Assembly (NCBI GenBank): GCA_034522055.1
Contig: JAXHLS010000002.1
Coordinates: 3,615,549 to 3,679,548 of the forward strand
Length of the DNA stretch: 64,000 nucleotides
Source of the DNA: Gammaproteobacteria bacterium
GTDB taxonomy: Bacteria; Pseudomonadota; Gammaproteobacteria; JAABTG01
Direction: 5' to 3'
Part shown: positions 1 through 64,000 of the stretch, in pieces
Layout of the letters: each line of letters opens with the position of its first letter
How positions within the stretch are numbered: position 1 is the first letter of the stretch
Position numbers and translations under genes: made by a program
Notes under the pieces: generated by a model
Seen by the model: the letters and a program-made list of their open reading frames with translations, nothing else
Told to the model about the DNA's origin: nothing
Databases searched by the model: none

Positions 1-134
1 AGTTACCCAAGCTTGCCACCTATCTTGGCCACGTTCACGTGAATGAGACCTACTGGTATCTCGAGGCCGTCCCGGAACTCCTCCAGTTGGCCACCAAGCG
101 CCTGATGGAGAAGGCCGAGGAGGTCCGCTCATGA
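1..134 (+). CDS. C-terminal end of a tyrosine recombinase (partial, second gene of a RIT-type trio)
   Basis: The reading frame is open from the window edge and stops at 132-134; 43 residues are visible. They contain the end of a tyrosine-recombinase catalytic domain: a LGH motif followed by ETYWYLE, where a tyrosine of YWYLE is the expected nucleophile. The stop codon overlaps the next recombinase start (ATGA), the translational coupling typical of recombinase-in-trio (RIT) elements, where three tyrosine recombinases are encoded head to tail. The first gene and most of this one lie outside the window, so the trio assignment is inferred from the overlap and the neighbour. Confidence 0.75.
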   Translation, partial: LPKLATYLGHVHVNETYWYLEAVPELLQLATKRLMEKAEEVRS

Positions 135-1126
135 TCGCCAACAGCTTTCCCGCCATGCTTCAATCCTTTTTCACGGAGCGCCTATTTCGGCAACGCTGCG
201 CCAGCGGACACACCATCGCTGGATACCGTGATGCCTTCCGTCTTCTTCTGCGTTACGCAGCAGAACGCCTCGGCACAGCGCCCTCGAAACTGCGGCTCGA
301 GGATCTCGATGCGTCCTTCATCGGGCAGTTCCTCGATCATCTCGAACAGGAGCGGGGAAACAGCGCGCGCACCCGCAACGCCCGCCTGGCTGCAATCCAT
401 TCGTTCTTTCAATATGTCGCTTTGGAGGAGCCCGCCCATGCGCTGCTTTGCCAGCGCGTCCTGGCCATGCCGAACAAACGCCATGAGCGCCGGCTGATCG
501 AGTTTCTCCACCGCGATGAGATCGATGCATTGATCGCCGCTCCAGACCCCTCCACGTGGATCGGCCGCCGGGATCGAACCTTCCTGACCGTGGCCGTTCA
601 GACAGGACTGCGGGTTTCTGAACTGATCGGACTTCGCTGTCAGGACGTCGTTCTGGAAACCGGGGCCCATGTGACATGCCTAGGAAAAGGCAGAAAACAA
701 CGCGCAACACCACTGAGTGAGGAAGTTGCGGCCATGTTGGGCAGTTGGCTGCAAGAGCGTAACGGCTTGCCTCAAGAGCCAGTCTTTCCCAGCAGCCGCG
801 GCGGGCCACTCAGCCGGGATGCGATCGAACGCCTGGTCGCAAAACATGCCAAGATAGCCGAGCAAAGCTGTCCCTCCCTGCGCCGCAAAAAAGTGACCGC
901 CCATGTCCTGAGGCACAGCGCCGCGATGGACCTTTTGCAGCACGGTATCGATCGATCGGTGATTGCCCTCTGGCTGGGACATGAGTCCGTGGAAACGACA
1001 CAGATGTATCTCCATGCAGACCTCCGCCTGAAGGAGCAGGCGCTGTCTCGCACCACGCCCCGAGGGATCGAACCGGCTCGCTACCGCCCCGACGACCAGC
1101 TGCTGGCATTCCTCGAGAGCCTGTGA
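131..1126 (+). CDS. Tyrosine recombinase, third gene of a RIT-like element
   Basis: 331 aa, complete. Residues ~10-100 form a SAM-like core-binding domain and ~120-310 the phage-integrase catalytic domain. The catalytic set is visible: Arg in TGLRVSEL, His/Arg in HVLRHSAA, His in WLGHES and the tyrosine nucleophile in QMYLHAD. It probably acts with the two upstream recombinases in DNA cleavage and rejoining to move the element. The start overlaps the preceding stop by 4 bp. The stop codon lies inside an 11-bp inverted repeat, so the element probably ends just downstream. It could also be an independent XerC-like recombinase, but the coupled tandem arrangement favours RIT. Confidence 0.85.
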   Translation: MIANSFPAMLQSFFTERLFRQRCASGHTIAGYRDAFRLLLRYAAERLGTAPSKLRLEDLDASFIGQFLDHLEQERGNSARTRNARLAAIHSFFQYVALEEPAHALLCQRVLAMPNKRHERRLIEFLHRDEIDALIAAPDPSTWIGRRDRTFLTVAVQTGLRVSELIGLRCQDVVLETGAHVTCLGKGRKQRATPLSEEVAAMLGSWLQERNGLPQEPVFPSSRGGPLSRDAIERLVAKHAKIAEQSCPSLRRKKVTAHVLRHSAAMDLLQHGIDRSVIALWLGHESVETTQMYLHADLRLKEQALSRTTPRGIEPARYRPDDQLLAFLESL

Positions 1127-1193
1127 TTATGCCGACTCGAGGCACCGCCCGAGCGCCGCCAGCCGCTTTCCAGCAGCGCGATTCGGCATAATC
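1125..1193. repeat. 11-bp inverted repeat at the end of the RIT-like element
   Basis: GATTATGCCGA at 1125-1135 and its exact reverse complement at 1183-1193 bracket 47 bp directly after the recombinase. The first arm includes the last two bases of the stop codon. A degenerate extra copy (GTCGGCATGAT, one mismatch) follows at about 1199-1209. Palindromic repeats next to the last recombinase gene are expected at RIT termini, so this is a candidate element end. The other end lies outside the window. Confidence 0.55.
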
Positions 1194-1297
1194 CGGTTGT
1201 CGGCATGATGGCGCAGTTCCTGGGTCATGAGGCCGGTGTTGCCGGCGGCGGCGAGTAGGTGTTCTAGGCAGGCGAGGAGCTCTTCACGGGTTGCGAC
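1185..1297 (-). pseudogene. Fragment resembling the C-terminal part of an ExeA-like AAA ATPase
   Basis: Reading down the minus strand from 1297 gives about 37 residues including REELLACLEHLLAAAGN and GLMTQEL. I associate this pattern with the C-terminal half of ExeA/TniB-like ATPases that assist transposition. The frame has no start, is fused upstream to an unrelated fragment, and runs into the RIT-like inverted repeat downstream. It looks like an orphan piece left by recombination. The family call rests on memory of the motif only. Confidence 0.3.
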
Positions 1298-1674
1298 GCC
1301 GGTCGCGAGGCGTGTGCTGCACTGTAGGTGTTGATCGCGACGCCCAAGCGGTCAATATCGGCATCAAAGGTGCCTTCGTATGTGTCCCATGCTTGGTGGA
1401 GGACGGCGACCCAGTCCGCATCGTTTGGGGTGAAACTGAGGTCGCTCTTAATTTGGAGATGTAGCTTGCCGCGTTTGCCGTTCTCGAGAAGTCCAGTGAC
1501 GATAATGTCGTCAAGAGGGTCATCGAACGCAGCACGTGGGGTAAGCGCCTGGACTGCATACTGGCCGGGAACTCCTCGCGCCGGTGATTCACCGAGTATG
1601 GCTGCCAAGTAATAGGCAACGACGCGCGCTTCAAAGTGCGTGCCGCCGCCACCTGTGGAATAGGGGCTTGCCAT
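1264..1674 (-). pseudogene. Truncated N-terminal domain of a large protein, possibly a defence-type ATPase
   Basis: 136 aa, starting with a Gly-rich segment and GTHFEARVVAYYLAAIL. This is a recognisable N-terminal module (alpha-rich start, then D-D-I-V and LHLQIKSDLSF strands of a PD-(D/E)xK-like fold) found on long NACHT/STAND-type or nuclease-ATPase proteins. The recognisable part ends near residue 120, after which a serine-rich out-of-frame tail reaches a stop next to the RIT-like element, so the rest of the protein is missing. The exact family is uncertain. Confidence 0.5.
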
Positions 1675-1712
1675 CTAGGGAGCGAGCCCTCGATCGTACG
1701 TGGACTCCTTCT

Positions 1713-2879
1713 TCAGTCGCTGGCCCATTTTCTTACAACCCTGTTGCCAGCGTCACCAGCGTCCTTCGGGATCCACCGATAGTAGACTCGCGCCGTGAAC
1801 GTCCAATCCGTATGACCCATTTGCGCGGCAACCCACTGCGGCGACTCGCCCGCCATCAACGACATCGAGGCAAACGTGTGACGCATCTGGCCGGGAGGCC
1901 GGTAACGGACGCCAGCCCGCCGGCAAAGCGTATTCCATTGCCGAGTGCGAAGCGCCTGGTCGCCTGTCCACCGTTCTCGCGTATGAGGATTCTGGAAAAC
2001 TTCAGCGCCCTTCAGAAACGTATGTTCCTTCTGGGCCTTCAGGGCGGCAAGAGCCGGTGGCAGGAGGTTGACCGTGCGCTCGCCAGCTTCCGTCTTCGTG
2101 TCCTCGATTTCCTCCGCGTCCTGAGTTAGCGCACCGTCCACGTAGATTCGATCGTTAATCCAGTCAACATTGCCCCACTTGAGGGCGAACAGCTCGGAGA
2201 GCCGTAGCCCCGTCCAGAACCCGAACTGGACCAGGTTCTGGAGCTGTCCCCTGGCGGCCCCGATCAGCGCAGTACGCTCCTCGTGGCTGAACGGGTCGAT
2301 CTTGGACTTAGTGCTGGCTACCGATTCGCTCCGCGACTTTCGGCGGCGAATGACCTTGTTCGCCATCGGGTGATTGTGGATGAGCTCTTGTTCCACAGCC
2401 TCGTTGAGAGCCCGCCGCAGGACGCTGAGCTTGTTGTTCTGGGTCTTTCCGCTCCAGCCTTGGGACTTGGCCCAGTCGCGGATCATGTGCCACTTCAGAT
2501 CCGTGAGCGCGAGCTGACCGAACTCGGGGATGATCTGGTTGAAGACGATTCGCTTGTCGACGGTGCGGGTAGAGGCCTTCAAGTCCTTTTCCTCACCGCG
2601 CCACCAATCGGAGAGGAAACGCTCGACGGCAATCGTCGCGCCGGGCTGGTCGCTGAAGAGCGGTGCGCTCTTTGATTTCGGGAAGGTGGTCGCGTAGTCG
2701 AAGGTGCTTTTTTCGATCGCATCTAGAATGGCAGCGCGATGGCGCTCGGCCCGCTTCAGGTTAGCGGGGGTGGGCTTGAGCTTGATCTTCTCGCGGCAAC
2801 GCTTTCCCTGATAGGTGAAGGAGATCTCGATGGACGAGGCGCTGACTGCCCTGACACCCGTGCGAGGCTTTCTACCCAA
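1713..2879 (-). CDS. Phage-type site-specific integrase
   Basis: 388 aa tyrosine recombinase. Residues ~1-75 are an arm-type DNA-binding domain (ISFTYQGKRCREKI, DUF3596-like), ~85-175 a core-binding domain and ~195-380 the catalytic domain with TGLRLSEL, the QMRHTFAS box, the MGHTDW box and the nucleophile tyrosine in RVYYRW. It integrates or excises a mobile element at a tRNA target. A small excisionase-like gene overlaps its start, and a tRNA-Thr 3' half lies ~530 bp upstream of the start, a plausible attachment site. No other phage genes are seen, so the element is either very small or mostly deleted. Confidence 0.9.
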   Translation of the reverse strand: MGRKPRTGVRAVSASSIEISFTYQGKRCREKIKLKPTPANLKRAERHRAAILDAIEKSTFDYATTFPKSKSAPLFSDQPGATIAVERFLSDWWRGEEKDLKASTRTVDKRIVFNQIIPEFGQLALTDLKWHMIRDWAKSQGWSGKTQNNKLSVLRRALNEAVEQELIHNHPMANKVIRRRKSRSESVASTKSKIDPFSHEERTALIGAARGQLQNLVQFGFWTGLRLSELFALKWGNVDWINDRIYVDGALTQDAEEIEDTKTEAGERTVNLLPPALAALKAQKEHTFLKGAEVFQNPHTRERWTGDQALRTRQWNTLCRRAGVRYRPPGQMRHTFASMSLMAGESPQWVAAQMGHTDWTFTARVYYRWIPKDAGDAGNRVVRKWASD

Positions 2880-3040
2880 TGGTGATATCCATCCACGCTA
2901 ATTAGAATTCTGCCGTCCGGGGCTTTGCTCCAAACCTGGCCCTCCAGCCATACGCCGTCCCTGAGTTTGGTGCGAATGGCATTCTCAGAGTACCCCGTCT
3001 CCTCTGAGAATTTACGAATTGTAACCCAGTTCACGGCCAC
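2756..3040 (-). CDS. Excisionase-like small DNA-binding protein
   Basis: 94 aa. Residues 1-55 (VTIRKFSEETGYSENAIR, then a VWSKAPDGRILI wing and YHHWVES) form a winged-helix fold of the excisionase/MerR type, probably controlling integrase directionality. The reading frame continues 124 bp into the integrase coding region, and its Ser/Arg/Pro-rich last ~30 residues look like out-of-frame integrase sequence. The functional protein may therefore be shorter, or a frameshift may have removed the original stop. It sits immediately upstream of and on the same strand as the integrase. Confidence 0.65.
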   Translation of the reverse strand: MAVNWVTIRKFSEETGYSENAIRTKLRDGVWLEGQVWSKAPDGRILISVDGYHHWVESLARVSGQSAPRPSRSPSPIRESVAARRSSSSPPPLT

Positions 3041-3412
3041 CGGTTACACCAGCGATGGAAAAGTCGGTACCGATGGTACAAATATCACTTCACGGGGGGG
3101 TTGGTGGACGGCGCCTTCTTCGTAGAGACGGGTCGGTCCTAAGGTTAAATCGTTCACGGTAGGCTTGAGGTGGATTCATTAATCATCTGATTTTTAAAAG
3201 GTATTGCAGCAAGGCAGCGGTTCCGAGAGTAAAGTCAAGGAAGTTGGCGTAGGTCGGAAGGTAGACTGCTTAGTGCCTACGCTGACCGTACTCATGCTAT
3301 CTAATCCAGGGTCGGGAAAAATTCTGGATAGCGGGCCAAGGAGAGTCAGCTATTGGCCTTGAATCTAGTCGATCCACCGGCCAAGAGCGTCGAAAGGACG
3401 CTCAGGTATGGA
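3041..3412. other. Non-coding region upstream of the excisionase/integrase genes
   Basis: No credible gene. It must contain the promoter of the minus-strand excisionase-integrase pair. Base composition is more AT-rich than the chromosome average, with a TTTTTAAAAGG run near 3190, consistent with mobile-element DNA. A short inverted repeat (GGCCAA ... TTGGCC) lies around 3340-3360. Nothing else could be supported. Confidence 0.5.
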
Positions 3413-3459
3413 GATTCGTAATCAGTAGGTCGGGCGTTCGATTCGTCTCACCGGCACCA
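3413..3459 (+). tRNA. 3' half of tRNA-Thr(CGT), probable integrase attachment-site scar
   Basis: The segment reads as the 3' portion of a tRNA-Thr: anticodon loop TTCGTAA (anticodon CGT), the AATCAGTAGGTC variable region typical of tRNA-Thr, a T-arm with TTCGATT loop, acceptor strand ACCGGC and encoded CCA at 3457-3459. No matching 5' acceptor or D-arm is found upstream, so this is not a full gene. Phage-type integrases commonly duplicate the 3' end of their target tRNA, so this is most simply an att half-site of the adjacent integrase element. Confidence 0.75.
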
Positions 3460-3500
3460 TAGAATCAAAGGGTTACGGAAAAGAAAATTAGAAAATACTG

Positions 3501-3523
3501 AACTGGCTACCAAACTGGCTACC
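3501..3523. repeat. Short direct repeat next to the tRNA-Thr half-site
   Basis: The 11-mer AACTGGCTACC occurs twice in tandem (3501-3511 and 3513-3523), about 45 bp from the tRNA-Thr 3' half. Paired direct repeats beside an attachment site can be arm-type integrase-binding sites. That role is inference from position only. Confidence 0.4.
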
Positions 3524-3572
3524 GGCCAACGTCGTCAGATAGCCAACGCAAGGAGGCGCGCCCACGTTCAGC

Positions 3573-3975
3573 CGCAGCATCGGGCCCAACCTTGTCCTCG
3601 AGGCCCTCACCCTGGCGGCTCACGCCGCCCCATACTGCGATATGCGGGGCCAAGTGGCCCGGGTGGTGGACGGCGACACCCTTCACCTGGCAGAGAGTCC
3701 CCAGGCGCAGCCGGTGAAGATCCGACTCGCCGATGTTGACACCTCGGAACACGATCAACCCTACGGCCGCGAGGCCACCCAGCTGCTGGCCCGGGTCGCC
3801 TTCGGCCGTCCCTTGTGTGCGACCACCACCGTGGACCGGGGCGCAATTTCGCGCTGGCGACGAATGGAATAACCGCGAACTCGGGCGACGTAGCAGCCTG
3901 GGTCTATCGGAAGTACGCCACGCCGACCTTCCGTTGGCAGTTCCTCGAGGCGGAAGCCGCAGTCCGGCATGGGGT
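3573..3975 (+). pseudogene. Frameshifted SNase-like thermonuclease fused to a tRNA scar
   Basis: The first frame has a hydrophobic leader ending AHA-APYCD, then QVARVVDGDTLHL and VKIRLADVDTSE, the hallmark start of staphylococcal-nuclease-like secreted nucleases (the Asp residues bind calcium). After about 3815-3840 the similarity moves to another frame, which gives AAWVYRKYAT and QFLEAEAAVR, the conserved C-terminal part of the same fold. A frameshift therefore splits the gene. Just after EAEAAVRHG the sequence becomes the tRNA-Pro 3' half, so the natural C-terminus has been replaced. No ATG start is evident before the leader. Not expected to give active nuclease. Confidence 0.7.
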
Positions 3976-4013
3976 TGTGGGGGTCGGGAGTTCGAATCTC
4001 CCCGCTCCGACCA
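3967..4013 (+). tRNA. 3' half of tRNA-Pro(GGG), probable attachment-site scar
   Basis: Starting in the anticodon loop (CATGGGGT, anticodon GGG), the segment continues through the variable region GGGGGTCGG, a T-arm with perfect GGGAG/CTCCC stem and TTCGAAT loop, acceptor strand CGCTCCG and CCA at 4011-4013. The 5' half is absent; upstream sequence belongs to a broken nuclease gene. This is a second tRNA 3'-end scar within 600 bp, pointing to repeated integration events by elements with different tRNA targets. Confidence 0.75.
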
Positions 4014-4082
4014 TATAATTAAAGCCTTACAGGCGGTTTATTCTGTTGAGTATTAAGTGAGTAGGTACCGCCGGTTCCGGTC

Positions 4083-4502
4083 CTACAATATCGCGAACGA
4101 CCGGCCATCTGGGAGTCGGTAACGTGAGAAATCACGAATGTCGGTCGTCATGATCTCGCGTATCCCGGTTTCGTTCGCGACCCAATAGAGCGTCGCATCG
4201 GCCAAATCCATCTCGCGTTTATTGTCTGCGGAGTAGGTGTTCATCCAGGAAACCATGTCTCCCAGGTGGTAGGGGCTGAATGGATAGACGACAACGCCGC
4301 CCAGTTCAATCCACTGCAATAGTTCAAAACGCTGGGGCATCCCAAGCAAATAGCTGGCTTCGACGATGCAAGGCCAAGTCGTGAGCACGCGCAACCCGTT
4401 TGCGGAAAACTCCGAGATTAGCTGGTCGTAATGGTCGTGGTGTCTGTCGTCGACAGCGAACAGCGCAATCAGCGGGCCAGCATCAATCAGTATGCTTCTC
4501 AC
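4083..4502 (-). CDS. PIN-domain toxin (VapC-like ribonuclease)
   Basis: 139 aa covering a single PIN domain. The acidic metal site is visible: Asp7 in LIDAGPLIALF, Glu in TWPCIVEASYLL, Asp in REMDLADATLYWVA and Asp in IMTTDIRDF. PIN toxins cleave RNA, often tRNA or rRNA. Its start lies inside the end of the antitoxin gene (20-bp overlap), so the two are translationally coupled. Length and motif order are typical of complete VapC proteins. Confidence 0.88.
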   Translation of the reverse strand: MRSILIDAGPLIALFAVDDRHHDHYDQLISEFSANGLRVLTTWPCIVEASYLLGMPQRFELLQWIELGGVVVYPFSPYHLGDMVSWMNTYSADNKREMDLADATLYWVANETGIREIMTTDIRDFSRYRLPDGRSFAIL

Positions 4503-4722
4503 GCAGCTTTTTCCTCACCTTTTCGGATACCTGTTCAGACGCATCGCTGGTGCCAAGTGGCGTATTGCTGCGCACCTGGTGCAATAATTCGGCGGGATTT
4601 TTTAATCCCAGCACGCGCTCGATCGCATCCTTGACGAATTCGGATTTGCTGATTCCGAGTCGGTGTGCCTCTTCCTCGATGCGTGCTTCGATTGCCGGTT
4701 CGAGTCGTACGGACAAAGCCAC
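4483..4722 (-). CDS. Ribbon-helix-helix antitoxin of the PIN toxin
   Basis: 79 aa. The N-terminus MALSVRLEPAIEARIEEEA followed by GISKSEFVKDAIERVL is a classic ribbon-helix-helix DNA-binding fold (CopG/Arc type). The basic C-terminus should bind and inhibit the toxin. It precedes and overlaps the PIN gene in the usual antitoxin-first order. A perfect palindrome about 20 bp upstream of the start is the likely autoregulatory operator. Confidence 0.85.
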   Translation of the reverse strand: MALSVRLEPAIEARIEEEAHRLGISKSEFVKDAIERVLGLKNPAELLHQVRSNTPLGTSDASEQVSEKVRKKLREKHTD

Positions 4723-4742
4723 TGGCTGACCCTCGTATTGAT

Positions 4743-4757
4743 GTATTACGGTAATAC
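4743..4757. promoter_or_regulatory. Palindromic operator of the toxin-antitoxin pair
   Basis: GTATTACGGTAATAC is a perfect inverted repeat around a central base pair, 20 bp upstream of the antitoxin start, where an RHH dimer would occlude the promoter. The palindrome and position are direct observations; binding is inferred from how RHH antitoxins normally act. Confidence 0.65.
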
Positions 4758-4789
4758 TACACGGCGCTGATTCGTGCGGGCAATGCCGG

Positions 4790-5830
4790 ATGTCGGGATG
4801 AATCCCGACCTACATCCGTGCCCCGGGAAGGGGCGATTGTCTTGTCTTCGTGGCCGGGCTGTCGGGATGAATCCCGACCTACATCCGTGCCGCCGGAACG
4901 AGCGGTGGGGGGTGTTTGTAGGTCGGGCTGTAGGTCGGGCTTCAGCCCGACAGTCCGCCGATGGGGATTCCAACCCGACGTGGGTGCATGGGGCAATGCC
5001 GGATGTCGGGATGAATCCCGACCTACATCCCGATAACGAGGCGAGCTGGTGGGTCCGCTGCGCTTGACCCACCCTACGTTTCTGCGCGCATCGACGTCAT
5101 TGGAAGAGGCGTAGGTCGGCTGCCTTGGCAGCCGACGGAAACTCGGCGGTTTGTGGGCGCGGATGTCGGTTGCCGAGAGCAACCGACCTACAGACTGCTT
5201 GACAGGAAACGGAGTACATACATTCGTGCCGCCGGAACGAGCGGTGGGGGGTGTTTGTAGGTCGGGCTTCAGCCCGACAGTCCGCCGATGGGGATTCCAA
5301 CCCGACGTGGGTGCATGGGGCAATGCCGGATGTCGGGATGAATCCCGACCTACATCCCGATAACGAGGCGAGCTGGTGGGTCCGCTGCGCTTGACCCACC
5401 CTACGTTTCTGCGCGCATCGACGTCATTGGAAGAGGCGTAGGTCGGCTGCTCTTGGCAGCCGACGGAAACTCGGCGGTTTGTGGGCGCGGATGTCGGTTG
5501 CCGAGAGCAACCGACCTACAGACTGCTTGACAGGAAACGGAGTATCTACATTCGTGCCGCTGGAACGAGCGGTGGGGGGGTGTTTGTAGGTCGGGCTTCA
5601 GCCCGACAGCTCGCGGATGGGAATTCCAACCCGGCGTGGGGGCATGGGGCGCGGCCGGATGTCGGGATGAATCCCGACCTACATCCGTGCCCCGGGAAGG
5701 GGCGATTGTCTTGTCTTCGTGGCCGGGCTGTCGGGATGAATCCCGACCTATATTCGTGCCGCTGGAACGAGCGGTGGGGGGGGGTGTTTGTAGGTCGGCT
5801 GCTCCTGGCAGCCGACGGGATCCTGGCGGG
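4790..5830. repeat. Array of REP-like palindromes with ~330-bp tandem duplication
   Basis: A gene-free kilobase built from a few palindromic units. GTCGGGATGAATCCCGAC occurs at 4792, 4861, 5005, 5332, 5661 and 5730. Alternating with it are GTCGGGCTTCAGCCCGAC, GTCGGCTGC(C/T)TTGGCAGCCGAC and GTCGGTTGCCGAGAGCAACCGAC types, plus a GGTGGGTCCGCTGCGC..GACCCACC unit. Nearly all are joined to GTAGGTCGG / CCGACCTACA. Anchors (GTGCCGCYGGAACGAGCGG) recur at 4887, 5226, 5554 and 5756, showing two tandem copies of a ~330-bp composite and a shorter third. This resembles BIME/REP clusters that transcripts can fold into hairpins. Confidence 0.85.
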
Positions 5831-5854
5831 TGGCGGGCGGGGCCGTCCCGGTCC

Positions 5855-6292
5855 TCAAGATGAGGGCAACGGCATGTCCGCGGGCGGCGCGCCGTTCAGG
5901 GGCGTCTCGTGGACATGCAGCCAGCGCAGGGTGTCCGCCCGCTCGAGCCACACCGAGGCTACCACCCCCACCACGTCGCCGTCGTGGCGTTGCCACTCCT
6001 CGTAAGTGGCGAGGATGGTCTGGCCGGTCACATGGCGGATGCGGATGTCATGGACCGCGATGGCGAGCCCCGGGCTCGCGCCATGGGCCGCGCGGATCTC
6101 CCTGGCGAGGCCGTCGAGGTCCAGCACCGTTCCGGCGGAGGAGACGAAGGTGAAGCCCGGGTGGAAGTGGTCCAGGAATTGTTGCTGGAAGGTCTCGTCC
6201 CGGGCCGGCAGAGTGCCGCCGAACCACGCCGCGAAGAAGGCGTGGACGGCCTCCACCTGCTGCCGGACCCGGTCTATCAATGGATGTGCCAT
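5855..6292 (-). CDS. SnoaL/NTF2-like fold protein
   Basis: 145 aa. The pattern of an N-terminal helix pair (VRQQVEAVHAFFAAWFGG), a GFTFVSSAGTVLDLDGLA strand-helix element, then IRIRHVTGQTILATYEEWQ and VVASVWLERAD strands fits small alpha+beta barrel proteins of the NTF2/SnoaL type (DUF4440-like). Proteins of this fold are enzymes or ligand binders and no specific activity can be assigned. It stands alone between the repeat array and the mocA gene, which is divergently transcribed. Confidence 0.7.
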   Translation of the reverse strand: MAHPLIDRVRQQVEAVHAFFAAWFGGTLPARDETFQQQFLDHFHPGFTFVSSAGTVLDLDGLAREIRAAHGASPGLAIAVHDIRIRHVTGQTILATYEEWQRHDGDVVGVVASVWLERADTLRWLHVHETPLNGAPPADMPLPSS

Positions 6293-6428
6293 GGTGGTAT
6301 TCCCGATGGCCGGGGCCGCGTTGGCCTGCTGCCCGTCGCCCCGGAGGATTCAACCCTACAATGACAGCCATGGTCCTGACCACCTCCATGTCCCGCGCTC
6401 GGCATCGGGCGGCGCGGAGTTCGTGCCC

Positions 6429-7034
6429 ATGAGCCCCCACCATCCGGGCCGCTGTGGCGCCGTGGTGCTGGCCGCCGGCGGCTCCAGCCGCATGGGGGGG
6501 CGCAACAAGCTGTTGCTACCGGTGGCCGGCGTGCCCATGGTGCGGCGCGTCGCCGCCGCGGCCCTGGGCTCCGAAGCCGATCCGGTGGTGGTGGTGACGG
6601 GCCACGAGGCCGACGCCGTGGCCGGCGCCCTCGCCGGATTGGCGGTGACGATGGTGCACAACCCGGATTTCGCCACCGGGCTGGCGGGTTCGCTGGGCCG
6701 GGGCCTCGAGGCGTTGCCGGAAGACGTGACGGCGGCCCTGGTGTGCCTCGGGGACATGCCATGGATCGAGGCTCGCCATCTGGAGCGGCTGCTGGCCGCC
6801 CGGGACGGCACGGCTCAGGGCTCCGTGTGGGTGCCCACTTGGGCCGGCCGGCGGGGCAATCCGGTGCTGTGGTCCAGCCAATGGTTCCCCGCCCTCATGG
6901 CCCTGGAGGGGGATCGGGGCGGGCGGGCCATCATCGCGGCCCGTCCACCGGGGCTGCGGGAGGTGCCCATGCCCGACGACGCCATCCACTGCGACATCGA
7001 CGCGCCGGGGGATCTGCCGCCCGATGCCGGATGA
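6429..7034 (+). CDS. mocA: Molybdenum cofactor cytidylyltransferase (MocA-like)
   Basis: 201 aa. The N-terminus VVLAAGGSSRMGGRNKLLL is the nucleotidyltransferase signature of the MobA/MocA family, followed by PVVVVTGHEAD, CLGDMPWI (metal-binding Asp) and RRGNPVLW. These enzymes attach CMP (or GMP) to molybdopterin for insertion into xanthine-dehydrogenase-type enzymes. An ATG at 6429 is chosen because it directly precedes the conserved start of the domain; the frame is open further upstream. It converges with xdhC, whose product serves the same enzyme class. No molybdoenzyme structural gene lies in the window. Confidence 0.82.
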   Translation: MSPHHPGRCGAVVLAAGGSSRMGGRNKLLLPVAGVPMVRRVAAAALGSEADPVVVVTGHEADAVAGALAGLAVTMVHNPDFATGLAGSLGRGLEALPEDVTAALVCLGDMPWIEARHLERLLAARDGTAQGSVWVPTWAGRRGNPVLWSSQWFPALMALEGDRGGRAIIAARPPGLREVPMPDDAIHCDIDAPGDLPPDAG

Positions 7035-7063
7035 GGGGGGCGGATGTCGCCGGGCCCTCGAAC

Positions 7064-8077
7064 TCAGGGGCGCGCGGGTACCCGGCCGTAGCGGGCGGCC
7101 ACCAGCTCCGCGCTGATGGCGAGGGCGATCTCTTCCGGCTGACGTCCCCCCAGGTCGAGGCCCACGGGGCCTTGGATGCGCGCCAGGGCCCCGTCATCGA
7201 AGCCGCGGCGGCGTAGCCGTTCGAGGCGCCCCGCATGGCTGCGTCTACTCCCCAGGGCGCCGATGTAGAAGGCCGGTGAGGCGAGGGCGGCGGCCAGGGC
7301 GGGGTCGTCCAGTTCGGGGTCGTGGGTCAGGCACACCACCGCCGTGCGTTCATCGGGGACGAGGCCGGCGATGCCGGGGCCGGTGGCAACCTGGCGTATC
7401 TCGGCGCCCGGCAGGCGTCGGGGGGCGGCGAAGGCCGGCCGTGGGTCCACCACGGTGACGGCGAAGCCCACCTGGGCGGCCATGGGCACCAGGCTCTGGG
7501 TGATGTGCACGGCTCCCACGATGAGCAGTCGCAACGGTGGCGTCACCACCAGGGCAAAGGCGTCACCGGCGGGTGCGGCCAGCAGGCCACTGTGCCCCGC
7601 GGCCACGGCCGCCGCCAGCGCCGTGTCCTCCCGGGGGGTGAGGTCGAGGGATCCCGTGCCACTATCCCCCCGCACCACGGCCTGGCCCGGGTCCGCCAGG
7701 CGGAATACCAGGGCCGCCGGCGGGCCCCGCAGCAGCTCATCCACCACGGCAGGGTCCTCGAGCACCCGCACATGGACCCGCAGCCGGCCGCCGCAGGCCA
7801 GCCCCGCGGCCCGGGCGGTGTCGTCGCCGATGCCGTAGTCCAGGGTCCGGGGGGCACCGTCCTCCAGCACGTCCAGGGCCTCGCTCACCACCTCCGCCTC
7901 GATGCAGCCCCCCGACACCGAGCCCTCGAAGGCCCCCCGGTGATCCACCACCAGCAGGCTCCCTGCCGGCCGCGGCGACGAGCCCCAGGTCTCGATGACC
8001 ACCGCCACCGCCACCCGTCGCCCGTCCCGGAGCCAGGCCCGGGCGGTGGCGAGTAGGGAGTGGGTGGGATTGGGCAT
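7064..8077 (-). CDS. xdhC: XdhC/CoxI family molybdoenzyme maturation factor
   Basis: 337 aa. The N-terminal XdhC/CoxI domain shows VVIETWGSSPRPAGS and SGGCIEAEVV; the C-terminal Rossmann-like domain starts near residue 185 (LLIVGAVHITQSLVPMA) and ends with ALGSRRSHAGRLERL. XdhC proteins bind and protect Moco, help in sulfuration and hand it to xanthine dehydrogenase or CO dehydrogenase-like enzymes. Convergent with mocA, 29 bp between stops, which supports a shared role. A heptanucleotide repeat region lies directly upstream of its start. Confidence 0.85.
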   Translation of the reverse strand: MPNPTHSLLATARAWLRDGRRVAVAVVIETWGSSPRPAGSLLVVDHRGAFEGSVSGGCIEAEVVSEALDVLEDGAPRTLDYGIGDDTARAAGLACGGRLRVHVRVLEDPAVVDELLRGPPAALVFRLADPGQAVVRGDSGTGSLDLTPREDTALAAAVAAGHSGLLAAPAGDAFALVVTPPLRLLIVGAVHITQSLVPMAAQVGFAVTVVDPRPAFAAPRRLPGAEIRQVATGPGIAGLVPDERTAVVCLTHDPELDDPALAAALASPAFYIGALGSRRSHAGRLERLRRRGFDDGALARIQGPVGLDLGGRQPEEIALAISAELVAARYGRVPARP

Positions 8078-8105
8078 GGGGGAGAGGAGGTGAATGGCGG
8101 AAAGG

Positions 8106-8317
8106 CTGGTGAATAGTGGTAGGGCAGTGAATGGTGAATGGTGGAAAAGCGGTGAATAGTGAATAGTGAATAGTGAATGGTAAAAACAGAATTTGCGGCA
8201 TGGTTTTGAGGCTCTGATCCCTGCGCCTATTTCTTGGAGCCATCAGCCTCGCACGGTGTTATAACTATTCACTATTCACTATTCACCATTCACTATCTTC
8301 CAAACTATTCACCATCT
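8106..8317. repeat. Inverted heptanucleotide repeat arrays (GTGAATA/TGAATGG family)
   Basis: The left array (8106-8185) is made of GTGAATA/GTGAATGG-type heptamers. The right array (8264-8317) is its reverse complement (ATTCACT/ATTCACC). About 80 bp of unique DNA separates them. The right array runs into the 3' end of the hydrolase gene and includes its stop codon. Transcripts across the region could form a long imperfect hairpin, possibly serving as a terminator for one or both flanking genes. A similar architecture with the same heptamer recurs at 61.0-61.3 kb. Confidence 0.8.
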
Positions 8318-9163
8318 TCCAAGTTCCTCCCTCATGAACGCCGCCGCCCGCAGCAGGGCATCGCGGGAGGCCAGGTCGTCGGCGAAGGTGCGTACGTCGG
8401 GGGGGCGGAAGTCGAAGCCGCGGCCGACGCCGGGGTACTCGATGAGGCGCACGTCGCGGCCGCGTTCCTTCATCACCTCCACGCCGGTCTCGATGACGCG
8501 CTTGCGCTGGTACTGCTCGTCCGCGCCCACGAAGATGAGGGTGGGCAGGGTCAGTTCCTCCATCTCGGGGGCGTAGCCGTAGACCTGCAGGGGCTCGGGG
8601 GCGTTGGGGTCCTGGAGGTGGGGATAGTAGGAGACATAGCAGGCGGCGGCATCGTCCTGACGCTTGAAGGTGGTGGCCACCTTGAGGGTGTAGTAGCCGC
8701 CGCGGGTGTGGGAGTAGAGGCAGGCGCGGCGGCTGCTGATGTCGTCCCGCGCCAGCAGGGCGTCCAGGCCCCGGTTCACGTCGGCCTCCAGGGCGTAGTC
8801 GTGGCGGATGGGATGGGTGCCGATGAAGTGGGCGGTATAGACATCGGGGGCCAGCACCACGAAACCCCGGGCGGCCAGGCGCTTCACATGACGGCGCAGC
8901 AGGTCGTCCAGGCCCCGGCGGCCGTGCTGGAACAGCACCGCAGGGTAGCGCTCACCGTCGGCGGGGCGGGCCACCATGGCCGGCACCGCCACGTCTCCGC
9001 TAGTATAGGTCACCTCCGTGGTGACCACCTCGTGATTCGCGGGCACCCGCATCACGCCCTCGTTCCACCAGGCTTCGTCCCACCACCAGGGCCTCTGGTC
9101 GGTCGCGGCGGCGGGGCCGGCCGCCAGCAGGGTGCATATCAAGAGCAGGATGGAGCGGGACAT
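8309..9163 (-). CDS. Secreted dienelactone-hydrolase-like protein, catalytic residues apparently lost
   Basis: 284 aa. A signal peptide (LLLICTLLAAGPAAA then TDQRP) is followed by an alpha/beta-hydrolase domain with YPAVLFQHGRRGLDD. The ATG at 9163 is preferred over an upstream one at 9196 because GAGAAG lies 8 bases before it and the signal peptide starts there. The usual nucleophile position (GxCxGG) reads SHTRGG, and the usual catalytic His-Gly-Phe reads GRGFDF, leaving only the acid (VGADEQY). It is therefore probably non-hydrolytic or uses a different mechanism, for example as a binding protein. The 3' end runs into a heptamer repeat. Confidence 0.75.
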   Translation of the reverse strand: MSRSILLLICTLLAAGPAAATDQRPWWWDEAWWNEGVMRVPANHEVVTTEVTYTSGDVAVPAMVARPADGERYPAVLFQHGRRGLDDLLRRHVKRLAARGFVVLAPDVYTAHFIGTHPIRHDYALEADVNRGLDALLARDDISSRRACLYSHTRGGYYTLKVATTFKRQDDAAACYVSYYPHLQDPNAPEPLQVYGYAPEMEELTLPTLIFVGADEQYQRKRVIETGVEVMKERGRDVRLIEYPGVGRGFDFRPPDVRTFADDLASRDALLRAAAFMREELGRW

Positions 9164-9340
9164 GGCGGCTTCTCGGGGATGGGTGAGCATGAACAATCAT
9201 TAGCACACCCCCGCTCCGGGGCCAAGTCGGCGGCCCGCCGGGCGTTTCCCGGACCGTTTCCCCCCTGGCAGGGCCTTTTTTCACGCCATCCCTTGGGACT
9301 ATGGTGGGGGCTATCCCATCCCCTGGAGACACCGAGAATC

Positions 9341-10093
9341 ATGATCTTCAAACAGCTCGTGGAGGTGGATTCCTCCACCTATACCTATCTCATCGGCTGC
9401 GAGGTCACACGCCAGGCCGTCCTCATCGACCCGGTCCTGGATACCGTGGAACGTGACCTCCAGGTGCTGGGGGATCTCGGCCTCGAGCTCGCGGTCACCC
9501 TGGACACCCATATCCATGCCGACCACCTCACCGGCGCCCGCCGCCTGCGGCAGCGCACCGGCTGCCGGATCGCCTGCCCGCGCATGCTGGAGCTGCCCTG
9601 CGCGGACCTGGGGGTGCAGGAGGGTGAGACCTTCGAGGTGGGCTCCGTCACCCTGCATCCCCTGTTCACCCCCGGGCACACGGACCATCACCATGCCTAT
9701 CTGCTGGAGACCCCGGTGCACAAGCTGGTGTTCACCGGCGATGCCCTGCTCATCGAGGCCTGCGGTCGCACCGACTTCCAGTCGGGGGATGCGGGCGCCC
9801 TCTACAACAGCATCCACAACAAGCTGTTCACCCTGCCGGACGAGACCCTGGTCTACCCGGCCCATGACTACGAGCAGCGCTTCATCTCCACCATCGGCCA
9901 GGAGAAAGCTCGTAACCCGCGCCTCGGCGGGGGGCGTGGCAAGGAGGATTTCGTGGCCCTGATGAACGGTCTGGATCTGCCCTATCCCCGCAAGATCGAC
10001 TTCGCCGTGCCGGGCAACGAGGCCTGCGGGGAGTGTCCCGACAACGTGCCGGAGGCGTATCGCGGCCCCTGCGTGGCCAGCGACCAGGGCTGA
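9341..10093 (+). CDS. Persulfide dioxygenase (ETHE1-like metallo-beta-lactamase fold)
   Basis: 250 aa. The metal motif THIHADHLTG (HxHxDH), TPGHTDHHHAY and VFTGDALLIEACGRTDFQSGD are diagnostic of ETHE1-type persulfide dioxygenases, mononuclear iron enzymes oxidising glutathione persulfide to sulfite. It is cytoplasmic (no signal peptide). A cysteine-bearing tail (ACGECPDNVP) closes the protein. The ATG at 9341 follows GGAGAC. Related bacterial proteins include blh and sdo. The role fits the sulfur-related genes elsewhere in the window (DsrC-like, DsrE-like). Confidence 0.88.
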   Translation: MIFKQLVEVDSSTYTYLIGCEVTRQAVLIDPVLDTVERDLQVLGDLGLELAVTLDTHIHADHLTGARRLRQRTGCRIACPRMLELPCADLGVQEGETFEVGSVTLHPLFTPGHTDHHHAYLLETPVHKLVFTGDALLIEACGRTDFQSGDAGALYNSIHNKLFTLPDETLVYPAHDYEQRFISTIGQEKARNPRLGGGRGKEDFVALMNGLDLPYPRKIDFAVPGNEACGECPDNVPEAYRGPCVASDQG

Positions 10094-10095
10094 GG

Positions 10096-10941
10096 CTAAG
10101 ACGCCATGAGGGTGTCGTAGACGGCGAAGAACTGGCCCACGCCGTCATCGGCCCGGGGGTCGTAGTAGAGGGCATGGGGCTCGAAGGAGGGGGGCGGATC
10201 GAGGGGGTCCCCTTCCAGCATGGTGTCGAAGGAACGGCCCCCCAGCAGGCGGTGGAAGTGGGTCAGGTACAGGCGGTGGAGCACGCCGTCCCGCAGCAGG
10301 GTGTCCAGTACCCAGGGGCCGGCGATGGAATACAGGCGGCTCAGGCCTTCGCGGGCCAGCAGGTCCACCAGCACGGCGCCCTCCACGCTGGTGCCGCGCC
10401 CGGCGCTGAGCACCCGCACTCCCGCGGCCTCCACCCGCGGCAGCTCGGCCCGATCCGCCTCCGCCCCCACGGCGAAATACACCGGCCTCTCATAGCCCTC
10501 GCACATTTCCGCCAGGGCCGGGTCCAGGGTCCGGGTGAGGACCACCACGGCGGGCTGGGGCGGCAGCCCCTGACCGGCGCGCCATTCATGGAGGTCCCCA
10601 TAGGCAGGGTCGCGGCTCACGGGCAGCACGTCCTGGGCCTTGCCGGTGGCCAGGTCGCGCAGGAACCGGGCGCTCACCAGCAGGGCATCGGCGCGGGCCG
10701 CCAGTTCCTGGAACAAACGCCAGTCCCGATCGTTGATGATGGTACCGGGCACGCTGTGGCCGCCGTGGCGTGGGTCCTCCACGGCGATGCGTCCGTCCAG
10801 GCTGGAGATGAAGTTGGTGTAGACGAAGGGCCGCCCGCTGCCGTCGCCATGGTCCATGGGATGCTCCAGATAGAGGCCCTCGAGGGCACACTCCCGGGTC
10901 GGCCCGGGATACAGTCTCAGCACTTTGTGCGATGGGTTCAT
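10096..10941 (-). CDS. RibD C-terminal / dihydrofolate-reductase-fold reductase
   Basis: 281 aa. PFVYTNFISSLDGRIAV near residue 40 and DRDWRLFQELAARADALLVSA are the substrate/NADPH-binding segments of RibD-C-type reductases; AGPWVLDTLLRDGVLHRLYLT is the conserved C-terminal region. RibD itself reduces the riboflavin precursor, but this protein lacks the deaminase domain and lies away from rib genes, so its substrate is unknown. It starts 18 bp after the stop of a truncated hydrolase gene on the same strand and ends 2 bp from the convergent persulfide dioxygenase stop. Confidence 0.78.
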   Translation of the reverse strand: MNPSHKVLRLYPGPTRECALEGLYLEHPMDHGDGSGRPFVYTNFISSLDGRIAVEDPRHGGHSVPGTIINDRDWRLFQELAARADALLVSARFLRDLATGKAQDVLPVSRDPAYGDLHEWRAGQGLPPQPAVVVLTRTLDPALAEMCEGYERPVYFAVGAEADRAELPRVEAAGVRVLSAGRGTSVEGAVLVDLLAREGLSRLYSIAGPWVLDTLLRDGVLHRLYLTHFHRLLGGRSFDTMLEGDPLDPPPSFEPHALYYDPRADDGVGQFFAVYDTLMAS

Positions 10942-10959
10942 GGTGTTTCCCTTCCGGGG

Positions 10960-11337
10960 TCAATCGGCAGCGGCGAACTCGGCGCTCAGGGAGAAGGCCA
11001 CCACGTCTGCCGGTCCCTTCACCACCGTGGTCATGAAGTTCTCGATGGCCCCGGCGTAGAGTTCCGGTGAGTAAGGGCGGCGGGAGCGCTCCGAGTGGCC
11101 GTAGCCCGGCAGCTCGGGGGCGAACACCGGGCGGCGGCCGCGGTAATGGTCGAACAGCGGACGCATCTCGAAGGCGCTGGGGGCCGCGTTGATGCTGTGG
11201 AGGAGCACCAGGGGGTGGCCCGCCGGGCCCTCGTCCGCGTAGTAGGCGATGCGCCCCGCCCGGGGCGACCGGATCTCCGCGCGCCGGGTGTCCAGGGCCT
11301 CGGGCCGCCCGGCTTCCCATGCCGGGCGGGGCGGCAT
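10960..11337 (-). pseudogene. Truncated alpha/beta hydrolase (N-terminal half)
   Basis: 125 aa. RIAYYADEGPAGHPLVLLHS, the AAPSAFEMRPLFDHYRG loop and APELPGYGHSERS are the first half of a classic alpha/beta hydrolase (residues following the HxS oxyanion strand). The frame stops at AFSLSAEFAAAD, right at the nucleophile elbow (Ser in FSLSAEF), so the acid and His are missing. The stop is immediately followed by the RibD-like gene, suggesting a deletion that fused the two loci. An upstream in-frame ATG at 11439 is less likely. Probably non-functional. Confidence 0.65.
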
Positions 11338-11356
11338 CAGTCGCCACCGCGGGCAA

Positions 11357-11851
11357 TCACTGGATGGGTATGGAGGCGTAGCCCTGGGCGTGGTAGCCGG
11401 TGAGGGAGACGAAGGTGTTGCCGACGGGTTCGATGCCATCGAGAAGGGAGGCGCTGTCGACTTTGGACAGTCTCATGGCCACGGAGCAGGCCTCCATGCG
11501 GGCCCCGGCCCGTTGGAGGTCGGCCAGTTGTTCCGCGACGCGGTCCAGGTGCTCGAAGTCCGTTAGCTCCGCCTGTTCCCGATCCTCGGAGATGAGTTTC
11601 ACCGACGGCCCACGAAACGCCAGTATGACGTCGGGCTCGACATCCTGGCGCCGCAGATCCGCGATGGTTTCCCGGATCACCCCGAGATAGAGGGCCAGCT
11701 TGCCGGGCTCGCCCATGTTGATATCGAACACCACTTTGCCCGTCTCGACACCCCGCAACGCGGCGTCATCCCCGGGCTTGGTTTCGGCGGCGGCCGTGGC
11801 TTGGCTGGCCGCCAGGAGGAGAGCGAGGCAGAGGCTGGTGAGGATTCTCAT
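11357..11851 (-). CDS. Periplasmic DsrE-family protein
   Basis: 164 aa. A clear signal peptide (MRILTSLCLALLLAASQATAA) precedes a DsrE/DsrF-like domain: KVVFDINMGEPGKLALYLGVI, VEPDVILAFRGPSVKLI and AGARMEACSVAMR with one conserved-position cysteine. AAGGAG lies just upstream of the ATG at 11851, supporting this start over longer forms. DsrE-fold proteins bind or carry sulfur or other small molecules; secreted members are common beside sulfur-oxidation genes but their function is not settled. A second secreted DsrE-like protein occurs at 26.5 kb. Confidence 0.8.
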   Translation of the reverse strand: MRILTSLCLALLLAASQATAAAETKPGDDAALRGVETGKVVFDINMGEPGKLALYLGVIRETIADLRRQDVEPDVILAFRGPSVKLISEDREQAELTDFEHLDRVAEQLADLQRAGARMEACSVAMRLSKVDSASLLDGIEPVGNTFVSLTGYHAQGYASIPIQ

Positions 11852-11961
11852 GACGGTTCTCCTTCGGTTTTGAAAAAGGGTTGGCCAATGCTTCCCAAGG
11901 AAGCGCAGGGTTTGAGCGCTGCGCCAGTATAAAGTGCCTTGGAACCCGTGAAGAGGGACTG

Positions 11962-12183
11962 GTAAAAGCACGCCCGGCATCACCGCCACCACCCTCCATG
12001 ACGAATACCCCATCGCACGCCAGGACCTGTGGACGACGGTCCTCGACAAGGAGTTCGAACGCCTGGCGATGCATCCCAGCGATACCCGCTACGAAACCGA
12101 GCTCGGTCATGCATCAGGGTTTGCCGCGGGGGCCGTAGAGGGCAACGTTAATGGCGCAGTGGTCGGTGGAAGATTATTTCTAT
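11962..12183 (+). other. Unassigned open stretch upstream of the Fic gene, possible gene remnant
   Basis: The intergenic region 11852-12339 has no confident gene. On the plus strand, about 74 residues are open (LHDEYPIARQDLW, EFERLAMHPSDTRYE, GFAAGAVEGNVNGAVVGG), protein-like in composition, but with an upstream stop and no ATG, so it may be a remnant. I do not recognise the family. The region from 12184 on carries the Fic promoter. Confidence 0.25.
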
Positions 12184-12258
12184 GAGGATTCTGGAGGTCC
12201 GACCCGCGCTCTCTGATGGCATCGGGTTGTGCTTGAACCCGCGGAGAACTTGCCGCAT

Positions 12259-12339
12259 TTACTCCGCATCGTATGCGGAATAAGTCTTGACTCTGCGGAG
12301 AATACGGCGGATATTCTTATTATAAGTTGCGGAGTTTGA
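12259..12339. promoter_or_regulatory. Candidate operator/promoter of the Fic gene
   Basis: A near-perfect inverted repeat TTACTCCGCAT-CGT-ATGCGGAATAA spans 12259-12283 (one mismatch between arms). The half-site TGCGGAG recurs at 12293-12299 and 12330-12336, and CGCGGAG at 12239-12245, so the motif is repeated up to the Fic start at 12340. AT-rich TATTCTTATTATAAG between the last two half-sites could hold the -10 region. The Fic protein carries a C-terminal winged-helix-like domain, so autoregulation is plausible but inferred. Confidence 0.55.
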
Positions 12340-13464
12340 ATGTATATCTGGGAACAAAAAGACTGGCCAAAGCTGATAGGGGACTGCAAAGCCCTGTCGC
12401 CGCTGCTTGCGCATGTCTCAAGGGCGCAGGGCCGTCTGCTGGGGCGGATGGAATCGCTGGGTTTTGCCCTGCGAACAGAGGCACATTTGAGCACCCTGAC
12501 CCAGGATGTTGTGCAATCCAGCGATATAGAAGGGGAGAAGCTCGAACCCGAGCAGGTCCGCTCGTCCATCGCCCGGCGGCTTGGCGTCGATATTGGGGGC
12601 AGCATCCCGGCCGATCGGAATGTTGAAGGCGTGGTTGAGATGATGATGGACGCCACCGGCAATTATACCGCCCCACTCACCGAAGACCGGTTGTTTGGCT
12701 GGCATGCCGCGTTGTTTCCGACGGGACGCAGCGGAATGTTCAAGATCACTGTCGGTGATTGGCGTGATGATGCCAATGGTCCGATGCAGGTGGTCTCAGG
12801 TCCGGTCGGCAAACAACAGATCCACTATGAAGCCCCCCCGGCTGAACGGCTGCCGACCGAGGTTGCCGCTTTTCTGCGCTGGTTCGAGTCCGGGAAGGAT
12901 ATTGACCCGCTCCTGGCCGCGGGACTGGCGCACTTGTGGTTTGTGACGCTTCACCCGTTCGATGATGGCAACGGGCGCATCGCGCGGGCGATTGCCGATA
13001 TGGCCCTGGCGCGCTCTGAAGGGACGGGACAACGCTTTTACAGCATGTCCGCGCAGATCCGGACCGAGCGCAATGCTTATTACGACATCCTGAAAACCAC
13101 ACAAAACGGCCCATGTGACGTCACGGTTTGGCAGACGTGGTTTTTGAACTGCCTGCTGCGCGCCATAGAGGGGGCCGACAGCATCATGGAAACTGTGCTG
13201 GCCAAGGCGCGATTTTGGGAGCGCTTTGCCAAAGCGCCGCTGAACGAACGGCAGATCAAAGTGCTGAACCGGGTAATGGATGGCTTTGAAGGCACGCTGA
13301 CGACATCGAAGTGGGCCAAGCTGGGGAAATGCTCCCAGGACACGGCCTATCGAGACATCCTCGATTTGATCGTGCGCGGGGCCCTGCAAAAGGAACCTGG
13401 TGGTGGTCGCAGCACCAGCTACTCGGTCATCCTGCACCATGCGCATCCAACAACGGCCATCTAA
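12340..13464 (+). CDS. Fic family AMP-transferase with built-in inhibitory helix
   Basis: 374 aa. N-terminal DUF4172-like region with the inhibitory motif SSDIEGEKL (S/TxxxEG, residues ~60-70), Fic core at ~195-225 with the canonical HPFDDGNGRIAR loop (catalytic His, anion-binding GNGR), and a C-terminal winged-helix-like domain (~290-365). The intact Fic motif predicts AMP transfer to protein Ser/Thr/Tyr; the upstream Glu should hold the enzyme inactive until released (class II type). The target is unknown. It is a single gene with its own repeat-rich promoter and no antitoxin partner, as expected for self-inhibited Fic proteins. Confidence 0.92.
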   Translation: MYIWEQKDWPKLIGDCKALSPLLAHVSRAQGRLLGRMESLGFALRTEAHLSTLTQDVVQSSDIEGEKLEPEQVRSSIARRLGVDIGGSIPADRNVEGVVEMMMDATGNYTAPLTEDRLFGWHAALFPTGRSGMFKITVGDWRDDANGPMQVVSGPVGKQQIHYEAPPAERLPTEVAAFLRWFESGKDIDPLLAAGLAHLWFVTLHPFDDGNGRIARAIADMALARSEGTGQRFYSMSAQIRTERNAYYDILKTTQNGPCDVTVWQTWFLNCLLRAIEGADSIMETVLAKARFWERFAKAPLNERQIKVLNRVMDGFEGTLTTSKWAKLGKCSQDTAYRDILDLIVRGALQKEPGGGRSTSYSVILHHAHPTTAI

Positions 13465-13579
13465 CTCACCCACACCCGTCCCCCTGAGCAGGAACCAGGG
13501 GCCGCGCAACGCCACCCTTTTAACGCCCCAGCCCGACAGCCTGCGGTGGGTTCCGGCTCGGCGCCGGGTGTAGGCGTCG

Positions 13580-13690
13580 GGGCCGGGATGTCGGGATGAA
13601 TCCCGACCTACATCCGTGCCGTAGGAACGCGCGGCGCCTCGCACCGCTAGGTTGGACTTGTAGGTCGGGCTTCAGCCCGACAGTAACGCT
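13580..13690. repeat. REP-like palindromes, isolated copy of the 4.8-5.8 kb family
   Basis: GTCGGGATGAATCCCGAC at 13590-13607 followed by CTACATCCGTGCCG, a variable spacer, and TGTAGGTCGGGCTTCAGCCCGACAG at about 13658-13683 reproduce one unit of the large array. They lie between the Fic gene and the convergent HhH gene. The rest of 13465-13810 shows nothing further. Confidence 0.8.
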
Positions 13691-13810
13691 TGTAAGTGCC
13701 ATCTACAATGGAAAACAAGTCTGTTATCCATATGCGTATTCCATGGCCATTCGCCCACCCGTTCCAAGGACATCCGTCTTCAGGCGTCCGTTTCAAAGGA
13801 ATTCGGGGAG

Positions 13811-14668
13811 TCATCCCGTGCCGATGCCGTAGTGGCGGAGGCATTCTGCCTCCCTGCCCCTCACCACTCGTTGCCCTTCCAGTGGTCCATGGGTCTCCGT
13901 CACCACGGTGTGCTGGCCCTCCACGTGGTGGTCGTCGTAGAAGTACACCACCACCCAGTCGTCGGTCCGGCCCAACTCGTGGGCGCGGGCGGTGTTGGAG
14001 TACATGGTGGTGAAGTTCCAGCCGTCCTGCTCGGTGTGGAGGATGGGGAGCCAGGCCTTGGCCTCGGGGTTGAAGCGCCGGGGGGCGATCTGCGGCAGGT
14101 GGCCGGTGGCGGCCTGGTCGCGGTACTGGCGGTCGATGGCGAGCAGCAGATCCACGCCGGGGGCGAGGACCGGAGGCACGTGGGTCTGGCGGCGGGTGCG
14201 GCCGAGCAGGGTGGCCAGGGTCGCCCGTAGGGCCGTGAGGCGACGGGTGCCGATGCCTGGGACCTGTTGCAGTCGGCCGTCCCAGGCGGCGTTCTCCAGG
14301 GCCTCCAGGGTGTCGATGTGGAGTTCGTCGTGGATGCGCTCGGCGAGTTCGGGGCCGATGCCGGGCACGGTCTGGAACAGCCTCGTGCCCTCCAGGGTGC
14401 CGCGCAGGCGGTCGAGCTGGGCCCAGCGGCCGGTGGTGACGATCTCCGAGATGGACTGCGCGATGCCGGCGCCCACGCCGGGCAGGGCCTCCAGGCCCTT
14501 GACGCCGCCCGCCGCCAGCAGCGTGTCCACGCCGCGCTCCAAGTGCTCCACGGTGTCCGCGGCGCGGCGGTAGGCGCGCACGCGGAAGGGGTTGGCGCCC
14601 TGCTGCTCCAGGACATCGGCCATCTCCATGAGGCGCATGGCCACCCTGGCGTTGTAGGGCAGGCTCAC
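13811..14668 (-). CDS. Helix-hairpin-helix protein with DNA polymerase X-like N-terminus
   Basis: 285 aa from a GTG start. Residues ~10-60 (LEQQGANPFRVRAYRRAADTV) resemble the 8-kDa DNA-binding domain of family X polymerases. They are followed by several HhH units (LEALPGVGAGIAQSISEI, FQTVPGIGPELAERI, LQQVPGIGTRRLTAL) and a C-terminal domain of ~95 residues (NFTTMYSNTARAHELG, WVVVYFYDDHHVEGQHTVV). No polymerase palm or PHP domain is present, so a DNA-binding/repair accessory role is likely. The GTG overlaps the stop of the upstream gene (GTGA), so the two are translationally coupled. Confidence 0.75.
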   Translation of the reverse strand: MSLPYNARVAMRLMEMADVLEQQGANPFRVRAYRRAADTVEHLERGVDTLLAAGGVKGLEALPGVGAGIAQSISEIVTTGRWAQLDRLRGTLEGTRLFQTVPGIGPELAERIHDELHIDTLEALENAAWDGRLQQVPGIGTRRLTALRATLATLLGRTRRQTHVPPVLAPGVDLLLAIDRQYRDQAATGHLPQIAPRRFNPEAKAWLPILHTEQDGWNFTTMYSNTARAHELGRTDDWVVVYFYDDHHVEGQHTVVTETHGPLEGQRVVRGREAECLRHYGIGTG

Positions 14669-15366
14669 CGCACCGGCCCGGCGTCGAGTTCGATGGGGGT
14701 GATATGGGCATCCACCCGGGACAGGTCGGTGGGCGGGTGGCCGGCAGGTGCCTCGATGTCGGTGACGCCGAAGCGGGCCATGTCGGCCACGGGCAGGGTG
14801 TAGTAGTCGGGGACCTCGTAGGGCGGCATCTTGCCCACCCAGGCGAGGTGGCCGTCGACGCCGATGTCGGCGAAGAAGGCGTCCTCCAGGGCCGCCAGGC
14901 GCTCGGCCGCGACGCGGGCACGGGTCCGGGCGGTGGCCGCGTCTTCGCCGTGCCGCGCCATGCGCGCGGCGGCGTCGTCCCGCCACAAGCCGGTCTCCAC
15001 CAGATGGCGGTAGCTGCCATGCCAGGCCACCACTGCCCCGGGGCGGATGACTTTGCGCCGGCCGGCGGGGAACACGTAGTTGGCGCAGGCGGACAGGCAG
15101 TGGCCGACCACCACCACGTCGACGCCGTGCCCGTGCACCCAGCGCCCGAGGGTGATGGCGGCCTCCACGGAGCCGCCCATGGAGGTGATGGCGAGTTCGG
15201 TCACGGGCCTGTCTGCGACACCCTCGAAGAAGGCGCGGTTGGCCCCGGCGTCGATGTCGCCGCGGTAGGTGGCGGTCCCGGCGATGGCCGGAGGGATGGC
15301 CGCAGTGGTGGCGAGGAGGGCGGTCAGCAACAAAGGCGGGATACGGGCCATGGTGATGGGTGGCAA
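14665..15366 (-). CDS. Secreted ClpP-fold (crotonase-like) protein
   Basis: 233 aa. A signal peptide (PPLLLTALLATTAAIPPAIAG) is followed by a ClpP/crotonase-like core: AITSMGGSVEAAI (oxyanion glycine loop), VVVVGHCLSACANYVFPAG (candidate catalytic Ser in SAC) and VVAWHGSYR (candidate catalytic His). This arrangement fits periplasmic ClpP-like serine hydrolases. Alternative start at the MARIPP methionine (15351). It overlaps by 4 bp the HhH DNA-binding gene downstream, an unexpected pairing of a periplasmic and a cytoplasmic protein. Confidence 0.72.
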   Translation of the reverse strand: MPPITMARIPPLLLTALLATTAAIPPAIAGTATYRGDIDAGANRAFFEGVADRPVTELAITSMGGSVEAAITLGRWVHGHGVDVVVVGHCLSACANYVFPAGRRKVIRPGAVVAWHGSYRHLVETGLWRDDAAARMARHGEDAATARTRARVAAERLAALEDAFFADIGVDGHLAWVGKMPPYEVPDYYTLPVADMARFGVTDIEAPAGHPPTDLSRVDAHITPIELDAGPVR

Positions 15367-15535
15367 TCCGTTGGTCGAAGGTGGTTTGGGGCTACCAGGC
15401 CCAGTTTACCTCACGGCGCCCCGGGCGCAGGGCCCCGGCCCGCCCCTTGAACCCCCGGGTTCCGCCTATAGAATGCGCGCTCCGGCGGCGCAGGCCGCCT
15501 CGACCCTGGTGTGTTTACTGTAAGGAGATGGATTC

Positions 15536-15916
15536 ATGACGAGCTGTCCTTTCTGCAAGGCCGACCCCAGCGGGCTCTTCTGGGAATCGGATCGGGTACG
15601 GGTGATGTGGGACAGCCGTCCCCTCACGGACGGCCATACCCTGGTGGTGCCTGTCCGCCATGTGGCCTCCTACTTCGAGACCACCATCGAGGAGCGTACC
15701 GCCCTGGCCGCGGCCCTGGACGTGGCGAAGGCGGCGGTGGAGGAGCGCTACCACCCCGATGGCTACAACATCGGCATCAACGACGCCCCCGCGGCCGGGC
15801 AGACGGTCCCCCACTGCCACATTCACCTGATCCCCCGTTACGAAGGAGACACCGCCGATCCCCGGGGCGGCGTGCGCTGGATCCTCCCGGACCGGGCCCG
15901 CTATTGGCAGAGCTGA
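15536..15916 (+). CDS. HIT family nucleotide hydrolase
   Basis: 126 aa. The histidine triad HCHIHLIPR near residues 100-108 contains the nucleophilic middle His, and the N-terminus CPFCKAD gives part of a zinc site. HIT proteins hydrolyse or transfer nucleotide monophosphates from dinucleoside polyphosphates or phosphoramidates. AAGGAG lies about 9 bases before the ATG. It is divergent from the ClpP-fold gene. Confidence 0.88.
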   Translation: MTSCPFCKADPSGLFWESDRVRVMWDSRPLTDGHTLVVPVRHVASYFETTIEERTALAAALDVAKAAVEERYHPDGYNIGINDAPAAGQTVPHCHIHLIPRYEGDTADPRGGVRWILPDRARYWQS

Positions 15917-16197
15917 GGCCTTGGTGTCGGCCAGGCAGAGGCCGAGCAGATGTTCTCTGATTGCCCCGCGATACCCCGCCTGGGCTTCAGGCCACCCGGT
16001 TCCTCACGGCCAAGTGCGGGATTGCCTGCCAGGCGCAGGGCCCAGTTCCACAGGGCCGAGTCCTGCACCGGTAACACCAGGAAGAAGTGTTCGAGAATCG
16101 CAAGCCTCAGTAGAGTGGCCACCAGGACCGTGGCGGTCTTTTCGAAGTCACCGGTACCCTCACCCGTGATGGTCGCCAGCACGAACTCTGGATCATC
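15901..16197 (-). pseudogene. puhE: Remnant of photosynthetic complex assembly gene puhE
   Basis: The minus frame from about 16190 contains FVLATITG, then VLVATLLRLAILEHFFLVLP and ALWNWALRL, the conserved C-terminal membrane segment of PuhE (DUF3623), an assembly factor for the phototrophic reaction centre. Upstream residues of this frame are low-complexity and unlike PuhE, and no start is present, so only the last ~60 residues plus a tail survive. It lies directly after the heme oxygenase gene on the same strand, matching photosynthesis gene cluster order in some purple bacteria. Region 16198-16331 holds no other recognisable gene. Confidence 0.55.
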
Positions 16198-16331
16198 GGA
16201 GGCATGGCGTTGCTGGCGATGGGCGGAGTGGGCCAGGCCTTGACCACGGCGTGGGGGATTCGGTGGCGCGCACGGCCAAGCTGCTGGAGTGCCTCTATCG
16301 CTACCGCGCCCACGCCGCCGGCGGCGAATGA

Positions 16332-16994
16332 CTACGGCCCAGGGTTGGCGGCCTCCTCGACCGACTGGGATAGGGCGATGTTGCACTCGAAGGCGTAGCG
16401 GGCCTCCGCCACCATCTCCGCCGTGTCGAGCGCAGGGGCGAGGCGGTCCAGGGCGGCGCGGTAATCGGCGATGCAACGGGGTACGTCGGGGATGGCGGGG
16501 AAATGGTAAAAGCCTAGTTCCCGGGTTGTGAGACCCAGGGTCTCTCCGAGCACGCGGCTGAGGATGCGCCCGCCGTTCAGATCCCCTAGATAACGGACGT
16601 AGGCATGGGCCGCGAGGCCGGCGGCGGACACCTCTTCGACGCGCTGTTGGTAGGCGGCGCCCGCCTCAAGCAGGGGGATCTCGTGGCGCCAGCGGGCCCC
16701 GGCCAAGTGCCGAAGGTCCCGTTCCAGGGCCGCGGCCCGGTAGAGACCGGGGCGGGCCAGTTCTCGCAGCGGGCCGTCGCCGGCCGCCTCGAGGCGCCGT
16801 TCCATGGCGGCGTAGACGGGCTCCAGGTTGCGCAGCAGCAGCAGGTAGGCGCCATGCCCGGCGGTGCCCGCCAGCAATTCGCGGATGACGCCTGTGCGTT
16901 CCGCCCGTTTATGGACGTCGCGGGTGGCTTCCCGCAGGGCCAGGGAGAGGGGACGGCCGTTCTTGACCAGGGCTGCGGGGCTGGGCTCGGGCAT
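16332..16994 (-). CDS. Heme oxygenase
   Basis: 220 aa. LREATRDVHKRAERTGVIREL carries the proximal heme-ligand His and VRYLGDLNGGRILSRVL is the flexible distal-helix motif (GDLxGG) of heme oxygenases, which open heme to biliverdin, CO and iron. The ATG at 16994 begins MPEPSPAALV; longer frames add proline-rich shadow sequence. Heme oxygenase genes lie between acsF and puhE in some purple-bacterial photosynthesis clusters, and here it is flanked by decayed pieces of exactly those genes. It appears intact and may now serve iron release or heme turnover. No bacteriophytochrome is nearby. Confidence 0.85.
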   Translation of the reverse strand: MPEPSPAALVKNGRPLSLALREATRDVHKRAERTGVIRELLAGTAGHGAYLLLLRNLEPVYAAMERRLEAAGDGPLRELARPGLYRAAALERDLRHLAGARWRHEIPLLEAGAAYQQRVEEVSAAGLAAHAYVRYLGDLNGGRILSRVLGETLGLTTRELGFYHFPAIPDVPRCIADYRAALDRLAPALDTAEMVAEARYAFECNIALSQSVEEAANPGP

Positions 16995-17106
16995 GGAGTG
17001 GGGTCGCCGGCGGCCGGGGATGAATGGCGTACAGCATAGCAGAGGGTGCGGTTGGGTCGGCCTTTCCCCTGGGCCGGGCATGGCGGGTGCGGGTGGCGGG
17101 TGGAGC

Positions 17107-17364
17107 TTACCAGGCGGGCGCCATGCGCACCTGTCCCGGAGTCTCGTTGTGCTTCACCGGCAGCAGATACAGGCGGCCGAATACCGTGGCGGCCCGCAGG
17201 GCGAGGATGCCACGGCGTGCCAGGGAGACCAGGCCGCCCCGTTTCTTGGCCTCGAGGACGGCGATGTTGACCATGATATTCGCGCCCTCGCCGCGGGCGA
17301 TGACATCGATCCAGGGTGCCTCCGTGAGCACCTGCTGGTACATGAAGGTGGCATGGATTCCCTC
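17107..17364 (-). pseudogene. Chimeric remnant: bchE-like start joined to acsF-like end
   Basis: The frame begins abruptly with [25 protein letters not shown], the end of the B12-binding domain of BchE, the oxygen-independent Mg-protoporphyrin ester cyclase. It then changes near [13 protein letters not shown] into [10 protein letters not shown] and VRMAPAW, which I recognise as the C-terminus of AcsF, the oxygen-dependent cyclase. Both enzymes catalyse the same bacteriochlorophyll step by unrelated mechanisms. All catalytic parts (radical-SAM cluster, diiron site) are missing. A deletion joining the two genes is the simplest explanation. The AcsF part is less certain than the BchE part. Confidence 0.55.
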
Positions 17365-17466
17365 ATGCAGAAGAAAAACCCCGCAGGTTCCTTGAGGACC
17401 TGACCTGGGCCAAGCGCTTCCTGCTGCTGTTCCGCGCCGTGCAGTGACGGGCGGCGGGTGCGGCCA

Positions 17467-17946
17467 TCACCGGCCGTTGTCGTCCTCCTCCTCCAGGAAC
17501 CGTTCGTTGCCGGCGGTGAGGCGTTGGAACACGCCGAGCCCCATGAGCAGGAAGACCGAGGCCACCAGGAGGGCGGTGGGGTAGAGCAGGTTGGTCATGT
17601 TGGTGGTGCCGGTCTGGAAGATGAATACCAGGGCCTCCAGGGCGCTGGCGATGATGACGATCACCAGAAACTTGGTCAGGGTGCGCCGGGCCTCCCGGGC
17701 CGACCGTAACTCGCGGTCCCGCACCACCTGCTCCTCGAACAGGTACTTGGCGATGTCGAACACCGCCATGGAGATGACGATGAGACCGATGGCATCGAGG
17801 GAGACGTCGATGTAGGGTCGCCCATGGTACAGGGCATGGCCCACCTCCCACAGGCCGTAACCGATGAGCAGCAGGCTGATGAGCAGCAGGGCGATGCTGG
17901 CCAGCAGGTAGACCAGAGCGTTGGCGTAGTCGAGCAGCTTCATCAT
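17467..17946 (-). CDS. Four-helix inner-membrane protein downstream of CHAD gene
   Basis: 159 aa, starting at MMKLLDYANALVYLLASIALL. Four hydrophobic segments are evident (about 8-35, 48-70, 95-118, 125-145) with an acidic end (FLEEEDDN). A charged stretch EEQVVRDRELRSAREARRTL lies between helices 2 and 3. It resembles uncharacterised small membrane proteins of proteobacteria; function is unknown. The start lies 20 bp after the CHAD stop, so the two form an operon. The interval 17365-17466 shows only out-of-frame remnants. Confidence 0.7.
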   Translation of the reverse strand: MMKLLDYANALVYLLASIALLLISLLLIGYGLWEVGHALYHGRPYIDVSLDAIGLIVISMAVFDIAKYLFEEQVVRDRELRSAREARRTLTKFLVIVIIASALEALVFIFQTGTTNMTNLLYPTALLVASVFLLMGLGVFQRLTAGNERFLEEEDDNGR

Positions 17947-17966
17947 GGTCTCGTTGCCGTCTGTTG

Positions 17967-18899
17967 TCAGGTGCGCCACACCCGCCAGTAGGCACCCAGA
18001 CGCTGGCGTAAGGTGGCGGGCTTCTCTGCATAGACGCGGCGGCCGAGGGCCAGGGCCTGCCGGCGCAGGGTGGCCTGGCGCTCCGCCACCCGGTGGCGCA
18101 GGCGGTCCAATTCTGAAGTTGTCGCCACGCCATCGGGCAGATGGTCCAGCATCGCGTTGAACACGGCCAGGTCGTGGTCGTCTCCCAGCAGATCCGACAG
18201 TTCCTTGAGGACACGGGCGCGGCATCCCATGATGTCCGGCCAGGTCTTTTTGAGCAGTCGACTGTGATACCAGTGGTCTTTCGCCCGTTTGCGCCAGTCA
18301 TGGAAACGGCTATCGGTGGGATCCGTCATGGCGGCGTCCAGTGTCTTGCGGCCACGCCCGTAGGCGCGTTTGAGGCCGGGACCCAGCATCCCGAAGCCAT
18401 GCCCTTCGAGGGGCCACTCGGTGACCGCCCGGCGGGCCTCTTCCAGGGCCTTCGCCACGTCCGCCTTGTGGTCGTCCAGGGTACCACTGTTTTGGTAGGC
18501 GGCATCCCGCGCGGCCACCAGATGGCCATGCAGGCCGGCGAAGGGCGGTACCGCGTGCTCCGCCGGCAGATCCTCGCGCAGGGCCTCGAGGGTGGCCACC
18601 ATCACCTCGGCATCGCGGGGTCCAGACAGGGCGCGGCCGAGGTCGCGAAAGCGCCGGTTCTCGGCCCCGTAGCGGCCCTTGCCCAAGACCGGTCTCACCA
18701 GGCGCAGCAGGGCGCGGATCTTCTTCAGCCGCTTGCGCGCCTGATGAACCGCCGCCGCGGACGCCATATCCTCGTCGCCGAGTTCGTCCCGGGCCTGCTC
18801 CATCTGCTCCAGGGCAATACGCCGAACGCCGTCCGCGACGGACTCCTTGCGCTTCAGGTGGTAGGGCATGGAAAACGCTTCATGGGTCAGCTCGCTCAT
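17967..18899 (-). CDS. CHAD domain protein (polyphosphate-binding type)
   Basis: 310 aa. HQARKRLKKIRALLRLVRP near residue 60 and the second half-repeat FHDWRKRAKDHWYHSRLL with DLLGDDHDLAVFNAML are the conserved basic helices of the CHAD fold, whose His/Lys/Arg-lined surface binds inorganic polyphosphate. Conserved N-terminus LKRKESVADGVRRI. The ATG at 18899 is chosen; a GTG at 18923 and an ATG at 18869, next to the conserved start, are alternatives. It forms an operon with the membrane protein downstream. A role at polyphosphate granules is inferred from the family. Confidence 0.85.
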   Translation of the reverse strand: MSELTHEAFSMPYHLKRKESVADGVRRIALEQMEQARDELGDEDMASAAAVHQARKRLKKIRALLRLVRPVLGKGRYGAENRRFRDLGRALSGPRDAEVMVATLEALREDLPAEHAVPPFAGLHGHLVAARDAAYQNSGTLDDHKADVAKALEEARRAVTEWPLEGHGFGMLGPGLKRAYGRGRKTLDAAMTDPTDSRFHDWRKRAKDHWYHSRLLKKTWPDIMGCRARVLKELSDLLGDDHDLAVFNAMLDHLPDGVATTSELDRLRHRVAERQATLRRQALALGRRVYAEKPATLRQRLGAYWRVWRT

Positions 18900-19240
18900 G
18901 TTCGGTGTACATCTCGAGGACACCCCATATTCCGGGCCATGTCAACGCCGGGGCGATCCTTCGCCCTTCATGCGGGTGGATCAAATGCAGCGGACCCGCC
19001 TTGCCTCGACCACCCGAGCACACCGGAGCCTTTGGGAAGCGACCATGGAGTGTACCGTCGGGTATCATCGTCCCGCGGGATCATCAAATGTGGAGGAGGG
19101 CGGCGGATGAAGAGGATTATAGTCGATGTAACATCGAGGGCTTGGTACCCGCCGGGGTGCGAGACCGGGCTGTGCAGGCGCCGTGAAGGTATGAAGGGCA
19201 ATGGCACGAAGCAACGTCGCCGGCGGGGGGGCGAACGGCC
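18900..19240. other. Intergenic region between CHAD and DUF1028 genes
   Basis: About 340 bp between divergently transcribed genes. It should contain both promoters, but no clear -35/-10, palindrome or small gene could be picked out. A GGAGGAGGG purine run near 19090 does not precede a convincing start. Confidence 0.4.
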
Positions 19241-19864
19241 ATGACCTTTTCCATCGTCGCCATCGATCGCGACACCGAGGCCTTCGGCTCCGCGGTGGCC
19301 AGCCGCTCGGTGGCGGTGGGCGGCACGGTGGCCTATTCGCGGGTGGGAGTGGGGGTGGTGAACACCCAGAGCTACGCCCATCTGACCCTCGGGGAACGGG
19401 TGCTGGACGAGATGGAGAAGGGGGTCGCACCCCAGGATGCCCTTGCGCGGATCCTGCGCACCGACGCTCGGGCCGATGCCCGCCAGATCATCGCCATCGA
19501 TGTGGCGGGGCGCCGCGGCGCGTGGTCGGGCTCCGACTGCAGGCCCCACTATCACCAGCAGTTGGGCATGGATTGCGTGGCCGCCGGCAACTGGCTGACC
19601 AGCACCGTAGTGGTTGACCGCATGGTGGAGGCCTTCGAGCACAGCGCCGGGCGCACCCTCGGGGAGCGTCTGATGGCCGCCCTGGAGGCTGGCGAGGCGG
19701 CGGGCGGCGACAGCCGCGGCCGCCAGGCGGCGGCGGTGAAGGTGAAGCCGGGACGCAAAGACAAGCCGGTGGCCATCAATCTCGATCTGCGGGTGGATGA
19801 CCATCCACAGCCGTTGCAGGAACTGCAGCGGCTCTATCGAATCTTCAGGGAAGAGTTTCGTTGA
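19241..19864 (+). CDS. DUF1028 family protein (Ntn-hydrolase-like fold)
   Basis: 207 aa. The start MTFSIVAIDRDTEAFGSAVAS, VNTQSYAHLTLGERVLDEM and GMDCVAAGNWL match DUF1028, proteins of Ntn-hydrolase-like fold related to acylases. The C-terminus ends in DLRVDDHPQPLQELQRLYRIF, a conserved family tail. The precise substrate is not known. It stands 124 bp ahead of the small-protein/amidoligase/amidotransferase operon and could be functionally tied to it as an amide-bond hydrolase; that is inference from proximity. Confidence 0.82.
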   Translation: MTFSIVAIDRDTEAFGSAVASRSVAVGGTVAYSRVGVGVVNTQSYAHLTLGERVLDEMEKGVAPQDALARILRTDARADARQIIAIDVAGRRGAWSGSDCRPHYHQQLGMDCVAAGNWLTSTVVVDRMVEAFEHSAGRTLGERLMAALEAGEAAGGDSRGRQAAAVKVKPGRKDKPVAINLDLRVDDHPQPLQELQRLYRIFREEFR

Positions 19865-19988
19865 TGCGTTTCTTGGCGACCGAGGGTGCGTCATGTCAAC
19901 CTTCCGGTGGGTCACCGGCCCCGGAAATCCCGCCCCGGCGGGTCGATAGCTCATCTGGTCAGTGAGGCCCGTAGCGGAGGCAACAGCC

Positions 19989-20327
19989 ATGCAGGACAAG
20001 TCCATTCCGGCCGCCACCCAATTGCTGTGGCAGGGCCGCCAAACCGTGGAGGAGGTGCGCGGCCTGGTGGCATCCCTCAAAGAATCGGTGGCCGTCGAAC
20101 TCCAGCTGCCTCCCGATCTACACCACACCCTGTATGCCAGGCTTTATCCCCAGGCCACCGGCGAGGCCGTGGAGGAAGTGGCGCTGGAGGGCGGCGCCGA
20201 GCTGTTGCGGCGCATCGAGGACCTGCCCGGCATCGACGGGCTGGCCGCGGTCCGTGAACTGGTGGAGCAGGAGGGTCTCAAGGTACGTATCGTCAGCCCG
20301 GGTCCCACCATCATCCTCTACTCCTGA
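19989..20327 (+). CDS. Small protein of unknown function heading the amidoligase operon
   Basis: 112 aa from the ATG at 19989; a start at 19962 is possible. It is predicted mostly alpha-helical (QTVEEVRGLVASLKESVAVE, EAVEEVALEGGAELLRRI), with no signal peptide, membrane helix or cysteine motif, and a short beta-like end (LKVRIVSPGPTIILYS). I do not recognise a family. The downstream amidoligase start overlaps its stop, so the proteins are coupled and it is a candidate substrate or partner of the amidoligase/amidotransferase pair. Confidence 0.6.
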   Translation: MQDKSIPAATQLLWQGRQTVEEVRGLVASLKESVAVELQLPPDLHHTLYARLYPQATGEAVEEVALEGGAELLRRIEDLPGIDGLAAVRELVEQEGLKVRIVSPGPTIILYS

Positions 20328-21352
20328 TGCCGGATGAGGAATACCCCACCGTGAGTCCATCCCCTCTGCCTTTGCCGCCGCGAACCCATACTGAACGGGG
20401 TGAACTGCGCCGCCTTGGCGTGGAACTGGAACTCACGGGCCTGTCCATCGACGCCCTGGCGGCCCTGGTGGCCGGGGAGACCGGGGGCCAGGTGGACAGC
20501 GTCAGCCGCTACGAGTCGGTGGTGGAGGGCGACCCGGCCGGCCCCTGGCTCATCGAACTGGACTGGGATTGGCTCAAGCGCAAGGGCCGGGAGCCCCGGC
20601 ACCCGGACGGACTGCTGGACAACCTCGATGAGTTGGGCGAGGGGATCCTGCGGGCCGGCGCCGAGCGCCTGGTGCCTATGGAGGTGATCAGCCCGCCCCT
20701 GCCCATGGACCGCCTGGAGGAGGTGGAGGGGCTCATCGAGCGCCTGCGGGAGGCGGGCGCCCGCGGTACCACCGACGGGCTGGTGAACGCCTTCGGAATG
20801 CAGCTCAATCCCGAGGTGCCCGCCACCGATGCGGACACCCTGACCCGCTTCCTGAAGGCCTTTCTGTGTCTCTACGACTGGCTCAAATTGCGCGCCGAAG
20901 TAGACCTGACGCGGCGCCTCACGGCCTACGTGGACCCCTTCCCGCCCGACTATGTGCAGAAGGTGGTGAGCCTCGATTACCAGCCGGACCTCGATGCCCT
21001 GATGGACGATTACCTGTTCGCCAATCCCACCCGCAATCGTGCTCTGGACCTGCTGCCCCTGTTTGCCCACCTGGACGAGCGGCGAGTCCAGCGGGTCGTG
21101 GGCGACGACCGGGTCAAGGCCCGGCCGGCCTTTCACTACCGCTTGCCCAACTGCGAGGTGGACCGCCCCGGCTGGGGGATCCACGTGGCCTGGGGTGACT
21201 GGCTGGAGGTGGAGCGCCTGGCGGATGACGGGGCGCGGCTGGACGAGGTGTGCCGCCACTATGCGGCCTTCCTGGAGCGGCCCATGAGTGCCCTGTTCGA
21301 GGACTGGGCCCGACAGGTACAGCGATGGCTGCCGTCCATACCAGGCCCCTGA
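20327..21352 (+). CDS. Putative amidoligase (glutamine-synthetase/gamma-GCS-like fold)
   Basis: 341 aa. LRRLGVELELTGLSIDAL (Glu pair for metal binding), a YESVVEGD strand, VPMEVISPPLPMDRLEEVEGL and STDGL-like GTTDGLVNAFGMQLNPEV are the motifs of the Amidoligase_2 family, ATP-dependent enzymes forming amide bonds between an amino group and a carboxylate. It overlaps the preceding and following genes, showing tight coupling. The pairing of amidoligases of this type with a class I glutamine amidotransferase is a known genomic association thought to modify peptides or cell-wall components; substrates are unproven. Confidence 0.78.
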   Translation: MPDEEYPTVSPSPLPLPPRTHTERGELRRLGVELELTGLSIDALAALVAGETGGQVDSVSRYESVVEGDPAGPWLIELDWDWLKRKGREPRHPDGLLDNLDELGEGILRAGAERLVPMEVISPPLPMDRLEEVEGLIERLREAGARGTTDGLVNAFGMQLNPEVPATDADTLTRFLKAFLCLYDWLKLRAEVDLTRRLTAYVDPFPPDYVQKVVSLDYQPDLDALMDDYLFANPTRNRALDLLPLFAHLDERRVQRVVGDDRVKARPAFHYRLPNCEVDRPGWGIHVAWGDWLEVERLADDGARLDEVCRHYAAFLERPMSALFEDWARQVQRWLPSIPGP

Positions 21353-22002
21353 TTGCCGTCACCGGGCCGACCCGCGGCGGTGCCGCGCCTCGGGTGCTGG
21401 TGCACCTGGCGCTGTGGCTGGCGGGCGGACGGGTGGTGCAGTTGAGCCCGCGGCGCAGCAGTTCTCCGGAGCCCTACCAGGGGGTGGTGGTCACCGGCGG
21501 CCATGATGTGGACCCGGTACTCTACGCGGCCGAGTCCGAGGTGAGGCCGCGCTACGACAGTGAGCGGGACGCCTTCGAGTCGCGTGTCATCGACAACGCC
21601 CTCGAGCGGGATCTGCCCCTGCTGGGGATCTGCCGCGGGGCACAGTTGCTCAACGTGCGTCTCGGTGGCAACCTGTTTCAGGAACTGCGGTCCCGGCGCC
21701 ATCACACCTCCAACCGTTCCACCATCCTGCCCCTCAAGACCCTCGAAGTGGTGGAGGGCAGCCGCCTCCATGGCCTGCTGGGCGCCGACCGGGCGCGCAT
21801 CAACAGCATCCACAACCAGGGCATCGACCGTCTGGGAGAAGGTCTGGTGGTCTCGGGCCGCGACCTGGACGGCATCGTCCAGGCCGTGGAGGCTCCCCGC
21901 AGTACCTGGCTCATGGGTGTGCAGTGGCATCCCGAGTTCCTGATCTTCGTAGCGCGCCAGCGGCGGCTGTTCAAGGCCCTGGTGGAAGCCGCCCGGGGTT
22001 GA
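21325..22002 (+). CDS. Class I glutamine amidotransferase / gamma-glutamyl hydrolase (PuuD-like)
   Basis: 225 aa. The triad is visible: nucleophile Cys in LGICRGAQLLNV, and His/Glu in GVQWHPEF; VVVTGGHDVDPVLY is the oxyanion-side strand of the peptidase C26 family. It either releases gamma-linked glutamyl groups or supplies ammonia. The ATG at 21325 lies 28 bp inside the amidoligase gene. Together they could make and break an amide bond on the same compound. Confidence 0.85.
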   Translation: MAAVHTRPLIAVTGPTRGGAAPRVLVHLALWLAGGRVVQLSPRRSSSPEPYQGVVVTGGHDVDPVLYAAESEVRPRYDSERDAFESRVIDNALERDLPLLGICRGAQLLNVRLGGNLFQELRSRRHHTSNRSTILPLKTLEVVEGSRLHGLLGADRARINSIHNQGIDRLGEGLVVSGRDLDGIVQAVEAPRSTWLMGVQWHPEFLIFVARQRRLFKALVEAARG

Positions 22003-22005
22003 TCC

Positions 22006-22233
22006 ATGGAGGCCGATGCCGGCCTGTTCCTGGTGTCCTTCCAGGCCGCCACTCTGTTGCCTGCCTATTCGGAAGTGGTGTTCGCGCGGCCTGCTGGCGG
22101 CGACGCCCTCACCTTCGTCGCCGGCTTCATGAAGGTGAGGTTCGACGTATTCATCCTCCTGACGGGCTGCGGCGAGGGCATGCGCTACGTCTTCCTGCCC
22201 GGTTTGGTAAACTGGTTCTATACCACCTTGTGA
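22006..22233 (+). pseudogene. YqaA/DedA-like membrane protein with large internal deletion
   Basis: 75 aa. The first 27 residues (GLFLVSFQAATLLPAYSEVV) match the start of YqaA-type membrane proteins. Residues 30-75 (GGDALTFVAGFMKVRFDVFI, then GMRYVFLPGLV) match the C-terminal part, where GDALTFVAG normally follows about 80 residues of helices absent here. The remnant keeps frame, so a shortened protein may still be made, but it lacks the core fold. It starts 3 bp after the amidotransferase stop. Confidence 0.65.
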
Positions 22234-22280
22234 GGTGCCCGGGGGGCAGGCGCCGCCGGCCCCCCGGCCCCCCGGGCACC
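22234..22280. terminator. GC-rich hairpin between the amidoligase operon and the Crp gene
   Basis: GGTGCCCGGGGGGC at 22234-22247 and its exact reverse complement at 22267-22280 form a 14-bp stem with a 19-base loop. No U-tract follows, so it is a candidate terminator or transcript-stabilising hairpin rather than a proven intrinsic terminator. It lies just after the YqaA-like remnant and 44 bp before the regulator start. Confidence 0.55.
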
Positions 22281-22323
22281 GCGCGCCCGCCCTTGTCCGC
22301 AACCCACCCAGAGGTAAACTGGA

Positions 22324-23094
22324 TTGTCCGAGACTGCCCTGCATCATGAACTGTCGCGCCTCAATTTTCTCGCAGACGATGATTTCGAGATGCTGGACGA
22401 ATTGCTCTCCCGGCGTCACACTCTGGCCGCAGGCGATCTCATGGTGATGGACGGGGATCCCATGGAACAGACCACGGTGGTGTTGGACGGCTGGGCCTTC
22501 CGTTTCAAGGATTTCCCCGACGGCCGCCGCCAGATCTTCAACTTCCTGCTGCCCGGCGATATCGTCGGTATGTTCGCCCTCATGTTCGGCAACGCCCGCT
22601 GTGGCGTGGAGGCCCTCACCGCCTTGGAAGTGGCCGCCTTTCCTTCCGCCCGCCTGGTGCCGGTGTTCCAGAACTGCCCGCGCTTGGCCCTCGCCCTCAG
22701 CTGGCTCGCCGGCCAGGACGAACGGCTCCTGCACGAGCAGATCACTCGCGTGGGCAGCCGCGCTGCCACGGAGCGCATGGCGCACCTGTTCATCGAACTC
22801 TACCTGCGATTGCTGCGGGTGGGTGTGGACGAGGAAGCCGCCCGCCGCCTGCCCCTTACCCAAGTCATGCTGGCGGAGACCCTGGGCATGAGCCACGTCC
22901 ATGCCAATCGTTGTTTCCGCGAGCTGGTGCGGGCCGGTGCCGCCGAGGCCCGGAACAGCCATGTGTGGCTCCTCGACCCGGACTTCCTGGCCAAGCGCGG
23001 CGGTTTCGATGCCGGCTACCTGGAGCAGCAGGAGGTGCCGCAGCGGACCCGCAACGTGGCGGCAGATCACGACGTCGGCTCCAACTGTACCTGA
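22324..23094 (+). CDS. Crp/Fnr family transcription regulator
   Basis: 256 aa from a TTG start preceded by AGAGG. N-terminal cyclic-nucleotide-binding-type beta barrel (~10-125, FNFLLPGDIVGMFALMFG), dimer helix, and C-terminal Crp-type HTH (~175-220, LTQVMLAETLGMSHVHANRCF). There is no N-terminal cysteine cluster, so it is not an oxygen-sensing Fnr. The effector is unknown. It lies upstream of the Hsp20/DsrC-like block and is unlike the DNR-type regulator at 55.4 kb. Confidence 0.85.
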   Translation: MSETALHHELSRLNFLADDDFEMLDELLSRRHTLAAGDLMVMDGDPMEQTTVVLDGWAFRFKDFPDGRRQIFNFLLPGDIVGMFALMFGNARCGVEALTALEVAAFPSARLVPVFQNCPRLALALSWLAGQDERLLHEQITRVGSRAATERMAHLFIELYLRLLRVGVDEEAARRLPLTQVMLAETLGMSHVHANRCFRELVRAGAAEARNSHVWLLDPDFLAKRGGFDAGYLEQQEVPQRTRNVAADHDVGSNCT

Positions 23095-23259
23095 CCCGCA
23101 CTTGGGCGCGGCGCCAGGGCGGCCATTATCAAATGTCAAAGCGTGGCGACGATGCCTGCCCCCATACTCTGATCCAAGATTGAAGGCTTGGCTGGGTGGG
23201 CATCGCCCCGGCGACGCTTGACTCTCAGCTATCCGCAACTACGAGCGGAGGTCCGCACG

Positions 23260-23700
23260 ATGTTTCAGGGTCGACACCACCCTCTCGATGAACTGGAATC
23301 CCTGTTGGCCCTCGACCGGTCGCAGGTGGAGGTGCCCCTCGGTTCTCATGGTGATGGGGAAGAGGTGGACTGGATCCCGGCCGTCGATGTGGAGCGCGGC
23401 GAGGATGCCTATCGCATTCGCCTGGAGGTGCCGGGGGTACGCCATGAGGACGTGGCGGTGGCGGTCGCGGACGGTGTGCTCATTGCCCACGGCTACAAGC
23501 ATGCCGCGGCCCGGGCCCGGGGCCAGGGTCGACTTGCGCGGCGGGAGTGCAGCTACGGGGAATTCATGCGCCGCTTCACCCTGCCCACGGCCATCGACGT
23601 CCGGGCGGTCCGGGCCGAGCTTGCCGATGGCCTGTTGGTCATCTCCGTGCCATGGCGCACGGGAGAGGCCGAAGACAGCGTGGAGGTGGAGATCGCATGA
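23260..23700 (+). CDS. Small heat shock protein Hsp20
   Basis: 146 aa, alpha-crystallin domain from ~residue 40: WIPAVDVERGEDAYRIRLEVPGV, the GVLIAHGYK strand and the ELADGLLVISVPWR segment. Such proteins hold unfolding proteins as ATP-independent chaperones. GGAGG at 23247 supports the ATG at 23260 (an upstream in-frame start gives an unrelated leader). Its stop overlaps the start of the DsrC-like gene (ATGA), an unusual coupling. Confidence 0.88.
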   Translation: MFQGRHHPLDELESLLALDRSQVEVPLGSHGDGEEVDWIPAVDVERGEDAYRIRLEVPGVRHEDVAVAVADGVLIAHGYKHAAARARGQGRLARRECSYGEFMRRFTLPTAIDVRAVRAELADGLLVISVPWRTGEAEDSVEVEIA

Positions 23701-24017
23701 GCGTTAAAGACTCCCGATTCGACGGCGAGGGCTTTCTCAGGGACCCGGAAGCGTGGTCGCCACAGATGGCGACTGAGATCGCTGCCGCCGAGGGCATACG
23801 AAACCTCGGTCAGGATCACGTCAAGATACTGGAGGAGTTGCGCCACCGTTATCTGGACCGGGGTGATGTGCCCGCCATGCGCCACGTGTGTCGTGACGCC
23901 GGACTCGAGGAAAGCTGTGTCAGGGAGTTGCTGGTGAATCCCCTGCGCGCATGGCGCGTTGCCGGTCTGCCGGACCCCGGGGAAGAGGCCAAGGCCTACC
24001 TCGAGACCGCCCAGTAG
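23697..24017 (+). CDS. DsrC/TusE-like protein lacking the functional cysteines
   Basis: 106 aa. DGEGFLRDPEAWSPQMATEIAA near the N-terminus, EELRHRYLD and the C-terminal RAWRVAGLPDP are the DsrC/TusE/DsvC fold. In DsrC the C-terminal arm carries two redox cysteines (one just before AGLP, one as penultimate residue); here the AGLP segment reads RAWRVAGLP and the chain ends ETAQ without cysteine. It therefore cannot act as a persulfide carrier in the known way and fits the cysteine-less regulatory type (called RspA in the literature). Translationally coupled to Hsp20. Confidence 0.8.
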   Translation: MSVKDSRFDGEGFLRDPEAWSPQMATEIAAAEGIRNLGQDHVKILEELRHRYLDRGDVPAMRHVCRDAGLEESCVRELLVNPLRAWRVAGLPDPGEEAKAYLETAQ

Positions 24018-24083
24018 AGCTGGGAAACGCTTTTCGCCAGGGTCCTCGAGGGGACGGGCAACAGGCAACCAGCGGAGGAATCC

Positions 24084-24374
24084 ATGGGATCCAGAAATGC
24101 ATACGAGCAGAAGGTGCAGGCGCGACTGGAGCGGATCCGGGCCGAGATAAGGCGCCTCCAGGCCAAGGCCCGGGAGGCCGATGCCGACACGCACATCGGC
24201 ATGGAGGAGCAGGCGGCCCAGTTGGACGCGCGCCGGGAGGCCGTGCTGACCCGACTGGCCCTCCTGCGGGATGCCGGCGACGAGACCCTCGCCGAAGTGA
24301 AGGCGGGCCTGGAGGCCGCCCTGCAGGACCTGGAGGATGCCTTCGAGGCCGCCACCGCGAAATTCGAGAAATGA
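24084..24374 (+). CDS. Coiled-coil protein
   Basis: 96 aa, almost entirely helical and highly charged, with heptad-like spacing (ERIRAEIRRLQAKAREAD, LEAALQDLEDAFEAATAKF). No membrane segment or catalytic motif. It resembles short stress-associated coiled-coil proteins encoded near Hsp20 genes; function is unknown. GCGGAGGAATCC before the ATG is a good ribosome site. It probably belongs to the Hsp20/DsrC-like block. Confidence 0.65.
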   Translation: MGSRNAYEQKVQARLERIRAEIRRLQAKAREADADTHIGMEEQAAQLDARREAVLTRLALLRDAGDETLAEVKAGLEAALQDLEDAFEAATAKFEK

Positions 24375-24433
24375 GCCCGGGAAATGAGCCCGAGAATTGA
24401 GCTCGCGGGGCAACCTACTCAGTAGAGGTAATC

Positions 24434-25801
24434 ATGACCCAACGATCGATCAATCCCGCCACCGGCGAGCAGATGGAGGCCTTCGAGCCTCTGGGCCGTG
24501 GCGAGATGGAAGATGCCCTGGAGAAGGGCGCCGCGGCCGCCTCGCGGTGGGCGGCGGAGCCCTTCACGGAACGCGGTGGCCTGCTGGCGAAGATGGCCGG
24601 CCACCTGCGGGAGCACAGTCAAGAACTCGCCCGCCTCATGAGCCGCGAGATGGGCAAGCTCCTGGGCGAGGCCGAGGGCGAGGTGGAGAAGTGCGCCTGG
24701 GTCTGCGACCACTATGCCGAGCATGGTCAGGCCTACCTGGAGGATGAGACCATCGTGTCCGACGCCAGCCGCAGCCTGGTGGCCTACGAGCCTCTGGGCA
24801 CGGTCCTGGCCATCATGCCCTGGAATTTCCCCCTGTGGCAGCTTTTCCGCTGTGCGGCGCCGGCCCTCGCCGCCGGCAATACGGTATTGTTGAAGCATGC
24901 CTCCAACGTGCCCCAATGCGCCCTGGCCATCGAAGGACTGTTCGACGACGTGGGGGCCCCGGCCGGCGTCTTCCAGACCCTGCTCATCGGCAGCGATCAG
25001 GCGGGGGACGTCATCGCCGATCCCCGGGTCCATGGCGTGAGCCTCACGGGTAGCGACGCGGCGGGCCGCAAGGTGGCGGCCCTGGCGGGCAGCCACCTCA
25101 AGAAGCTGGTGCTGGAACTCGGCGGCTCCGATGCCTTCGTGGTGCTGGAGGACGCCGACGTGGCTGCGGCGGCGCAGGTGGCGGTGCAGTCACGCTTCCA
25201 GAACTGCGGCCAGAGCTGTATCGCCGCCAAGCGATTCATCGTGGTGGAGGCGGTGGCCGAGGAGTTCATCGCCCGCTTCATGGAAGGGGCCACCGCCCTC
25301 GAGGCCGGTGATCCCCTGGATACCGGCACCACCCTGGCCCCCATGGCCCGCGAAGACCTGCGGGATGACCTCCACAAGCAGGTCACGGACAGCGTGGCGG
25401 CGGGTGCCGCCGTCCTCACCGGCGGCGCTGCCATCAGCAATCGGCCGGGCTGGTACTACGCCCCCACGGTGCTGGACAACGTGGGCCCCGGCATGCCCGC
25501 CTACCACGACGAGCTGTTCGGCCCCGTGGCCTCGATCATCCGCGCCCGCGACGAGGCCGATGCCCTGGCCATCGCCAACGACAGCCGCTTCGGCCTCGGC
25601 GGCAGCGTCTGGACCGCGGACACCACCCGCGGCGAACGTTTCGCGCGCCGCATGGCCTGCGGCAGTACCTTCGTCAATGGCCTCGTCAAGAGCGATCCAC
25701 GACTGCCCTTCGGCGGCATCAAGGACTCGGGCTACGGTCGCGAGCTGTCGCGCCTCGGGATCCGTGAGTTCGTCAACGCCAAGACCCTCTGGGTCGCATA
25801 A
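24434..25801 (+). CDS. NAD(P)-dependent aldehyde dehydrogenase (succinate-semialdehyde type)
   Basis: 455 aa, near full length for the family. NP(A)TGE start, MPWNFPLWQLFRCAAPALAA, LKHASNVP, catalytic Glu in LELGGSDAFVVL and catalytic Cys in NCGQSCIAAKRF, ending LPFGGIKDSGYGRELS. Best matched by the succinate-semialdehyde dehydrogenase (GabD/Sad) group that oxidises aldehydes to acids. It heads a run of same-strand genes (reductase, DsrE-like, metallohydrolase). Confidence 0.87.
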   Translation: MTQRSINPATGEQMEAFEPLGRGEMEDALEKGAAAASRWAAEPFTERGGLLAKMAGHLREHSQELARLMSREMGKLLGEAEGEVEKCAWVCDHYAEHGQAYLEDETIVSDASRSLVAYEPLGTVLAIMPWNFPLWQLFRCAAPALAAGNTVLLKHASNVPQCALAIEGLFDDVGAPAGVFQTLLIGSDQAGDVIADPRVHGVSLTGSDAAGRKVAALAGSHLKKLVLELGGSDAFVVLEDADVAAAAQVAVQSRFQNCGQSCIAAKRFIVVEAVAEEFIARFMEGATALEAGDPLDTGTTLAPMAREDLRDDLHKQVTDSVAAGAAVLTGGAAISNRPGWYYAPTVLDNVGPGMPAYHDELFGPVASIIRARDEADALAIANDSRFGLGGSVWTADTTRGERFARRMACGSTFVNGLVKSDPRLPFGGIKDSGYGRELSRLGIREFVNAKTLWVA

Positions 25802-25816
25802 CACCGGGAGAGCCCC

Positions 25817-26482
25817 ATGGACCACCATGTCACCCTGCTGATGTCCGAGTTCGTCACCCACGACGTGAAACGCTTCATCGTCAGCCGCCCCGAGAGCTTC
25901 AGCTTCGAGCCGGGCGAGGGCGTGGAACTGGCCATCGACCATCCCGACTGGAAAGACGAAGGCCGCCCCTTTACTCCGACCTCTCAGGCCACAGACAGGG
26001 TCATCGAGTTCGTCATCAAGGGTTACCCCGAACACGAAGGCGTGACCCGGGCCCTGCACGGTCTCGCGCCCGGTGCCGAACTCCTGATTTCGGAGCCCTT
26101 CGGCACCATCCGTTACAAGGGCCCGGGCGTGTTCATCGCCGGCGGCGCCGGGGTGACGCCCTTCATCGCCATCCTGCGCCGCCTGGCGCGGGACGGCGAA
26201 GCCGCCGAGCACAGCCTGCTGTTCTCCAACAAGACCCCCGCGGATGTCATCTGCGAGAAGGAGTTCCGTCACATCCTTGGTGATGGCTGTGTGCTCACCT
26301 GCACCGGTGAGGATGCGCCGGGCTATGAGCACCGGCGTATCGATCGGGACTTCCTGAAAGAGCACGTGGCGGACTTCGGTCAACACTTCTACGTCTGCGG
26401 CCCGCCCGCCTTCAACGAGGCGGTGAACGAGGCCCTGAAGGCGTTGGGGGCTAAGCCGGATCTGCTAGTGTTCGAGGAGTAG
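25817..26482 (+). CDS. FAD-dependent flavodoxin/ferredoxin reductase-like protein
   Basis: 221 aa. RPFTPTSQATDRVIEFVIKGY holds the FAD-binding RxxT/S motif, VFIAGGAGVTPFIAILR the NAD(P)H-binding glycine loop and YVCGPPAFNEAVNEAL the C-terminal nucleotide-binding motif. It lacks a fused [2Fe-2S] domain, so it should pass electrons to a separate carrier. It starts 15 bp after the aldehyde dehydrogenase stop, implying co-transcription. Confidence 0.85.
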   Translation: MDHHVTLLMSEFVTHDVKRFIVSRPESFSFEPGEGVELAIDHPDWKDEGRPFTPTSQATDRVIEFVIKGYPEHEGVTRALHGLAPGAELLISEPFGTIRYKGPGVFIAGGAGVTPFIAILRRLARDGEAAEHSLLFSNKTPADVICEKEFRHILGDGCVLTCTGEDAPGYEHRRIDRDFLKEHVADFGQHFYVCGPPAFNEAVNEALKALGAKPDLLVFEE

Positions 26483-26520
26483 CGGGCCGTCATCCAGCCA
26501 CGCCAAGAGGTAAAGACACC

Positions 26521-27009
26521 ATGAACCGAATCGTGAGTTCCCTGATGCTCCTGGGCCTGATGGCCCTGCTGTCGGCTGGCGGCGCCGCTGCAGACGAGGA
26601 GGCGCCGTGGGGTGGCGCGGCGCCACCCAATGGCGACTATGCGCCCCAGAAGGTGGTCTATGACGTGGCGGTGGGTTCCGTCGGGGCCATGGAGTCGGTG
26701 CTGGACCGCGTGAGTTATCTGAACAATCTCTACCAGGCCGACCCCTTCGAGGCCTCCATCGTGGTGGTGCTCCATGGCGACGAGATACCCTTCTTCGCGG
26801 TCGAGAACATGACCCGTCACGGCGAGCTGATGCGCCGCGCCCATAGTCTCACCCTGGCAGGCCCCATCGAGTTCCGCATGTGTGCCGTGGCGGCCCGGGG
26901 TCATGGCTATGAGCCCGGGGACATCCATGGCTTCGTCATCATGGTGCCCATGGCGGACGGGGAGATCATCAAACTGCAACGGGAGGATGATTATGCGTAT
27001 ATGCGCTGA
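26521..27009 (+). CDS. Secreted DsrE-family protein
   Basis: 162 aa. Signal peptide (SLMLLGLMALLSAGGAAA then DEEAPWG), then a DsrE-like fold: KVVYDVAVGSVGAMESVLDRV, FEASIVVVLHGDEIPFF and EFRMCAVAARGHGY with one cysteine at the position seen in the 11.4-kb paralogue. It probably acts in the periplasm. Its end overlaps the following metallohydrolase by 17 bp, so the two are likely to function together in periplasmic sulfur chemistry (inference). Confidence 0.8.
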   Translation: MNRIVSSLMLLGLMALLSAGGAAADEEAPWGGAAPPNGDYAPQKVVYDVAVGSVGAMESVLDRVSYLNNLYQADPFEASIVVVLHGDEIPFFAVENMTRHGELMRRAHSLTLAGPIEFRMCAVAARGHGYEPGDIHGFVIMVPMADGEIIKLQREDDYAYMR

Positions 27010-28027
27010 CGCACGCTGGGGCGTGCTCATGGCCGGGCTGCTTTACGGCCTGGCGGCCGTCGCCCAGCCCATCGCCCAACCCATGGCCACCCCCTACGGG
27101 GTGGTGAGCCTGCCCTTCGAGCTGTACAAGGTGCCGGACGCCCCCATCTACTACGTCATCGGCCTCTCGGGTGTCCCCGGCGCCGACAACGAGGGCCACA
27201 CCTCCAACGCCGGCTTCGTGGTCACCGGCGACGGTGTGGTGGTATTCGATGCCCTGGGCACCCCCGCCCTGGGCTACCGCCTGTTGCAGCGCATTCGCGA
27301 GGTGACGGCGCAGCCCGTGAGGCGGGTCATCGTCAGTCATTACCACGCCGACCACATCTACGGCCTGCAGGCCTTCAAGGAACATGCGGCGCACGCGCGG
27401 GCATGGGCCCAGCGGGGCGCCCTCGACTATGTGGGCGGGGCGGCGGCGTCCAACCAAGGCGAGAATGCCCGGCGGCGCCTCGAGCAGCGCCGCGAGGCCC
27501 TGTTCCCCTGGGTCGATGAGAATACCTACGTGGTGGCGCCGGACCTGACCTTCGAGAAGAGCCTCCTGTTCCGCCTCGGCGGCCTCACCTTCGAGGTGCG
27601 GCACATGGGGCCGGCTCACGCCCCCGGTGATGCCGCCCTGCTGGTGCAGGAGCACGGTGTATTATTCTCCGGCGACGTCATCTACGGCGGCCGCATCCCC
27701 TTCCTGGACAGCCCCGAGACGGACATCGACCAATGGCTCGCCGGGCTGGATTACATCGCCGGACTGGGCGACGAGGTGCGCTACATCATTCCCGGCCACG
27801 GTGGCGCGTCGCAGAATCCCCAGCAGGCCGTGGCCGCCACCCGCGACTACATCACCTACGTGCGGCACGCCATGGCCGCGGCGGTGCAGGACTTCGTGCC
27901 CTTCGACGAGGCCTACGCGAATACCGACTGGTCGGCCTGGGAGGACCTGCCGGCCTTCGATGCCAGCAATCGCGGCAACGCCTATCGTATCTACCTGGAG
28001 GAGGAGGAACGATCCCTCGGGGAATAG
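26993..28027 (+). CDS. Secreted metallo-beta-lactamase-fold hydrolase (SoxH-like)
   Basis: 344 aa. A leader (VLMAGLLYGLAAVAQ) suggests export. The metal site is SHYHADHIYGLQ (HxHxDH), with later ligands in GPAHAPGDAALLV, LFSGDVIYGGRIPF and IPGHGGASQNP. This spacing matches SoxH / quinoprotein-relay zinc hydrolases, distinct from the ETHE1-type enzyme at 9.3 kb. GGGAGG lies before the ATG at 26993. Coupled to the secreted DsrE-like gene. Confidence 0.82.
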   Translation: MRICADARWGVLMAGLLYGLAAVAQPIAQPMATPYGVVSLPFELYKVPDAPIYYVIGLSGVPGADNEGHTSNAGFVVTGDGVVVFDALGTPALGYRLLQRIREVTAQPVRRVIVSHYHADHIYGLQAFKEHAAHARAWAQRGALDYVGGAAASNQGENARRRLEQRREALFPWVDENTYVVAPDLTFEKSLLFRLGGLTFEVRHMGPAHAPGDAALLVQEHGVLFSGDVIYGGRIPFLDSPETDIDQWLAGLDYIAGLGDEVRYIIPGHGGASQNPQQAVAATRDYITYVRHAMAAAVQDFVPFDEAYANTDWSAWEDLPAFDASNRGNAYRIYLEEEERSLGE

Positions 28028-28102
28028 TCTGTTGGTACGGGGGCAGGACGGGGATGGGCATCCCATCCCATGACAGGCGACGACGGACGAGGGACGACAT
28101 CC

Positions 28103-28408
28103 ATGCACTACGGCATCATCATTCTGTTATGGCTGGTCGCGCTGGCGGCGGCCTACCCTTATGTGAAACGGGTACACAACCCGGACCAGCATCTGCTGGC
28201 GGCCTATCTGATCTTCATCACCATCTTCGGCGCCGCTTCCTTTTTCCTCTTCGCCCTCCTGACCCGGCTGGCGGCCATGCTGTGGCCGGAGGCCCTGGCC
28301 CAGATTGGACTATTGCTGCTCCTGGCGGTGCTGTCCCTGATTCCCGCCTTCTATCTGGCGCGCTGGCAGATCCGCAAGCCCGCCATGCAACGCCCCCCAC
28401 CGCCCTGA
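28103..28408 (+). CDS. Small membrane protein, three predicted helices
   Basis: 101 aa: hydrophobic segments at ~4-20, ~33-57 and ~65-87, with a basic Pro-rich tail. VKRVHNPDQHLLAAYLIF between helices 1 and 2 is polar. Function is unknown. It lies 75 bp after the metallohydrolase and 84 bp before the CDF exporter on the same strand. Confidence 0.65.
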   Translation: MHYGIIILLWLVALAAAYPYVKRVHNPDQHLLAAYLIFITIFGAASFFLFALLTRLAAMLWPEALAQIGLLLLLAVLSLIPAFYLARWQIRKPAMQRPPPP

Positions 28409-28492
28409 GGAAAGCAGGCGGCATGAGCTTGCAAGCGCGGGCGCCGCGCCGTAGCTTTGCGGCTGGACCGCCGACGACCCGCAAGAAGCGCC

Positions 28493-29464
28493 ATGCACAG
28501 CCATCCTCAGGGCAGCCACCATGACCATGATCATCACCACCATTCCGTAGAGGGCTCCCACCGGCGCCTGCTGGCGGTACTGGTCCTGACCCTGGGATTT
28601 GCCGCCGTGGAGGCGGTGGCCGGCTGGTGGACCGGCTCCCTGGCCCTGCTCGGCGATGCCGGGCACATGGTCACCGACTCCCTGGCCCTCGGTGTGGCGG
28701 CGGCGGCATCCCTGTTGGCCCTGAGGGGGCCGTCGCGACGCCATTCCTACGGTCTCGGGCGGGTGGAGGTGCTGGCGGCCCTCGGCAATGCCCTGCTGAT
28801 GATCGGTCTGGTGGCCCTCATCAGCGCCGAGGCGGTGCAGCGCCTCGGCGACCCGCAGCCGGTCCATGGCGCCGGGGTGATGGTGGTGGCCTTCGTGGGC
28901 CTGCTGGTGAACCTGGCCGCCGCCTGGCTGCTGATGGGTGGGCGCGACAATCTCAATGTCCGGGCCGCGTTGCTCCACGTCATGGGCGATCTGCTGGGCT
29001 CGGTGGCCGCCCTGGTGTCCGGCGCCGTGATCCTCGCCACCGGCTGGACCACCATCGATCCCCTGCTGTCCCTGCTCATCGTGGTCCTGATCCTGGCCTC
29101 GGCGGTACGGGTGCTGCTGGACGCCCTGCATGCCCTCATGGAGGGTGTGCCCCCCCACCTCAACATGGAAGAGATCGGCTATGCCATGGCCGAAGAGCCC
29201 GGAGTGGTCTCGGTCCACGACCTCCACATCTGGTCCATCTCCTCCACCCGCGTCGCCCTGTCGGCCCATGTGGTGGTGGGGTCCCTGGCCGGCTGGCGGG
29301 AGCTGCTGGAGCGCCTGCGGGCGCACCTCGACCATGACTTCGGCATCGACCACGTCACCCTGCAGCCGGAGGAGGACGGCCAGCGCATCGCCGTGACGGC
29401 GATTCGGGGGTTGAGCGGCACCAGCCCTGCGGGGGACGGCGGTGGACCGGTCCATGATTGGTGA
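28493..29464 (+). CDS. Cation diffusion facilitator (Zn2+/Cd2+/Co2+ exporter)
   Basis: 323 aa. A His-rich N-terminus (HHDHDHHHHS) is followed by six membrane helices with the transport-site residues in SLALLGDAGHMVTDSLAL (helix 2, DxxxD-type) and LLHVMGDLLGS (helix 5, HxxxD), then a cytoplasmic domain with SVHDLHIWSI. Such CzcD/ZitB-type proteins export divalent metal by proton antiport. The end overlaps the start of the KefB/C-like remnant by ~20 bp. Confidence 0.9.
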   Translation: MHSHPQGSHHDHDHHHHSVEGSHRRLLAVLVLTLGFAAVEAVAGWWTGSLALLGDAGHMVTDSLALGVAAAASLLALRGPSRRHSYGLGRVEVLAALGNALLMIGLVALISAEAVQRLGDPQPVHGAGVMVVAFVGLLVNLAAAWLLMGGRDNLNVRAALLHVMGDLLGSVAALVSGAVILATGWTTIDPLLSLLIVVLILASAVRVLLDALHALMEGVPPHLNMEEIGYAMAEEPGVVSVHDLHIWSISSTRVALSAHVVVGSLAGWRELLERLRAHLDHDFGIDHVTLQPEEDGQRIAVTAIRGLSGTSPAGDGGGPVHDW

Positions 29465-30139
29465 GGCGCACCCTCCGGGGTCGTCACCTGTAGCATTGGA
29501 GGGCCGTTACCCGGCGCCGCGGCGTATCCACCTGCCGCCCATCCTCGACTACCTCGCCGTGGGCCTGCTGGCGGCCATGATCATCAGCATGCTGTTCGCC
29601 GCCGTGATGGTGCGGGCCAACGGCGTAATCGTCCGGCGCCTGGCGCCGCGGGCCCTGCTGCGGGATAGCGCCGGCGCCTCCCGCGCCCTGCGCCACGAGA
29701 CCGAGGGCCGCTCGAGCCACGTCATCATCGCCGGCTTCGGGCGCATGGGCCAGAACGTGGCGGCCCTGTTGCGCATCCTCAACGTGGAGTACGAGGCCCT
29801 GGACCTCAACGCCGAGGTGGTCCACGAGGCCCGCGACGCCGGCGAGCCCGTATACTTCGGCAACGCCGCCCAATGCCGCCCAACGCCGCCCAACGCAGGC
29901 TGCTGGGCGCCGCCGGTATTCAGCGGGCCCGGGCCATGGTCATCAGCTTCGACGACCCCCAGGCGGTGGAACGGGCGCTGGCCACCGCCCGCGACGTCAA
30001 CCCCCACATCCATACCGTGGTGCGGGCGCGGCGCGACCGCGATTGCGAGGACCTGACCCGGGCCGGCGCCGACGCCGTGGTGCCGGAGGGCGGCCCCACG
30101 GCGCTGGAACGTGCCGAGCGCAGGCTGTTGGGGGGCTGA
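29442..30139 (+). pseudogene. KefB/C-type K+/H+ antiporter remnant with frameshift
   Basis: Only one membrane segment (ILDYLAVGLLAAMIISMLFAA) precedes a TrkA-N domain starting HVIIAGFGRMGQNVAALL (NAD-binding GxGxxG). The transporter core is missing. Within the Rossmann domain the frame breaks at 29861-29890: a 10-bp unit CAA(C/T)GCCGCC is present three times. Removing two copies (20 bp) would restore GNAAQRRLLGAAGI and reconnect to SFDDPQAVERAL in the other frame, ending at 30139. Truncation plus slippage make it non-functional. Confidence 0.75.
29861..29896 (+). repeat. 10-bp triplicated repeat causing the kef-like frameshift
   Basis: CAACGCCGCC, CAATGCCGCC and CAACGCCGCC follow one another at 29861, 29871 and 29881, then CAACGC. 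Two surplus copies equal 20 bp, a shift of two frames. Expansion by replication slippage is the simplest origin. Confidence 0.75.
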
Positions 30140-30153
30140 GCCGGGAGGCATTC

Positions 30154-31675
30154 ATGTTCGAGCAGACCTTTCGCAACATCGACGACGTGCTCTGGAAGGA
30201 GGCCGGCTGTGCCACCGAGCTGGACTATACCGAGCAGACCTCGTGGATGCTGTTCCTGAAGTACCTGGACGACCTGGAATATCAGCGCGCCCAGGAGGCC
30301 GAGCTGGTGGGCAGGTCCTACCGGCCCATCATCGACGAGCCCTACCGCTGGTCGGACTGGGCCGCGCCGAAGACCGAGGATGGTGAGTTCGACCATGACA
30401 CGGTCCTGACCGGCGCCGACCTCATCGCCTTCGTCAACGGCGAGCTGTTCCCCTACCTCGAGGGCTTCGGCGAGCGTGCCAGGGGGCCGGACACCATCGA
30501 ATACAAGATCGGCGAGATCTTCGGCGAGATCCGCAACAAGTTCGCCAGCGGCTACAGCCTGCGGGATGCCCTGGAGCTCATCGACGGCCTGAGCTTCCGC
30601 TCCCAGGCCAGGAAGCACGAGCTTTCCCACCTCTACGAGGCCAAGATCCGCAACATGGGCAACGCCGGGCGCAACGGCGGCGAATACTACACCCCGCGCC
30701 CGCTGATCCGCGCCATGATCCGGGTAACCGACCCGAAGATCGGCGAAACCATTTACGACGCCGCGGCGGGCTCATGCGGCTTCCTGTGCGAAGCCTACGA
30801 CTACCAGCGTTATGGCGATGGCCGCTACGCAGAATCCCCTCTCCCTCCGGGAGAGGGCCAGGGTGAGGGGATGAAATCACCCAGGCTCTCCACCCAGGAT
30901 CTGGAAACCCTTCAGACCCGCACTTTCACCGCCAAGGAGAAGAAGAGCCTGCCCTACGTCATCGGCATCATGAACATGATCCTCCACGGCATCGAGGCCC
31001 CCAACGTCCTCCATACCAACAGCCTCACCGAGAACCTGGCCGACGTCCAGGAGCGGGACCGCTTCGACATCATCCTCGCCAACCCGCCCTTCGGCGGCAA
31101 AGAACGCAAGGAGATCCAGCATAACTTCGACATCAAGACCGGCGAGACCGCCTTCCTGTTCCTGCAGCACTTCATCAAGTACCTGAAGTCCGGTGGCCGC
31201 GCGGCCATCGTCATCAAGAACACCTTCCTGTCCAACAGCGACAACGCCTCCCGCGCCCTGCGCAAGGAGCTGCTCGCCAGCTGCAACCTGCACACCATCC
31301 TCGACTGCCCCGGCGGCACCTTCCTCGGCGCCGGGGTCAAGACCGTGGTGCTGTTCTTCGAGAAGGGCGCCTCCACCGACCCGCAGCATCTGGTACTACC
31401 AGCTCGACCCCGGCCGCAGCCTGGGCAAGACCAACCCCCTCAACGACGACGACCTGGCCGATTTCGTCGCCCGCCAGGCGGCGTTCGAGGCGTCGGATAA
31501 CTCCTGGACGGTGAACGTGGCCGCAATCGACCCCGCCAGCGTCGATCTCTCGGTGAAGAACCCCAACAAGGCCGAGGCCGCCCCCCTGCGCGATCCCGAG
31601 GTGATCATCAACGAGATCGAGACCCTGGACCGGGAGAGCGAGGAGATCCTGGAAGGGATTAGGGGGATGTTATGA
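30154..31675 (+). pseudogene. hsdM: Type I restriction-modification methyltransferase HsdM, frameshifted
   Basis: MFEQTFRNIDDVLWKEAG starts the HsdM N-terminal domain; DAAAGSCGFL is SAM motif I and ANPPFGG the catalytic N6-adenine motif IV. The frame shifts near 31371-31382: the first frame runs out at 31500, while YYQLDPGRSLGKTNPLND through the true C-terminus is in the +1 frame, ending at 31675. Residues ~226-250 are an in-frame insertion of a palindromic repeat element. GGGAGG precedes the ATG. Without a C-terminus it should not assemble properly with HsdS. Confidence 0.85.
30833..30870. repeat. REP/MITE-like palindrome inserted in frame into hsdM
   Basis: CCCTCTCCCTCCGGGAGAGGGCCAGGGTGAGGGG is a widespread bacterial extragenic palindrome (CCCTCTCCC / GGGAGAGGG stem followed by CAGGGTGAGGG). 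Here it sits inside hsdM between the SAM-binding motif and the conserved KEKKSLPYVIG region, adding residues such as SPLPPGEGQGEG without breaking the frame. Confidence 0.75.
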
Positions 31676-32940
31676 GGGAGGGGTGGAAGATCAGTGCACT
31701 TCGGGATTGCTGCCAAATAAAACCGCCAAAAAAGCAGGTCCGCGACTTACTATCGCCCGGTGACATGGTCTCATTTGTGCCGATGAGTGACCTTGGCATT
31801 CGGGAGAAAGGGTTGAACGCAACAGAAGATCGACCCTTTAGATCGGTTTCTGGCAGTTATACGTATTTTGCTGATGGTGACGTACTCCTCGCCAAAATTA
31901 CACCCTGCTTCGAAAACGGCAAGCTTGGTATTGCGCAGGGACTTACCAACGGAGTTGGATTCGGCTCCAGTGAGTTTATCGTTTTTAGGCCAGATCGTTC
32001 GCTTGATGCCGCGTATCTTTTCTATTTCCTGTCACAAGACAATTTCCGAGACGCCGGTGCGAGCGTCATGTCGGGCGCTGTTGGTCATAAGCGTGTTCCG
32101 AAAGAATTCATCGAAGGTTGTCCAATCCCGCTCCCGCCTCTCCCCGAACAAAAACGCATTGTCGCCATCCTCGATGAGGCCTTCGCGGGGATCGACACGG
32201 CGGTCGCCAACACCGAAAAAAACCTCGCCAACGCCCGCGAATTATTCGAGAGTTATTTGAATTCGGTGTTCAGCCAGCGGGGCGAGGGGTGGGTCGAGAA
32301 GCCATTGGAAAAATTCGTTGATTCCATATCAACTGGCCCCTTCGGTTCCTTGCTCCACAAGTCGGATTATGTCTCGGATGGCGTCCCGCTTGTTAATCCA
32401 ATCAACATTGTGGGGGACAAAATAGTTCCTGACCAAAGGAAAATGATAAACGGTGATGTAAGGAGAAGGCTGCAAACCTATGTTCTAAAGGAAGGGGATG
32501 TCGTCATCGCTCGCCGAGGGGAGATTGGTCGGTGTGCTGTGGTTACCGATCTCCAGAATGGATGGGTGTGCGGCACGGGATGCTTCTTTATAAGGCCAGT
32601 AGGAGCAACGGCCCCAACCTTTTTGGCGCATTTGCTCAGATCGGTCGGATACCGCAAGGAGCTTGAGCGGCTTTCTTCTGGCGCAACAATGTTAAATCTC
32701 AGCAATAAGGCGCTTTCCAACCTGCGGGTCTCGATGCCAGGCATTAGGGAACAGAAGAATGCTGTGGAGCAGGTCTCGGATCTATCGGCTCAGTGCCAAG
32801 CAGTCGAATCCATCTACCAACAAAAACTCACCGCCCTCGCCGAACTGAAACAATCCCTACTGCAAAAGGCCTTTTCCGGCGAACTGACGGCAGATCACAA
32901 GGATGTCCCCAACCCGGCCCTTAAGGAGGAGATCGCATGA
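31672..32940 (+). CDS. hsdS: Type I restriction-modification specificity subunit HsdS
   Basis: 422 aa with two target-recognition domains (~5-180 and ~205-395), each ending in a conserved helix region (PLPEQKRIVAILDEAFAGID and TALAELKQSLLQKAFSGEL). It directs the complex to a bipartite DNA site. It overlaps the hsdM end by 4 bp (ATGA). The recognition domains are visibly more AT-rich than hsdM and hsdR, as usual for exchanged specificity genes. Its stop overlaps the start of rhuM. Confidence 0.92.
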   Translation: MREGWKISALRDCCQIKPPKKQVRDLLSPGDMVSFVPMSDLGIREKGLNATEDRPFRSVSGSYTYFADGDVLLAKITPCFENGKLGIAQGLTNGVGFGSSEFIVFRPDRSLDAAYLFYFLSQDNFRDAGASVMSGAVGHKRVPKEFIEGCPIPLPPLPEQKRIVAILDEAFAGIDTAVANTEKNLANARELFESYLNSVFSQRGEGWVEKPLEKFVDSISTGPFGSLLHKSDYVSDGVPLVNPINIVGDKIVPDQRKMINGDVRRRLQTYVLKEGDVVIARRGEIGRCAVVTDLQNGWVCGTGCFFIRPVGATAPTFLAHLLRSVGYRKELERLSSGATMLNLSNKALSNLRVSMPGIREQKNAVEQVSDLSAQCQAVESIYQQKLTALAELKQSLLQKAFSGELTADHKDVPNPALKEEIA

Positions 32941-33511
32941 AGCCGCAGAATGAAACCCCCATCGTCATTTTTGAGGGTGCCGACAAGACCGTCGAGGTGC
33001 GGCTGGATGCGGGCCAGTCAACCGTGTGGCTGACACAAGCCCAGATGGCCGGACTGTTTGACGTAAGGCCACAGAACATCACCTTGCACCTGAAAAACAT
33101 CTACGGCGAGGGCGAGTTGGTGGAGGAGGTAACTTGTAAGGATTTCTTACAGGTTCAGCAGGAGGGCGACCGGACGGTCAAGCGCAAGCGCAAACACTAT
33201 AGCCTGGATGCCGTGCCGTCCGTGGGATACCGGGTCAGTTCCGCGCGAGCAACCCGATTCAGAATCTGGGCCACCCGCATCCTGCGCGAGCACCTGACCC
33301 GGGGCTGGACCCTGAGCCGCCAGCGCCTCGAGGCCAATGCCGCGAGCTGGAGGCGGCCATGGCGCTAATGCGCAAGGCCGCCCAGAGCCCGGCCCTGGAT
33401 GCCAGTAGCGGGCGTGGTCTGGTGGATATCGTGGCCCGTTACGCCCAGACCTTTCTGCTGCTCCAACGCTACGACGAGGGGCATGCTCAATTATCAATTG
33501 ACAATTGTTAA
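32937..33511 (+). pseudogene. RhuM-family gene, frameshifted and truncated
   Basis: The first frame (to 33368) has the RhuM start: VEVRLDAGQSTVWLTQAQMA (helix-turn-helix-like), then RPQNITLHLKNIYGEGEL, VKRKRKHYSLDAVPSVGYRV. At about 33341 similarity moves to the +1 frame (RELEAAMALMRKAAQ, ARYAQTFLLLQRYDEG), which then enters a heptamer repeat and stops at 33511; the usual C-terminal ~100 residues are missing. RhuM genes are common inserts in type I RM loci; their function is uncertain. Confidence 0.8.
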
Positions 33512-33518
33512 TTGATGA
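33484..33518. repeat. AT-rich heptanucleotide repeat at the end of rhuM
   Basis: About four 7-bp units (TCAATTA, TCAATTG, ACAATTG, TTAATTG) form a short array that supplies the stop codon of the broken rhuM. A related ATCAATTATCCATTCTCAATTG stretch lies at about 33631-33652, just before hsdR. Confidence 0.6.
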
Positions 33519-33665
33519 GCGCCCTACGTCACAAGTCTTTTGCCTTCGCATCGATAAAAGCTGACCTTCTGGAGCTACTCAAGCTTCTGACGAGCATCAT
33601 AAAAACGACTCGGGCTACGAAGTGACCGATATCAATTATCCATTCTCAATTGCCCTTTGCCCCCA

Positions 33666-36065
33666 ATGAACGAAGCCGAGACCCGCGCCGAGCTCATCGA
33701 CCCCGCCCTGAAGGCGGCGGGCTGGGGCGTGGTGGAGGCCAGCCGGGTGCGGCGTGAGGTCATCAGCCTCGGCCGGTTGCAGGGCGCCGGCAAGCGCGCG
33801 AAGCAGGATATTGCCGACTACGTACTGATCTATCGCGGCCAGAAGCTGGCGGTCATCGAGGCCAAGAAGCGCGGTCTGGCGGCCACCGAAGGGCTGGCCC
33901 AGGCCAAGCGCTACGCCGGACGCCTGCAGGCCCGCTTCGCCTATGCCACCAACGGCGATGGCATCTACCGGGTGGACATGGCCACCGGCGCGGAAGGACC
34001 GGTGGACGCCTATCCGTCGCCGGATGGCCTGTGGGCCGAGACCTTCGGCGACCGGGACCATGGGCACAACACCTGGCGCGAACGCTTCGGCGCCGTGCCC
34101 TTCGAGGACAAGGGCGGTTTCTGGCAGGCGCGCTATTACCAGCACAACGCCATCAACCAGACCCTGGAGGCCATCGCCGCCGGTCGCGACCGTATCCTGC
34201 TCACTCTGGCCACCGGCACCGGCAAGACGGCCATCGCCTTCCAGATCGCCTGGAAGCTGTTTCATGCCCGCTGGAGCCTGGCGGCACGGGCCTCCGGTAC
34301 GCCGGCCCGCCAGCCGCGGGTGCTGTTCCTGGCCGACCGCAACATCCTCGCCAACCAGGCCTTCAACGACTTCTCGGCCTTCCCCGAGGATGCCCTGGTG
34401 CGCATCGACCCCGAGGCCATCCGCAAGCGGGGGCGGGTGCCGAAGAACGGCAATATCTTCTTCACCATCTTCCAGACCTTCATGACCGGGCGCGACGGCG
34501 AGGGCGATCCGGCGCCCAATTTCGGAGACTACCCGCCGGACTTCTTCGATTTCATCGTCATCGATGAATGCCACCGGGGTGGGGCCAACGACGAGGGCAA
34601 CTGGCGCGGCATCCTGGAGTACTTCCGGCCGGCCGTGCAGCTTGGCCTCACCGCGACACCCAGGCGCGCCCAGAATGCCGACACTTACGCCTACTTCGGC
34701 GAGCCCGTCTATATCTATTCGCTGAAGGAGGGCATCAACGACGGCTACTTGACCCCCTTCAAGGTGCGCCAGATCGCCACCACCCTGGATGACTATATCT
34801 ACACCGCGGATGATCAGGTCATCGAGGGCGAGGTGGAGGCCGGCCGGCGCTATACCGAGGACGACTTCAACCGAGTCATCGAGATTGCCGAGCGCGAGCG
34901 CTATCGGGTAAGGCTGTTCATGGCCCAGATGGACCCGCGCGAGAAGACCCTCGTATTCTGCGCCACCCAGGAACACGCTCTGGCGGTGCGGGACCTGATC
35001 AACCAGCTCAAGACCAGCACCGACCCCCACTACTGCGAGCGGGTTACCGCCAACGACGGCAAGGAAGGCGAGCGTTTTCTGGGGTTGTTTCGGGACAACG
35101 AGAGGACCATCCCCACCATCCTCACCACCTCCCAGAAGCTCTCCACGGGCGTGGATGCGCGCAATGTGCGCAACATCGTCCTGATGCGCCCGGTCAATTC
35201 CATGATCGAGTTCAAGCAGATCATCGGCCGCGGCACTCGCCTGTATGACGGCAAGGACTACTTCACCATCCATGATTTCGTGAAGGCCTACGAGCATTTC
35301 AGCGATCCGGAGTGGGACGGCGAGCCCCTGGCCCCCGAACCTTGTGCGCGCTGCGGCCATACGCCCTGCACCTGCGCCGTGGTCGTGCCCGGGCCCTGCC
35401 CGGAATGTGGCCGGCAGCCCTGTGTCTGCAAAATTGCAGGTGAGGAGCCCTGCGAGGTTTGCGGTGAGCGGCCCTGCGCGTGCGGGAAGCGGCGCCGGCT
35501 CCGCATCAAGCTGGCGGATGGCAAGGAGCGCACCATCCAGCACATGAGCGCCACCAGCTTCTGGAGCCCCGACGGCAGGCCCATATCCGCCGCAGAGTTC
35601 ATCCAGCGCCTGTTCGGCGACATGCCCGCACTGTTCAGGAACGAAGACCAACTGCGTGCCCTGTGGTGCCGCCCGGACACCCGCAGGAAGCTGCTGGAAG
35701 GGCTGGAGGAGAAAGGCTACGGTGGCGAGCAACTGGCCGAGGTGGGCAGGCTGATCGAGGCCGAAAACAGCGACCTCTACGACGTGCTGGCCTATATCGC
35801 CTTCAACCTGGCGCCAGTGACGCGGGCCGAGCGGGTCGCGTCACACCGCGAGCGGATCCTTCAGGGCCACGACTACCGCCAGCGGGAATTCCTGGGCTTC
35901 GTACTGGACCACTACGTGGCGCGGGGCGTGGGCGAGCTGGATACCGCCAAACTGCCCCATCTGATCGAACTGAAATACCACAGCGTAGGGGACGCCGTGA
36001 GGGAACTGGGCCCGGTGGGCAGCATTCGTGAGGTATTCGAGGGATTTCAGCGCCATCTGTATTGA
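33666..36065 (+). CDS. hsdR: Type I restriction endonuclease subunit HsdR (EcoEI-like)
   Basis: 799 aa. N-terminal PD-(D/E)xK nuclease (DIADYVLIYRGQKLAVIEAKK), helicase motifs LATGTGKT (Walker A), IDECHRGG (DEAH-like), GLTATPRR and QIIGRGTRL (motif VI), then an EcoEI-type C-terminal domain (~640-799). Between them is a cysteine-rich insert with three PCxxCGxxPCxC repeats (residues ~560-608), suggestive of zinc knuckles. A TTG three codons earlier is an alternative start. The gene is intact although hsdM is broken. Confidence 0.9.
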   Translation: MNEAETRAELIDPALKAAGWGVVEASRVRREVISLGRLQGAGKRAKQDIADYVLIYRGQKLAVIEAKKRGLAATEGLAQAKRYAGRLQARFAYATNGDGIYRVDMATGAEGPVDAYPSPDGLWAETFGDRDHGHNTWRERFGAVPFEDKGGFWQARYYQHNAINQTLEAIAAGRDRILLTLATGTGKTAIAFQIAWKLFHARWSLAARASGTPARQPRVLFLADRNILANQAFNDFSAFPEDALVRIDPEAIRKRGRVPKNGNIFFTIFQTFMTGRDGEGDPAPNFGDYPPDFFDFIVIDECHRGGANDEGNWRGILEYFRPAVQLGLTATPRRAQNADTYAYFGEPVYIYSLKEGINDGYLTPFKVRQIATTLDDYIYTADDQVIEGEVEAGRRYTEDDFNRVIEIAERERYRVRLFMAQMDPREKTLVFCATQEHALAVRDLINQLKTSTDPHYCERVTANDGKEGERFLGLFRDNERTIPTILTTSQKLSTGVDARNVRNIVLMRPVNSMIEFKQIIGRGTRLYDGKDYFTIHDFVKAYEHFSDPEWDGEPLAPEPCARCGHTPCTCAVVVPGPCPECGRQPCVCKIAGEEPCEVCGERPCACGKRRRLRIKLADGKERTIQHMSATSFWSPDGRPISAAEFIQRLFGDMPALFRNEDQLRALWCRPDTRRKLLEGLEEKGYGGEQLAEVGRLIEAENSDLYDVLAYIAFNLAPVTRAERVASHRERILQGHDYRQREFLGFVLDHYVARGVGELDTAKLPHLIELKYHSVGDAVRELGPVGSIREVFEGFQRHLY

Positions 36066-36123
36066 GAGCCCCGCCCGCACGGCCCCCCTGGCCACATCGC
36101 CGCCCTTTCGCCACAATGGGGGC

Positions 36124-37092
36124 ATGGACAAGTCCAGGCTTTCCCCGGGCGGAGCCACGCCTGACCCTCTTGAGCTGCGCGCCCTCGCCATGGCCACCGA
36201 GCAGCGCCAGCGCCGGGCGCGGGCAATGCTCCAGGAGCGTGCCGCCGCCTGCCGGGACCCGGCCCTGGGGCGGTTGCTGGCACGGGCCGCGGCGGGCAAT
36301 CACCAGCGGGCCACGCGCACCGCCGCCTGGCTGGGCCGCGGGAAGGGTTTGCCGCCCAAGACGCCGCCCACCGAGGCCGCCGCCCGCCGAAATACGGAGG
36401 ACCCTCTGCTGCGGGAGCGCATCGACGTTACCCCCGATCTGCTGATCCTGAGGATGGACCGGCCCGCCGGCTTCGAGTACCGGGCGGGCCAACACGTGAA
36501 GATGGGCGTGCCGGGGCTGCTGCGCACCTTCTCCCTGGTCTCCGCACCCCACGAGCCCCATCTGGAGTTCTTCGTCGAACTGGTGCCGGGCGGGCAGCTG
36601 GCGGAGCGGCTGCGGCCCTTGCGGCCGGGGGCCGCCATGGCCCTCGACGCCCGCGCCAAGGGTGACCTCAGCCTCGACCCCGCCCGGCCCCGGCACCTCA
36701 TGGTGGCCACCGTCACGGGCATCGCCCCCTACGTATCGTTGTTGCGAGACCATTTCCACCGCGGCCCCGGCGACCGGCGCTTCATCGTCCTGGTGGGGGC
36801 CAGCCATGGCGACGAGCTGGGCTACCGGGATGAATTGGAGGCCCTGGCGGCCCGCCATCCCGGCGCCGTCACCGTCGTCCCCACCATCAGCCGTCCCCAA
36901 GACCCCCGCAACGCCGGCTGGCAGGGCGCCACGGGCCGCGTGGACGTCCTCGCGGCCACCGCCGCGGAGGACTACGGGCTCGCCCCCGGCGACACCGCCG
37001 TCTATGCCTGCGGCAACCCGGGCATGGTGGATGCCGTGGCGTCCCACTTCATGGCCGCGGGCTTTGCCGTGTACACCGAGCCGTACGACTGA
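36124..37092 (+). CDS. Ferredoxin-NADP+ reductase-like flavoprotein
   Basis: 322 aa. An Ala/Arg-rich helical N-terminal ~90 residues of unknown role precede an FAD-binding domain (AGQHVKMGVPGLLRTFSLVS, RxxS motif) and NADP domain (VATVTGIAPYVSLLRDHF; YACGNPGMVDAVASHF). No iron-sulfur domain. It should transfer electrons between NADPH and a small redox carrier. The N-terminal extension is unusual for this family. It stands alone after hsdR and converges with the SLC13 transporter. Confidence 0.8.
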   Translation: MDKSRLSPGGATPDPLELRALAMATEQRQRRARAMLQERAAACRDPALGRLLARAAAGNHQRATRTAAWLGRGKGLPPKTPPTEAAARRNTEDPLLRERIDVTPDLLILRMDRPAGFEYRAGQHVKMGVPGLLRTFSLVSAPHEPHLEFFVELVPGGQLAERLRPLRPGAAMALDARAKGDLSLDPARPRHLMVATVTGIAPYVSLLRDHFHRGPGDRRFIVLVGASHGDELGYRDELEALAARHPGAVTVVPTISRPQDPRNAGWQGATGRVDVLAATAAEDYGLAPGDTAVYACGNPGMVDAVASHFMAAGFAVYTEPYD

Positions 37093-37126
37093 CGCCCGTC
37101 GGCGGGGTCATGGGGTCGGGTCTGGC

Positions 37127-38950
37127 TCATTCCAGCCATAACAGCCAGATGGCGACGCTGGTGACCACCATCAGCAGGGCATTGAGGGGCGCGCCCATGC
37201 GGGCGAAGTCGGAGAAGCGGTAGACTCCGGTGCCGTAGATCATGGTGTTGGTCTGGTAGCCGATGGGGGAAAGGAAGCTGGTGGAGGCGGCGAACATGAT
37301 TGCCAGCACCAGGGGAAAGGGGGGCAGCCCGAGGGCCTCGGCCAGGGAGATGCCCACCGGCACCAGGATCACCACTGAGGCGTTGTTGCTGACGAGCTCG
37401 GTAAGCACTGTAGTGAAGAGGTAGAGGACCATCAGCACCAGCACCGGGTGCCAGTCGCCGGCCTGGGCGGCGAGCAGGCCGCTCAGCCACTCGGCGGCGC
37501 CGGATTTGGTCATGGCGATACCTAAGGGGATGACCCCGGCGAGCAGGAAGATGACGTCCCAGGACACGCTGTCATACATCTCCTCCTTGGGCATGCACCC
37601 GCTGAGCACCATCGCCACCACGCCGGCGATGGCGGCCACGACGATGGGCAGGGGGGTGAACGCCGCCAGCATGACGACGGCGCCGACGATGCCCCCGGCA
37701 AGCCACATCCTGCGGCGATCGTAGTCGTCCTCGAACTCCCCGAGCACCACCACGTCGGGGTGTCTGCGCAGGCGGTGCAGGGCGCTGTCGGATATCTCCA
37801 CCAGCACCGTCTCGCCCACATGCAGTTTTTCCCTCTCCAGGCGCCTGCTGTCCGGCCGGTCCTCGGAGCTGATGCCGATGAGGCGCGCGCGGTAGCGCTC
37901 CCAGAAGTCCACCCAGGCGGCGGTGCGGCCGTTGAAAACGAAACGGTTGCGCAGCAGCACCGACACCAGGGCGGCGTCGCCACGCACGCGGTGGGGCTTG
38001 CCGAACTCCGACAGAACCTCCACCCGATCGGAGGTCATGAGATCCATGATCTGGCGCAGGCTGGCACGCACCTGCAGGATGTCGCCGGGGGCTACCTTGA
38101 TGGTCTCGGCGCGCTTGTCGTGGCCGGTGTTTCCCCGCACCAGCTTGAGCACCTCCACCCCCGTCCTGTCCCGGAAGCCGGCGTCCTCGAGGGTCTGGCC
38201 CACCAGGGGGCTGGCCTCGTGGACGCCGAGCTCCAGCACGTAGGACTCCTTCTCCTCGTGGTCCACCGGCGCGGCATCCTTTGCCGGCAGCAGCCAGCGG
38301 CCGACGGTGATGAAGTACAGCAGCCCCGCGCCGAGGACGATGGCGCCGAGATGGGTGAATTCGAACATCCCGATGTCGCGGCCGAAGGCGGGCTCGTCCT
38401 TGAGGATGGTGGAGGCCAGGATGTTGGTGGAGGTGCCGATGAGGGTCAGGGTGCCGCCCAGCATGCCGAAGAAGCTGACGGCCATCAGCATGCGGGAGGC
38501 CTGGATGCCGCGCTGGCGGGCCATGCTGACCACCAGCGGGATGGCCATGGCCACGGCGGCGGTGTTGTTGATGAAGCCGGACACCGGACCCACTAGCAGG
38601 GCGATCACCAGCAGCTGGCGTATCTCCGAGGTGCCCAGCATGGGAAACAGCCGCTTGCCGGCCACGTGGATCAGCCCGGAGCGCTGGATGCCCGCCGACA
38701 GGATGAACATGCACAGCACGGTGACCGTCGCCGGGCTGGAGAGCCCCGACAGGCCCTCGGAGACCGTGGGGAAGGCGGCCTCGAGGTCGATCCCTCGGGC
38801 CACCAGCCCCTCGGAGTGGAACAGGATGGGAATACCCGTCACCGTCACCAGGATCACCAGCGCGGTGACATCCATGGGCAGGGCCTCGCTGGCAAACAGG
38901 AACAGGGCGGCGGCGATGAGGACGAATACGAGGGCGATCTCAAAGGTCAT
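37127..38950 (-). CDS. SLC13-family anion permease with TrkA-C (RCK) domains
   Basis: 607 aa. Two sets of membrane helices flank two cytoplasmic TrkA-C domains (~215-300 and ~305-400; VLELGVHEASPLVGQTLEDA, KLHVGETVLVEISDSAL). The SNN motifs (GFINNTAAVAM and ELVSNNASVVILVPVG) coordinate Na+ and the anion in the DASS fold. Proteins of this layout move sulfate or similar anions. The ATG at 38950 overlaps the end of the cysB-like gene, and sulfate uptake under CysB-type control is a reasonable inference. Confidence 0.86.
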   Translation of the reverse strand: MTFEIALVFVLIAAALFLFASEALPMDVTALVILVTVTGIPILFHSEGLVARGIDLEAAFPTVSEGLSGLSSPATVTVLCMFILSAGIQRSGLIHVAGKRLFPMLGTSEIRQLLVIALLVGPVSGFINNTAAVAMAIPLVVSMARQRGIQASRMLMAVSFFGMLGGTLTLIGTSTNILASTILKDEPAFGRDIGMFEFTHLGAIVLGAGLLYFITVGRWLLPAKDAAPVDHEEKESYVLELGVHEASPLVGQTLEDAGFRDRTGVEVLKLVRGNTGHDKRAETIKVAPGDILQVRASLRQIMDLMTSDRVEVLSEFGKPHRVRGDAALVSVLLRNRFVFNGRTAAWVDFWERYRARLIGISSEDRPDSRRLEREKLHVGETVLVEISDSALHRLRRHPDVVVLGEFEDDYDRRRMWLAGGIVGAVVMLAAFTPLPIVVAAIAGVVAMVLSGCMPKEEMYDSVSWDVIFLLAGVIPLGIAMTKSGAAEWLSGLLAAQAGDWHPVLVLMVLYLFTTVLTELVSNNASVVILVPVGISLAEALGLPPFPLVLAIMFAASTSFLSPIGYQTNTMIYGTGVYRFSDFARMGAPLNALLMVVTSVAIWLLWLE

Positions 38951-39884
38951 GGGCGCGGAGTGTGTTGAAGGGACCATTATTCGTGGCCTGGAGCGCTGCG
39001 GTCTCGGCCTGGAAGGCGTCGATGAAGCGCTGCGCGGAGCGGCCCAGGTAGCGGTCCCGCCGATAGGCGATCCGGGTCACCTCCCAGGGGAACAGATGAG
39101 CCAGGTCCCGTTGCGCCAGATCGGCGTCCGCCTCGGGCTGGTAGGCCATGGCGGCGATGATCCCGATCCCCATGCCCTCGCGCACGTAAGTCTTGATGAC
39201 GTCCGTGTCGGCGGCCGCCAGCACCACCCGCGGCCGTAAGCCTTCCCTTGCAAATGCCCTGCTCAGGCTGCCGCGGCCGGTGAAGCCGAAGACATAGGTA
39301 ATGAGGGGGTACGCGCACAGGGCCTCGAGGTCCAGACCCTTGCGAGCGAGCACCGGATGGTGCGGTGGGGTGATGAGGCAGCGGTTCCAGCGGTAGCAGG
39401 GTACCGCCACCAGGTCGCTGTGTTCGCCCAGCCCTTCCGTGCACACCGCCAGGTCGACGCTGTCCCGCAGCACCATGTCGATGAGCTGGGCGGGGGTGCC
39501 CTGATGGAGTTCGAGGGACACCTCGGGGAAGTCTGCGGTAAAGCGGCGGATCACCGGGGGTAGCACGTAGCGGGCCTGAGTGTGGGTGGCGGCGATGCGC
39601 AGCATGTCCGCCTCGTGGCCGGCGTGATCGCGGCCGATGGCCGTGATGCTGGTGGTCGCCGCCAGGGCCTCCCGCGCGTAGCCGAGCACCCGTAGCCCGA
39701 TCTCGTTGAGGCCGGTGAGGCGCTTGCCCTGACGCCGGAACAGTTCCGTTCCCAGTTGCTCCTCCAGCTGCTTCAGGTGATGGGAGACCGCGGGCTGAAC
39801 CAGGTGCAGGCGTTGTGCCGCCCGGCTGACGCTGAAGTCGCACTCGGCGACGGCCACGAGGGAGCGGAGCTGGCGAAGTTCCAT
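38940..39884 (-). CDS. CysB-like LysR transcription regulator
   Basis: 314 aa. N-terminal winged HTH (LRSLVAVAECDFSVSRAAQRLHL, PAVSHHLKQLEEQLG) and a periplasmic-binding-type effector domain with the CysB-like stretches ATHTQARYVLPPVIRRF and CYRWNRCLITPPHHPV. CysB-type regulators sense O-acetylserine or sulfate status and control sulfur assimilation. Overlaps the SLC13 anion transporter downstream and is divergent from a DsrC-like gene, giving a small sulfur-themed cluster. Confidence 0.85.
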   Translation of the reverse strand: MELRQLRSLVAVAECDFSVSRAAQRLHLVQPAVSHHLKQLEEQLGTELFRRQGKRLTGLNEIGLRVLGYAREALAATTSITAIGRDHAGHEADMLRIAATHTQARYVLPPVIRRFTADFPEVSLELHQGTPAQLIDMVLRDSVDLAVCTEGLGEHSDLVAVPCYRWNRCLITPPHHPVLARKGLDLEALCAYPLITYVFGFTGRGSLSRAFAREGLRPRVVLAAADTDVIKTYVREGMGIGIIAAMAYQPEADADLAQRDLAHLFPWEVTRIAYRRDRYLGRSAQRFIDAFQAETAALQATNNGPFNTLRAHDL

Positions 39885-39990
39885 ATCATGAATCCTAATA
39901 TAATATGTAAATGAATAATTTTACCTAATATATGAATGCGGCAACACTCTCCTGTGAGGGCATACGACCACCAAAGACAGGAGCAAGACC
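39885..39990. promoter_or_regulatory. AT-rich divergent promoter region, cysB-like / dsrC-like
   Basis: The 106-bp gap between divergent starts is strikingly AT-rich (TAATATAATATGTAAATGAATAATTTTACCTAATATATGAATG) against a GC-rich background. It must hold both promoters, and LysR regulators usually bind such divergent regions. No exact T-N11-A operator is claimed. AGGAGC lies before the plus-strand ATG. Confidence 0.5.
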
Positions 39991-40332
39991 ATGCACACCG
40001 ACAATCAAACCTTCGACAGCGTCCAGCCGGTCACGGTGGTGCCCCTGGACGAAGACGGCTTTCTCGTCGAGGGCTCGTTGTGGAGCCGGGAACTCGCGGA
40101 GAGCCTCGCCGAATTGGAGGGGCTCGGCCCCCTGACCGACCGCCACTGGCGTCTGATCGACCATGTGCGGGAACGCTTCCAGCGGGTGGGTGGCGTATCC
40201 GCCTTGCGTCTGGTGTGCCGCGCCACCGGCATCCCGCGGGACGAGGTCAAGGCCCTCTTCGGGGATTGCCGGACCATCTGGTACATCGCCGGGCTGCCGA
40301 ATCCCGGCGAGGAGGCGCGGACCTATTTCTGA
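39991..40332 (+). CDS. DsrC/TusE-like protein, C-terminal cysteines absent
   Basis: 113 aa. VVPLDEDGFLVEGSLWSRELAESLA is the DsrC N-terminal signature and TIWYIAGLPNPGEEARTYF the C-terminal arm. In sulfur-relay DsrC the residue before the AGLP segment and the penultimate residue are cysteines; here they are Trp/Tyr and Tyr, and the chain ends TYF. Two cysteines elsewhere (LVCRATG, GDCRTIW) are not at the relay positions. It shares the GEEAxxY tail with the 23.7-kb paralogue, so both belong to one cysteine-less subgroup, probably regulatory. Confidence 0.8.
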   Translation: MHTDNQTFDSVQPVTVVPLDEDGFLVEGSLWSRELAESLAELEGLGPLTDRHWRLIDHVRERFQRVGGVSALRLVCRATGIPRDEVKALFGDCRTIWYIAGLPNPGEEARTYF

Positions 40333-40413
40333 TCCCCAGGGGCGTGCCAGGGCCATGAGAAGCCGCGGGCGGTGCCCTTAGCGGCGGTCAGCGGGACGCG
40401 GGCACTGCCGTGA

Positions 40414-41382
40414 TCAATCGATGACGTCGCCCAAGGCGCGTCGTGGCGTGGCGGGCAGGGTGTCGGCGGCATGACCGAGGCGCAGCAGGATTTGGGGCAG
40501 GCCGTCCCGGGCCAGGTAATCCTGGAGCCGGGGTCGCAGCTCCGCGACCTGGATGGGCTGGTTGAGGTAGGAGGCCTGGAGGCCCATGCCGTGGGCCGTC
40601 AACAACACGCGCTGGAGGGCCTGACCGGCCCTGAGCCAATCCAGCACCCCGTCGCCCGGGGTGCCCAGCACCGCCAGCAGCGGTGATTCCTCCGCCAGTT
40701 CAGCGTCTTTGGCGGCACGGCCGTCGCCCATGTCGAAGCGGCGCACCACCATATGGGCCACCGGTGCCAGGAGACCGGGAACGGTCAGGCCGTCGCCGCT
40801 GCGACGGGGGTGCATCCACATGGCCAGTTCGCGGCGCCAACTGGGGTTGGCCCACTGGATGGCATCGCCTTCGCCGACGAGGGCGGCCAGCTCATGGCGC
40901 TGGGCCACCCCGCTGTAAGTCTGGAGCCACGCCCATTCGTCGCGGGCGGCCTGCTGCAATGCCGCCACCTCCTGTTCCTGCACCTCCCGCGCCGCGAAGC
41001 GCCGCCGATAGGTGCGGCGTGGGGCGATGGCGCCATGGAGCCGGGCCTCGGCCGGCGTCGCGGGGGCGTCCTGGAAGCTGACGGTGGCCAGCAGATCTTC
41101 GTCCGCGCTCTTCGGGGTGTCGTCCACCACCGTGGCCAGCCCGCGGTGGGCCGCGGCCACCCGCAGGTTCATCAGGGCGCAGCCGCAGCTGATGGTGAGT
41201 TCCCGGTCCTCGGGGTCGTTGACGGGCAGGGCCCGGGTACGGTCCGCATAGAGATCGATATGGTCCGCCGCGACGAAGAAGCGCCACGGCTGAGTGTTGT
41301 GGTTGGAGGGTGCCTGGATGGCGCTGGCCAGCAGCTCGTTGATGGTGTCTATAGCGGGCCTGTTGGATGGGGCGTTGGCCAT
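40414..41382 (-). CDS. Nitroreductase-fold protein of the Acg family
   Basis: 322 aa. IQAPSNHNTQPWRFFV is the FMN-binding start of nitroreductases; LTISCGCALMNLRVAAAHRGL and the C-terminal GLPQILLRLGHA are typical of the longer Acg-type group, in which two half-domains share one FMN site and catalysis is uncertain. Related proteins are often stress- or dormancy-induced. It stands alone, downstream of the convergent dsrC-like gene. Confidence 0.8.
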   Translation of the reverse strand: MANAPSNRPAIDTINELLASAIQAPSNHNTQPWRFFVAADHIDLYADRTRALPVNDPEDRELTISCGCALMNLRVAAAHRGLATVVDDTPKSADEDLLATVSFQDAPATPAEARLHGAIAPRRTYRRRFAAREVQEQEVAALQQAARDEWAWLQTYSGVAQRHELAALVGEGDAIQWANPSWRRELAMWMHPRRSGDGLTVPGLLAPVAHMVVRRFDMGDGRAAKDAELAEESPLLAVLGTPGDGVLDWLRAGQALQRVLLTAHGMGLQASYLNQPIQVAELRPRLQDYLARDGLPQILLRLGHAADTLPATPRRALGDVID

Positions 41383-41549
41383 GGTGCCTCCTTGACTTGG
41401 GCGAAGGGTCGGCGGACCTCGGAACTCCGGGCTGTCGGTCGGGCCTACAGGGGAATTGTCACCGCGGGCCGGCGGGAGATCCAGCAGGGGTGGCCTGTCT
41501 ACGGCGGGGAAGGGCCGTTGCCATGGCGTTGGGCAGGGCCGTGGTGAGG

Positions 41550-42449
41550 TCAGGGCCGTGAGCCGCCATGCACCAGGGCGACCCCGGTGGCGGCGACGGC
41601 GAGGCCCAGGATGTCGGTGGGGGTCACGGTGTCACCGAAGGCCAGCCAGGCCATGACCATGGTGACGGGGGGGCTGAGGTAGAACAGGCTGGCCACCCGG
41701 GTGGCGTCGCGGCGGGCGATGAGGACCCACATCAGGCCGTAGGAGCCGAGGGAGACCACCACCACCAGCCACGCCATGGTGGCCATGAAGGTGCCGGTCC
41801 AGGTGGTGGCGAGGCCTTCCACCATTACGGCGGGCAGGACCATGGCGATGGCCGTGGCGCCACTCTGGTAGAACATGGCCAGGTCCACGGGCAACCGGTG
41901 GACGGACTCGAAGCGATCCATGCGCCGCTGGATCAGGCTGGCGGTGGTGATGGCCAGCACCGACAGGAAGGGCAGGAGGTAGGCCACCGTGGGCACCTCC
42001 TCCTCCCCCGCCAGGCGCGCGCCCACGGCGATCACCACTCCCAGAAAACCCAGCACCAGCCCGGCCCATTGGCGGGCCCCGGTGGGTTCCCCCACCACGG
42101 GGCCGGAGAAGGCGCCGGTGAGCAAAGGTTGCAGCGCCGTCACCAGGGCGATCATGCCGGCGGGGGCCCCCAGTTGCAGGGCCAGCAGCACGCAACCCAG
42201 CCAGCCGCCGTGAGCCAGCACGCCTACCAGGGCCGCCAGGCCGGCGGCCGGAGTGCCGGGCCAGAGCAGGCGTCCGCGCAGGGCCAGTACCGTGGCGATG
42301 AGGCCGGTTAGGAGCAGGTAACGCCACAGCAGCAGGGTGAAGGCCCCGGCGTAGGGCAGGCCGTACTCGGCGCCGATGAAGCCCGAGTTCCAGGTCAGCA
42401 CGAACAGGGCCTCCAGCACCAGGAGGGAACGCCAGGGGGGCTGGGACAT
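41550..42449 (-). CDS. EamA/DMT-family transporter
   Basis: 299 aa with ten predicted membrane helices in two EamA repeats (NSGFIGAEYGLPYAGAFTLLLWRYL and SPPVTMVMAWLAFGDTVTPTDILG). Family members export metabolites or amino acids; the substrate cannot be predicted. The gene lies 40 bp from a small membrane protein gene on the same strand. Confidence 0.85.
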   Translation of the reverse strand: MSQPPWRSLLVLEALFVLTWNSGFIGAEYGLPYAGAFTLLLWRYLLLTGLIATVLALRGRLLWPGTPAAGLAALVGVLAHGGWLGCVLLALQLGAPAGMIALVTALQPLLTGAFSGPVVGEPTGARQWAGLVLGFLGVVIAVGARLAGEEEVPTVAYLLPFLSVLAITTASLIQRRMDRFESVHRLPVDLAMFYQSGATAIAMVLPAVMVEGLATTWTGTFMATMAWLVVVVSLGSYGLMWVLIARRDATRVASLFYLSPPVTMVMAWLAFGDTVTPTDILGLAVAATGVALVHGGSRP

Positions 42450-42489
42450 CAGTCTGCCGCGGGATTTATCGGAACACCCCCCGGGGCCG

Positions 42490-42873
42490 TCACTGGGGGG
42501 CGAGGCGGGTGCCTTCCCGGTGCATGCCCATGATGCCTGCCACCACTATCAATACCGCGAATATCAATGGAGCGTAATAGATGGCGCCTGACGCGTAGCC
42601 ATCGAAATCCATGAGCCGCCGCGTGGTCACCAGCCACAGGTGGTCGGCCAGATTGAGGCCTCCCACCAGGTGCAGCAGGCCGCTGCGGGGCGCCAGCCAG
42701 CCGAAGATGCCGTAGAGCAGATAGGGCAGCAGGCAGGCCGCCAGGACGCCTGCATCCAGGCGGTAGTGGTTGGAGTAATGGGGAACCACGGCCGCCACGG
42801 CGCTGGCCACTACTCCGACGATGACCACGGCCACGATGATGCCTCGCCCCGTGCCTGCGTCTGCGATTGTCAT
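42490..42873 (-). CDS. Four-helix membrane protein of unknown function
   Basis: 127 aa. Hydrophobic segments near 13-33, 47-65, 68-85 and 100-118; NHYRLDAGVLAACLLPYLLYG and VGGLNLADHLWLVTTRRLM are the more polar links. GGAGAAGAGC precedes the ATG at 42873; the frame extends upstream but without membrane segments. No family recognised. Likely co-transcribed with the EamA transporter. Confidence 0.65.
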   Translation of the reverse strand: MTIADAGTGRGIIVAVVIVGVVASAVAAVVPHYSNHYRLDAGVLAACLLPYLLYGIFGWLAPRSGLLHLVGGLNLADHLWLVTTRRLMDFDGYASGAIYYAPLIFAVLIVVAGIMGMHREGTRLAPQ

Positions 42874-43030
42874 GCTCTTCTCCTCCGCAATAGTGGTTGC
42901 TTTCCGGTCACGGCCGCGGGTTGATCCGCCGGCCGTCGCTGGTCCTGTCAATCTAACGCCTGACGGGGATTTTGCAATGCGCAGACGGTGGGGCTATGGC
43001 CGTCCAGCCGCTGCCTGGGACCGCGGTCCC

Positions 43031-43930
43031 CTACGCGAACAGCAGGGTGCGGGCGTTCTCGGTGATGGCCGCCACCGCCGGGTGTTTGATGCGTCGCTCG
43101 GCGGAAATGGCGTAGTAGTGCTCCGATACCTCGCGGGTGCGTCCGATGACCTTCACCCCGTATTTGGCGAGCACGTCGGCCTCCACGGTGGTGGGGGAGG
43201 TGAAGATGCCGGCGGCGGCCTCGCCGAAGGCCTTCATGAGGGCACGGTCCTCGAATTCCGCCACCACCAGGGGGCGGATCCCCTGCTGCTCGAACCACAG
43301 GTCCAGGGAACGGCGCAACGCGCTGCTGGCCGTGGGCATCAACATGGGTGCCCCGTCCAGGCTCATCGGGAAGTGGCTCCGGTAGTTGGCGGCCTCGGAT
43401 TCCCGACAGAAGAAGCTGATGCCGGAGTGGCCCAGGGAGTGGTTGTAGGCGCGAATGTTGAGGGCCGGGCTCAGGGGGCTGTCGGCGAGCACCAGGTCCA
43501 GCTTGTGCACCGACAGGGCTGCCAGCAGGTCCACCAGCGGAGCCTCGTTGCATACCAGCCGCACCGGCTCCTCCATCGCCAGCACCGGCTCCAACACCCG
43601 GTAGGCCAGCAGCTTGGGCACCACCATGGCCACGCCCACGTTGAAGGCAAGGGTCGCGTCCGGGGGGTGGCCGGAGAGCACGTCCTCCAGTTCGGTGCCC
43701 AGACGGAACATCTCGTCCGCATAGGAGAATACCAGGCGGCCGGTGTCCGTCAGCACCAGGTTGCGCCCGCTCTTCTCGAACAGTCTGGCCCCCACCTGGC
43801 CTTCCAACTCATGGATCTGGCCGCTGATGGTCTGGGGCGTGATGTGCAGCATTTCCGCGGCCCGAGCGATGGTGCCATGGCTGGCCACCGCCCAGAAGTA
43901 GCGCAGATGCTTGAGATTGAGCTTGGACAT
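43031..43930 (-). CDS. nhaR: LysR-type regulator NhaR
   Basis: 299 aa. MSKLNLKHLRYFWAVASHG and MLHITPQTISGQIHELE are the NhaR-type winged HTH, distinct from most LysR proteins; the effector domain follows (~90-295). NhaR activates Na+/H+ antiporter genes in response to sodium. No antiporter gene is adjacent, so its target lies elsewhere. The ATG at 43930 is chosen over one four codons upstream. Confidence 0.83.
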   Translation of the reverse strand: MSKLNLKHLRYFWAVASHGTIARAAEMLHITPQTISGQIHELEGQVGARLFEKSGRNLVLTDTGRLVFSYADEMFRLGTELEDVLSGHPPDATLAFNVGVAMVVPKLLAYRVLEPVLAMEEPVRLVCNEAPLVDLLAALSVHKLDLVLADSPLSPALNIRAYNHSLGHSGISFFCRESEAANYRSHFPMSLDGAPMLMPTASSALRRSLDLWFEQQGIRPLVVAEFEDRALMKAFGEAAAGIFTSPTTVEADVLAKYGVKVIGRTREVSEHYYAISAERRIKHPAVAAITENARTLLFA

Positions 43931-44043
43931 GGGTAGCCGCATTCCTCCGTAGAGGACGACTATATACCAGAGATGAATCGTACGAGGAGGGTGCGGGGAT
44001 ATTCAGAAGCGCGGTGTGCAGGGATGGCGAGGTCCCGTGATGC

Positions 44044-44286
44044 TCATGCGCCCGTCTGTGCAGGTGGCTCCCGATCCGCGCGCCAGATGTAGACCTCGAA
44101 GTGCCCGCCAACCGCCTCGCGTCGCCAGCGATAGCCCATGGTGCTGAGCATGGAATAGAGGGGGAGGGGGTCGCGCTCCAGCAGCACATGAAGGTGATCC
44201 GTGTCCGCCATGTCCGCCAGGGCATCGAGGATATGCTCCAGGGGTTCGGGCGGGGAAAGGCCACGGGCTTCCAGTGTATGTTCCAT
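44044..44286 (-). CDS. DUF2249 protein
   Basis: 80 aa, single domain: LEARGLSPPEPLEHILDALADM, a HVLLERDPLPLYSMLSTMGY core and HFEVYIWR end. DUF2249 proteins are small, often found with denitrification and hemerythrin-type genes; biochemical role unproven. It is divergent from nirI, so an FNR/DNR site between them could also control this gene. Confidence 0.8.
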   Translation of the reverse strand: MEHTLEARGLSPPEPLEHILDALADMADTDHLHVLLERDPLPLYSMLSTMGYRWRREAVGGHFEVYIWRADREPPAQTGA

Positions 44287-44438
44287 GGGCGTTCCCTGTG
44301 CGCCTGCTGGTGGATGGGCGCCGCGCGGATGGTTCGCGGCCTGGTGCGCGCCGGCCGATGGCGATGCCTGAGGCTACGGAGCGGTTTCGGCTTCCCCGAT
44401 GCTGCGAGCTATTCCAGGGGAGCCACGGCCCCCGATCC

Positions 44439-44452
44439 TTGATAAAGGTCAA
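44439..44452. promoter_or_regulatory. FNR/DNR box upstream of nirI
   Basis: TTGATAAAGGTCAA matches the Fnr-family consensus TTGAT-N4-ATCAA with one deviation (GTCAA). Its centre is ~115 bp before the nirI ATG and ~160 bp from the divergent DUF2249 start. Activation under low oxygen with NO is inferred from the motif. Confidence 0.75.
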
Positions 44453-44560
44453 GGTTGATGGATGGGTGCGGTCCTAGCGTTGGGGCATCCACCGGGCCGC
44501 GTGGCCCTTCGGCAGTCCGGGATGGAGTGCATCGGCGGTTGTTCCTGGAGTTCCCGTTTC

Positions 44561-47891
<3,331 letters not shown>

Positions 47892-47910
47892 GTCGAGAGA
47901 CGATGGGGCG

Positions 47911-47936
47911 GGCGGCCCGGCGCGTGCCGGGCCGCC
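47911..47936 (+). terminator. Strong hairpin between nirS and nirE
   Basis: GGCGGCCCGGC and its exact reverse complement form an 11-bp, nearly all-GC stem with a 4-base loop (GCGT), starting 20 bp after the nirS stop and followed only by TT. Likely a partial terminator or 3'-end stabiliser letting nirS mRNA accumulate above the downstream biogenesis genes (inferred). Confidence 0.7.
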
Positions 47937-48011
47937 TTGACCGATGCGGCGGCCGTGCCGAGGGCACGGCGCCGCCAGGGTCCAGGAGATGTGAGCAAGA
48001 GAGGTGAGACA

Positions 48012-48815
48012 GTGACGAATAGCGACGGCCTGGTATCGCTGGTGGGGGCCGGGCCGGGAGACCCGGAATTATTGACCGTCAAGGCACTGCGGCGCCTGCG
48101 GGAGGCCGATGTCGTCGTCTATGACCGTCTGGTCTCCGACGCCGTCATGGAGCTGGTGCCCCACGGCGTCACCCGCATCTACGTGGGCAAGGCCCGGGGC
48201 CACCATCATCTGCCCCAGGAAGAGATCAACCGGCTGCTGCTCAACATGGCCCGCGGCGGCTATCGGGTGGTACGCCTCAAGGGCGGCGACCCCTTCATCT
48301 TCGGGCGGGGCAGCGAGGAGGCCGCGGTCCTGGCCCGCCACGGCATGGCCTTCGAGGTGGTGCCCGGCATCACCGCCGCCACCGCCTGTTCGGCCTATGC
48401 CGGCATCCCCCTGACCCATCGGGGGCTGGCCCGGGGGGTCAGTTTCGTCACCGGCCAGTGCCGCGCCGGGGGTTCCGGCGACATGGACTGGGAGCGCCTC
48501 GTCCATGCGGATACCACCCTGGTGATCTACATGGGGCTGCAGAACCTCGATGATATCGTCTGGCGCCTGCTGGAGGCCGGCCTCGAGCCCGCCACGCCCG
48601 CGGCCCTCATCGAGAACGGCACCCAGGATGGGCAGCGCCGGCTGGTGACCACGGTGGCACGGCTACCCGCGGCGGCGGTGCAGGAGGCAGTGCGGGCGCC
48701 GGCCCTGGCCATCGTCGGCCGGGTGGTGAGTCTCGCCGGCTCCCTGGACTGGTTCCGGCCGGCCCGGGCCACGGACACGGATACGCGGGACAGGGACCAT
48801 GCGCTTCAGGCCTGA
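48012..48815 (+). CDS. nirE: Uroporphyrinogen-III C-methyltransferase NirE
   Basis: 267 aa. LVGAGPGDPELLTVKALRRL, VVRLKGGDPFIFGRG (glycine-rich SAM-binding loop), EVVPGITAATACSAYAGIPLTHR and a central YMGLQNL are SUMT signatures. It makes precorrin-2 for heme d1. The GTG at 48012 with AGAGGTGAG before it is chosen; a GTG at 47991 is possible. nirC starts 17 bp inside its end. Position in the nir cluster gives the NirE name over CobA/CysG. Confidence 0.9.
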   Translation: MTNSDGLVSLVGAGPGDPELLTVKALRRLREADVVVYDRLVSDAVMELVPHGVTRIYVGKARGHHHLPQEEINRLLLNMARGGYRVVRLKGGDPFIFGRGSEEAAVLARHGMAFEVVPGITAATACSAYAGIPLTHRGLARGVSFVTGQCRAGGSGDMDWERLVHADTTLVIYMGLQNLDDIVWRLLEAGLEPATPAALIENGTQDGQRRLVTTVARLPAAAVQEAVRAPALAIVGRVVSLAGSLDWFRPARATDTDTRDRDHALQA

Positions 48816-49122
48816 ACATGCCCTCCTGCCGGTGCTCGCGGCCGTGAGCGTCGCCGCCGCGGGGGCCCCCGGCGCCCAACGGGCGGTCGAACTGGAGGAA
48901 CTGTTGCGCCACGATTGCGGCTCCTGTCACGGCTTGACCCTGGAGGGCGGCCTCGGCCGGCCCCTGGTGCCCGAGGCCATGGCGGCGCGCCCGCCCGCGG
49001 CGTTGCTGGCCACCATCCTCGATGGCCGTCCGGGCACGGCCATGCCGCCGTGGCGATCCCTGCTGTCGGTGGAGGATGCGCGCTGGCTGGTGGAGCGCCT
49101 GCAGAAGGGGGCGCGGCCGTGA
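48799..49122 (+). CDS. nirC: Cytochrome c55X, NirC
   Basis: 107 aa. Signal peptide (LLPVLAAVSVAAAGAPGA) and one heme c site (HDCGSCHGLTLEGGLG), distal Met expected in GTAMPPW. Such small cytochromes donate electrons to NirS or take part in heme d1 formation. Start overlaps nirE, stop overlaps nirF. Confidence 0.85.
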   Translation: MRFRPEHALLPVLAAVSVAAAGAPGAQRAVELEELLRHDCGSCHGLTLEGGLGRPLVPEAMAARPPAALLATILDGRPGTAMPPWRSLLSVEDARWLVERLQKGARP

Positions 49123-50351
49123 ATCCGGGATATCGTTTATGGCGGGGTCCATGGAGGGGTTCATGGTGGGGTTCATGGCGCGGCCTCATGGCGGGTGTCG
49201 CCGCCCTGTTCCTGCTGGCCCCTCCCGGCACGGCGGCGGAGGTGCTGCGGGGCAGCGGCGACCTGGGGGTGGTGATCGAACGCGCCGCCGGCACTCTGCG
49301 TATCATCGAGACCAGCGGCAACACCGCCATCGGCCGGGTGGAGGGCCTGGGAGACCTGTCCCATGCATCGGTGGTGTTCTCCCGCGACCAGCGCCATGCC
49401 TTCGTGTTCGGCCGTGACGGCGGCCTCACCAAGGTGGACCTGCTGGAGCAGCGCATCGTCAGGCGGGTGATGCAGTCCGGCAACAGCATCGGCGGCGCCA
49501 TCTCCCAGGATGGCCGCCTGGTGGCGGTATCCAACTACGAGCCGGGGGGAGTCAAGGTGTTCACCACCGCGGACCTCGAACTGGTGGCGGACATCCCCGC
49601 TACCTTCGACGGCGAGCGGCGTTCCAAGGTGGTGGGGCTGGTGGATGCCCCCGGCAACCGCTTCGTCTTCAGCCTGTGGGAGGCGGGCGAGATCTGGGTC
49701 CTCGACCTCGACGATCCCGCCGTCCCCGCCGTGCGGCGCTTCGAGGACGTGGGACGCAATCCCTACGATGCCCTCATCACGCCCGACGGCCGCTACTACA
49801 TCGCCGGCCTGTTCGGCGAGGACGGCATGGCGTTGCTGGACCTGTGGGACCTGGATGCCGGGGTGCGGCGCATTTTGCCGGGCTACGGCCGCGGCGAGCA
49901 GAAGCTCCCCGTCTACAAGATGCCCCACCTGGAGGGCTGGGCCATGGCCGGGTCCCGGGCCTTCGTGCCGGCGGTGGGCCGTCACGAGGTGCTGGTGATC
50001 GATACCCATTCCTGGCAGGAGGTCGGGCGCATCCCCGTGAAGGGCCAGCCGGTGTTCGTCATGGCCAGGCCCGACGGCCGCCAGGTGTGGGTGAACTTCG
50101 CCCTGCCGGACAACGACACGGTGCAGGTCATCGATGTGCCCTCCCTGGCTATCAGCCGTACCCTGGTGCCCGGCAAAGGCGTGCTGCACATGGAGTTCGA
50201 GCCCCGCGGCGAAGAGGTGTGGCTGTCGGTGCGAGACGAGGATCGGGTGGATGTCATGGACACCGCCACCCTGAAGCGAGTGGCGACCCTCGAGGCCGCC
50301 CGGCCCAGCGGCATCTTCCTCACCGCCCGGGCCCACGAGGTGGGCCTCTGA
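49119..50351 (+). CDS. nirF: Heme d1 biosynthesis protein NirF
   Basis: 410 aa from a GTG overlapping the nirC stop. After an Arg/Trp-rich start and a signal segment (GVAALFLLAPPGTAA) comes an eight-bladed propeller related to the NirS d1 domain but without a heme c site (DLGVVIERAAGTLRIIET, VSNYEPGGVKVF, VWVNFALPDNDTVQVIDV). NirF acts in the late periplasmic steps of heme d1 assembly. The N-terminal TrpGly/Arg repeats are unusual and may mean the true start is a later codon. Confidence 0.9.
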   Translation: MNPGYRLWRGPWRGSWWGSWRGLMAGVAALFLLAPPGTAAEVLRGSGDLGVVIERAAGTLRIIETSGNTAIGRVEGLGDLSHASVVFSRDQRHAFVFGRDGGLTKVDLLEQRIVRRVMQSGNSIGGAISQDGRLVAVSNYEPGGVKVFTTADLELVADIPATFDGERRSKVVGLVDAPGNRFVFSLWEAGEIWVLDLDDPAVPAVRRFEDVGRNPYDALITPDGRYYIAGLFGEDGMALLDLWDLDAGVRRILPGYGRGEQKLPVYKMPHLEGWAMAGSRAFVPAVGRHEVLVIDTHSWQEVGRIPVKGQPVFVMARPDGRQVWVNFALPDNDTVQVIDVPSLAISRTLVPGKGVLHMEFEPRGEEVWLSVRDEDRVDVMDTATLKRVATLEAARPSGIFLTARAHEVGL

Positions 50352-50353
50352 CC

Positions 50354-50821
50354 ATGGCGATGGGGACGGATTTCTCGCCCCTGGAGCGGGCGTTGCTGAA
50401 CGACCACCAGCATGACTTCCCCCTGTGCCCGCGGCCCTTCGCGGAGCTGGCGCGGCGCCACGGGGTGGATGAGGACACCGTGATCCGGGTGCTGCAGGGA
50501 CTCCAGGGCAGCGGCGCCGTGAGCCGCGTAGGGGCGGTGGTGCGGCCCAACCGCATCGGCGCCAGTACCCTGGCCGCCATGGCGGTACCGCAGGCCGACC
50601 TGGAACGGGTGGCGCGGCTGGTGAACGGCTTCGATGAGGTCAACCACAACTACGAGCGCCGCCATGAATACAACCTGTGGTTCGTGGTGGCCGCCCCCAG
50701 CCGGCAGGGCTTGTCCCGGGTGCTGGCGGACATCGAAGGCGCCACGGGCCTGCCCGTCCTCGACCTGCCCATGCTCGAGGATTACTTCATCGATCTGGGG
50801 TTTTCCATCCAATGGGAATAG
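50354..50821 (+). CDS. nirD: Siroheme decarboxylase subunit NirD
   Basis: 155 aa, Lrp/AsnC-like fold with HTH (FAELARRHGVDEDTVIRVLQGL) and the active-site type FDEVNHNYERRHEYNLWFVV. Together with NirL-type partners it decarboxylates siroheme to didecarboxysiroheme in heme d1 synthesis. Start is 2 bp after the nirF stop; the next gene overlaps its end. Confidence 0.85.
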   Translation: MAMGTDFSPLERALLNDHQHDFPLCPRPFAELARRHGVDEDTVIRVLQGLQGSGAVSRVGAVVRPNRIGASTLAAMAVPQADLERVARLVNGFDEVNHNYERRHEYNLWFVVAAPSRQGLSRVLADIEGATGLPVLDLPMLEDYFIDLGFSIQWE

Positions 50822-51363
50822 CCGCGACCGCGCTGCCCCTGGCCGGGGAACTCGACTCCCGGGACGCGGCCCTGCTCGGGGCCCTGGAGAACGGGCTGCC
50901 CCTGGTGGCCCGGCCCTATGCCGCCGTGGGTGCGTTGCTGGACATGCCGGAGGCCGAGGTTTTGGCCCGCCTGGCCCGCCTGCGGGAGGTCCAGGTGATC
51001 AAGCGCTGGGGCGTGGTGGTGCGCCATCGGGAACTGGGTTATCGGGCCAACGGCATGGTGGTGTGGGACGTGCCCGATCATCGGGTGGCGACCCTGGGGC
51101 GGCGTCTGTCCCACTTCCCTTGCGTCACCTTGTGCTACCGGCGGCCGCGCCGCCCGCCGGACTGGAACTATAACCTGTTCACCATGATCCACGGCCGTGA
51201 CGAGGCCGGGGTGCGGGCCAACCTCGGTCACCTGGTGGCCTCCTGCCGACTGGAGGGCGTGACTCACGAGGTGCTGTTTAGCGAACGGCGCTTCAAGCAA
51301 CGGGGCGCCCGTTATCTGGGCGGCTACGCCGGGACGGCCGGTCGCGCGGTGGTGCCGTCATGA
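50812..51363 (+). CDS. nirL: Siroheme decarboxylase subunit NirL
   Basis: 183 aa. Lrp-like N-terminal HTH (ALENGLPLVARPYAAVGALLDM) and the partner-type active-site segment CYRRPRRPPDWNYNLFTMIHG. It is expected to pair with NirD-type subunits. Overlaps nirD by 10 bp and the next gene by 4 bp. Name chosen from gene order (D-L-G-H in Pseudomonas); NirH would share the same motifs. Confidence 0.8.
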   Translation: MGIAATALPLAGELDSRDAALLGALENGLPLVARPYAAVGALLDMPEAEVLARLARLREVQVIKRWGVVVRHRELGYRANGMVVWDVPDHRVATLGRRLSHFPCVTLCYRRPRRPPDWNYNLFTMIHGRDEAGVRANLGHLVASCRLEGVTHEVLFSERRFKQRGARYLGGYAGTAGRAVVPS

Positions 51364-52358
51364 GCCACGGTCTGGATGACCTGAGCCGGCGCTTGGTCAA
51401 CCGCTTCCAGGGGGGCGTGCCCCTGGTGGCCCGCCCCTATGGGGAGATGGGTGCGGTCCTGGGGACCTCGGAGGAGGACGTCATCGCCCGTCTGAAGCGG
51501 CTGCTGAGGCAGGGCATCGCCACCCGTTTCGGTCCCTCCTTCGACGCCAGTCGCCTGGGCGGGGCCCTCACCCTGGCGGCCCTGGAGGTGCCGGAGCATC
51601 GTTATGATGAGATCAAGGAGCTGGTCAATGCCTATCCCGAGGTGGCCCACAATTACCGGCGCCTTCATCGCTTCAACATGTGGTTTGTGGTGGCCACATC
51701 GACGCCCGCGGCCATGACCACCGTGGTGGATGACATCTCCCGGCGCAGCGGTCTGGAGGTGCTCCATCTGCCCAAGCTGCGGCAGTTCCGGCTCGGCCTG
51801 CACCTGGTGCTGGGGCGCGACGGCCGGGTCACCACCGGCCCGTTCCCGAACTCCCCCGCCGCCGCCGAGGCCCCGGCCGCGTGCGTGCCGGAAGCGGCCG
51901 ACTGGCGGCTCATCGATGCCCTGCAGGCGGGTCTGCCCCTGGAGCCCGAGCCCTGGCGGGCCATCGCCGGGGCCACGGATATGGATGAAGGCAGTGTCCT
52001 GGAGCGCCTGGGGGCACTGCTTGCGGGCGGCGTGATCCGGCGCATCGGCCTGTTGCCCAACCACTACCGCCTCGGCCTGCGGGCCAACGGCATGTCCGTA
52101 TGGGACGTGGCCGACGGCGAGATGGCGGTCCGGGGCGAGGTGGTGGGCCGTTTCGACTTCGTGAGCCATTGCTACGAACGCCCGCGGCGGCCACCCCATT
52201 GGCCCTACAACCTGTTCGCCATGGTCCATGGCATGGACCGGGCCGAGGTCCACGCCAAGACCGCAGCCATCGCCCGGACCCTGGGCGTGGCCTGCCGCAG
52301 CCAGGCCGTGCTGTTCAGCGACGGCATCCTGAAAAAGACCGGTTTTCGTTCCGCATGA
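51360..52358 (+). CDS. Fused two-domain siroheme decarboxylase (NirG-NirH type)
   Basis: 332 aa, twice the normal length. Residues ~1-165 are a NirD/G-type domain (VPLVARPYGEMGAVLG; VAHNYRRLHRFNMWFVV) and ~180-332 a NirL/H-type domain (PLEPEPWRAIAGATDM; CYERPRRPPHWPYNLFAMVHG), joined by a Pro/Ala-rich linker. It equals one complete heterodimer in a single chain. In order it corresponds to nirG and nirH, so the cluster has D + L as separate genes and G-H as a fusion. Confidence 0.85.
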   Translation: MSHGLDDLSRRLVNRFQGGVPLVARPYGEMGAVLGTSEEDVIARLKRLLRQGIATRFGPSFDASRLGGALTLAALEVPEHRYDEIKELVNAYPEVAHNYRRLHRFNMWFVVATSTPAAMTTVVDDISRRSGLEVLHLPKLRQFRLGLHLVLGRDGRVTTGPFPNSPAAAEAPAACVPEAADWRLIDALQAGLPLEPEPWRAIAGATDMDEGSVLERLGALLAGGVIRRIGLLPNHYRLGLRANGMSVWDVADGEMAVRGEVVGRFDFVSHCYERPRRPPHWPYNLFAMVHGMDRAEVHAKTAAIARTLGVACRSQAVLFSDGILKKTGFRSA

Positions 52359-52367
52359 GGGTTTGCC

Positions 52368-53546
52368 ATGTTTCGTCTCACCCGATTCCTTGATTCCCTG
52401 ACCCGTGACGCCGGGACTCCGGTGGTGCCGCCGGCGGTGGCCCGCAGCCGCGGGCCGGTGGTCATCTGGAACCTCATCCGGCGCTGCAACCTCACCTGTC
52501 GCCACTGCTATTCCACCTCCGCCGACATCGACTTTGCCGGCGAGCTCACCACCGAGGAGGTGCTGGAGGTGATGGATGACCTGAGAAGCTACGGCGTGGG
52601 GGTGCTCATCCTCTCCGGCGGCGAGCCCCTGCTGCGCCCGGATATCTTCGAGATCTCGCGGGAGGCCAAGACACGGGGTTTCTATGTGGGCCTGTCCTCC
52701 AACGGCACGCTCATCGATGCGGCCATGGCCGAACACATCGCCGCCGCCGGCTACGACTACGTGGGGGTGAGCCTGGACGGGCTGCGGGAGACCCACGATT
52801 ACTTCCGCCGCAAGGCCGGCGCCTTCGACGCCTCCCTGGCGGGGATCGGACGCCTGTCCGAGAAGGGCATCAAGGTGGGCCTGCGTTTCACCCTGACCCG
52901 GGACAATGCCGCCGAACTGGGCGGGCTGCTGCGGCTGATGGACGAATACGACGTGGACAAGCTCTACCTGTCCCATCTCAACTACGCCGGGCGCGGCAAC
53001 AGGAACCGCGGCGACGATGCTCTCCACGGCGTCACCCGGGAGGCCATGGACCTGCTCTTCGAGGACTGCTGGCGGCGCATCGGCGAAGGCCGGCCCAAGG
53101 AGTTCGTCACCGGCAACAACGATGCCGACGGCGTCTATCTGCTGCACTGGGCGGCGCGACGCATCCCGTGGCATGCCGAAGCCCTGGAGCGGATGCTCAT
53201 GCGCTGGGGCGGCAACTCCTCCGGGGTGAACATCGCCAACATCGACAACCTGGGCAACGTCCACCCGGACACCATGTGGTGGGACTATCACCTCGGCAAC
53301 GTCCGGGAACGGCCTTTCTCCGAGATCTGGGAAGACCGCTCCGATCCCCTGCTGGCGGGCCTGAAGGCCCGGCCGCGTACCATCGGCGGCCGCTGTGGCA
53401 CCTGCGCCCATTTTGCCATCTGCGGCGGCAACAGCCGCACCCGGGCCTGGCAACTCACGGGCGACCCCTGGGCCGAGGACCCCGGCTGCTACCTCACCGA
53501 CGCCGAGATCGGCATCGCCCCGCCGCGGGCGGCGGCGAGTGCCTAG
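52368..53546 (+). CDS. nirJ: Radical SAM heme d1 biosynthesis protein NirJ
   Basis: 392 aa. LIRRCNLTCRHCY is the [4Fe-4S]-binding CxxxCxxC motif of radical SAM enzymes, followed by LSGGEPLLRPDIFE; the C-terminal cysteines (GGRCGTCAHFAICGGN and GCYLTD) form a SPASM-like auxiliary cluster site. NirJ removes propionate side chains from didecarboxysiroheme to install the oxo groups of heme d1. Confidence 0.93.
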   Translation: MFRLTRFLDSLTRDAGTPVVPPAVARSRGPVVIWNLIRRCNLTCRHCYSTSADIDFAGELTTEEVLEVMDDLRSYGVGVLILSGGEPLLRPDIFEISREAKTRGFYVGLSSNGTLIDAAMAEHIAAAGYDYVGVSLDGLRETHDYFRRKAGAFDASLAGIGRLSEKGIKVGLRFTLTRDNAAELGGLLRLMDEYDVDKLYLSHLNYAGRGNRNRGDDALHGVTREAMDLLFEDCWRRIGEGRPKEFVTGNNDADGVYLLHWAARRIPWHAEALERMLMRWGGNSSGVNIANIDNLGNVHPDTMWWDYHLGNVRERPFSEIWEDRSDPLLAGLKARPRTIGGRCGTCAHFAICGGNSRTRAWQLTGDPWAEDPGCYLTDAEIGIAPPRAAASA

Positions 53547-53564
53547 CCAAGGCTTGGGAAGGCA

Positions 53565-55115
53565 ATGGACATCACGGCGGCGCGGCGACGCGAAAAAAGG
53601 AAACAACGGCCGATATCTGCGGCCCTGGCCCTGCTGGCCCTGCTGGCCCTGCTGGCCCTCCTGGCTCCCCTGAGTGCACCGGCCGCGGAGGGAGCCACGG
53701 CCTATGCCGAGCACTGTGCCTCCTGCCACGGGGCCGAGCGGCTGGGGGGCATGGGGCCGGCGCTGTTGCCGGGGAACCTGAAGCGCCTCAAACGCGACGA
53801 GGCGGCGGCGGTGATCCGCCGGGGCCGGGCGGCCAGCCAGATGCCGGGCTTCGGGGAGATGCTGGACGATGCCCGGGTGGCGGCCCTGGTGGAGTTCATC
53901 TATACGCCCCTGGACTACACCCCCGAGTGGTCGGCGGAGCACATCCGGGCCACCCGGCGTATCATCAATGACGCGTCCGAACTGGTGACCGCGCCGGCCT
54001 ACGGCGCCGATCCCCTGAACCTCTTCGTGGTGGTGGAACTGGGGGACCATCACGCCACTATCCTGGATGGCGATCGCTTCGAGCCCATCCATCGCATGAA
54101 GACCCACTTCGCCCTTCACGGCGGGCCCAAGTTCTCCCCCGACGGGCGCTTCGTCTACTTCGCCTCCCGGGATGGCTGGATCAGCAAGTTCGACCTGTGG
54201 GGCCTGGAGTACGTGGCCGAGGTGCGGGCCGGCATCAACACCCGCAACCTCGCCGTGTCCGGCGACGGCCGGGTGGTGGCGGTGGCCAACTACCTGCCCC
54301 ACACCCTGGTGCTGCTGGATGCCCGGGACCTCTCCCTGCGGGAGGTGATCCCCGTGACGGACGGGGCCGGACGAACCTCCCGGGTGAGCGCCGTCTATGG
54401 CGCCCCGCCCCGGCACAGCTTCGTGGCGGCCCTCAAGGACATCCCCGAGATCTGGGAGTTGCCCGTGGACGGGGACGGAGGGTCCGGCCCCGTGACGCCG
54501 CGACGCATCGTGCTTGACGACTACCTGGACGACTTCTTCTTCACCCCCGACTACCGCCACGTCATGGGGGCGGCGCGCAATGCCCGGAACGGCCAGGTGG
54601 TGGACCTGAAGCGCGGGGTCAAGGTGAGCGATCTGGGGTTGGACGGCCTGCCCCACCTGGGCTCCGGCATCACCTGGACCCTGGACGGGCGGCGGGTGAT
54701 GGCGACGCCCCATCTGCGCAAGGGCGAGGTCACGGTCATCGACACGGCGACCTGGGAGACCGTCGGGACCATCGAGACCCAGGGCCCCGGCTTCTTCATG
54801 CGCAGCCACGAGAACTCGCCCTACGCCTGGGTGGACGTGTTCTTCGGCCCCCACCGCGACGCGGTGCACGTCATCGACAAACAGACCCTGGAGATCGTCG
54901 AGACCCTGCGCCCGGCCCCCGGCAAGACCGCCGCCCACGTGGAGTTCGACCGCGACGGCCGCCACGCCCTCCTCAGCATCTGGGACCCCGCCGGTGCCGT
55001 GGTGGTCTACGACGCCCGCACCCTGGAAGAGGTGAAACGCCTGCCCATGAACAAACCGTCGGGGAAATACAATGTGTATAACAAGATCACGCTGTCGGAG
55101 GGGACTAGTCATTGA
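53565..55115 (+). CDS. nirN: Dihydro-heme d1 dehydrogenase NirN
   Basis: 516 aa. A basic N-terminus and a leader built of repeated LALLALLALL (tandem CTGGCCCTG-type repeats) precede a heme c domain (AEHCASCHGAERLGG) and an eight-bladed d1-binding propeller (FSPDGRFVYFASRDGWISKF, HVEFDRDGRHALLSIWDP, KYNVYNKITLSEGTS). NirN oxidises the last heme d1 precursor and is related to NirS. Last gene of the plus-strand nir operon; ends just before a heptamer repeat array. Confidence 0.92.
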   Translation: MDITAARRREKRKQRPISAALALLALLALLALLAPLSAPAAEGATAYAEHCASCHGAERLGGMGPALLPGNLKRLKRDEAAAVIRRGRAASQMPGFGEMLDDARVAALVEFIYTPLDYTPEWSAEHIRATRRIINDASELVTAPAYGADPLNLFVVVELGDHHATILDGDRFEPIHRMKTHFALHGGPKFSPDGRFVYFASRDGWISKFDLWGLEYVAEVRAGINTRNLAVSGDGRVVAVANYLPHTLVLLDARDLSLREVIPVTDGAGRTSRVSAVYGAPPRHSFVAALKDIPEIWELPVDGDGGSGPVTPRRIVLDDYLDDFFFTPDYRHVMGAARNARNGQVVDLKRGVKVSDLGLDGLPHLGSGITWTLDGRRVMATPHLRKGEVTVIDTATWETVGTIETQGPGFFMRSHENSPYAWVDVFFGPHRDAVHVIDKQTLEIVETLRPAPGKTAAHVEFDRDGRHALLSIWDPAGAVVVYDARTLEEVKRLPMNKPSGKYNVYNKITLSEGTSH

Positions 55116-55133
55116 GGGGGGGATAGCGCATGG

Positions 55134-55290
55134 GGAATAGGGAATAGGGAATAGGGAATAGGGAATAGGGAATAGGGAATAGGGAATAGGGAATAGGGAA
55201 TAGGGAATAGGGAATAGGGAATAGGGAATAGGGAATAGGGAATAGGGAATGGTGAAATGGGAAATGGGAAATGGGAAAAGGGAAATCGGG
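55134..55290. repeat. GGAATAG heptanucleotide array (16 perfect copies plus degenerate tail)
   Basis: GGAATAG is repeated 16 times without error at 55134-55245, then decays into GGAATGG, TGAAATG, GGAAATG (x2), GGAAAAG and GGAAATC up to ~55290. It lies 18 bp after the nirN stop and before the convergent DNR-like gene. Perfect copies indicate recent expansion. The rest of the gap to 55409 is T-rich with no gene. Confidence 0.95.
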
Positions 55291-55409
55291 GATAGCGGAT
55301 GGGGAATAATGAATTGCCTTCTCTTTTTTCGCTTTATTTCGTGTCTTTCGTGGTTACAGCTTTTCGCTGTCTCGCGCCGGCGATATGGCCCCGATGGATG
55401 AATACCGGG

Positions 55410-56198
55410 TTACTTGGTGCGGGCGGTGAACTTCACGTGTTGGGGGCCGGGCGTGGCCACGGAGTTGGGGACGTAGTGGGGCGGGCAGGGGTAGAGGAAG
55501 GTGTCCTTGAGGGAGTCCTGGGCCACGGCGCAGGCGTCGGCCATGCCCTGGAGTTGCTCCCGGTCGTGGAGGGTGACGCGATTGCCGTGCATCTCGATGA
55601 CCTTCAGATCGCAGAGATTCTTGATGATCCTCGACAGGGTCTCGGGCTTCACCGACAGGCGCGAGGCGATGGTCTGCTTGGGGACGTCCAGCACCAGCTC
55701 GTCCTGGCCTTCCGGGGCGTTGGCCAGCAGATAGCCCGCCACCCGGCATACCGCCGTGTGCAGGCTGAGGTTGTCGATCTCGCGGATGAGGCCCCGCAGG
55801 CGCTGACTGAGATCGCCCAGGAGGATGAAGCAGGTCTCCACGGAACCCCGCAGCATGTCCGAGAAATCCGCCGCGTCCACGCTGATGAGTTCCGAGGGCT
55901 GGAGGGCCTCGGCCCCCACCGGGTAATAGGGGCGGTAGAGAAACATCAGGGCCTCGGCGAAGGTGCTGCCGGCGCTCACCACCTCCACCACCTTCTCGTT
56001 ACCGGCGGGGGAGATGCGATAGAGCTTGATGAGGCCGCTGATGACGTAATAAAAGCGCTCCGCCTTGTCCCCCTGCTGGAACAGGGACTCGCCGGCGGCC
56101 AGCCGCACCCGCACCGCCCGGGTGGCCACCCGCTCCTGCTGGCTGGTGTCCAGACAGGCGAAAAACTGGCCTTTCCTCAAGTCGTCGATGATGGGCAT
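55410..56198 (-). CDS. dnr: DNR-like Crp/Fnr regulator of denitrification
   Basis: 262 aa. cNMP-type sensor domain (FFACLDTSQQERVATRAV, ESLFQQGDKAERFYYVISG) and HTH (VPKQTIASRLSVKPETLSRI). No N-terminal cysteine cluster, as in DNR/NNR-type NO sensors that use heme. The PETLSRII recognition helix resembles Fnr-type TTGAT binding. Location between the nir and nor clusters supports control of the three boxes in the window. ATG 56198 chosen; longer frames add non-conserved sequence. The C-terminal ~30 residues form an extra tail. Confidence 0.83.
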   Translation of the reverse strand: MPIIDDLRKGQFFACLDTSQQERVATRAVRVRLAAGESLFQQGDKAERFYYVISGLIKLYRISPAGNEKVVEVVSAGSTFAEALMFLYRPYYPVGAEALQPSELISVDAADFSDMLRGSVETCFILLGDLSQRLRGLIREIDNLSLHTAVCRVAGYLLANAPEGQDELVLDVPKQTIASRLSVKPETLSRIIKNLCDLKVIEMHGNRVTLHDREQLQGMADACAVAQDSLKDTFLYPCPPHYVPNSVATPGPQHVKFTARTK

Positions 56199-56505
56199 GA
56201 CCTTGGGCTCCGCCGGTGGCCGGTTCTCGGCCGGGCTCGTAATCAAACTTTTCTTATAAGCGTAGCCCTGCACGAGCCGAAAATCATGGGCTGCCCGGCG
56301 ACGCCAATCCAAGAATATCATGCCACCCCCAGGACGCGGACATCGGCCTGAGGCGCGTGGTGCGGGACAGGAATTGCGGGTCGGGCCTCGGCCCGAGGGG
56401 GATATCCCGCGGCTACCGGAGTCCGGCCGGGCGACCTTCGCGCTCAAACCCACCGCGGGTGGGCCCCGGCATGCGCCGGCCGGGGGCGGCCGGCCGCCCG
56501 GAAGG
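56199..56505. other. Intergenic region between norB and dnr-like gene
   Basis: About 307 bp. Expected to contain the promoter of the minus-strand regulator; an AT-rich CTTATAAGAAAAGTTTGATTAC stretch (minus strand, about 56242-56263) could be part of it and includes a single TTGAT half-site. A CGGGCC-rich block lies next to the norB stop. No small gene seen. Confidence 0.4.
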
Positions 56506-57990
56506 CTATGCCGGGCCCGGGGCCGGCTCGCCGGAGACCCGATCCGGCTCGATCTCGTCCAGGTAGACCGGGGCCTTACGGGTCTCGCCCCGGCCCAGCG
56601 CCATGAGATCCCAGATCAGCAGCACCGTGCCGGCCGCGGTGATCCAGCCGAAGACCATGCGCCAGTTCATGGCCTGCACGAACCACACATTGGACTGGGC
56701 GGCGAAATAGCCCATCCAACTCGAACCGTTGATGGCGCGCTCGATCTGGGACTGGTCGTAGCCCGCCACCAGCATGGCGATGGTCATGCCCCAGACGCCG
56801 ATGTTGAGCAGGGCCAGAGACCACTTCCAGCGCCAGTCGCCTGGCATGCCACCGGACATCCACACGTTGCCCCGGGCCTTCTGAATGGCGAAGTAGAAGA
56901 AGGCGATATTGATGGTGGCGTAGGCGCCGAAGAAGGCCAGGTGGCCGTGGGAGGCGGACCACTGGGTGCCATGGGTATACAGGTTGATCTGGGGCAGGGT
57001 GTGCATGAAGCCCCACACTCCGGCGCCGAAGAAGTTGCCGAAGGCATGGGCGATGAGCCAGGCCAGGGCCGGGTGGTTGGAGTTCTTCATCTTGTGGACG
57101 CCGGAGTCGTAGACGGCGTGCACCACCATGGCCACCAGGGGCACGGGCTCCAGGGCCGAGAACAGGCCGCCGATGCCGAACCAGTACTGGGGGGTGCCGA
57201 TCCAAAAGTAGTGGTGGCCGAGCCCGAGGATGCCGGCGCCGAACATAAGGGCCACCTCGATGTAGAGCCAGGTGGTGACGATCTTGCGCCGTACCCCCAG
57301 GGTCCGCATCAGTCCGTAGGCCATGATGGCACCCACCAGCACCTCCCAGGTGGCCTCCACCCACAGGTGGATGACCCACCACCACCAGTACTGGTCCAGG
57401 GAGATGTTGGTGGTGTAGAACATGCCGGCGAGATAGAGGCCGGCCAGGGCCACCAGGTCCAGCACGATGACGCCGCCGATGCCGGTGAAGCGTCCCTTCA
57501 TGAAGGTGGCGGCCACGTTGTAGAAGAACACCAGCAGCACCGCCACGATGCCGATGTCGGCCCAGCGCGGGGCCTCGATGTACTCGCGCCCCTCGTTGAT
57601 GAACCACAGGGTGGTGTCGGTGCCAGGGCCCCACTGCACCAGCAGGAATACCAGCACCACCACGGTGACCGCGGCGGTCAGGATGTAGAAGCCGATTTCC
57701 CCCAGGCGCAGGCCTACCACCTCCGTCCCGGATTCGTCCTCCAACAGCCAGTAGATGGCACCGATGAAGCCGTAGAGCATCCACACCACCATGGCGTTGA
57801 TGTGCACCATGCGGTTGACGTTGAAGTCGAGGACACCCCGCAGGAGGTCGGGATACAGGTATTGCAGGCCCGCCAGCATGCCGAACAGGATCTGGGCGGC
57901 GAACAGCACCACCGCCACAGTGAAGTACTTGACGGCCAGCCGCTGGCCGCCGTTGAGATTATCCAGGTTGATGACACCCACGGTACTCAT
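56506..57990 (-). CDS. norB: Cytochrome c-dependent nitric oxide reductase large subunit NorB
   Basis: 494 aa, 12 membrane helices. NRMVHINAMVVWMLYGFIGA (low-spin heme ligand region), WWWWVIHLWVEATWEVLVGA (Glu residues near the FeB site), LGLGHHYFWIG (HH ligands) and SHGHLAFFGAYATINIAF (heme b/b3 ligand His) identify cNOR. It reduces NO to N2O at the membrane. Together with norC it forms the enzyme; four bp separate the genes. Confidence 0.96.
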   Translation of the reverse strand: MSTVGVINLDNLNGGQRLAVKYFTVAVVLFAAQILFGMLAGLQYLYPDLLRGVLDFNVNRMVHINAMVVWMLYGFIGAIYWLLEDESGTEVVGLRLGEIGFYILTAAVTVVVLVFLLVQWGPGTDTTLWFINEGREYIEAPRWADIGIVAVLLVFFYNVAATFMKGRFTGIGGVIVLDLVALAGLYLAGMFYTTNISLDQYWWWWVIHLWVEATWEVLVGAIMAYGLMRTLGVRRKIVTTWLYIEVALMFGAGILGLGHHYFWIGTPQYWFGIGGLFSALEPVPLVAMVVHAVYDSGVHKMKNSNHPALAWLIAHAFGNFFGAGVWGFMHTLPQINLYTHGTQWSASHGHLAFFGAYATINIAFFYFAIQKARGNVWMSGGMPGDWRWKWSLALLNIGVWGMTIAMLVAGYDQSQIERAINGSSWMGYFAAQSNVWFVQAMNWRMVFGWITAAGTVLLIWDLMALGRGETRKAPVYLDEIEPDRVSGEPAPGPA

Positions 57991-57993
57991 GGC

Positions 57994-58590
57994 CTAGCCC
58001 TCCTGGGGAATCTGTTTGAAGTTATAGGGGAAGCCGTTGGTGTCGATAGACGACATCCACTTGAGGAAGGCGATGACCGCCTTGGCCTCTTCTTCGCTGA
58101 GATGCTGGTTCGGCATCTTGCGCCCGGTGCCGAAGGTGCGGGCGTTACCCTCCGGGTCCATGAGGAACTGGAGCATGAGCTGTTCCCGGGCCGCCTCGGC
58201 GCCCCAGGCCTGGTCCAGCCACGACTTGGTGAGGTCGGGGGCGTAGTAGGCGCCGTTGCCCAGGAGGGTATGGCAGTTCATGCAGTTGCGGCCCTGGATG
58301 ATCTTCTTGCCATGGGTCACCACGGCCTCCGCCTCGTCCTCGGACAGCCTTTCCGCGAACAGTGGGGCATCGTCGCCGATAACGGGGATCTGGTAGTTGC
58401 GCTCCTCGTCGAAGACATAGGACACACGCTTGTTGATGACCGTGTACGCGGGCACCCGCTCGCTGCCCACGGAGATCTGCTGCAGGCTGTCCATGGTGAG
58501 GAATATGAGGGCCACGAACATGAGGGCGGTGACCCAGATGGCCAACTTCTTCCAGACGTCTTCTGCGGCCCACCAGGGCGTTGTGGACAT
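57994..58590 (-). CDS. norC: Nitric oxide reductase cytochrome c subunit NorC
   Basis: 198 aa. One N-terminal membrane anchor (VWKKLAIWVTALMFVALIFL) and a periplasmic heme c domain with GRNCMNCHTLLGNGAYYAPDL (CxxCH) and distal Met in GRKMPNQHLS. It passes electrons to NorB. Length and motif order are standard. Confidence 0.95.
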   Translation of the reverse strand: MSTTPWWAAEDVWKKLAIWVTALMFVALIFLTMDSLQQISVGSERVPAYTVINKRVSYVFDEERNYQIPVIGDDAPLFAERLSEDEAEAVVTHGKKIIQGRNCMNCHTLLGNGAYYAPDLTKSWLDQAWGAEAAREQLMLQFLMDPEGNARTFGTGRKMPNQHLSEEEAKAVIAFLKWMSSIDTNGFPYNFKQIPQEG

Positions 58591-58592
58591 GA

Positions 58593-58958
58593 TCAGTTCC
58601 CTCCAGGTTGTCGAATCACGTTATCCGGCGTCGCGCCCCCCGCGGGCGCGGCGCCATCAGGCTGGTGCTCATGGGTGCCCTCGCACAGGTGCCAGATGCC
58701 GTGGGGCGCCAGCAGGTAGCCCACCAGCATGGCCAGCACCACGGCCTGCCACAGGCCGTCGAGATTGAGGGCGTAGGCCAGGGTCAGCACCGCTGCGGCG
58801 AGCAGGCCGTAGGCCCCATAGGCGGCGATCATGAGACGGGGCAGCCCGTGGACCCGGGAAAAGGCGAACAGCAGGGCGTAGAGGGCGCCCGCCATCACCA
58901 CCATGGCACCGGAAAAGAAGGCGATGAAGAAGTTGTCCAGGTGAACGGGCTCGATCAT
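58593..58958 (-). CDS. Membrane protein at the head of the nor operon
   Basis: 121 aa from the ATG at 58958. Three hydrophobic segments (FFIAFFSGAMVVMAGALYALLF; MIAAYGAYGLLAAAVLTLAYAL; VVLAMLVGYLLAPHGIWHL) and a His/Pro-rich tail. It ends 2 bp before norC starts and has an FNR/DNR box 57 bp upstream, so it is co-regulated with the nitric oxide reductase. It may help assemble or anchor cNOR; the family is not recognised. Confidence 0.75.
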   Translation of the reverse strand: MIEPVHLDNFFIAFFSGAMVVMAGALYALLFAFSRVHGLPRLMIAAYGAYGLLAAAVLTLAYALNLDGLWQAVVLAMLVGYLLAPHGIWHLCEGTHEHQPDGAAPAGGATPDNVIRQPGGN

Positions 58959-59014
58959 GGTTGCCGCCTCGCTTAACAAGGCCCGGCAGTTTGGCGAGGG
59001 TGCCCGCTGTCGCC

Positions 59015-59028
59015 TTGACAAAGATCAA
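59015..59028. promoter_or_regulatory. FNR/DNR box of the nor operon
   Basis: On the minus strand TTGATCTTTGTCAA, matching TTGAT-N4-(A/G)TCAA with one deviation. It is 57 bp upstream of the first gene of the orf-norC-norB operon. Same regulator expected as for nirI and nirS. Confidence 0.83.
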
Positions 59029-59180
59029 GCACGGCGGGCGCCCTTCGTGATAACCGGCTCCCCCTTTTCCCTGCCATCAGGCAGCCGGCTGCGACACCGG
59101 TTTTACCCCGTTGGCGTGCCCGGGACGTTTACCCCGGATGAGAGACAGCCCATCCACTGGAGTTCCCGCGGGAGAACGTC

Positions 59181-60920
59181 ATGAAGAAACCTGTAATCAT
59201 CGGCCTGGTGGTCGCGGTGTTGCTGGCCGCAGCCTGTGCCCCCACATCGAAAGAGGATACGGGATCCGCCGTGACGCCGGTGCCGGATGGCAGCGGCGCG
59301 CCGCCGCCGGGGGTGACGGTGGAGCCCGCCGCGCCCGGGGCCGGTGGCGTACGCCACGAGCTGGCGGTCACGCCGTCGCGACCCAAACAGGCCCACACGG
59401 CGCACCCGGCCGGTCGCCCGGTGGCGCGGGCCGACACCTTCGCCGCCGATCTCGCGGCCCTGCGTCCCCCCGCGGAGCCGGTGAATCGCGAGAACTACCA
59501 TGGCTTCCATGACCATCCCCTGCGGCTGGCCGCGGAGGATCCCTTTTCCACTTTCAGCATCGACGTGGATACCGGCGCCTACAGCAATGTGCGCCGCCTG
59601 CTCCAGCGCGGCAGCATGCCTCCGGCGCACGCCGTGCGGGCCGAGGAGCTGATTAACTACTTCGGCTACGATTATCCCGCGCCCGCCGGTCGGGAGCGTC
59701 CCTTCCGGGTCACCACGGAGATAGGCCCCACCCCCTGGAACCCCCAAACCCGGTTGTTGCACATCGGCCTCAAGGGTTACGCGGTACCGCCTGACCAACT
59801 TCCCGCCAGCAACCTGGTGTTCCTGGTGGACGTGTCCGGCTCCATGCGCGCCCCCGCCAAGCTGGGCCTGCTCAAGAACGCCCTGCGGTTGCTGGTGGGT
59901 CAGCTGGACGGCGATGACCGCATCGCCATCGCCGTCTATGCGGGTGCTGCGGGCACGGTGCTGGAGTCGACCTCGGGGGACCACAAGGCCGCCATCAAGG
60001 CGGCCATCGACGGCCTCACGGCGGGTGGCTCCACCAACGGTGGTGCGGGCATTCGGCTGGCCTACGACCTGGCCCGCCAGGGCTGGATCGAGGGCGGCGT
60101 CAACCGCGTCATCCTCGCCACCGACGGCGACTTCAACTTGGGCATGGTGGACTTCGATGCCCTCGTGGGCCTGGTGGAACGCGAGCGCGGCAGCGGCATC
60201 GGGCTGACCACCCTGGGCCTCGGCGCCGGCAACTACAATGACCACCTGATGGAGCGCCTGGCCGACGCCGGCAACGGCAACCATGCCTATATCGATACCC
60301 TGGCCGAGGCCCGCAAGGTGTTGGTGGAGGAGATGAGCGCGACGCTGTTCACCATCGCCCACGACGTGAAGATTCAGCTCGAGTTCAATCCGGCGGTGGT
60401 GGCGGAATACCGACTCATCGGCTACGAGAACCGGGCCCTGGCGCGCGAGGACTTCGCCAACGACCGGGTGGATGCCGGCGACATCGGTGCCGGCCATACC
60501 GTCACCGCCCTCTACGAACTCACCCTGGTGGACAGCCCCGCCCGGCGCCTCAGCCCCGGGCGCTACCAGACCCCGGTGGTGGCGGACGGCGGCCGCGACG
60601 GCGAGGTGGGACTGCTGCGACTGCGCTACAAGACGGCCCATGACGGCGCCAGCGTCCTCCAGGAGAAGGTGCTGGCGGTGTCGGATAGTGCGCCCCTACT
60701 CGCCGAAACCAGCCAGGATTTTCGTTTCGCCGCCGCCGTGGCCGCCTTCGCCCAGCGCCTGCGGGGCGGCAAGTATCTGGAGGGCTTCGACTACCCTGAA
60801 ATACTGGCCCTGGCCCAGGGTGCCCGCGGTGACGACCCATTCGGCTACCGGGGCGGATTTCTCCCCCTCGTGGCCCTGGCCGAGGCGCTGGAGTCGCCGC
60901 CGGCGGCGGGGGGGAAGTAG
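59181..60920 (+). CDS. YfbK-like lipoprotein with von Willebrand factor A domain
   Basis: 579 aa. Lipobox VLLAAACAPT (lipidated Cys ~19), a Pro/Ala-rich linker, a DUF3520-type N-terminal part (FSTFSIDVDTGAYSNVRRLL), then the vWA domain with the metal-ion site FLVDVSGSMRAPAKL, GGSTNGGAGI and ATDGDFNLGM (~210-400), and a C-terminal domain (DFRFAAAVAAFAQRLRGGKYLEG). These proteins are often next to an ECF sigma / anti-sigma pair, as here. Function is unknown; surface or periplasmic protein binding is likely. Confidence 0.87.
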   Translation: MKKPVIIGLVVAVLLAAACAPTSKEDTGSAVTPVPDGSGAPPPGVTVEPAAPGAGGVRHELAVTPSRPKQAHTAHPAGRPVARADTFAADLAALRPPAEPVNRENYHGFHDHPLRLAAEDPFSTFSIDVDTGAYSNVRRLLQRGSMPPAHAVRAEELINYFGYDYPAPAGRERPFRVTTEIGPTPWNPQTRLLHIGLKGYAVPPDQLPASNLVFLVDVSGSMRAPAKLGLLKNALRLLVGQLDGDDRIAIAVYAGAAGTVLESTSGDHKAAIKAAIDGLTAGGSTNGGAGIRLAYDLARQGWIEGGVNRVILATDGDFNLGMVDFDALVGLVERERGSGIGLTTLGLGAGNYNDHLMERLADAGNGNHAYIDTLAEARKVLVEEMSATLFTIAHDVKIQLEFNPAVVAEYRLIGYENRALAREDFANDRVDAGDIGAGHTVTALYELTLVDSPARRLSPGRYQTPVVADGGRDGEVGLLRLRYKTAHDGASVLQEKVLAVSDSAPLLAETSQDFRFAAAVAAFAQRLRGGKYLEGFDYPEILALAQGARGDDPFGYRGGFLPLVALAEALESPPAAGGK

Positions 60921-60954
60921 GGGAGTGAAAAGGGACCAGAAGCGAGGGAATGGA

Positions 60955-61294
60955 CCAGAAGTGAGTGAATAGACTAGAAGCAAGTGAATGGTGAATAGAC
61001 CAGAAGCAAGTGAATGGTGAATGGTGAATGGTGAATAGCAATAGCAATAGCAATAGCAATAGCAATAGCAAAAGCAAAAGCAAAAGCAAAAGCAAAGGCA
61101 AAGGCAAAAGGCGACGACGGGGGGGTGGCTGAAGGTGGGCGTTTCCGCTTTGGCTTGAGGGATTTGGTGCAAGCTGGCGTGCCTTGATGTTACTGCCCAC
61201 GCCAACCAGGAGCCATACTCGCTGTACCATTCACCATTCACCATTCACCATTCACCATTCACCATTCACCATTCACCATTCACCATTCACCATT
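60955..61294. repeat. Composite repeat region: TGAATGG heptamers, CAATAG hexamers, and inverted ACCATTC array
   Basis: From 60955 degenerate AGAAGCAAGTGAATGGTGAATAGACC units occur twice; TGAATGG/TGAATAG heptamers at 61011-61037; then (CAATAG)n and (CAAAAG)n/(CAAAGG)n hexamers to ~61110. After ~115 bp of unique DNA comes ACCATTC, the reverse complement of GAATGGT, repeated almost ten times at 61226-61294. The inverted pair could fold into a large hairpin. The array stops five bases before the sigma-factor ATG. No gene lies in 60921-61299. Confidence 0.9.
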
Positions 61295-61299
61295 TCCCC

Positions 61300-61851
61300 A
61301 TGCCCGTCCCCACCGACCCCACCGACGAATACCTCATGAGCGCCTACGCGAGCGGTGACGCGGATGCCTTCGACATCCTCTACGGGCGCCACAGGAACGG
61401 CGTGTACCGTTACCTGCTGCGCCAGTGCGGCGGACCGGAGGTGGCGGAGGAGTTGTTCCAGGACGTGTGGATGCGGGTCATCGGCATGCGCCGGCGCTAC
61501 CGGCCCACGGGCTCCTTTCGGAGCTGGCTCTACGGTATCGCGCACAACCGGCTGGTGGACCATTACCGCCAGCAGGAGCGTTCCCGGCTGGTATCCGGCG
61601 ATGGGCCCGAGGACCCCGACCCGCGCCCCGCCATGGACCATCAGGCCTTCATGGCGGACTGTCTTAAGCGCCTCATGGCGTTGCTGGACAAGCTGTCGCC
61701 GCCCCAGCTCCAGGCCTTCCTGCTGCGCCAGGAAGGGGGGCTCGGCCTCGAGGACATGGCCCGCGTCATGGGCGTGGGGGCGGAGACCGCCAAGAGCCGG
61801 CTGCGCCATGCCATGAGCCGGTTGCGCGGGGGGCTGGAGGATTGCCTGTGA
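61300..61851 (+). CDS. ECF-type RNA polymerase sigma factor
   Basis: 183 aa. Sigma-2 region (DADAFDILYGRHRNGVYRYLLR, VAEELFQDVWMRVI, SFRSWLYGIAHNRLVDHYR) and sigma-4 (LSPPQLQAFLLRQEGGLGLEDMARVMGVGAETAKSRLRHAM). The ATG directly follows a heptamer array, leaving no ribosome-binding sequence. The stop overlaps the next gene, its likely anti-sigma factor. It probably controls the vWA lipoprotein locus, but targets are unknown. Confidence 0.88.
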   Translation: MPVPTDPTDEYLMSAYASGDADAFDILYGRHRNGVYRYLLRQCGGPEVAEELFQDVWMRVIGMRRRYRPTGSFRSWLYGIAHNRLVDHYRQQERSRLVSGDGPEDPDPRPAMDHQAFMADCLKRLMALLDKLSPPQLQAFLLRQEGGLGLEDMARVMGVGAETAKSRLRHAMSRLRGGLEDCL

Positions 61852-62522
61852 CAGGAAAGAGAGACCAGGAGTTGGCGGCCCTCTACAGAGTCGCCGCCAT
61901 TGAGGAGCCGCCGGCCCACCTCGACCGTACCATCCGTGACGCCGCCCGGCGCGCCACCCGTTCCCCTCTGGCGCGCTTCACCCCCTTCAGCGGTCGCTGG
62001 CCCCTGGCCCTGTCGGCCGCCGCCGTGGTGGTGATGACCACTACCCTGCTGATCTACCAGGTGGATCCGGACCCGATCCTCGTGGACGAGGACATGGTGC
62101 CGCGCCAGGAGACGGCGGCGCCGGCCCCGGACGCCGTGCCGGCCCCGCCGTCCGCCTCCGACGCCGCCACTGAAAACCGGCGGCCCGCACCCGCGAACGG
62201 AGATCCCCCGGTACTGCTGCGGGAGGCCGTTCCCCCTCCCGCGCCTGCTAGCGACCGGGCCTTGCCGTCACGGGAAAAGGAAGGAGGCGGCACGCCGGCA
62301 CGCCTGATGCACCTGCCGCGGAGCAAGGCCATGGACCAAGCGCATGACGACGATGCCGGGGCCGGCGGATTGCCGTCCGGGGCGGCGGCGGAACTGGCCG
62401 CCATCCGGCGGCTCGTCGAGACGGGGGAAACAAAGGTCGCCCGGCGCCGCCTGGAGTCCTTCGTGGAGCGCTACCCGGATTACGAGTTGCCTCCGGAACT
62501 GGACGCGTTGCTGCGCCAGTGA
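61848..62522 (+). CDS. Anti-sigma-factor-like membrane protein
   Basis: 224 aa from a GTG overlapping the sigma stop (GTGA). Residues 1-45 are cytoplasmic and helical (LAALYRVAAIEEPPAHLDRTIRDAA), a single membrane helix follows (PLALSAAAVVVMTTTLLIYQV), then a long Pro/Ala-rich periplasmic part and a helical end (AELAAIRRLVETGETKVARRRLESFV). The layout and position fit a membrane anti-sigma factor, though no zinc motif is present. Confidence 0.72.
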   Translation: MTGKRDQELAALYRVAAIEEPPAHLDRTIRDAARRATRSPLARFTPFSGRWPLALSAAAVVVMTTTLLIYQVDPDPILVDEDMVPRQETAAPAPDAVPAPPSASDAATENRRPAPANGDPPVLLREAVPPPAPASDRALPSREKEGGGTPARLMHLPRSKAMDQAHDDDAGAGGLPSGAAAELAAIRRLVETGETKVARRRLESFVERYPDYELPPELDALLRQ

Positions 62523-62640
62523 TCCATGTCGGGATGAATCCCGACCCACATCCGTGCCCCGGGAACGGGCGGTGGTGGTGTATCTGGGGGCGGCTGTAAG
62601 TCGGTTGTAGGTCGGACTTCAGTCCGACAACCGGCTTCCG
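62523..62640. repeat. REP-like palindromes downstream of the anti-sigma gene
   Basis: GTCGGGATGAATCCCGAC at 62528-62545 followed by CCACATCCGTGCCC, and GTAGGTCGGACTTCAGTCCGACAAC at about 62607-62631, a variant of the second palindrome type. Same family as at 4.8-5.8 and 13.6 kb. Confidence 0.8.
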
Positions 62641-62665
62641 CCATCCGCCCGGACAGGCCCCCTGG

Positions 62666-62898
62666 CCAGGGTGGGCCGATCTTGTCGACAAACTTTACAG
62701 TTTCGCCGTGAAAAAGCTTGGCGCGCGCCATGAGTTCCTTCCCTGGAGTGTCGATTTTGGAGACGTAATGTTTCCGCTAACCGCAATATTCAACCGGTCT
62801 GACGAGCAGACTTCTGATTCCGCTGGCCTTTCGCTCGTCCGACCCCGACCAGGATCGGCCGATCCTGTCGGCGAACTTTACAGTTTCACCGTGTAAAG
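62666..62898. repeat. Pair of ~50-bp direct repeats upstream of the PEP-CTERM gene
   Basis: CCAGG-GTGGGCCGATCTTGTCGAC... at 62666-62716 and CCAGG-ATCGGCCGATCCTGTCGGC... at 62849-62898 share GGCCGATC, TGTCG, AACTTTACAGTTTC and CCGTG. The second copy has the inverted arms CTTTACA/TGTAAAG. They lie 60-290 bp upstream of a sigma-54-type promoter, where enhancer-binding activator sites would sit. Between them only a short ORF without evident homology is seen. Confidence 0.65.
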
Positions 62899-62958
62899 AA
62901 CGGTATCGACTCGACCTGCCGGTCCTATGATATTGATTGTTTTGAGTATGCTGAACCC

Positions 62959-62973
62959 TGGCATGCGGTTTGC
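62959..62973 (+). promoter_or_regulatory. Sigma-54-type promoter of the PEP-CTERM gene
   Basis: TGGCATGCGGTTTGC has the -24 GG and -12 GC dinucleotides separated by exactly 10 bases, matching TGGCAC-N5-TTGC. It lies ~43 bp upstream of the PEP-CTERM protein start. PEP-CTERM genes controlled by sigma-54 and the PrsK/PrsR system are known, which supports the call; the regulators are not in the window. Confidence 0.72.
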
Positions 62974-63015
62974 CTATTTAATGAGTGTTGCGTGTCCGGT
63001 CGCGGAAGGAGAGCA

Positions 63016-63600
63016 ATGATGCGAGCATTGACATCGATTGTGTTATTCGGTTCGCTGCTGATCGCGACGCCAGCTTGGTCAGCCACCTTTCTGCTCCCCA
63101 CCGACGGACTGGATCCGGCTGGCCAGGAAATCTTTCAGATCGAGGAGTCCATCTTCATTACCGGCCAGATCTCGCCGGGCTCGATCTCCGTCATTCCACC
63201 CATCGTCATCCCGGCCACCGCAAACGTCTACGTCGTGCCCAACGACAATTGGGATTTCGCCAAGCCGATCCCGGCGGATGTGACCCCAGGCGGTGCACTA
63301 AACTTGGCAGGCCTCGCCGAGACGCTGACTGGGGTGTTCATCGACGTTGAGTTGTGGCCCGCCCCACTTACGCCGGGCGAATACGACATCGTGATTGACG
63401 ATGACTTGAATGGCATCTTCGATGGCGGCGTATTCGATTTCGTCTGGGGATCGGGTCCGGCGCCCGGTATTGTAGTGGTCGCTCCCGTTCCACTGCCCCC
63501 CGCACTCGTGATGCTGGCCCCTGCGCTGGGATTGCTCCTCGGTGCCAGACGGCGCGTGATGGATCCGAGGTCGACGAGGAACCCCGCTACAAGGTCGTAA
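63016..63600 (+). CDS. PEP-CTERM (VPLP-type) sorted exoprotein
   Basis: 194 aa. Signal peptide (SIVLFGSLLIATPAWSA), a beta-rich middle with no cysteine (IFQIEESIFITGQISPGSIS, DIVIDDDLNGIFDGGVFDFV), and a C-terminal sorting tag: VPLPPALVML, a hydrophobic stretch and LLGARRR. The tag is read by an exosortase, which cleaves at the VPxP motif. AAGGAGAG precedes the ATG at 63016. About 16 residues follow the RRR cluster, longer than the usual few. Likely an extracellular or biofilm-associated protein. Confidence 0.78.
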   Translation: MMRALTSIVLFGSLLIATPAWSATFLLPTDGLDPAGQEIFQIEESIFITGQISPGSISVIPPIVIPATANVYVVPNDNWDFAKPIPADVTPGGALNLAGLAETLTGVFIDVELWPAPLTPGEYDIVIDDDLNGIFDGGVFDFVWGSGPAPGIVVVAPVPLPPALVMLAPALGLLLGARRRVMDPRSTRNPATRS

Positions 63601-63628
63601 CCAGAGAAGACTTAATCGGAGAAGACTC

Positions 63629-64000
63629 ATGAACAGACTCAAGACACTCGCAATCGTCGCCGCCATTATGGTTCCGGTGTATGCGCATGCGGTGGTGCTC
63701 GTAGAGACCAGCGATCCGGGCTTTTACAACAACAGCATCGGTACGCTGCTGAACAGTACCAACGGCGGGGAAAGCGGTCCGTTCCCGGTCTCCAACGATT
63801 CAAATCTCAACTTCCCGACCGCACCGGATCTGTCCACCGCCGATGCCGTGCTCGGCAACTGGCTTACCGATCCGTTGAATCTCAATGCCAACTGGGACCT
63901 CCTCGCGGCCATTCCCAACAGCTGGACCGTGGGTACCGAGGTGGCGGTCATCTATCAGTTCGATACGCTGGCGGCGACGAACGTGGTGGCGAACTTCGGC
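63629..64000 (+). CDS. Secreted protein, N-terminal part (runs off window), probable PEP-CTERM substrate
   Basis: 124 residues to the window end. Signal peptide (TLAIVAAIMVPVYAHA) then VVLVETSDPGFYNNSIGTLL and many Asn/Thr residues, typical of extracellular beta-rich proteins. CGGAGAAG precedes the ATG. It follows the PEP-CTERM gene by 28 bp, so probably belongs to the same transcript; the C-terminal tag cannot be seen. Confidence 0.65.
   Translation, partial: MNRLKTLAIVAAIMVPVYAHAVVLVETSDPGFYNNSIGTLLNSTNGGESGPFPVSNDSNLNFPTAPDLSTADAVLGNWLTDPLNLNANWDLLAAIPNSWTVGTEVAVIYQFDTLAATNVVANFG

What the first reader, a model, noticed from the sequence alone, without database searches (positions are those of the whole stretch)
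8106..8317. Convergent heptamer arrays enclosing a short unique spacer, repeated at a second locus
Here and at 61.01-61.29 kb the same heptamer family (TGAATGG/TGAATAG) appears on one side and its reverse complement on the other, around 80-190 bp. GGAGCCAT occurs in both spacers shortly before the right array. Two independent loci with the same architecture imply a defined element or folding structure rather than random microsatellites.
Basis: seen in the sequence. Interest (0 to 1): 0.65.

Follow-up and report, generated by a model that had tools for sequence, protein, structure and literature searches.

The report
Mobile elements with heptamer-array ends
The two inward-facing rows of 7-base repeats are most likely the ends of a small selfish DNA insert, a gene-less relative of elements that carry a 'four-helix-bundle' (23S rRNA intervening-sequence) gene, and this would explain a long-puzzling kind of bacterial repeat.

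Summary
Window 8091-8311 and 60966-61289 are inward-facing TGAATRG arrays around unique spacers. GGAGCCAT is coincidence. Genome-wide (~70 arrays) neighbouring arrays face inward 20 to 1 and sit at gene borders. In a same-genus genome the same gaps carry GGGAATA arms instead. There the 8.1-kb spacer is inverted, and two other gaps are empty.

The convergent architecture matches GGGAATC repeats of Xanthomonas (Rehm 2015), but this unit lacks the GGG tracts of that G-quadruplex repeat.

What it is: the genome's only PF05635 gene (four-helix bundle, 23S-rRNA-IVP/Avd-like) lies inside one such pair. Of 33 PF05635 loci gathered without regard to repeats, all have 7-8-bp arrays at one end or both, and 24 have the same unit inverted (0 of 3,888 random cyanobacterial-plasmid intervals). 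Cyanobacterial plasmids show near-identical empty sites, about 5-bp target duplications, the same arm-gene-arm unit at unrelated sites, and one site that is gene-bearing, gene-less or empty in related plasmids.

Verdict: the window pairs are probably gene-less copies of an IVS-like mobile element with inverted heptamer arrays as ends. Mobility of gene-bearing elements is shown by comparison; for the window's own pairs it is inferred. The moving enzyme, and RNase III excision, are untested.

The parts
8091..8180 (+). left arm: 8 TGAATRG units; ragged on the gene side, perfect 4-unit run next to the spacer
8181..8264 (.). 84-nt spacer beginning TAAAAAC; no reading frame of note; homologous to the sister-genome spacer but inverted
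8265..8311 (-). right arm: CYATTCA (TGAATRG on the minus strand), 5 units
8154..8227 (.). segment (inner left arm plus half the spacer) that matches G001 in inverted orientation at 84% over 74 nt
60966..61038 (+). second pair, left arm (7 TGAATRG units, ragged gene side)
61039..61226 (.). second pair, 188-nt spacer starting with AGCAAT/AGCAAA hexamers (61037-61110)
61227..61289 (-). second pair, right arm: 9 perfect CCATTCA units, 10 bp before the start codon at 61300
55133..55308 (+). single-sided array of the other unit, GGGAATA (25 copies by Tandem Repeats Finder), shortly after the stop codon at 55115; this is the unit the sister genome uses throughout
7064..8077 (-). gene behind the left arm (XdhC-like by sequence reading, not tested); its start codon is 13 bp from the arm
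8309..9190 (-). gene behind the right arm (dienelactone-hydrolase-like, not tested); 90% identical protein in G001 at the orthologous gap

Best explanation
Each window pair is a gene-less (non-autonomous) copy of a small mobile element whose two ends are inverted tandem arrays of a 7-bp unit. The gene-bearing form carries a PF05635/TIGR02436 four-helix-bundle gene, the family found in 23S rRNA intervening sequences (IVS) and related to the Avd protein of diversity-generating retroelements. The element inserts in intergenic DNA next to start or stop codons. Shown by comparison in cyanobacterial plasmids: it comes and goes as one arm-gene-arm block with a duplication of about 5 bp, and it can lose its gene or one arm. 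In the window's genome the arms evolve in concert (TGAATRG against GGGAATA in the sister species at the same sites) and the interior can be found flipped. Inferred: in RNA the arms pair into a long stem that RNase III could cut, as in 23S IVS, making insertion between genes tolerable. The integrating enzyme acts in trans and is unknown. The flip comes from recombination between arms or from re-insertion.
For: (1) 33 distinct PF05635 loci collected without regard to repeats: 33/33 have a 7-8-bp array within 330 bp at one end or both, 28/33 at both, 24/33 the same unit inverted. Random 360-bp intervals: 0/3,888 with both in cyanobacterial plasmids, 17/4,000 both but 0 inverted in the window, 9/4,000 in G001 DNA. 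(2) Empty sites at 91-99% flank identity with one copy of GTAAT or TTCTA where the occupied site has two. (3) The whole 423-bp unit including arms occurs at 82% and 78% identity with unrelated flanks. (4) One site in related plasmids is gene-bearing (L260), gene-less with convergent arms (L278) or empty (L277); another copy is half deleted (L276). (5) This genome has one PF05635 gene, inside a TGAATRG/GGGAATA pair; its orthologue in G001 is inside a GGGAATA pair. (6) A gene-less element occurs at two sites here with an identical 21-nt core and identical right arm (L045, L074). (7) Arm-spacer-arm blocks are absent from two G001 gaps. (8) Border rule, inward orientation and avoidance of divergent gaps; the same inward orientation 19 to 1 among 117 loci from many phyla. 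(9) The purine-rich strand reads inward in 19 of 24 gene-bearing elements, as TGAATRG does.
Against: Most gene-less spacers in this genome are unique and hold no detectable IVP remnant (the only hits were array-encoded peptide), so they are not simple deletions of one master copy. No target duplication could be read at the window's own loci or at L040 and L042. Single-sided arrays are about as common as pairs. Five of the 33 PF05635 loci lack a detected second arm; two have direct rather than inverted arms, and two others fail the unit match. No transposase or RT was sought around the elements.
Confidence: 0.68

Rival explanations
1. Plain heptamer microsatellites, as described in Xanthomonas and Nostoc: arrays arise by slippage at gene borders, with an unexplained rule that the G-rich strand points away from the nearest gene. 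Convergent pairs are just two such arrays in one gap, and PF05635 genes insert into them.
For: Rehm et al. 2015 (PMC4692102) describe the same distances (28 against 160 nt; here 29 against 154) and 70-75 convergent pairs per genome. Spacers are mostly unique. Arrays grow or are homogenised at the spacer side. Many unrelated heptamers occur in the genus.
Against: Empty cyanobacterial sites lack the arrays as well as the gene, and target duplications lie outside the arrays. Arms travel with the gene to unrelated sites. In the sampled 80 kb of cyanobacterial plasmid no random interval has arrays on both sides. A slippage model does not predict inward orientation.
Confidence: 0.2
2. A structural or regulatory site: the inverted arms form an RNA hairpin acting as a terminator or stabiliser (or, for GGGAATA, a G-quadruplex), kept by selection at gene borders.
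For: Strong predicted RNA hairpins, z about -7.4 at both window loci; depleted in divergent gaps, 5/53 against 36/120, p = 0.003.
Against: No terminator-like site by consensus at the 8.1-kb locus and no Rfam match in the window. The unit changes between sister species at the same gaps. Arms of one pair are anticorrelated in their A/G variant, permutation p = 0.987 for similarity, so pairing is not being tightened. The main unit here has only GG tracts, so a three-tier G-quadruplex is not needed.
Confidence: 0.08
3. Templated end growth: a reverse-transcriptase-like enzyme adds heptamers to 3' ends at breaks, telomere fashion, with the four-helix-bundle (Avd-like) protein as partner. Convergent arrays would be two healed ends joined through filler.
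For: The G-rich strand nearly always runs 5'-3' into the spacer. Newest or majority units are at the spacer side: minority unit gene-proximal in 28 of 33 informative G000 arrays. The unit switches genome-wide between sister species. Remote Avd similarity.
Against: No RT was sought or found near any element. The same block at unrelated sites with target duplications looks like ordinary integration. The polarity in G001 is weak (6 against 3).
Confidence: 0.04

Closest known systems
GGGAATC / GGGGA(C/T)T heptamer repeats of Xanthomonas and Nostoc (Rehm et al. 2015, PMC4692102)
   Same: heptamer arrays, intergenic, convergent pairs, G-rich strand leading away from the nearest gene, near-identical distances, conserved gaps with variable arrays, few divergent gaps
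   Different: the window's unit TGAATRG lacks the GGG tracts on which the G-quadruplex explanation rests; that paper proposes no element, empty sites, target duplications or associated gene, and reports no general association with mobile elements
23S rRNA intervening sequences with S23p/IVP gene (e.g. Coxiella, PMC4990558)
   Same: about 430-nt insert, PF05635-family gene in the loop, terminal inverted repeats forming a stem (28 bp there; arms here are 2-19 heptamers), regarded as selfish
   Different: those lie in rRNA and have a unique stem sequence; these lie between protein genes, the stem is a tandem heptamer array whose unit differs by element, and gene-less copies abound
TAACTGA heptamer direct repeats of Beggiatoaceae (PMC4679880)
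   Same: abundant intergenic heptamer arrays near start codons in gammaproteobacteria and cyanobacteria
   Different: direct repeats (one indirect repeat only) and no flanked interior described
MITEs and other non-autonomous transposons (own knowledge)
   Same: short, intergenic, inverted ends, no gene of their own; target duplications in the gene-bearing relatives
   Different: ends are variable microsatellite arrays instead of a fixed terminal repeat, and interiors are mostly unrelated

Membership tests
IVS/S23p (PF05635) element | PF05635 gene inside the inserted block | tested here: not met
   absent from both window pairs; present in one pair of the same genome (L068) and in the gene-bearing relatives
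IVS/S23p (PF05635) element | inverted ends able to form a stem | tested here: met
IVS/S23p (PF05635) element | location in 23S rRNA | tested here: not met
   the loci lie between protein genes; no rRNA match in the window
IVS/S23p (PF05635) element | excision from RNA by RNase III | not testable with these tools
   needs RNA from cells
IVP-type mobile element with array ends (proposed here) | block present or absent as a unit | tested here: met
   gene-bearing relatives; gene-less pairs of this genome: L040/L222 and L042/L209; the window loci themselves were not seen empty
IVP-type mobile element with array ends (proposed here) | about 5-bp target duplication | tested here: inconclusive
   GTAAT and TTCTA exact, TAATG/TTATG approximate in plasmids; not readable in this genome, where flanks have diverged
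Heptamer repeats of Rehm et al. | GGGNATC-type unit with G-quadruplex potential | tested here: not met
   TGAATRG has no GGG; the 55.1-kb GGGAATA array does
Heptamer repeats of Rehm et al. | convergent pairs and border rule | tested here: met
MITE | conserved interior across copies | tested here: not met
   spacers mostly unique, one exception L045/L074
REP/BIME | REP palindrome forming the repeat | tested here: not met
   REP-like palindromes are present elsewhere and in one spacer (L043) but are not the arms

The most novel reading that the evidence does not exclude
A general class of bacterial mobile element exists whose ends are inverted heptamer (or octamer) microsatellite arrays with a freely changing unit and whose only gene is a four-helix-bundle protein of the IVP/Avd family. 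The heptamer repeats reported in Xanthomonas, Nostoc and many phyla are footprints of it, with units rewritten in concert across a genome.
Probability: 0.45. Interest if true: 0.9.

Novelty: new variant of a known kind. Interest (0 to 1): 0.8.

Why it matters
PF05635 is a family annotated only as '23S rRNA intervening sequence protein' or 'four helix bundle protein', with no assigned function in the sources read. Heptamer repeats with the same orientation rule have been reported without explanation. Linking the two gives both a testable identity: a minimal mobile element. It also raises a new question, namely how all arms in a genome change their 7-bp unit together and why the unit is nearly always seven bases.

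Tried and rejected
GGAGCCAT as a shared signal: chance. Arm-to-arm homogenisation by hairpin copying: rejected, as arms of a pair are unlike each other. G-quadruplex as the reason for the orientation: the rule holds for a GG-only unit. Conserved spacer core: none, apart from REP palindromes, an AAAAGC-type cap at 17 of 72 arm ends (2.2 expected) and the L045/L074 copy. IVP remnants in gene-less spacers: only matches to array-encoded peptide. Terminator or Rfam RNA: none. Outgroup alleles for the 61-kb locus: G002 and G003 have the left gene but a different neighbour, so uninformative. Second viral-contig scan with the rhizobial protein: nothing. A strict array detector gave 25/33 with an array at one end or both and 9/33 inverted (0 of 3,951 random intervals), so the loose Tandem Repeats Finder count should be read with that in mind.

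Full report
WHAT IS THERE. Both loci are as described. Window coordinates after array detection are: left arm 8091-8180, spacer 8181-8264, right arm 8265-8311; and left arm 60966-61038, spacer 61039-61226, right arm 61227-61289. The genome (5.14 Mb) holds 118 forward and 90 reverse exact three-unit matches with no match to the reversed control pattern. Array ends were mapped with three end patterns and 46 regions fetched.

THE RULE. With codon-usage gene calls, 58 of 71 arrays lie closer to the gene behind them than to the gene ahead (median 29 against 154 nt), whatever the coding direction. Within 500 bp, neighbouring arrays are convergent 20 times and divergent once here, and 10 to 0 in the sister genome. 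Among 117 loci from many phyla found with a bare TGAATGG pattern, convergent is 19 and divergent 1; 13 of the 19 are rhizobial and some of those are related to each other. Gaps with arrays are rarely divergent (5 of 53 against 36 of 120).

SISTER GENOME. G001 (same genus) has 115 GGGAATN matches and almost no TGAATRG, whereas this genome has the opposite balance. 18 of 21 fetched G001 array loci match fetched own array regions by nucleotide alignment, so positions are shared and the unit differs. Spacers mostly cannot be aligned between the two. Where they can, four are direct (L044, L068, L073, L225) and two inverted: the 8.1-kb spacer, score 58 against a maximum of 48 in 1,104 mismatched comparisons, and L066, p about 0.001. 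Two gaps (L040, L042) lack the whole arm-spacer-arm block in G001. In mixed arrays of this genome the minority GGGAATA units lie on the gene side in 28 of 33 cases, and ragged units also lie on the gene side (21 to 8, p = 0.02; flank test p = 0.0008). So renewal seems to occur at the spacer side.

THE GENE. One 433-nt spacer (L068, G000:C6 about 190 kb) encodes a four-helix-bundle protein (TIGR02436, 111.8 bits against cut-off 24; weak Avd similarity). It is the only PF05635 gene in this genome. Its G001 orthologue sits between GGGAATA arms. Two rhizobial loci from the bare-pattern scan (L081, L124) also have this gene between TGAATGG arms, and a third (L186, Oryzomonas) has it beside such arrays. 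PF05635 genes were then collected with no regard to repeats from three related genomes, viral contigs and plasmids (fetched). After removing duplicates, all 33 have a 7- or 8-bp tandem array within 330 bp of one end or both, 28 have both, and 24 have the same unit inverted. Random intervals give 0 of 3,888 with both in cyanobacterial plasmids. A stricter detector gives 25 of 33 with an array at one end or both, and 9 inverted against 0 of 3,951. The unit differs from element to element.

MOBILITY. Flanks of four plasmid elements were used to find empty sites. At site A (L261 against L275, flanks 98-99% identical) the empty plasmid has one GTAAT and the occupied one has two around a 423-bp block that begins and ends with the arms. 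At site B (L280 against L279) TTCTA is doubled. Site C shows an approximate TAATG/TTATG. The L261 block, arms included, recurs at 82% in L257 and 78% in L280 with flanks that do not match. At one TraM-adjacent site three related plasmids are gene-bearing (L260), gene-less with convergent arms (L278) and empty (L277). L276 has lost half the gene and its right arm, which gives a route to single-sided arrays. In this genome one 27-nt gene-less interior shares an identical 21-mer and an identical right arm with another site (L045 and L074).

HOW IT PROBABLY WORKS. Shown, in cyanobacterial plasmids: the arm-gene-arm block is a mobile unit, inserted between genes with short target duplications, and it decays to gene-less and one-armed forms. 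Inferred for the window: its pairs are gene-less members of the same kind, because unit, architecture, border position and inward orientation agree with the genome's one gene-bearing copy. Inferred by analogy to the 23S IVS, whose stem is cut by RNase III (PMC4990558): the arms pair in RNA and could be cut. Unknown: the enzyme that integrates the block, the role of the four-helix-bundle protein, and how arms at many orthologous sites come to carry the same new unit.

KNOWN AND NEW. The repeat side matches the Xanthomonas/Nostoc heptamers of Rehm et al. (PMC4692102), down to convergent pairs and distances. The gene side matches 23S IVS elements and the Avd-related PF05635 family. No paper found in the open-access library joins the two; subscription journals and preprints could not be searched, so prior description cannot be excluded.

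LIMITS. Sampling of PF05635 genes is heavy in cyanobacterial plasmids. Gene starts are approximate. The sister genome is a fragmented draft that breaks at arrays. The window's own two pairs have not been seen empty, and no target duplication was read there.

Noticed in passing
window 55133-55308: GGGAATA array (25 copies by Tandem Repeats Finder) shortly after a stop codon, single-sided, followed by ragged GGGAAAT-like units; it is the sister genome's unit.
   Followed up: partly
window 4791-4941: REP-like palindromes (GTAGGTCGGGATGAATCCCGACCTAC type); similar palindromes occur in many fetched loci and in one spacer (L043).
   Followed up: no
window 61037-61110: A hexamer array AGCAAT/AGCAAA starts exactly where the heptamer arm ends; AAAAGC-type caps follow 17 of 72 arms.
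   Followed up: partly
L264, L267, L270, L255: Four-helix-bundle elements sit inside CRISPR-cas operons (between cas6 and cas4, and between cas10 and a Cmr3-family gene) of cyanobacterial plasmids, and between nrdB and nrdA in L255.
   Followed up: partly
L220 (G001 C248), L240 (G001 C251), L205: Other heptamer families (GGACCAA, GTCCTTG, GAACCCC) occur in the sister genome; L240 flanks a PF05635 gene with arms of the same, not inverted, orientation.
   Followed up: partly
17 convergent pairs among L037-L074: Arms of one pair are anticorrelated in A/G variant (rho -0.63, n = 17), perhaps avoidance of perfect palindromes.
   Followed up: no

Follow-up and report, generated by a model that had tools for sequence, protein, structure and literature searches.

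How a gammaproteobacterial genome came to hold scraps of photosynthesis genes packed around a single whole heme oxygenase (HO) gene is the question raised by a block of about 1.5 kb, in which fragments of four photosynthesis-gene families and one intact HO lie side by side. The window, meaning the whole stretch of 64,000 nucleotides that was analysed, corresponds to bases 3615549-3679548 of contig C2 of the genome (G000), which measures 5.14 Mb in 7 contigs and is 98% complete with 0.9% contamination. A first-pass annotation had interpreted the locus as the relict of a photosynthesis gene cluster (PGC) in which a single gene stayed intact, left by descent from a phototroph. The features of the block and its flanks are as follows.

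15536-15916, + strand: HIT-family gene, intact, flank (PF01230, E 8.2e-22)
15917-17456, no strand assigned: whole relict block, from the stop of the HIT-family gene to the onset of sequence alignable to the same-genus genome G001 (17457)
16030-16176, - strand: puhE remnant, C-terminal part of about 49 codons (DUF3623; PF12291 positions 203-251 of 256, E 3.1e-12)
16171-16263, + strand: Bch2/PucC-type transporter gene remnant, about 28-31 codons, the weakest of the four scraps
16332-16994, - strand: heme oxygenase, intact, 220 aa from the second ATG (PF01126 positions 2-203 of 204, E 1.8e-44)
17110-17277, - strand: acsF remnant, last 47-56 codons or so with the C-terminal end and stop (HMM E 2.8e-12)
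17260-17373, - strand: bchE remnant, about 26-38 codons from the end of the B12-binding region (TIGR02026 positions 95-135 of 497, E 7.1e-13)
17467-17946, - strand: conserved membrane-protein-like gene, flank, also present in G001 (membrane nature judged by eye)

The C-terminal puhE remnant named in the first-pass annotation was confirmed by Pfam DUF3623 and also by the TIGR03055 PuhE model (E 1.6e-9). A genome-wide search recovered it at E 8.8e-12 as the sole DUF3623 match in the genome, and the best PuhE match in a base-reversed control window reached only E 0.033. The whole domain is absent, with nothing retained outside the 49 positions at its C-terminal end. The fragment described earlier as joining BchE-like to AcsF-like sequence is likewise real, its BchE match reaching to about 17373, slightly beyond the end at 17364 given before. 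The core of the BchE scrap (17284-17361, - strand) shares 21 of 26 residues with BchE of an uncultured Rhodospirillales locus (L058), and searched genome-wide it is the only BchE match in G000 (E 7.9e-12). Against the curated NCBIfam AcsF model the AcsF scrap is weak (E 0.12 and 0.33); the strong match listed above was obtained with an HMM of 9 AcsF sequences from fetched clusters, run over the window's 1382 six-frame pieces. The scrap was also recovered in a genome-wide search (E 1.8e-8) and by blastp against the AcsF of locus L014 (E 4.8e-14, in a comparison of 10 sequences), and nothing in the base-reversed window matched AcsF with an E of 1 or below. Significant similarity was thus found for all three proteins originally named. 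Both cyclase pieces are severely truncated: of the 361 profile positions of AcsF roughly the final 50 are kept, without the diiron-binding region, and positions 95-135 alone remain of BchE, without the radical SAM domain, both of which we take to lie outside the retained pieces.

A fourth scrap, absent from the first-pass annotation, emerged when every frame of the block was compared with the fetched clusters, a six-frame sweep whose many wrong-frame or low-complexity matches were left uncounted. It corresponds to a Bch2-type gene that in many of these clusters is flanked by bchG and bchP, and it matches that gene in 33 of the 90 loci searched, mostly at 46-58% over 27-31 residues. An HMM of 34 proteins (33 of Bch2 type and one LhaA paralogue from locus L013) detected it at E 6.9e-6 with zero matches in the reversed window, and the Bch2 part of a joined whole-genome query fell exactly at 16171-16263 (E 0.0018). 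No Pfam or NCBIfam model matched this scrap. Four PGC families are therefore matched within 1.35 kb of a 5.1-Mb genome (16030-17373), as truncated PuhE, AcsF and BchE and, more weakly, Bch2. Two + strand frame ends beside the remnants, at about 16259-16331 and 17377-17447, both end in stops and look like gene tails; they matched no Pfam or NCBIfam model and are perhaps further debris.

Searches of the remainder of the genome recovered none of the core photosynthesis genes sought. There were no Photo_RC matches (pufL/M), and a joined query containing BchH, BchB, BchN, BchG, PuhA and AcsF returned the AcsF scrap as its only match, the first five giving nothing at E<=10 genome-wide; nor did BchE exceed its cut-off anywhere else. 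A second joined query (Bch2, LhaA, BchP, BchM, BchF, PuhB, PuhE) matched at six places with E<=10; two fall in the block, PuhE giving the best match. Outside the block lie three matches to the BchM part and one to the BchP part, the best at E 3e-5 with 29% identity; their low scores and long open frames mark them as probable paralogues. A BchD-like match at 59706-60143 lies inside a long open frame (59142-60917) and is probably a paralogue of general ATPase/VWA type. About 35 kb flanking the window (L040, L041) held no PGC-protein match at E<=1e-3. Short fragments elsewhere may escape these genome-wide searches. The first-pass annotation had allowed that the scraps might be simple duplicates of a complete cluster elsewhere; this was rejected, as no Photo_RC, BchH/B/N/G, PuhA or over-cutoff BchE was found.

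The BchE and AcsF pieces are fused in frame within a single open frame (17110-17466, - strand) of 119 codons from stop to stop, or 78 aa from the first ATG, with no interrupting stop. The junction lies between about 17250 and 17283, where the ends of the two matches overlap. A functional fused cyclase was rejected because most of both enzymes is missing. In L058, puhE, bchE and an acsF truncated where the stretch ends share one strand within 5 kb (L058:15776-20606); about 2.2 kb separates acsF from bchE, and ppsR, bphP and an HO gene lie further along. Since a deletion with its ends in bchE and acsF of an L058-like cluster yields just such a frame, the apparent chimera is most readily understood as the scar of a deletion, and an in-frame outcome of such a deletion is expected once in three. 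The fusion of the two cyclases had been called remarkable; with bchE and acsF about 2 kb apart in L058, an ordinary deletion within the cluster suffices. In the accessible text of PMC3176799, bchEJ is placed within the cluster of Congregibacter litoralis KT71, and the acsF of the NOR5/OM60 clade near a BLUF gene.

The HO gene, as first annotated, is intact. It scored 152.4 bits against a PF01126 cut-off of 23, is the only PF01126 match in the genome, and has an alternative in-frame upstream start at 17081 that would extend the product to 249 aa. Comparison with HO-1 structures gave E 2.2e-30 for 1we1 and 1.7e-28 for 1ni6, which we take to be the cyanobacterial and human enzymes, respectively. 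Two characteristic elements of these enzymes are the proximal histidine and the GDLSGG motif of the distal helix. The predicted protein keeps the histidine aligned with the HO-1 PDB chains and the GDLxGG helix, its motif reading GDLNGG with one Ser to Asn change.

Relatives of this HO are rare in its surroundings and frequently tied to photosynthesis genes further afield. None was found in any of the four family mates, a plain single-protein scan of genome contigs confirmed no relative, and a plasmid search returned five records, all below 60% identity (two from Leptospira and one each from Nonomuraea, Kovacikia and Pseudanabaena). In a phylum sample, 4 of 398 genomes, its own included, held a relative at E<=1e-6; two of the other three (G597 and G716, both of the same class) have the gene inside a PGC, and their HOs group in the tree with the HO of a Rubrivivax MAG, which points to Gammaproteobacteria in the wide sense as the class. 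A profile scan of named genomes, from which the best 80 of 335 relatives were kept, placed 44 with PGC genes, 13 with bphP only and 23 with neither; for the first 20 listed the numbers were 15, 4 and 1. These linkage counts apply within the fetched stretch; short contigs hide neighbours, and the profile, with two of its four source sequences cluster-linked, may favour PGC-linked matches. Given how often the relatives are PGC-linked, the HO most likely arrived with the cluster. In the tree it belongs to an open fork of 18 rows, among them HOs of cyanobacteria and actinobacteria, so the topology by itself is no proof of a purple-bacterial source. Two further records stand out. L067, titled Frankia sp. 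RB7, carries a proteobacterial-type PGC with an HO grouping with Bradyrhizobium and is probably mislabelled or contaminated. In L081, a contig of Candidatus Competibacteraceae, an HO adjoins a phytochrome gene and a weak PpsR-like match, and within the 10 kb of this contig no bch or puh gene passed the thresholds.

What the gene might do at present was also considered. A PHY-type phytochrome partner was rejected, the genome holding no PF00360 (PHY) match. As no such phytochrome was found, the likeliest present role of the HO, if any, would be the opening of heme to release iron. The first-pass annotation had called the gene useful, a judgement that would follow solely from its intact frame; after a recent loss some genes would by chance still be whole, which weakens the argument from intactness.

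The arrangement of the block departs from that of the reference clusters. In each of the nine fetched loci that have acsF as well as puhE, the two are immediate neighbours (three further loci have puhE without acsF), and none of the nine has HO between them, as the block does. The available part of PMC3176799 gives the order puhABC-hyp-acsF-puhE in two AAP clades and acsF apart from puhE in the NOR5/OM60 clade, so other orders exist. The position of HO therefore needs a rearrangement, a different or unsampled ancestral order, or a later insertion of HO. Of the cluster-like order on one strand described earlier, the strand holds for PuhE, HO and the BchE-AcsF frame, all on the - strand, but the order is unmatched and the Bch2 scrap lies on the + strand.

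The family comparison drew on five genomes in three genera, the present one included; one of the four mates is 85% complete. G001 aligns to the window at 13940-15360 and 17457-17962, with flank identities of 87% and 91% (the right flank 91% in DNA over 506 bases), and between the two flanks it carries 1.09 kb of unrelated sequence with a glycine/tyrosine-rich frame. Its HIT gene (C290, 88% identical) sits in another context, beside another gene. The fetched stretches of G001 and G002 gave no PGC or HO match, and neither PuhE nor a BchE piece over the cut-off was found in the four other family genomes; because G001 is a draft of 290 contigs, absence from the rest of it is less certain than the difference at the site. 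The region left of the block (11334-15920) is itself a mosaic relative to C290 and C271 of G001 (L036, L037): the G001 gene to the left of HIT can be aligned with the window over 11973-12100 alone, near its start, after which the window has a Fic-like frame, named by reading, and then a segment placed elsewhere in G001. An element of about 105-155 bases (window 13529-13684) recurs many times on contigs C2 and C6, often in tandem; it accounts for nearly all listed rows among the 152 matches of a 6-kb query in G000, with few matches in the relatives' genomes.

Taken together, the block is very probably a collapsed proteobacterial PGC, which included at least bchE, acsF, puhE, a bch2/pucC-type gene and HO, whether its origin was vertical or by transfer. 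The state of the scraps bears on how it was lost. Mean identity to the references is 45.9% for the AcsF scrap and 51.1% for the PuhE scrap, against 43.8% and 47.9%, respectively, among the references themselves, and no stop interrupts the matched stretch of either. Two scraps that differ from functional homologues no more than these differ from one another suggest a recent loss, mostly by deletion, with little time for point mutation. This sign is lacking in the more diverged Bch2 scrap, which has 53.4% identity to its references versus 77.4% among them, these references being mostly alphaproteobacterial by title. A plausible course would begin with the failure of one essential gene, after which the cluster would no longer have been selected. 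Several deletions would have removed most of it, and the opposite orientation of the Bch2 scrap calls for one rearrangement or more. One of the deletions would have joined the middle of bchE in frame to the end of acsF, leaving a short non-functional frame. The HO gene would have stayed whole; in relatives it often lies near a bacteriophytochrome gene inside the cluster, for which it presumably makes the biliverdin chromophore.

Three alternatives to this reading or to a part of it were weighed. Chance similarity has a negligible probability: every piece is short, but the three strongest match at E 7e-13 to 3.1e-12, four PGC families coincide in 1.35 kb, and the base-reversed window yields nothing comparable, a control that refutes chance for PuhE, BchE and AcsF. 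It is also very improbable that the fused frame encodes a new functional small protein. An uninterrupted frame of its length could be read in that sense; GC-rich DNA, however, keeps frames open easily, most of both enzymes is missing, and the BchE piece has no counterpart in the other family genomes. A later insertion of an unrelated HO between the acsF and puhE debris would account for a position seen in none of the nine reference loci and for the lack of a resolved sister in the tree. Such an insertion is nonetheless unlikely, with 57 of the best 80 HO relatives linked to a PGC or a phytochrome and relatives in so few genomes of the phylum sample that an independent landing in the debris would be a coincidence.

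Within the collapsed-cluster reading, with which it is compatible, the possibility that all or part of the PGC was gained by horizontal transfer, perhaps never used, and then lost comes close to an even chance. The absence of PuhE and HO from the four family mates speaks for it, as does the location of the block where flanks are rearranged relative to G001, and the available text of PMC10715153 names transfer as the main force behind photosynthetic traits in Rhodobacterales. Against it, the GC content of the block (0.66-0.71) is like that of its surroundings (0.64-0.73), no mobile-element domain was found in the block frames given to Pfam, and the family evidence comes from four mates, one of them incomplete. 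The earlier view of a relict PGC with one intact gene is thus well supported, but the descent from a phototroph that went with it is indistinguishable from transfer followed by loss, since none of the four mates shows PuhE or HO. A more specific history, in which the lineage recently held a full PGC with both cyclases and with HO in the acsF-puhE region, and kept HO for a light-independent job, is possible but rather doubtful; if it were true, close phototrophic relatives should still exist.

Loss of phototrophy has often been proposed for the Proteobacteria, usually inferred from absence. Legible debris lets a loss, or a gain and loss, be placed on a branch, and here the manner of loss can be read as well, with deletions coming first and two of the scraps showing little decay by point mutation. 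From the locus one would expect phototrophic relatives in a family for which none has turned up in the searches, and it could serve to examine whether a single gene from a dead cluster can be co-opted into heme or iron metabolism.

Several known systems resemble the block in part. Citromicrobium sp. JLT1363, from a PGC-bearing lineage, is held in the accessible part of PMC3338782 to have become chemotrophic through gene loss. It is like the present case in that a PGC lineage loses its phototrophy genes; there, the loss was inferred from a two-genome comparison, whereas here the debris itself is present, and, unlike that lineage, the family of the relict block has PuhE in no other genome examined. 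The available main text of that paper uses none of the words remnant, heme oxygenase and acsF. Remnants of photosynthetic traits were reported for Acetobacteraceae in PMC10715153, as far as its available text goes; these are Alphaproteobacteria and the vestige named there is Rubisco, unlike the block, and heme oxygenase, acsF and bchE are absent from that main text. A literature search that included few subscription papers returned no report of such debris with a surviving HO or of a bchE-acsF join.

The PGC-linked HOs of Bradyrhizobium sp. MOS003 (L052), Acidiphilium sp. PA (L053), Pelagibius sp. (L054) and L058 belong to the same family and are 45-50% identical to the HO of the window. They lie in stretches with PGC genes, near bphP (and ppsR), while the HO of the block lies between pieces of acsF and puhE in a genome without a PHY-domain gene. 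The puhABC-hyp-acsF-puhE arrangement of the AAP clades, as given in the accessible text of PMC3176799, shares with the block acsF before puhE on one strand, and differs in having both genes whole and, in that text, no mention of HO. Loss of phototrophy genes and remnants of photosynthesis were thus already known, and the relict block is one more instance of this known process.
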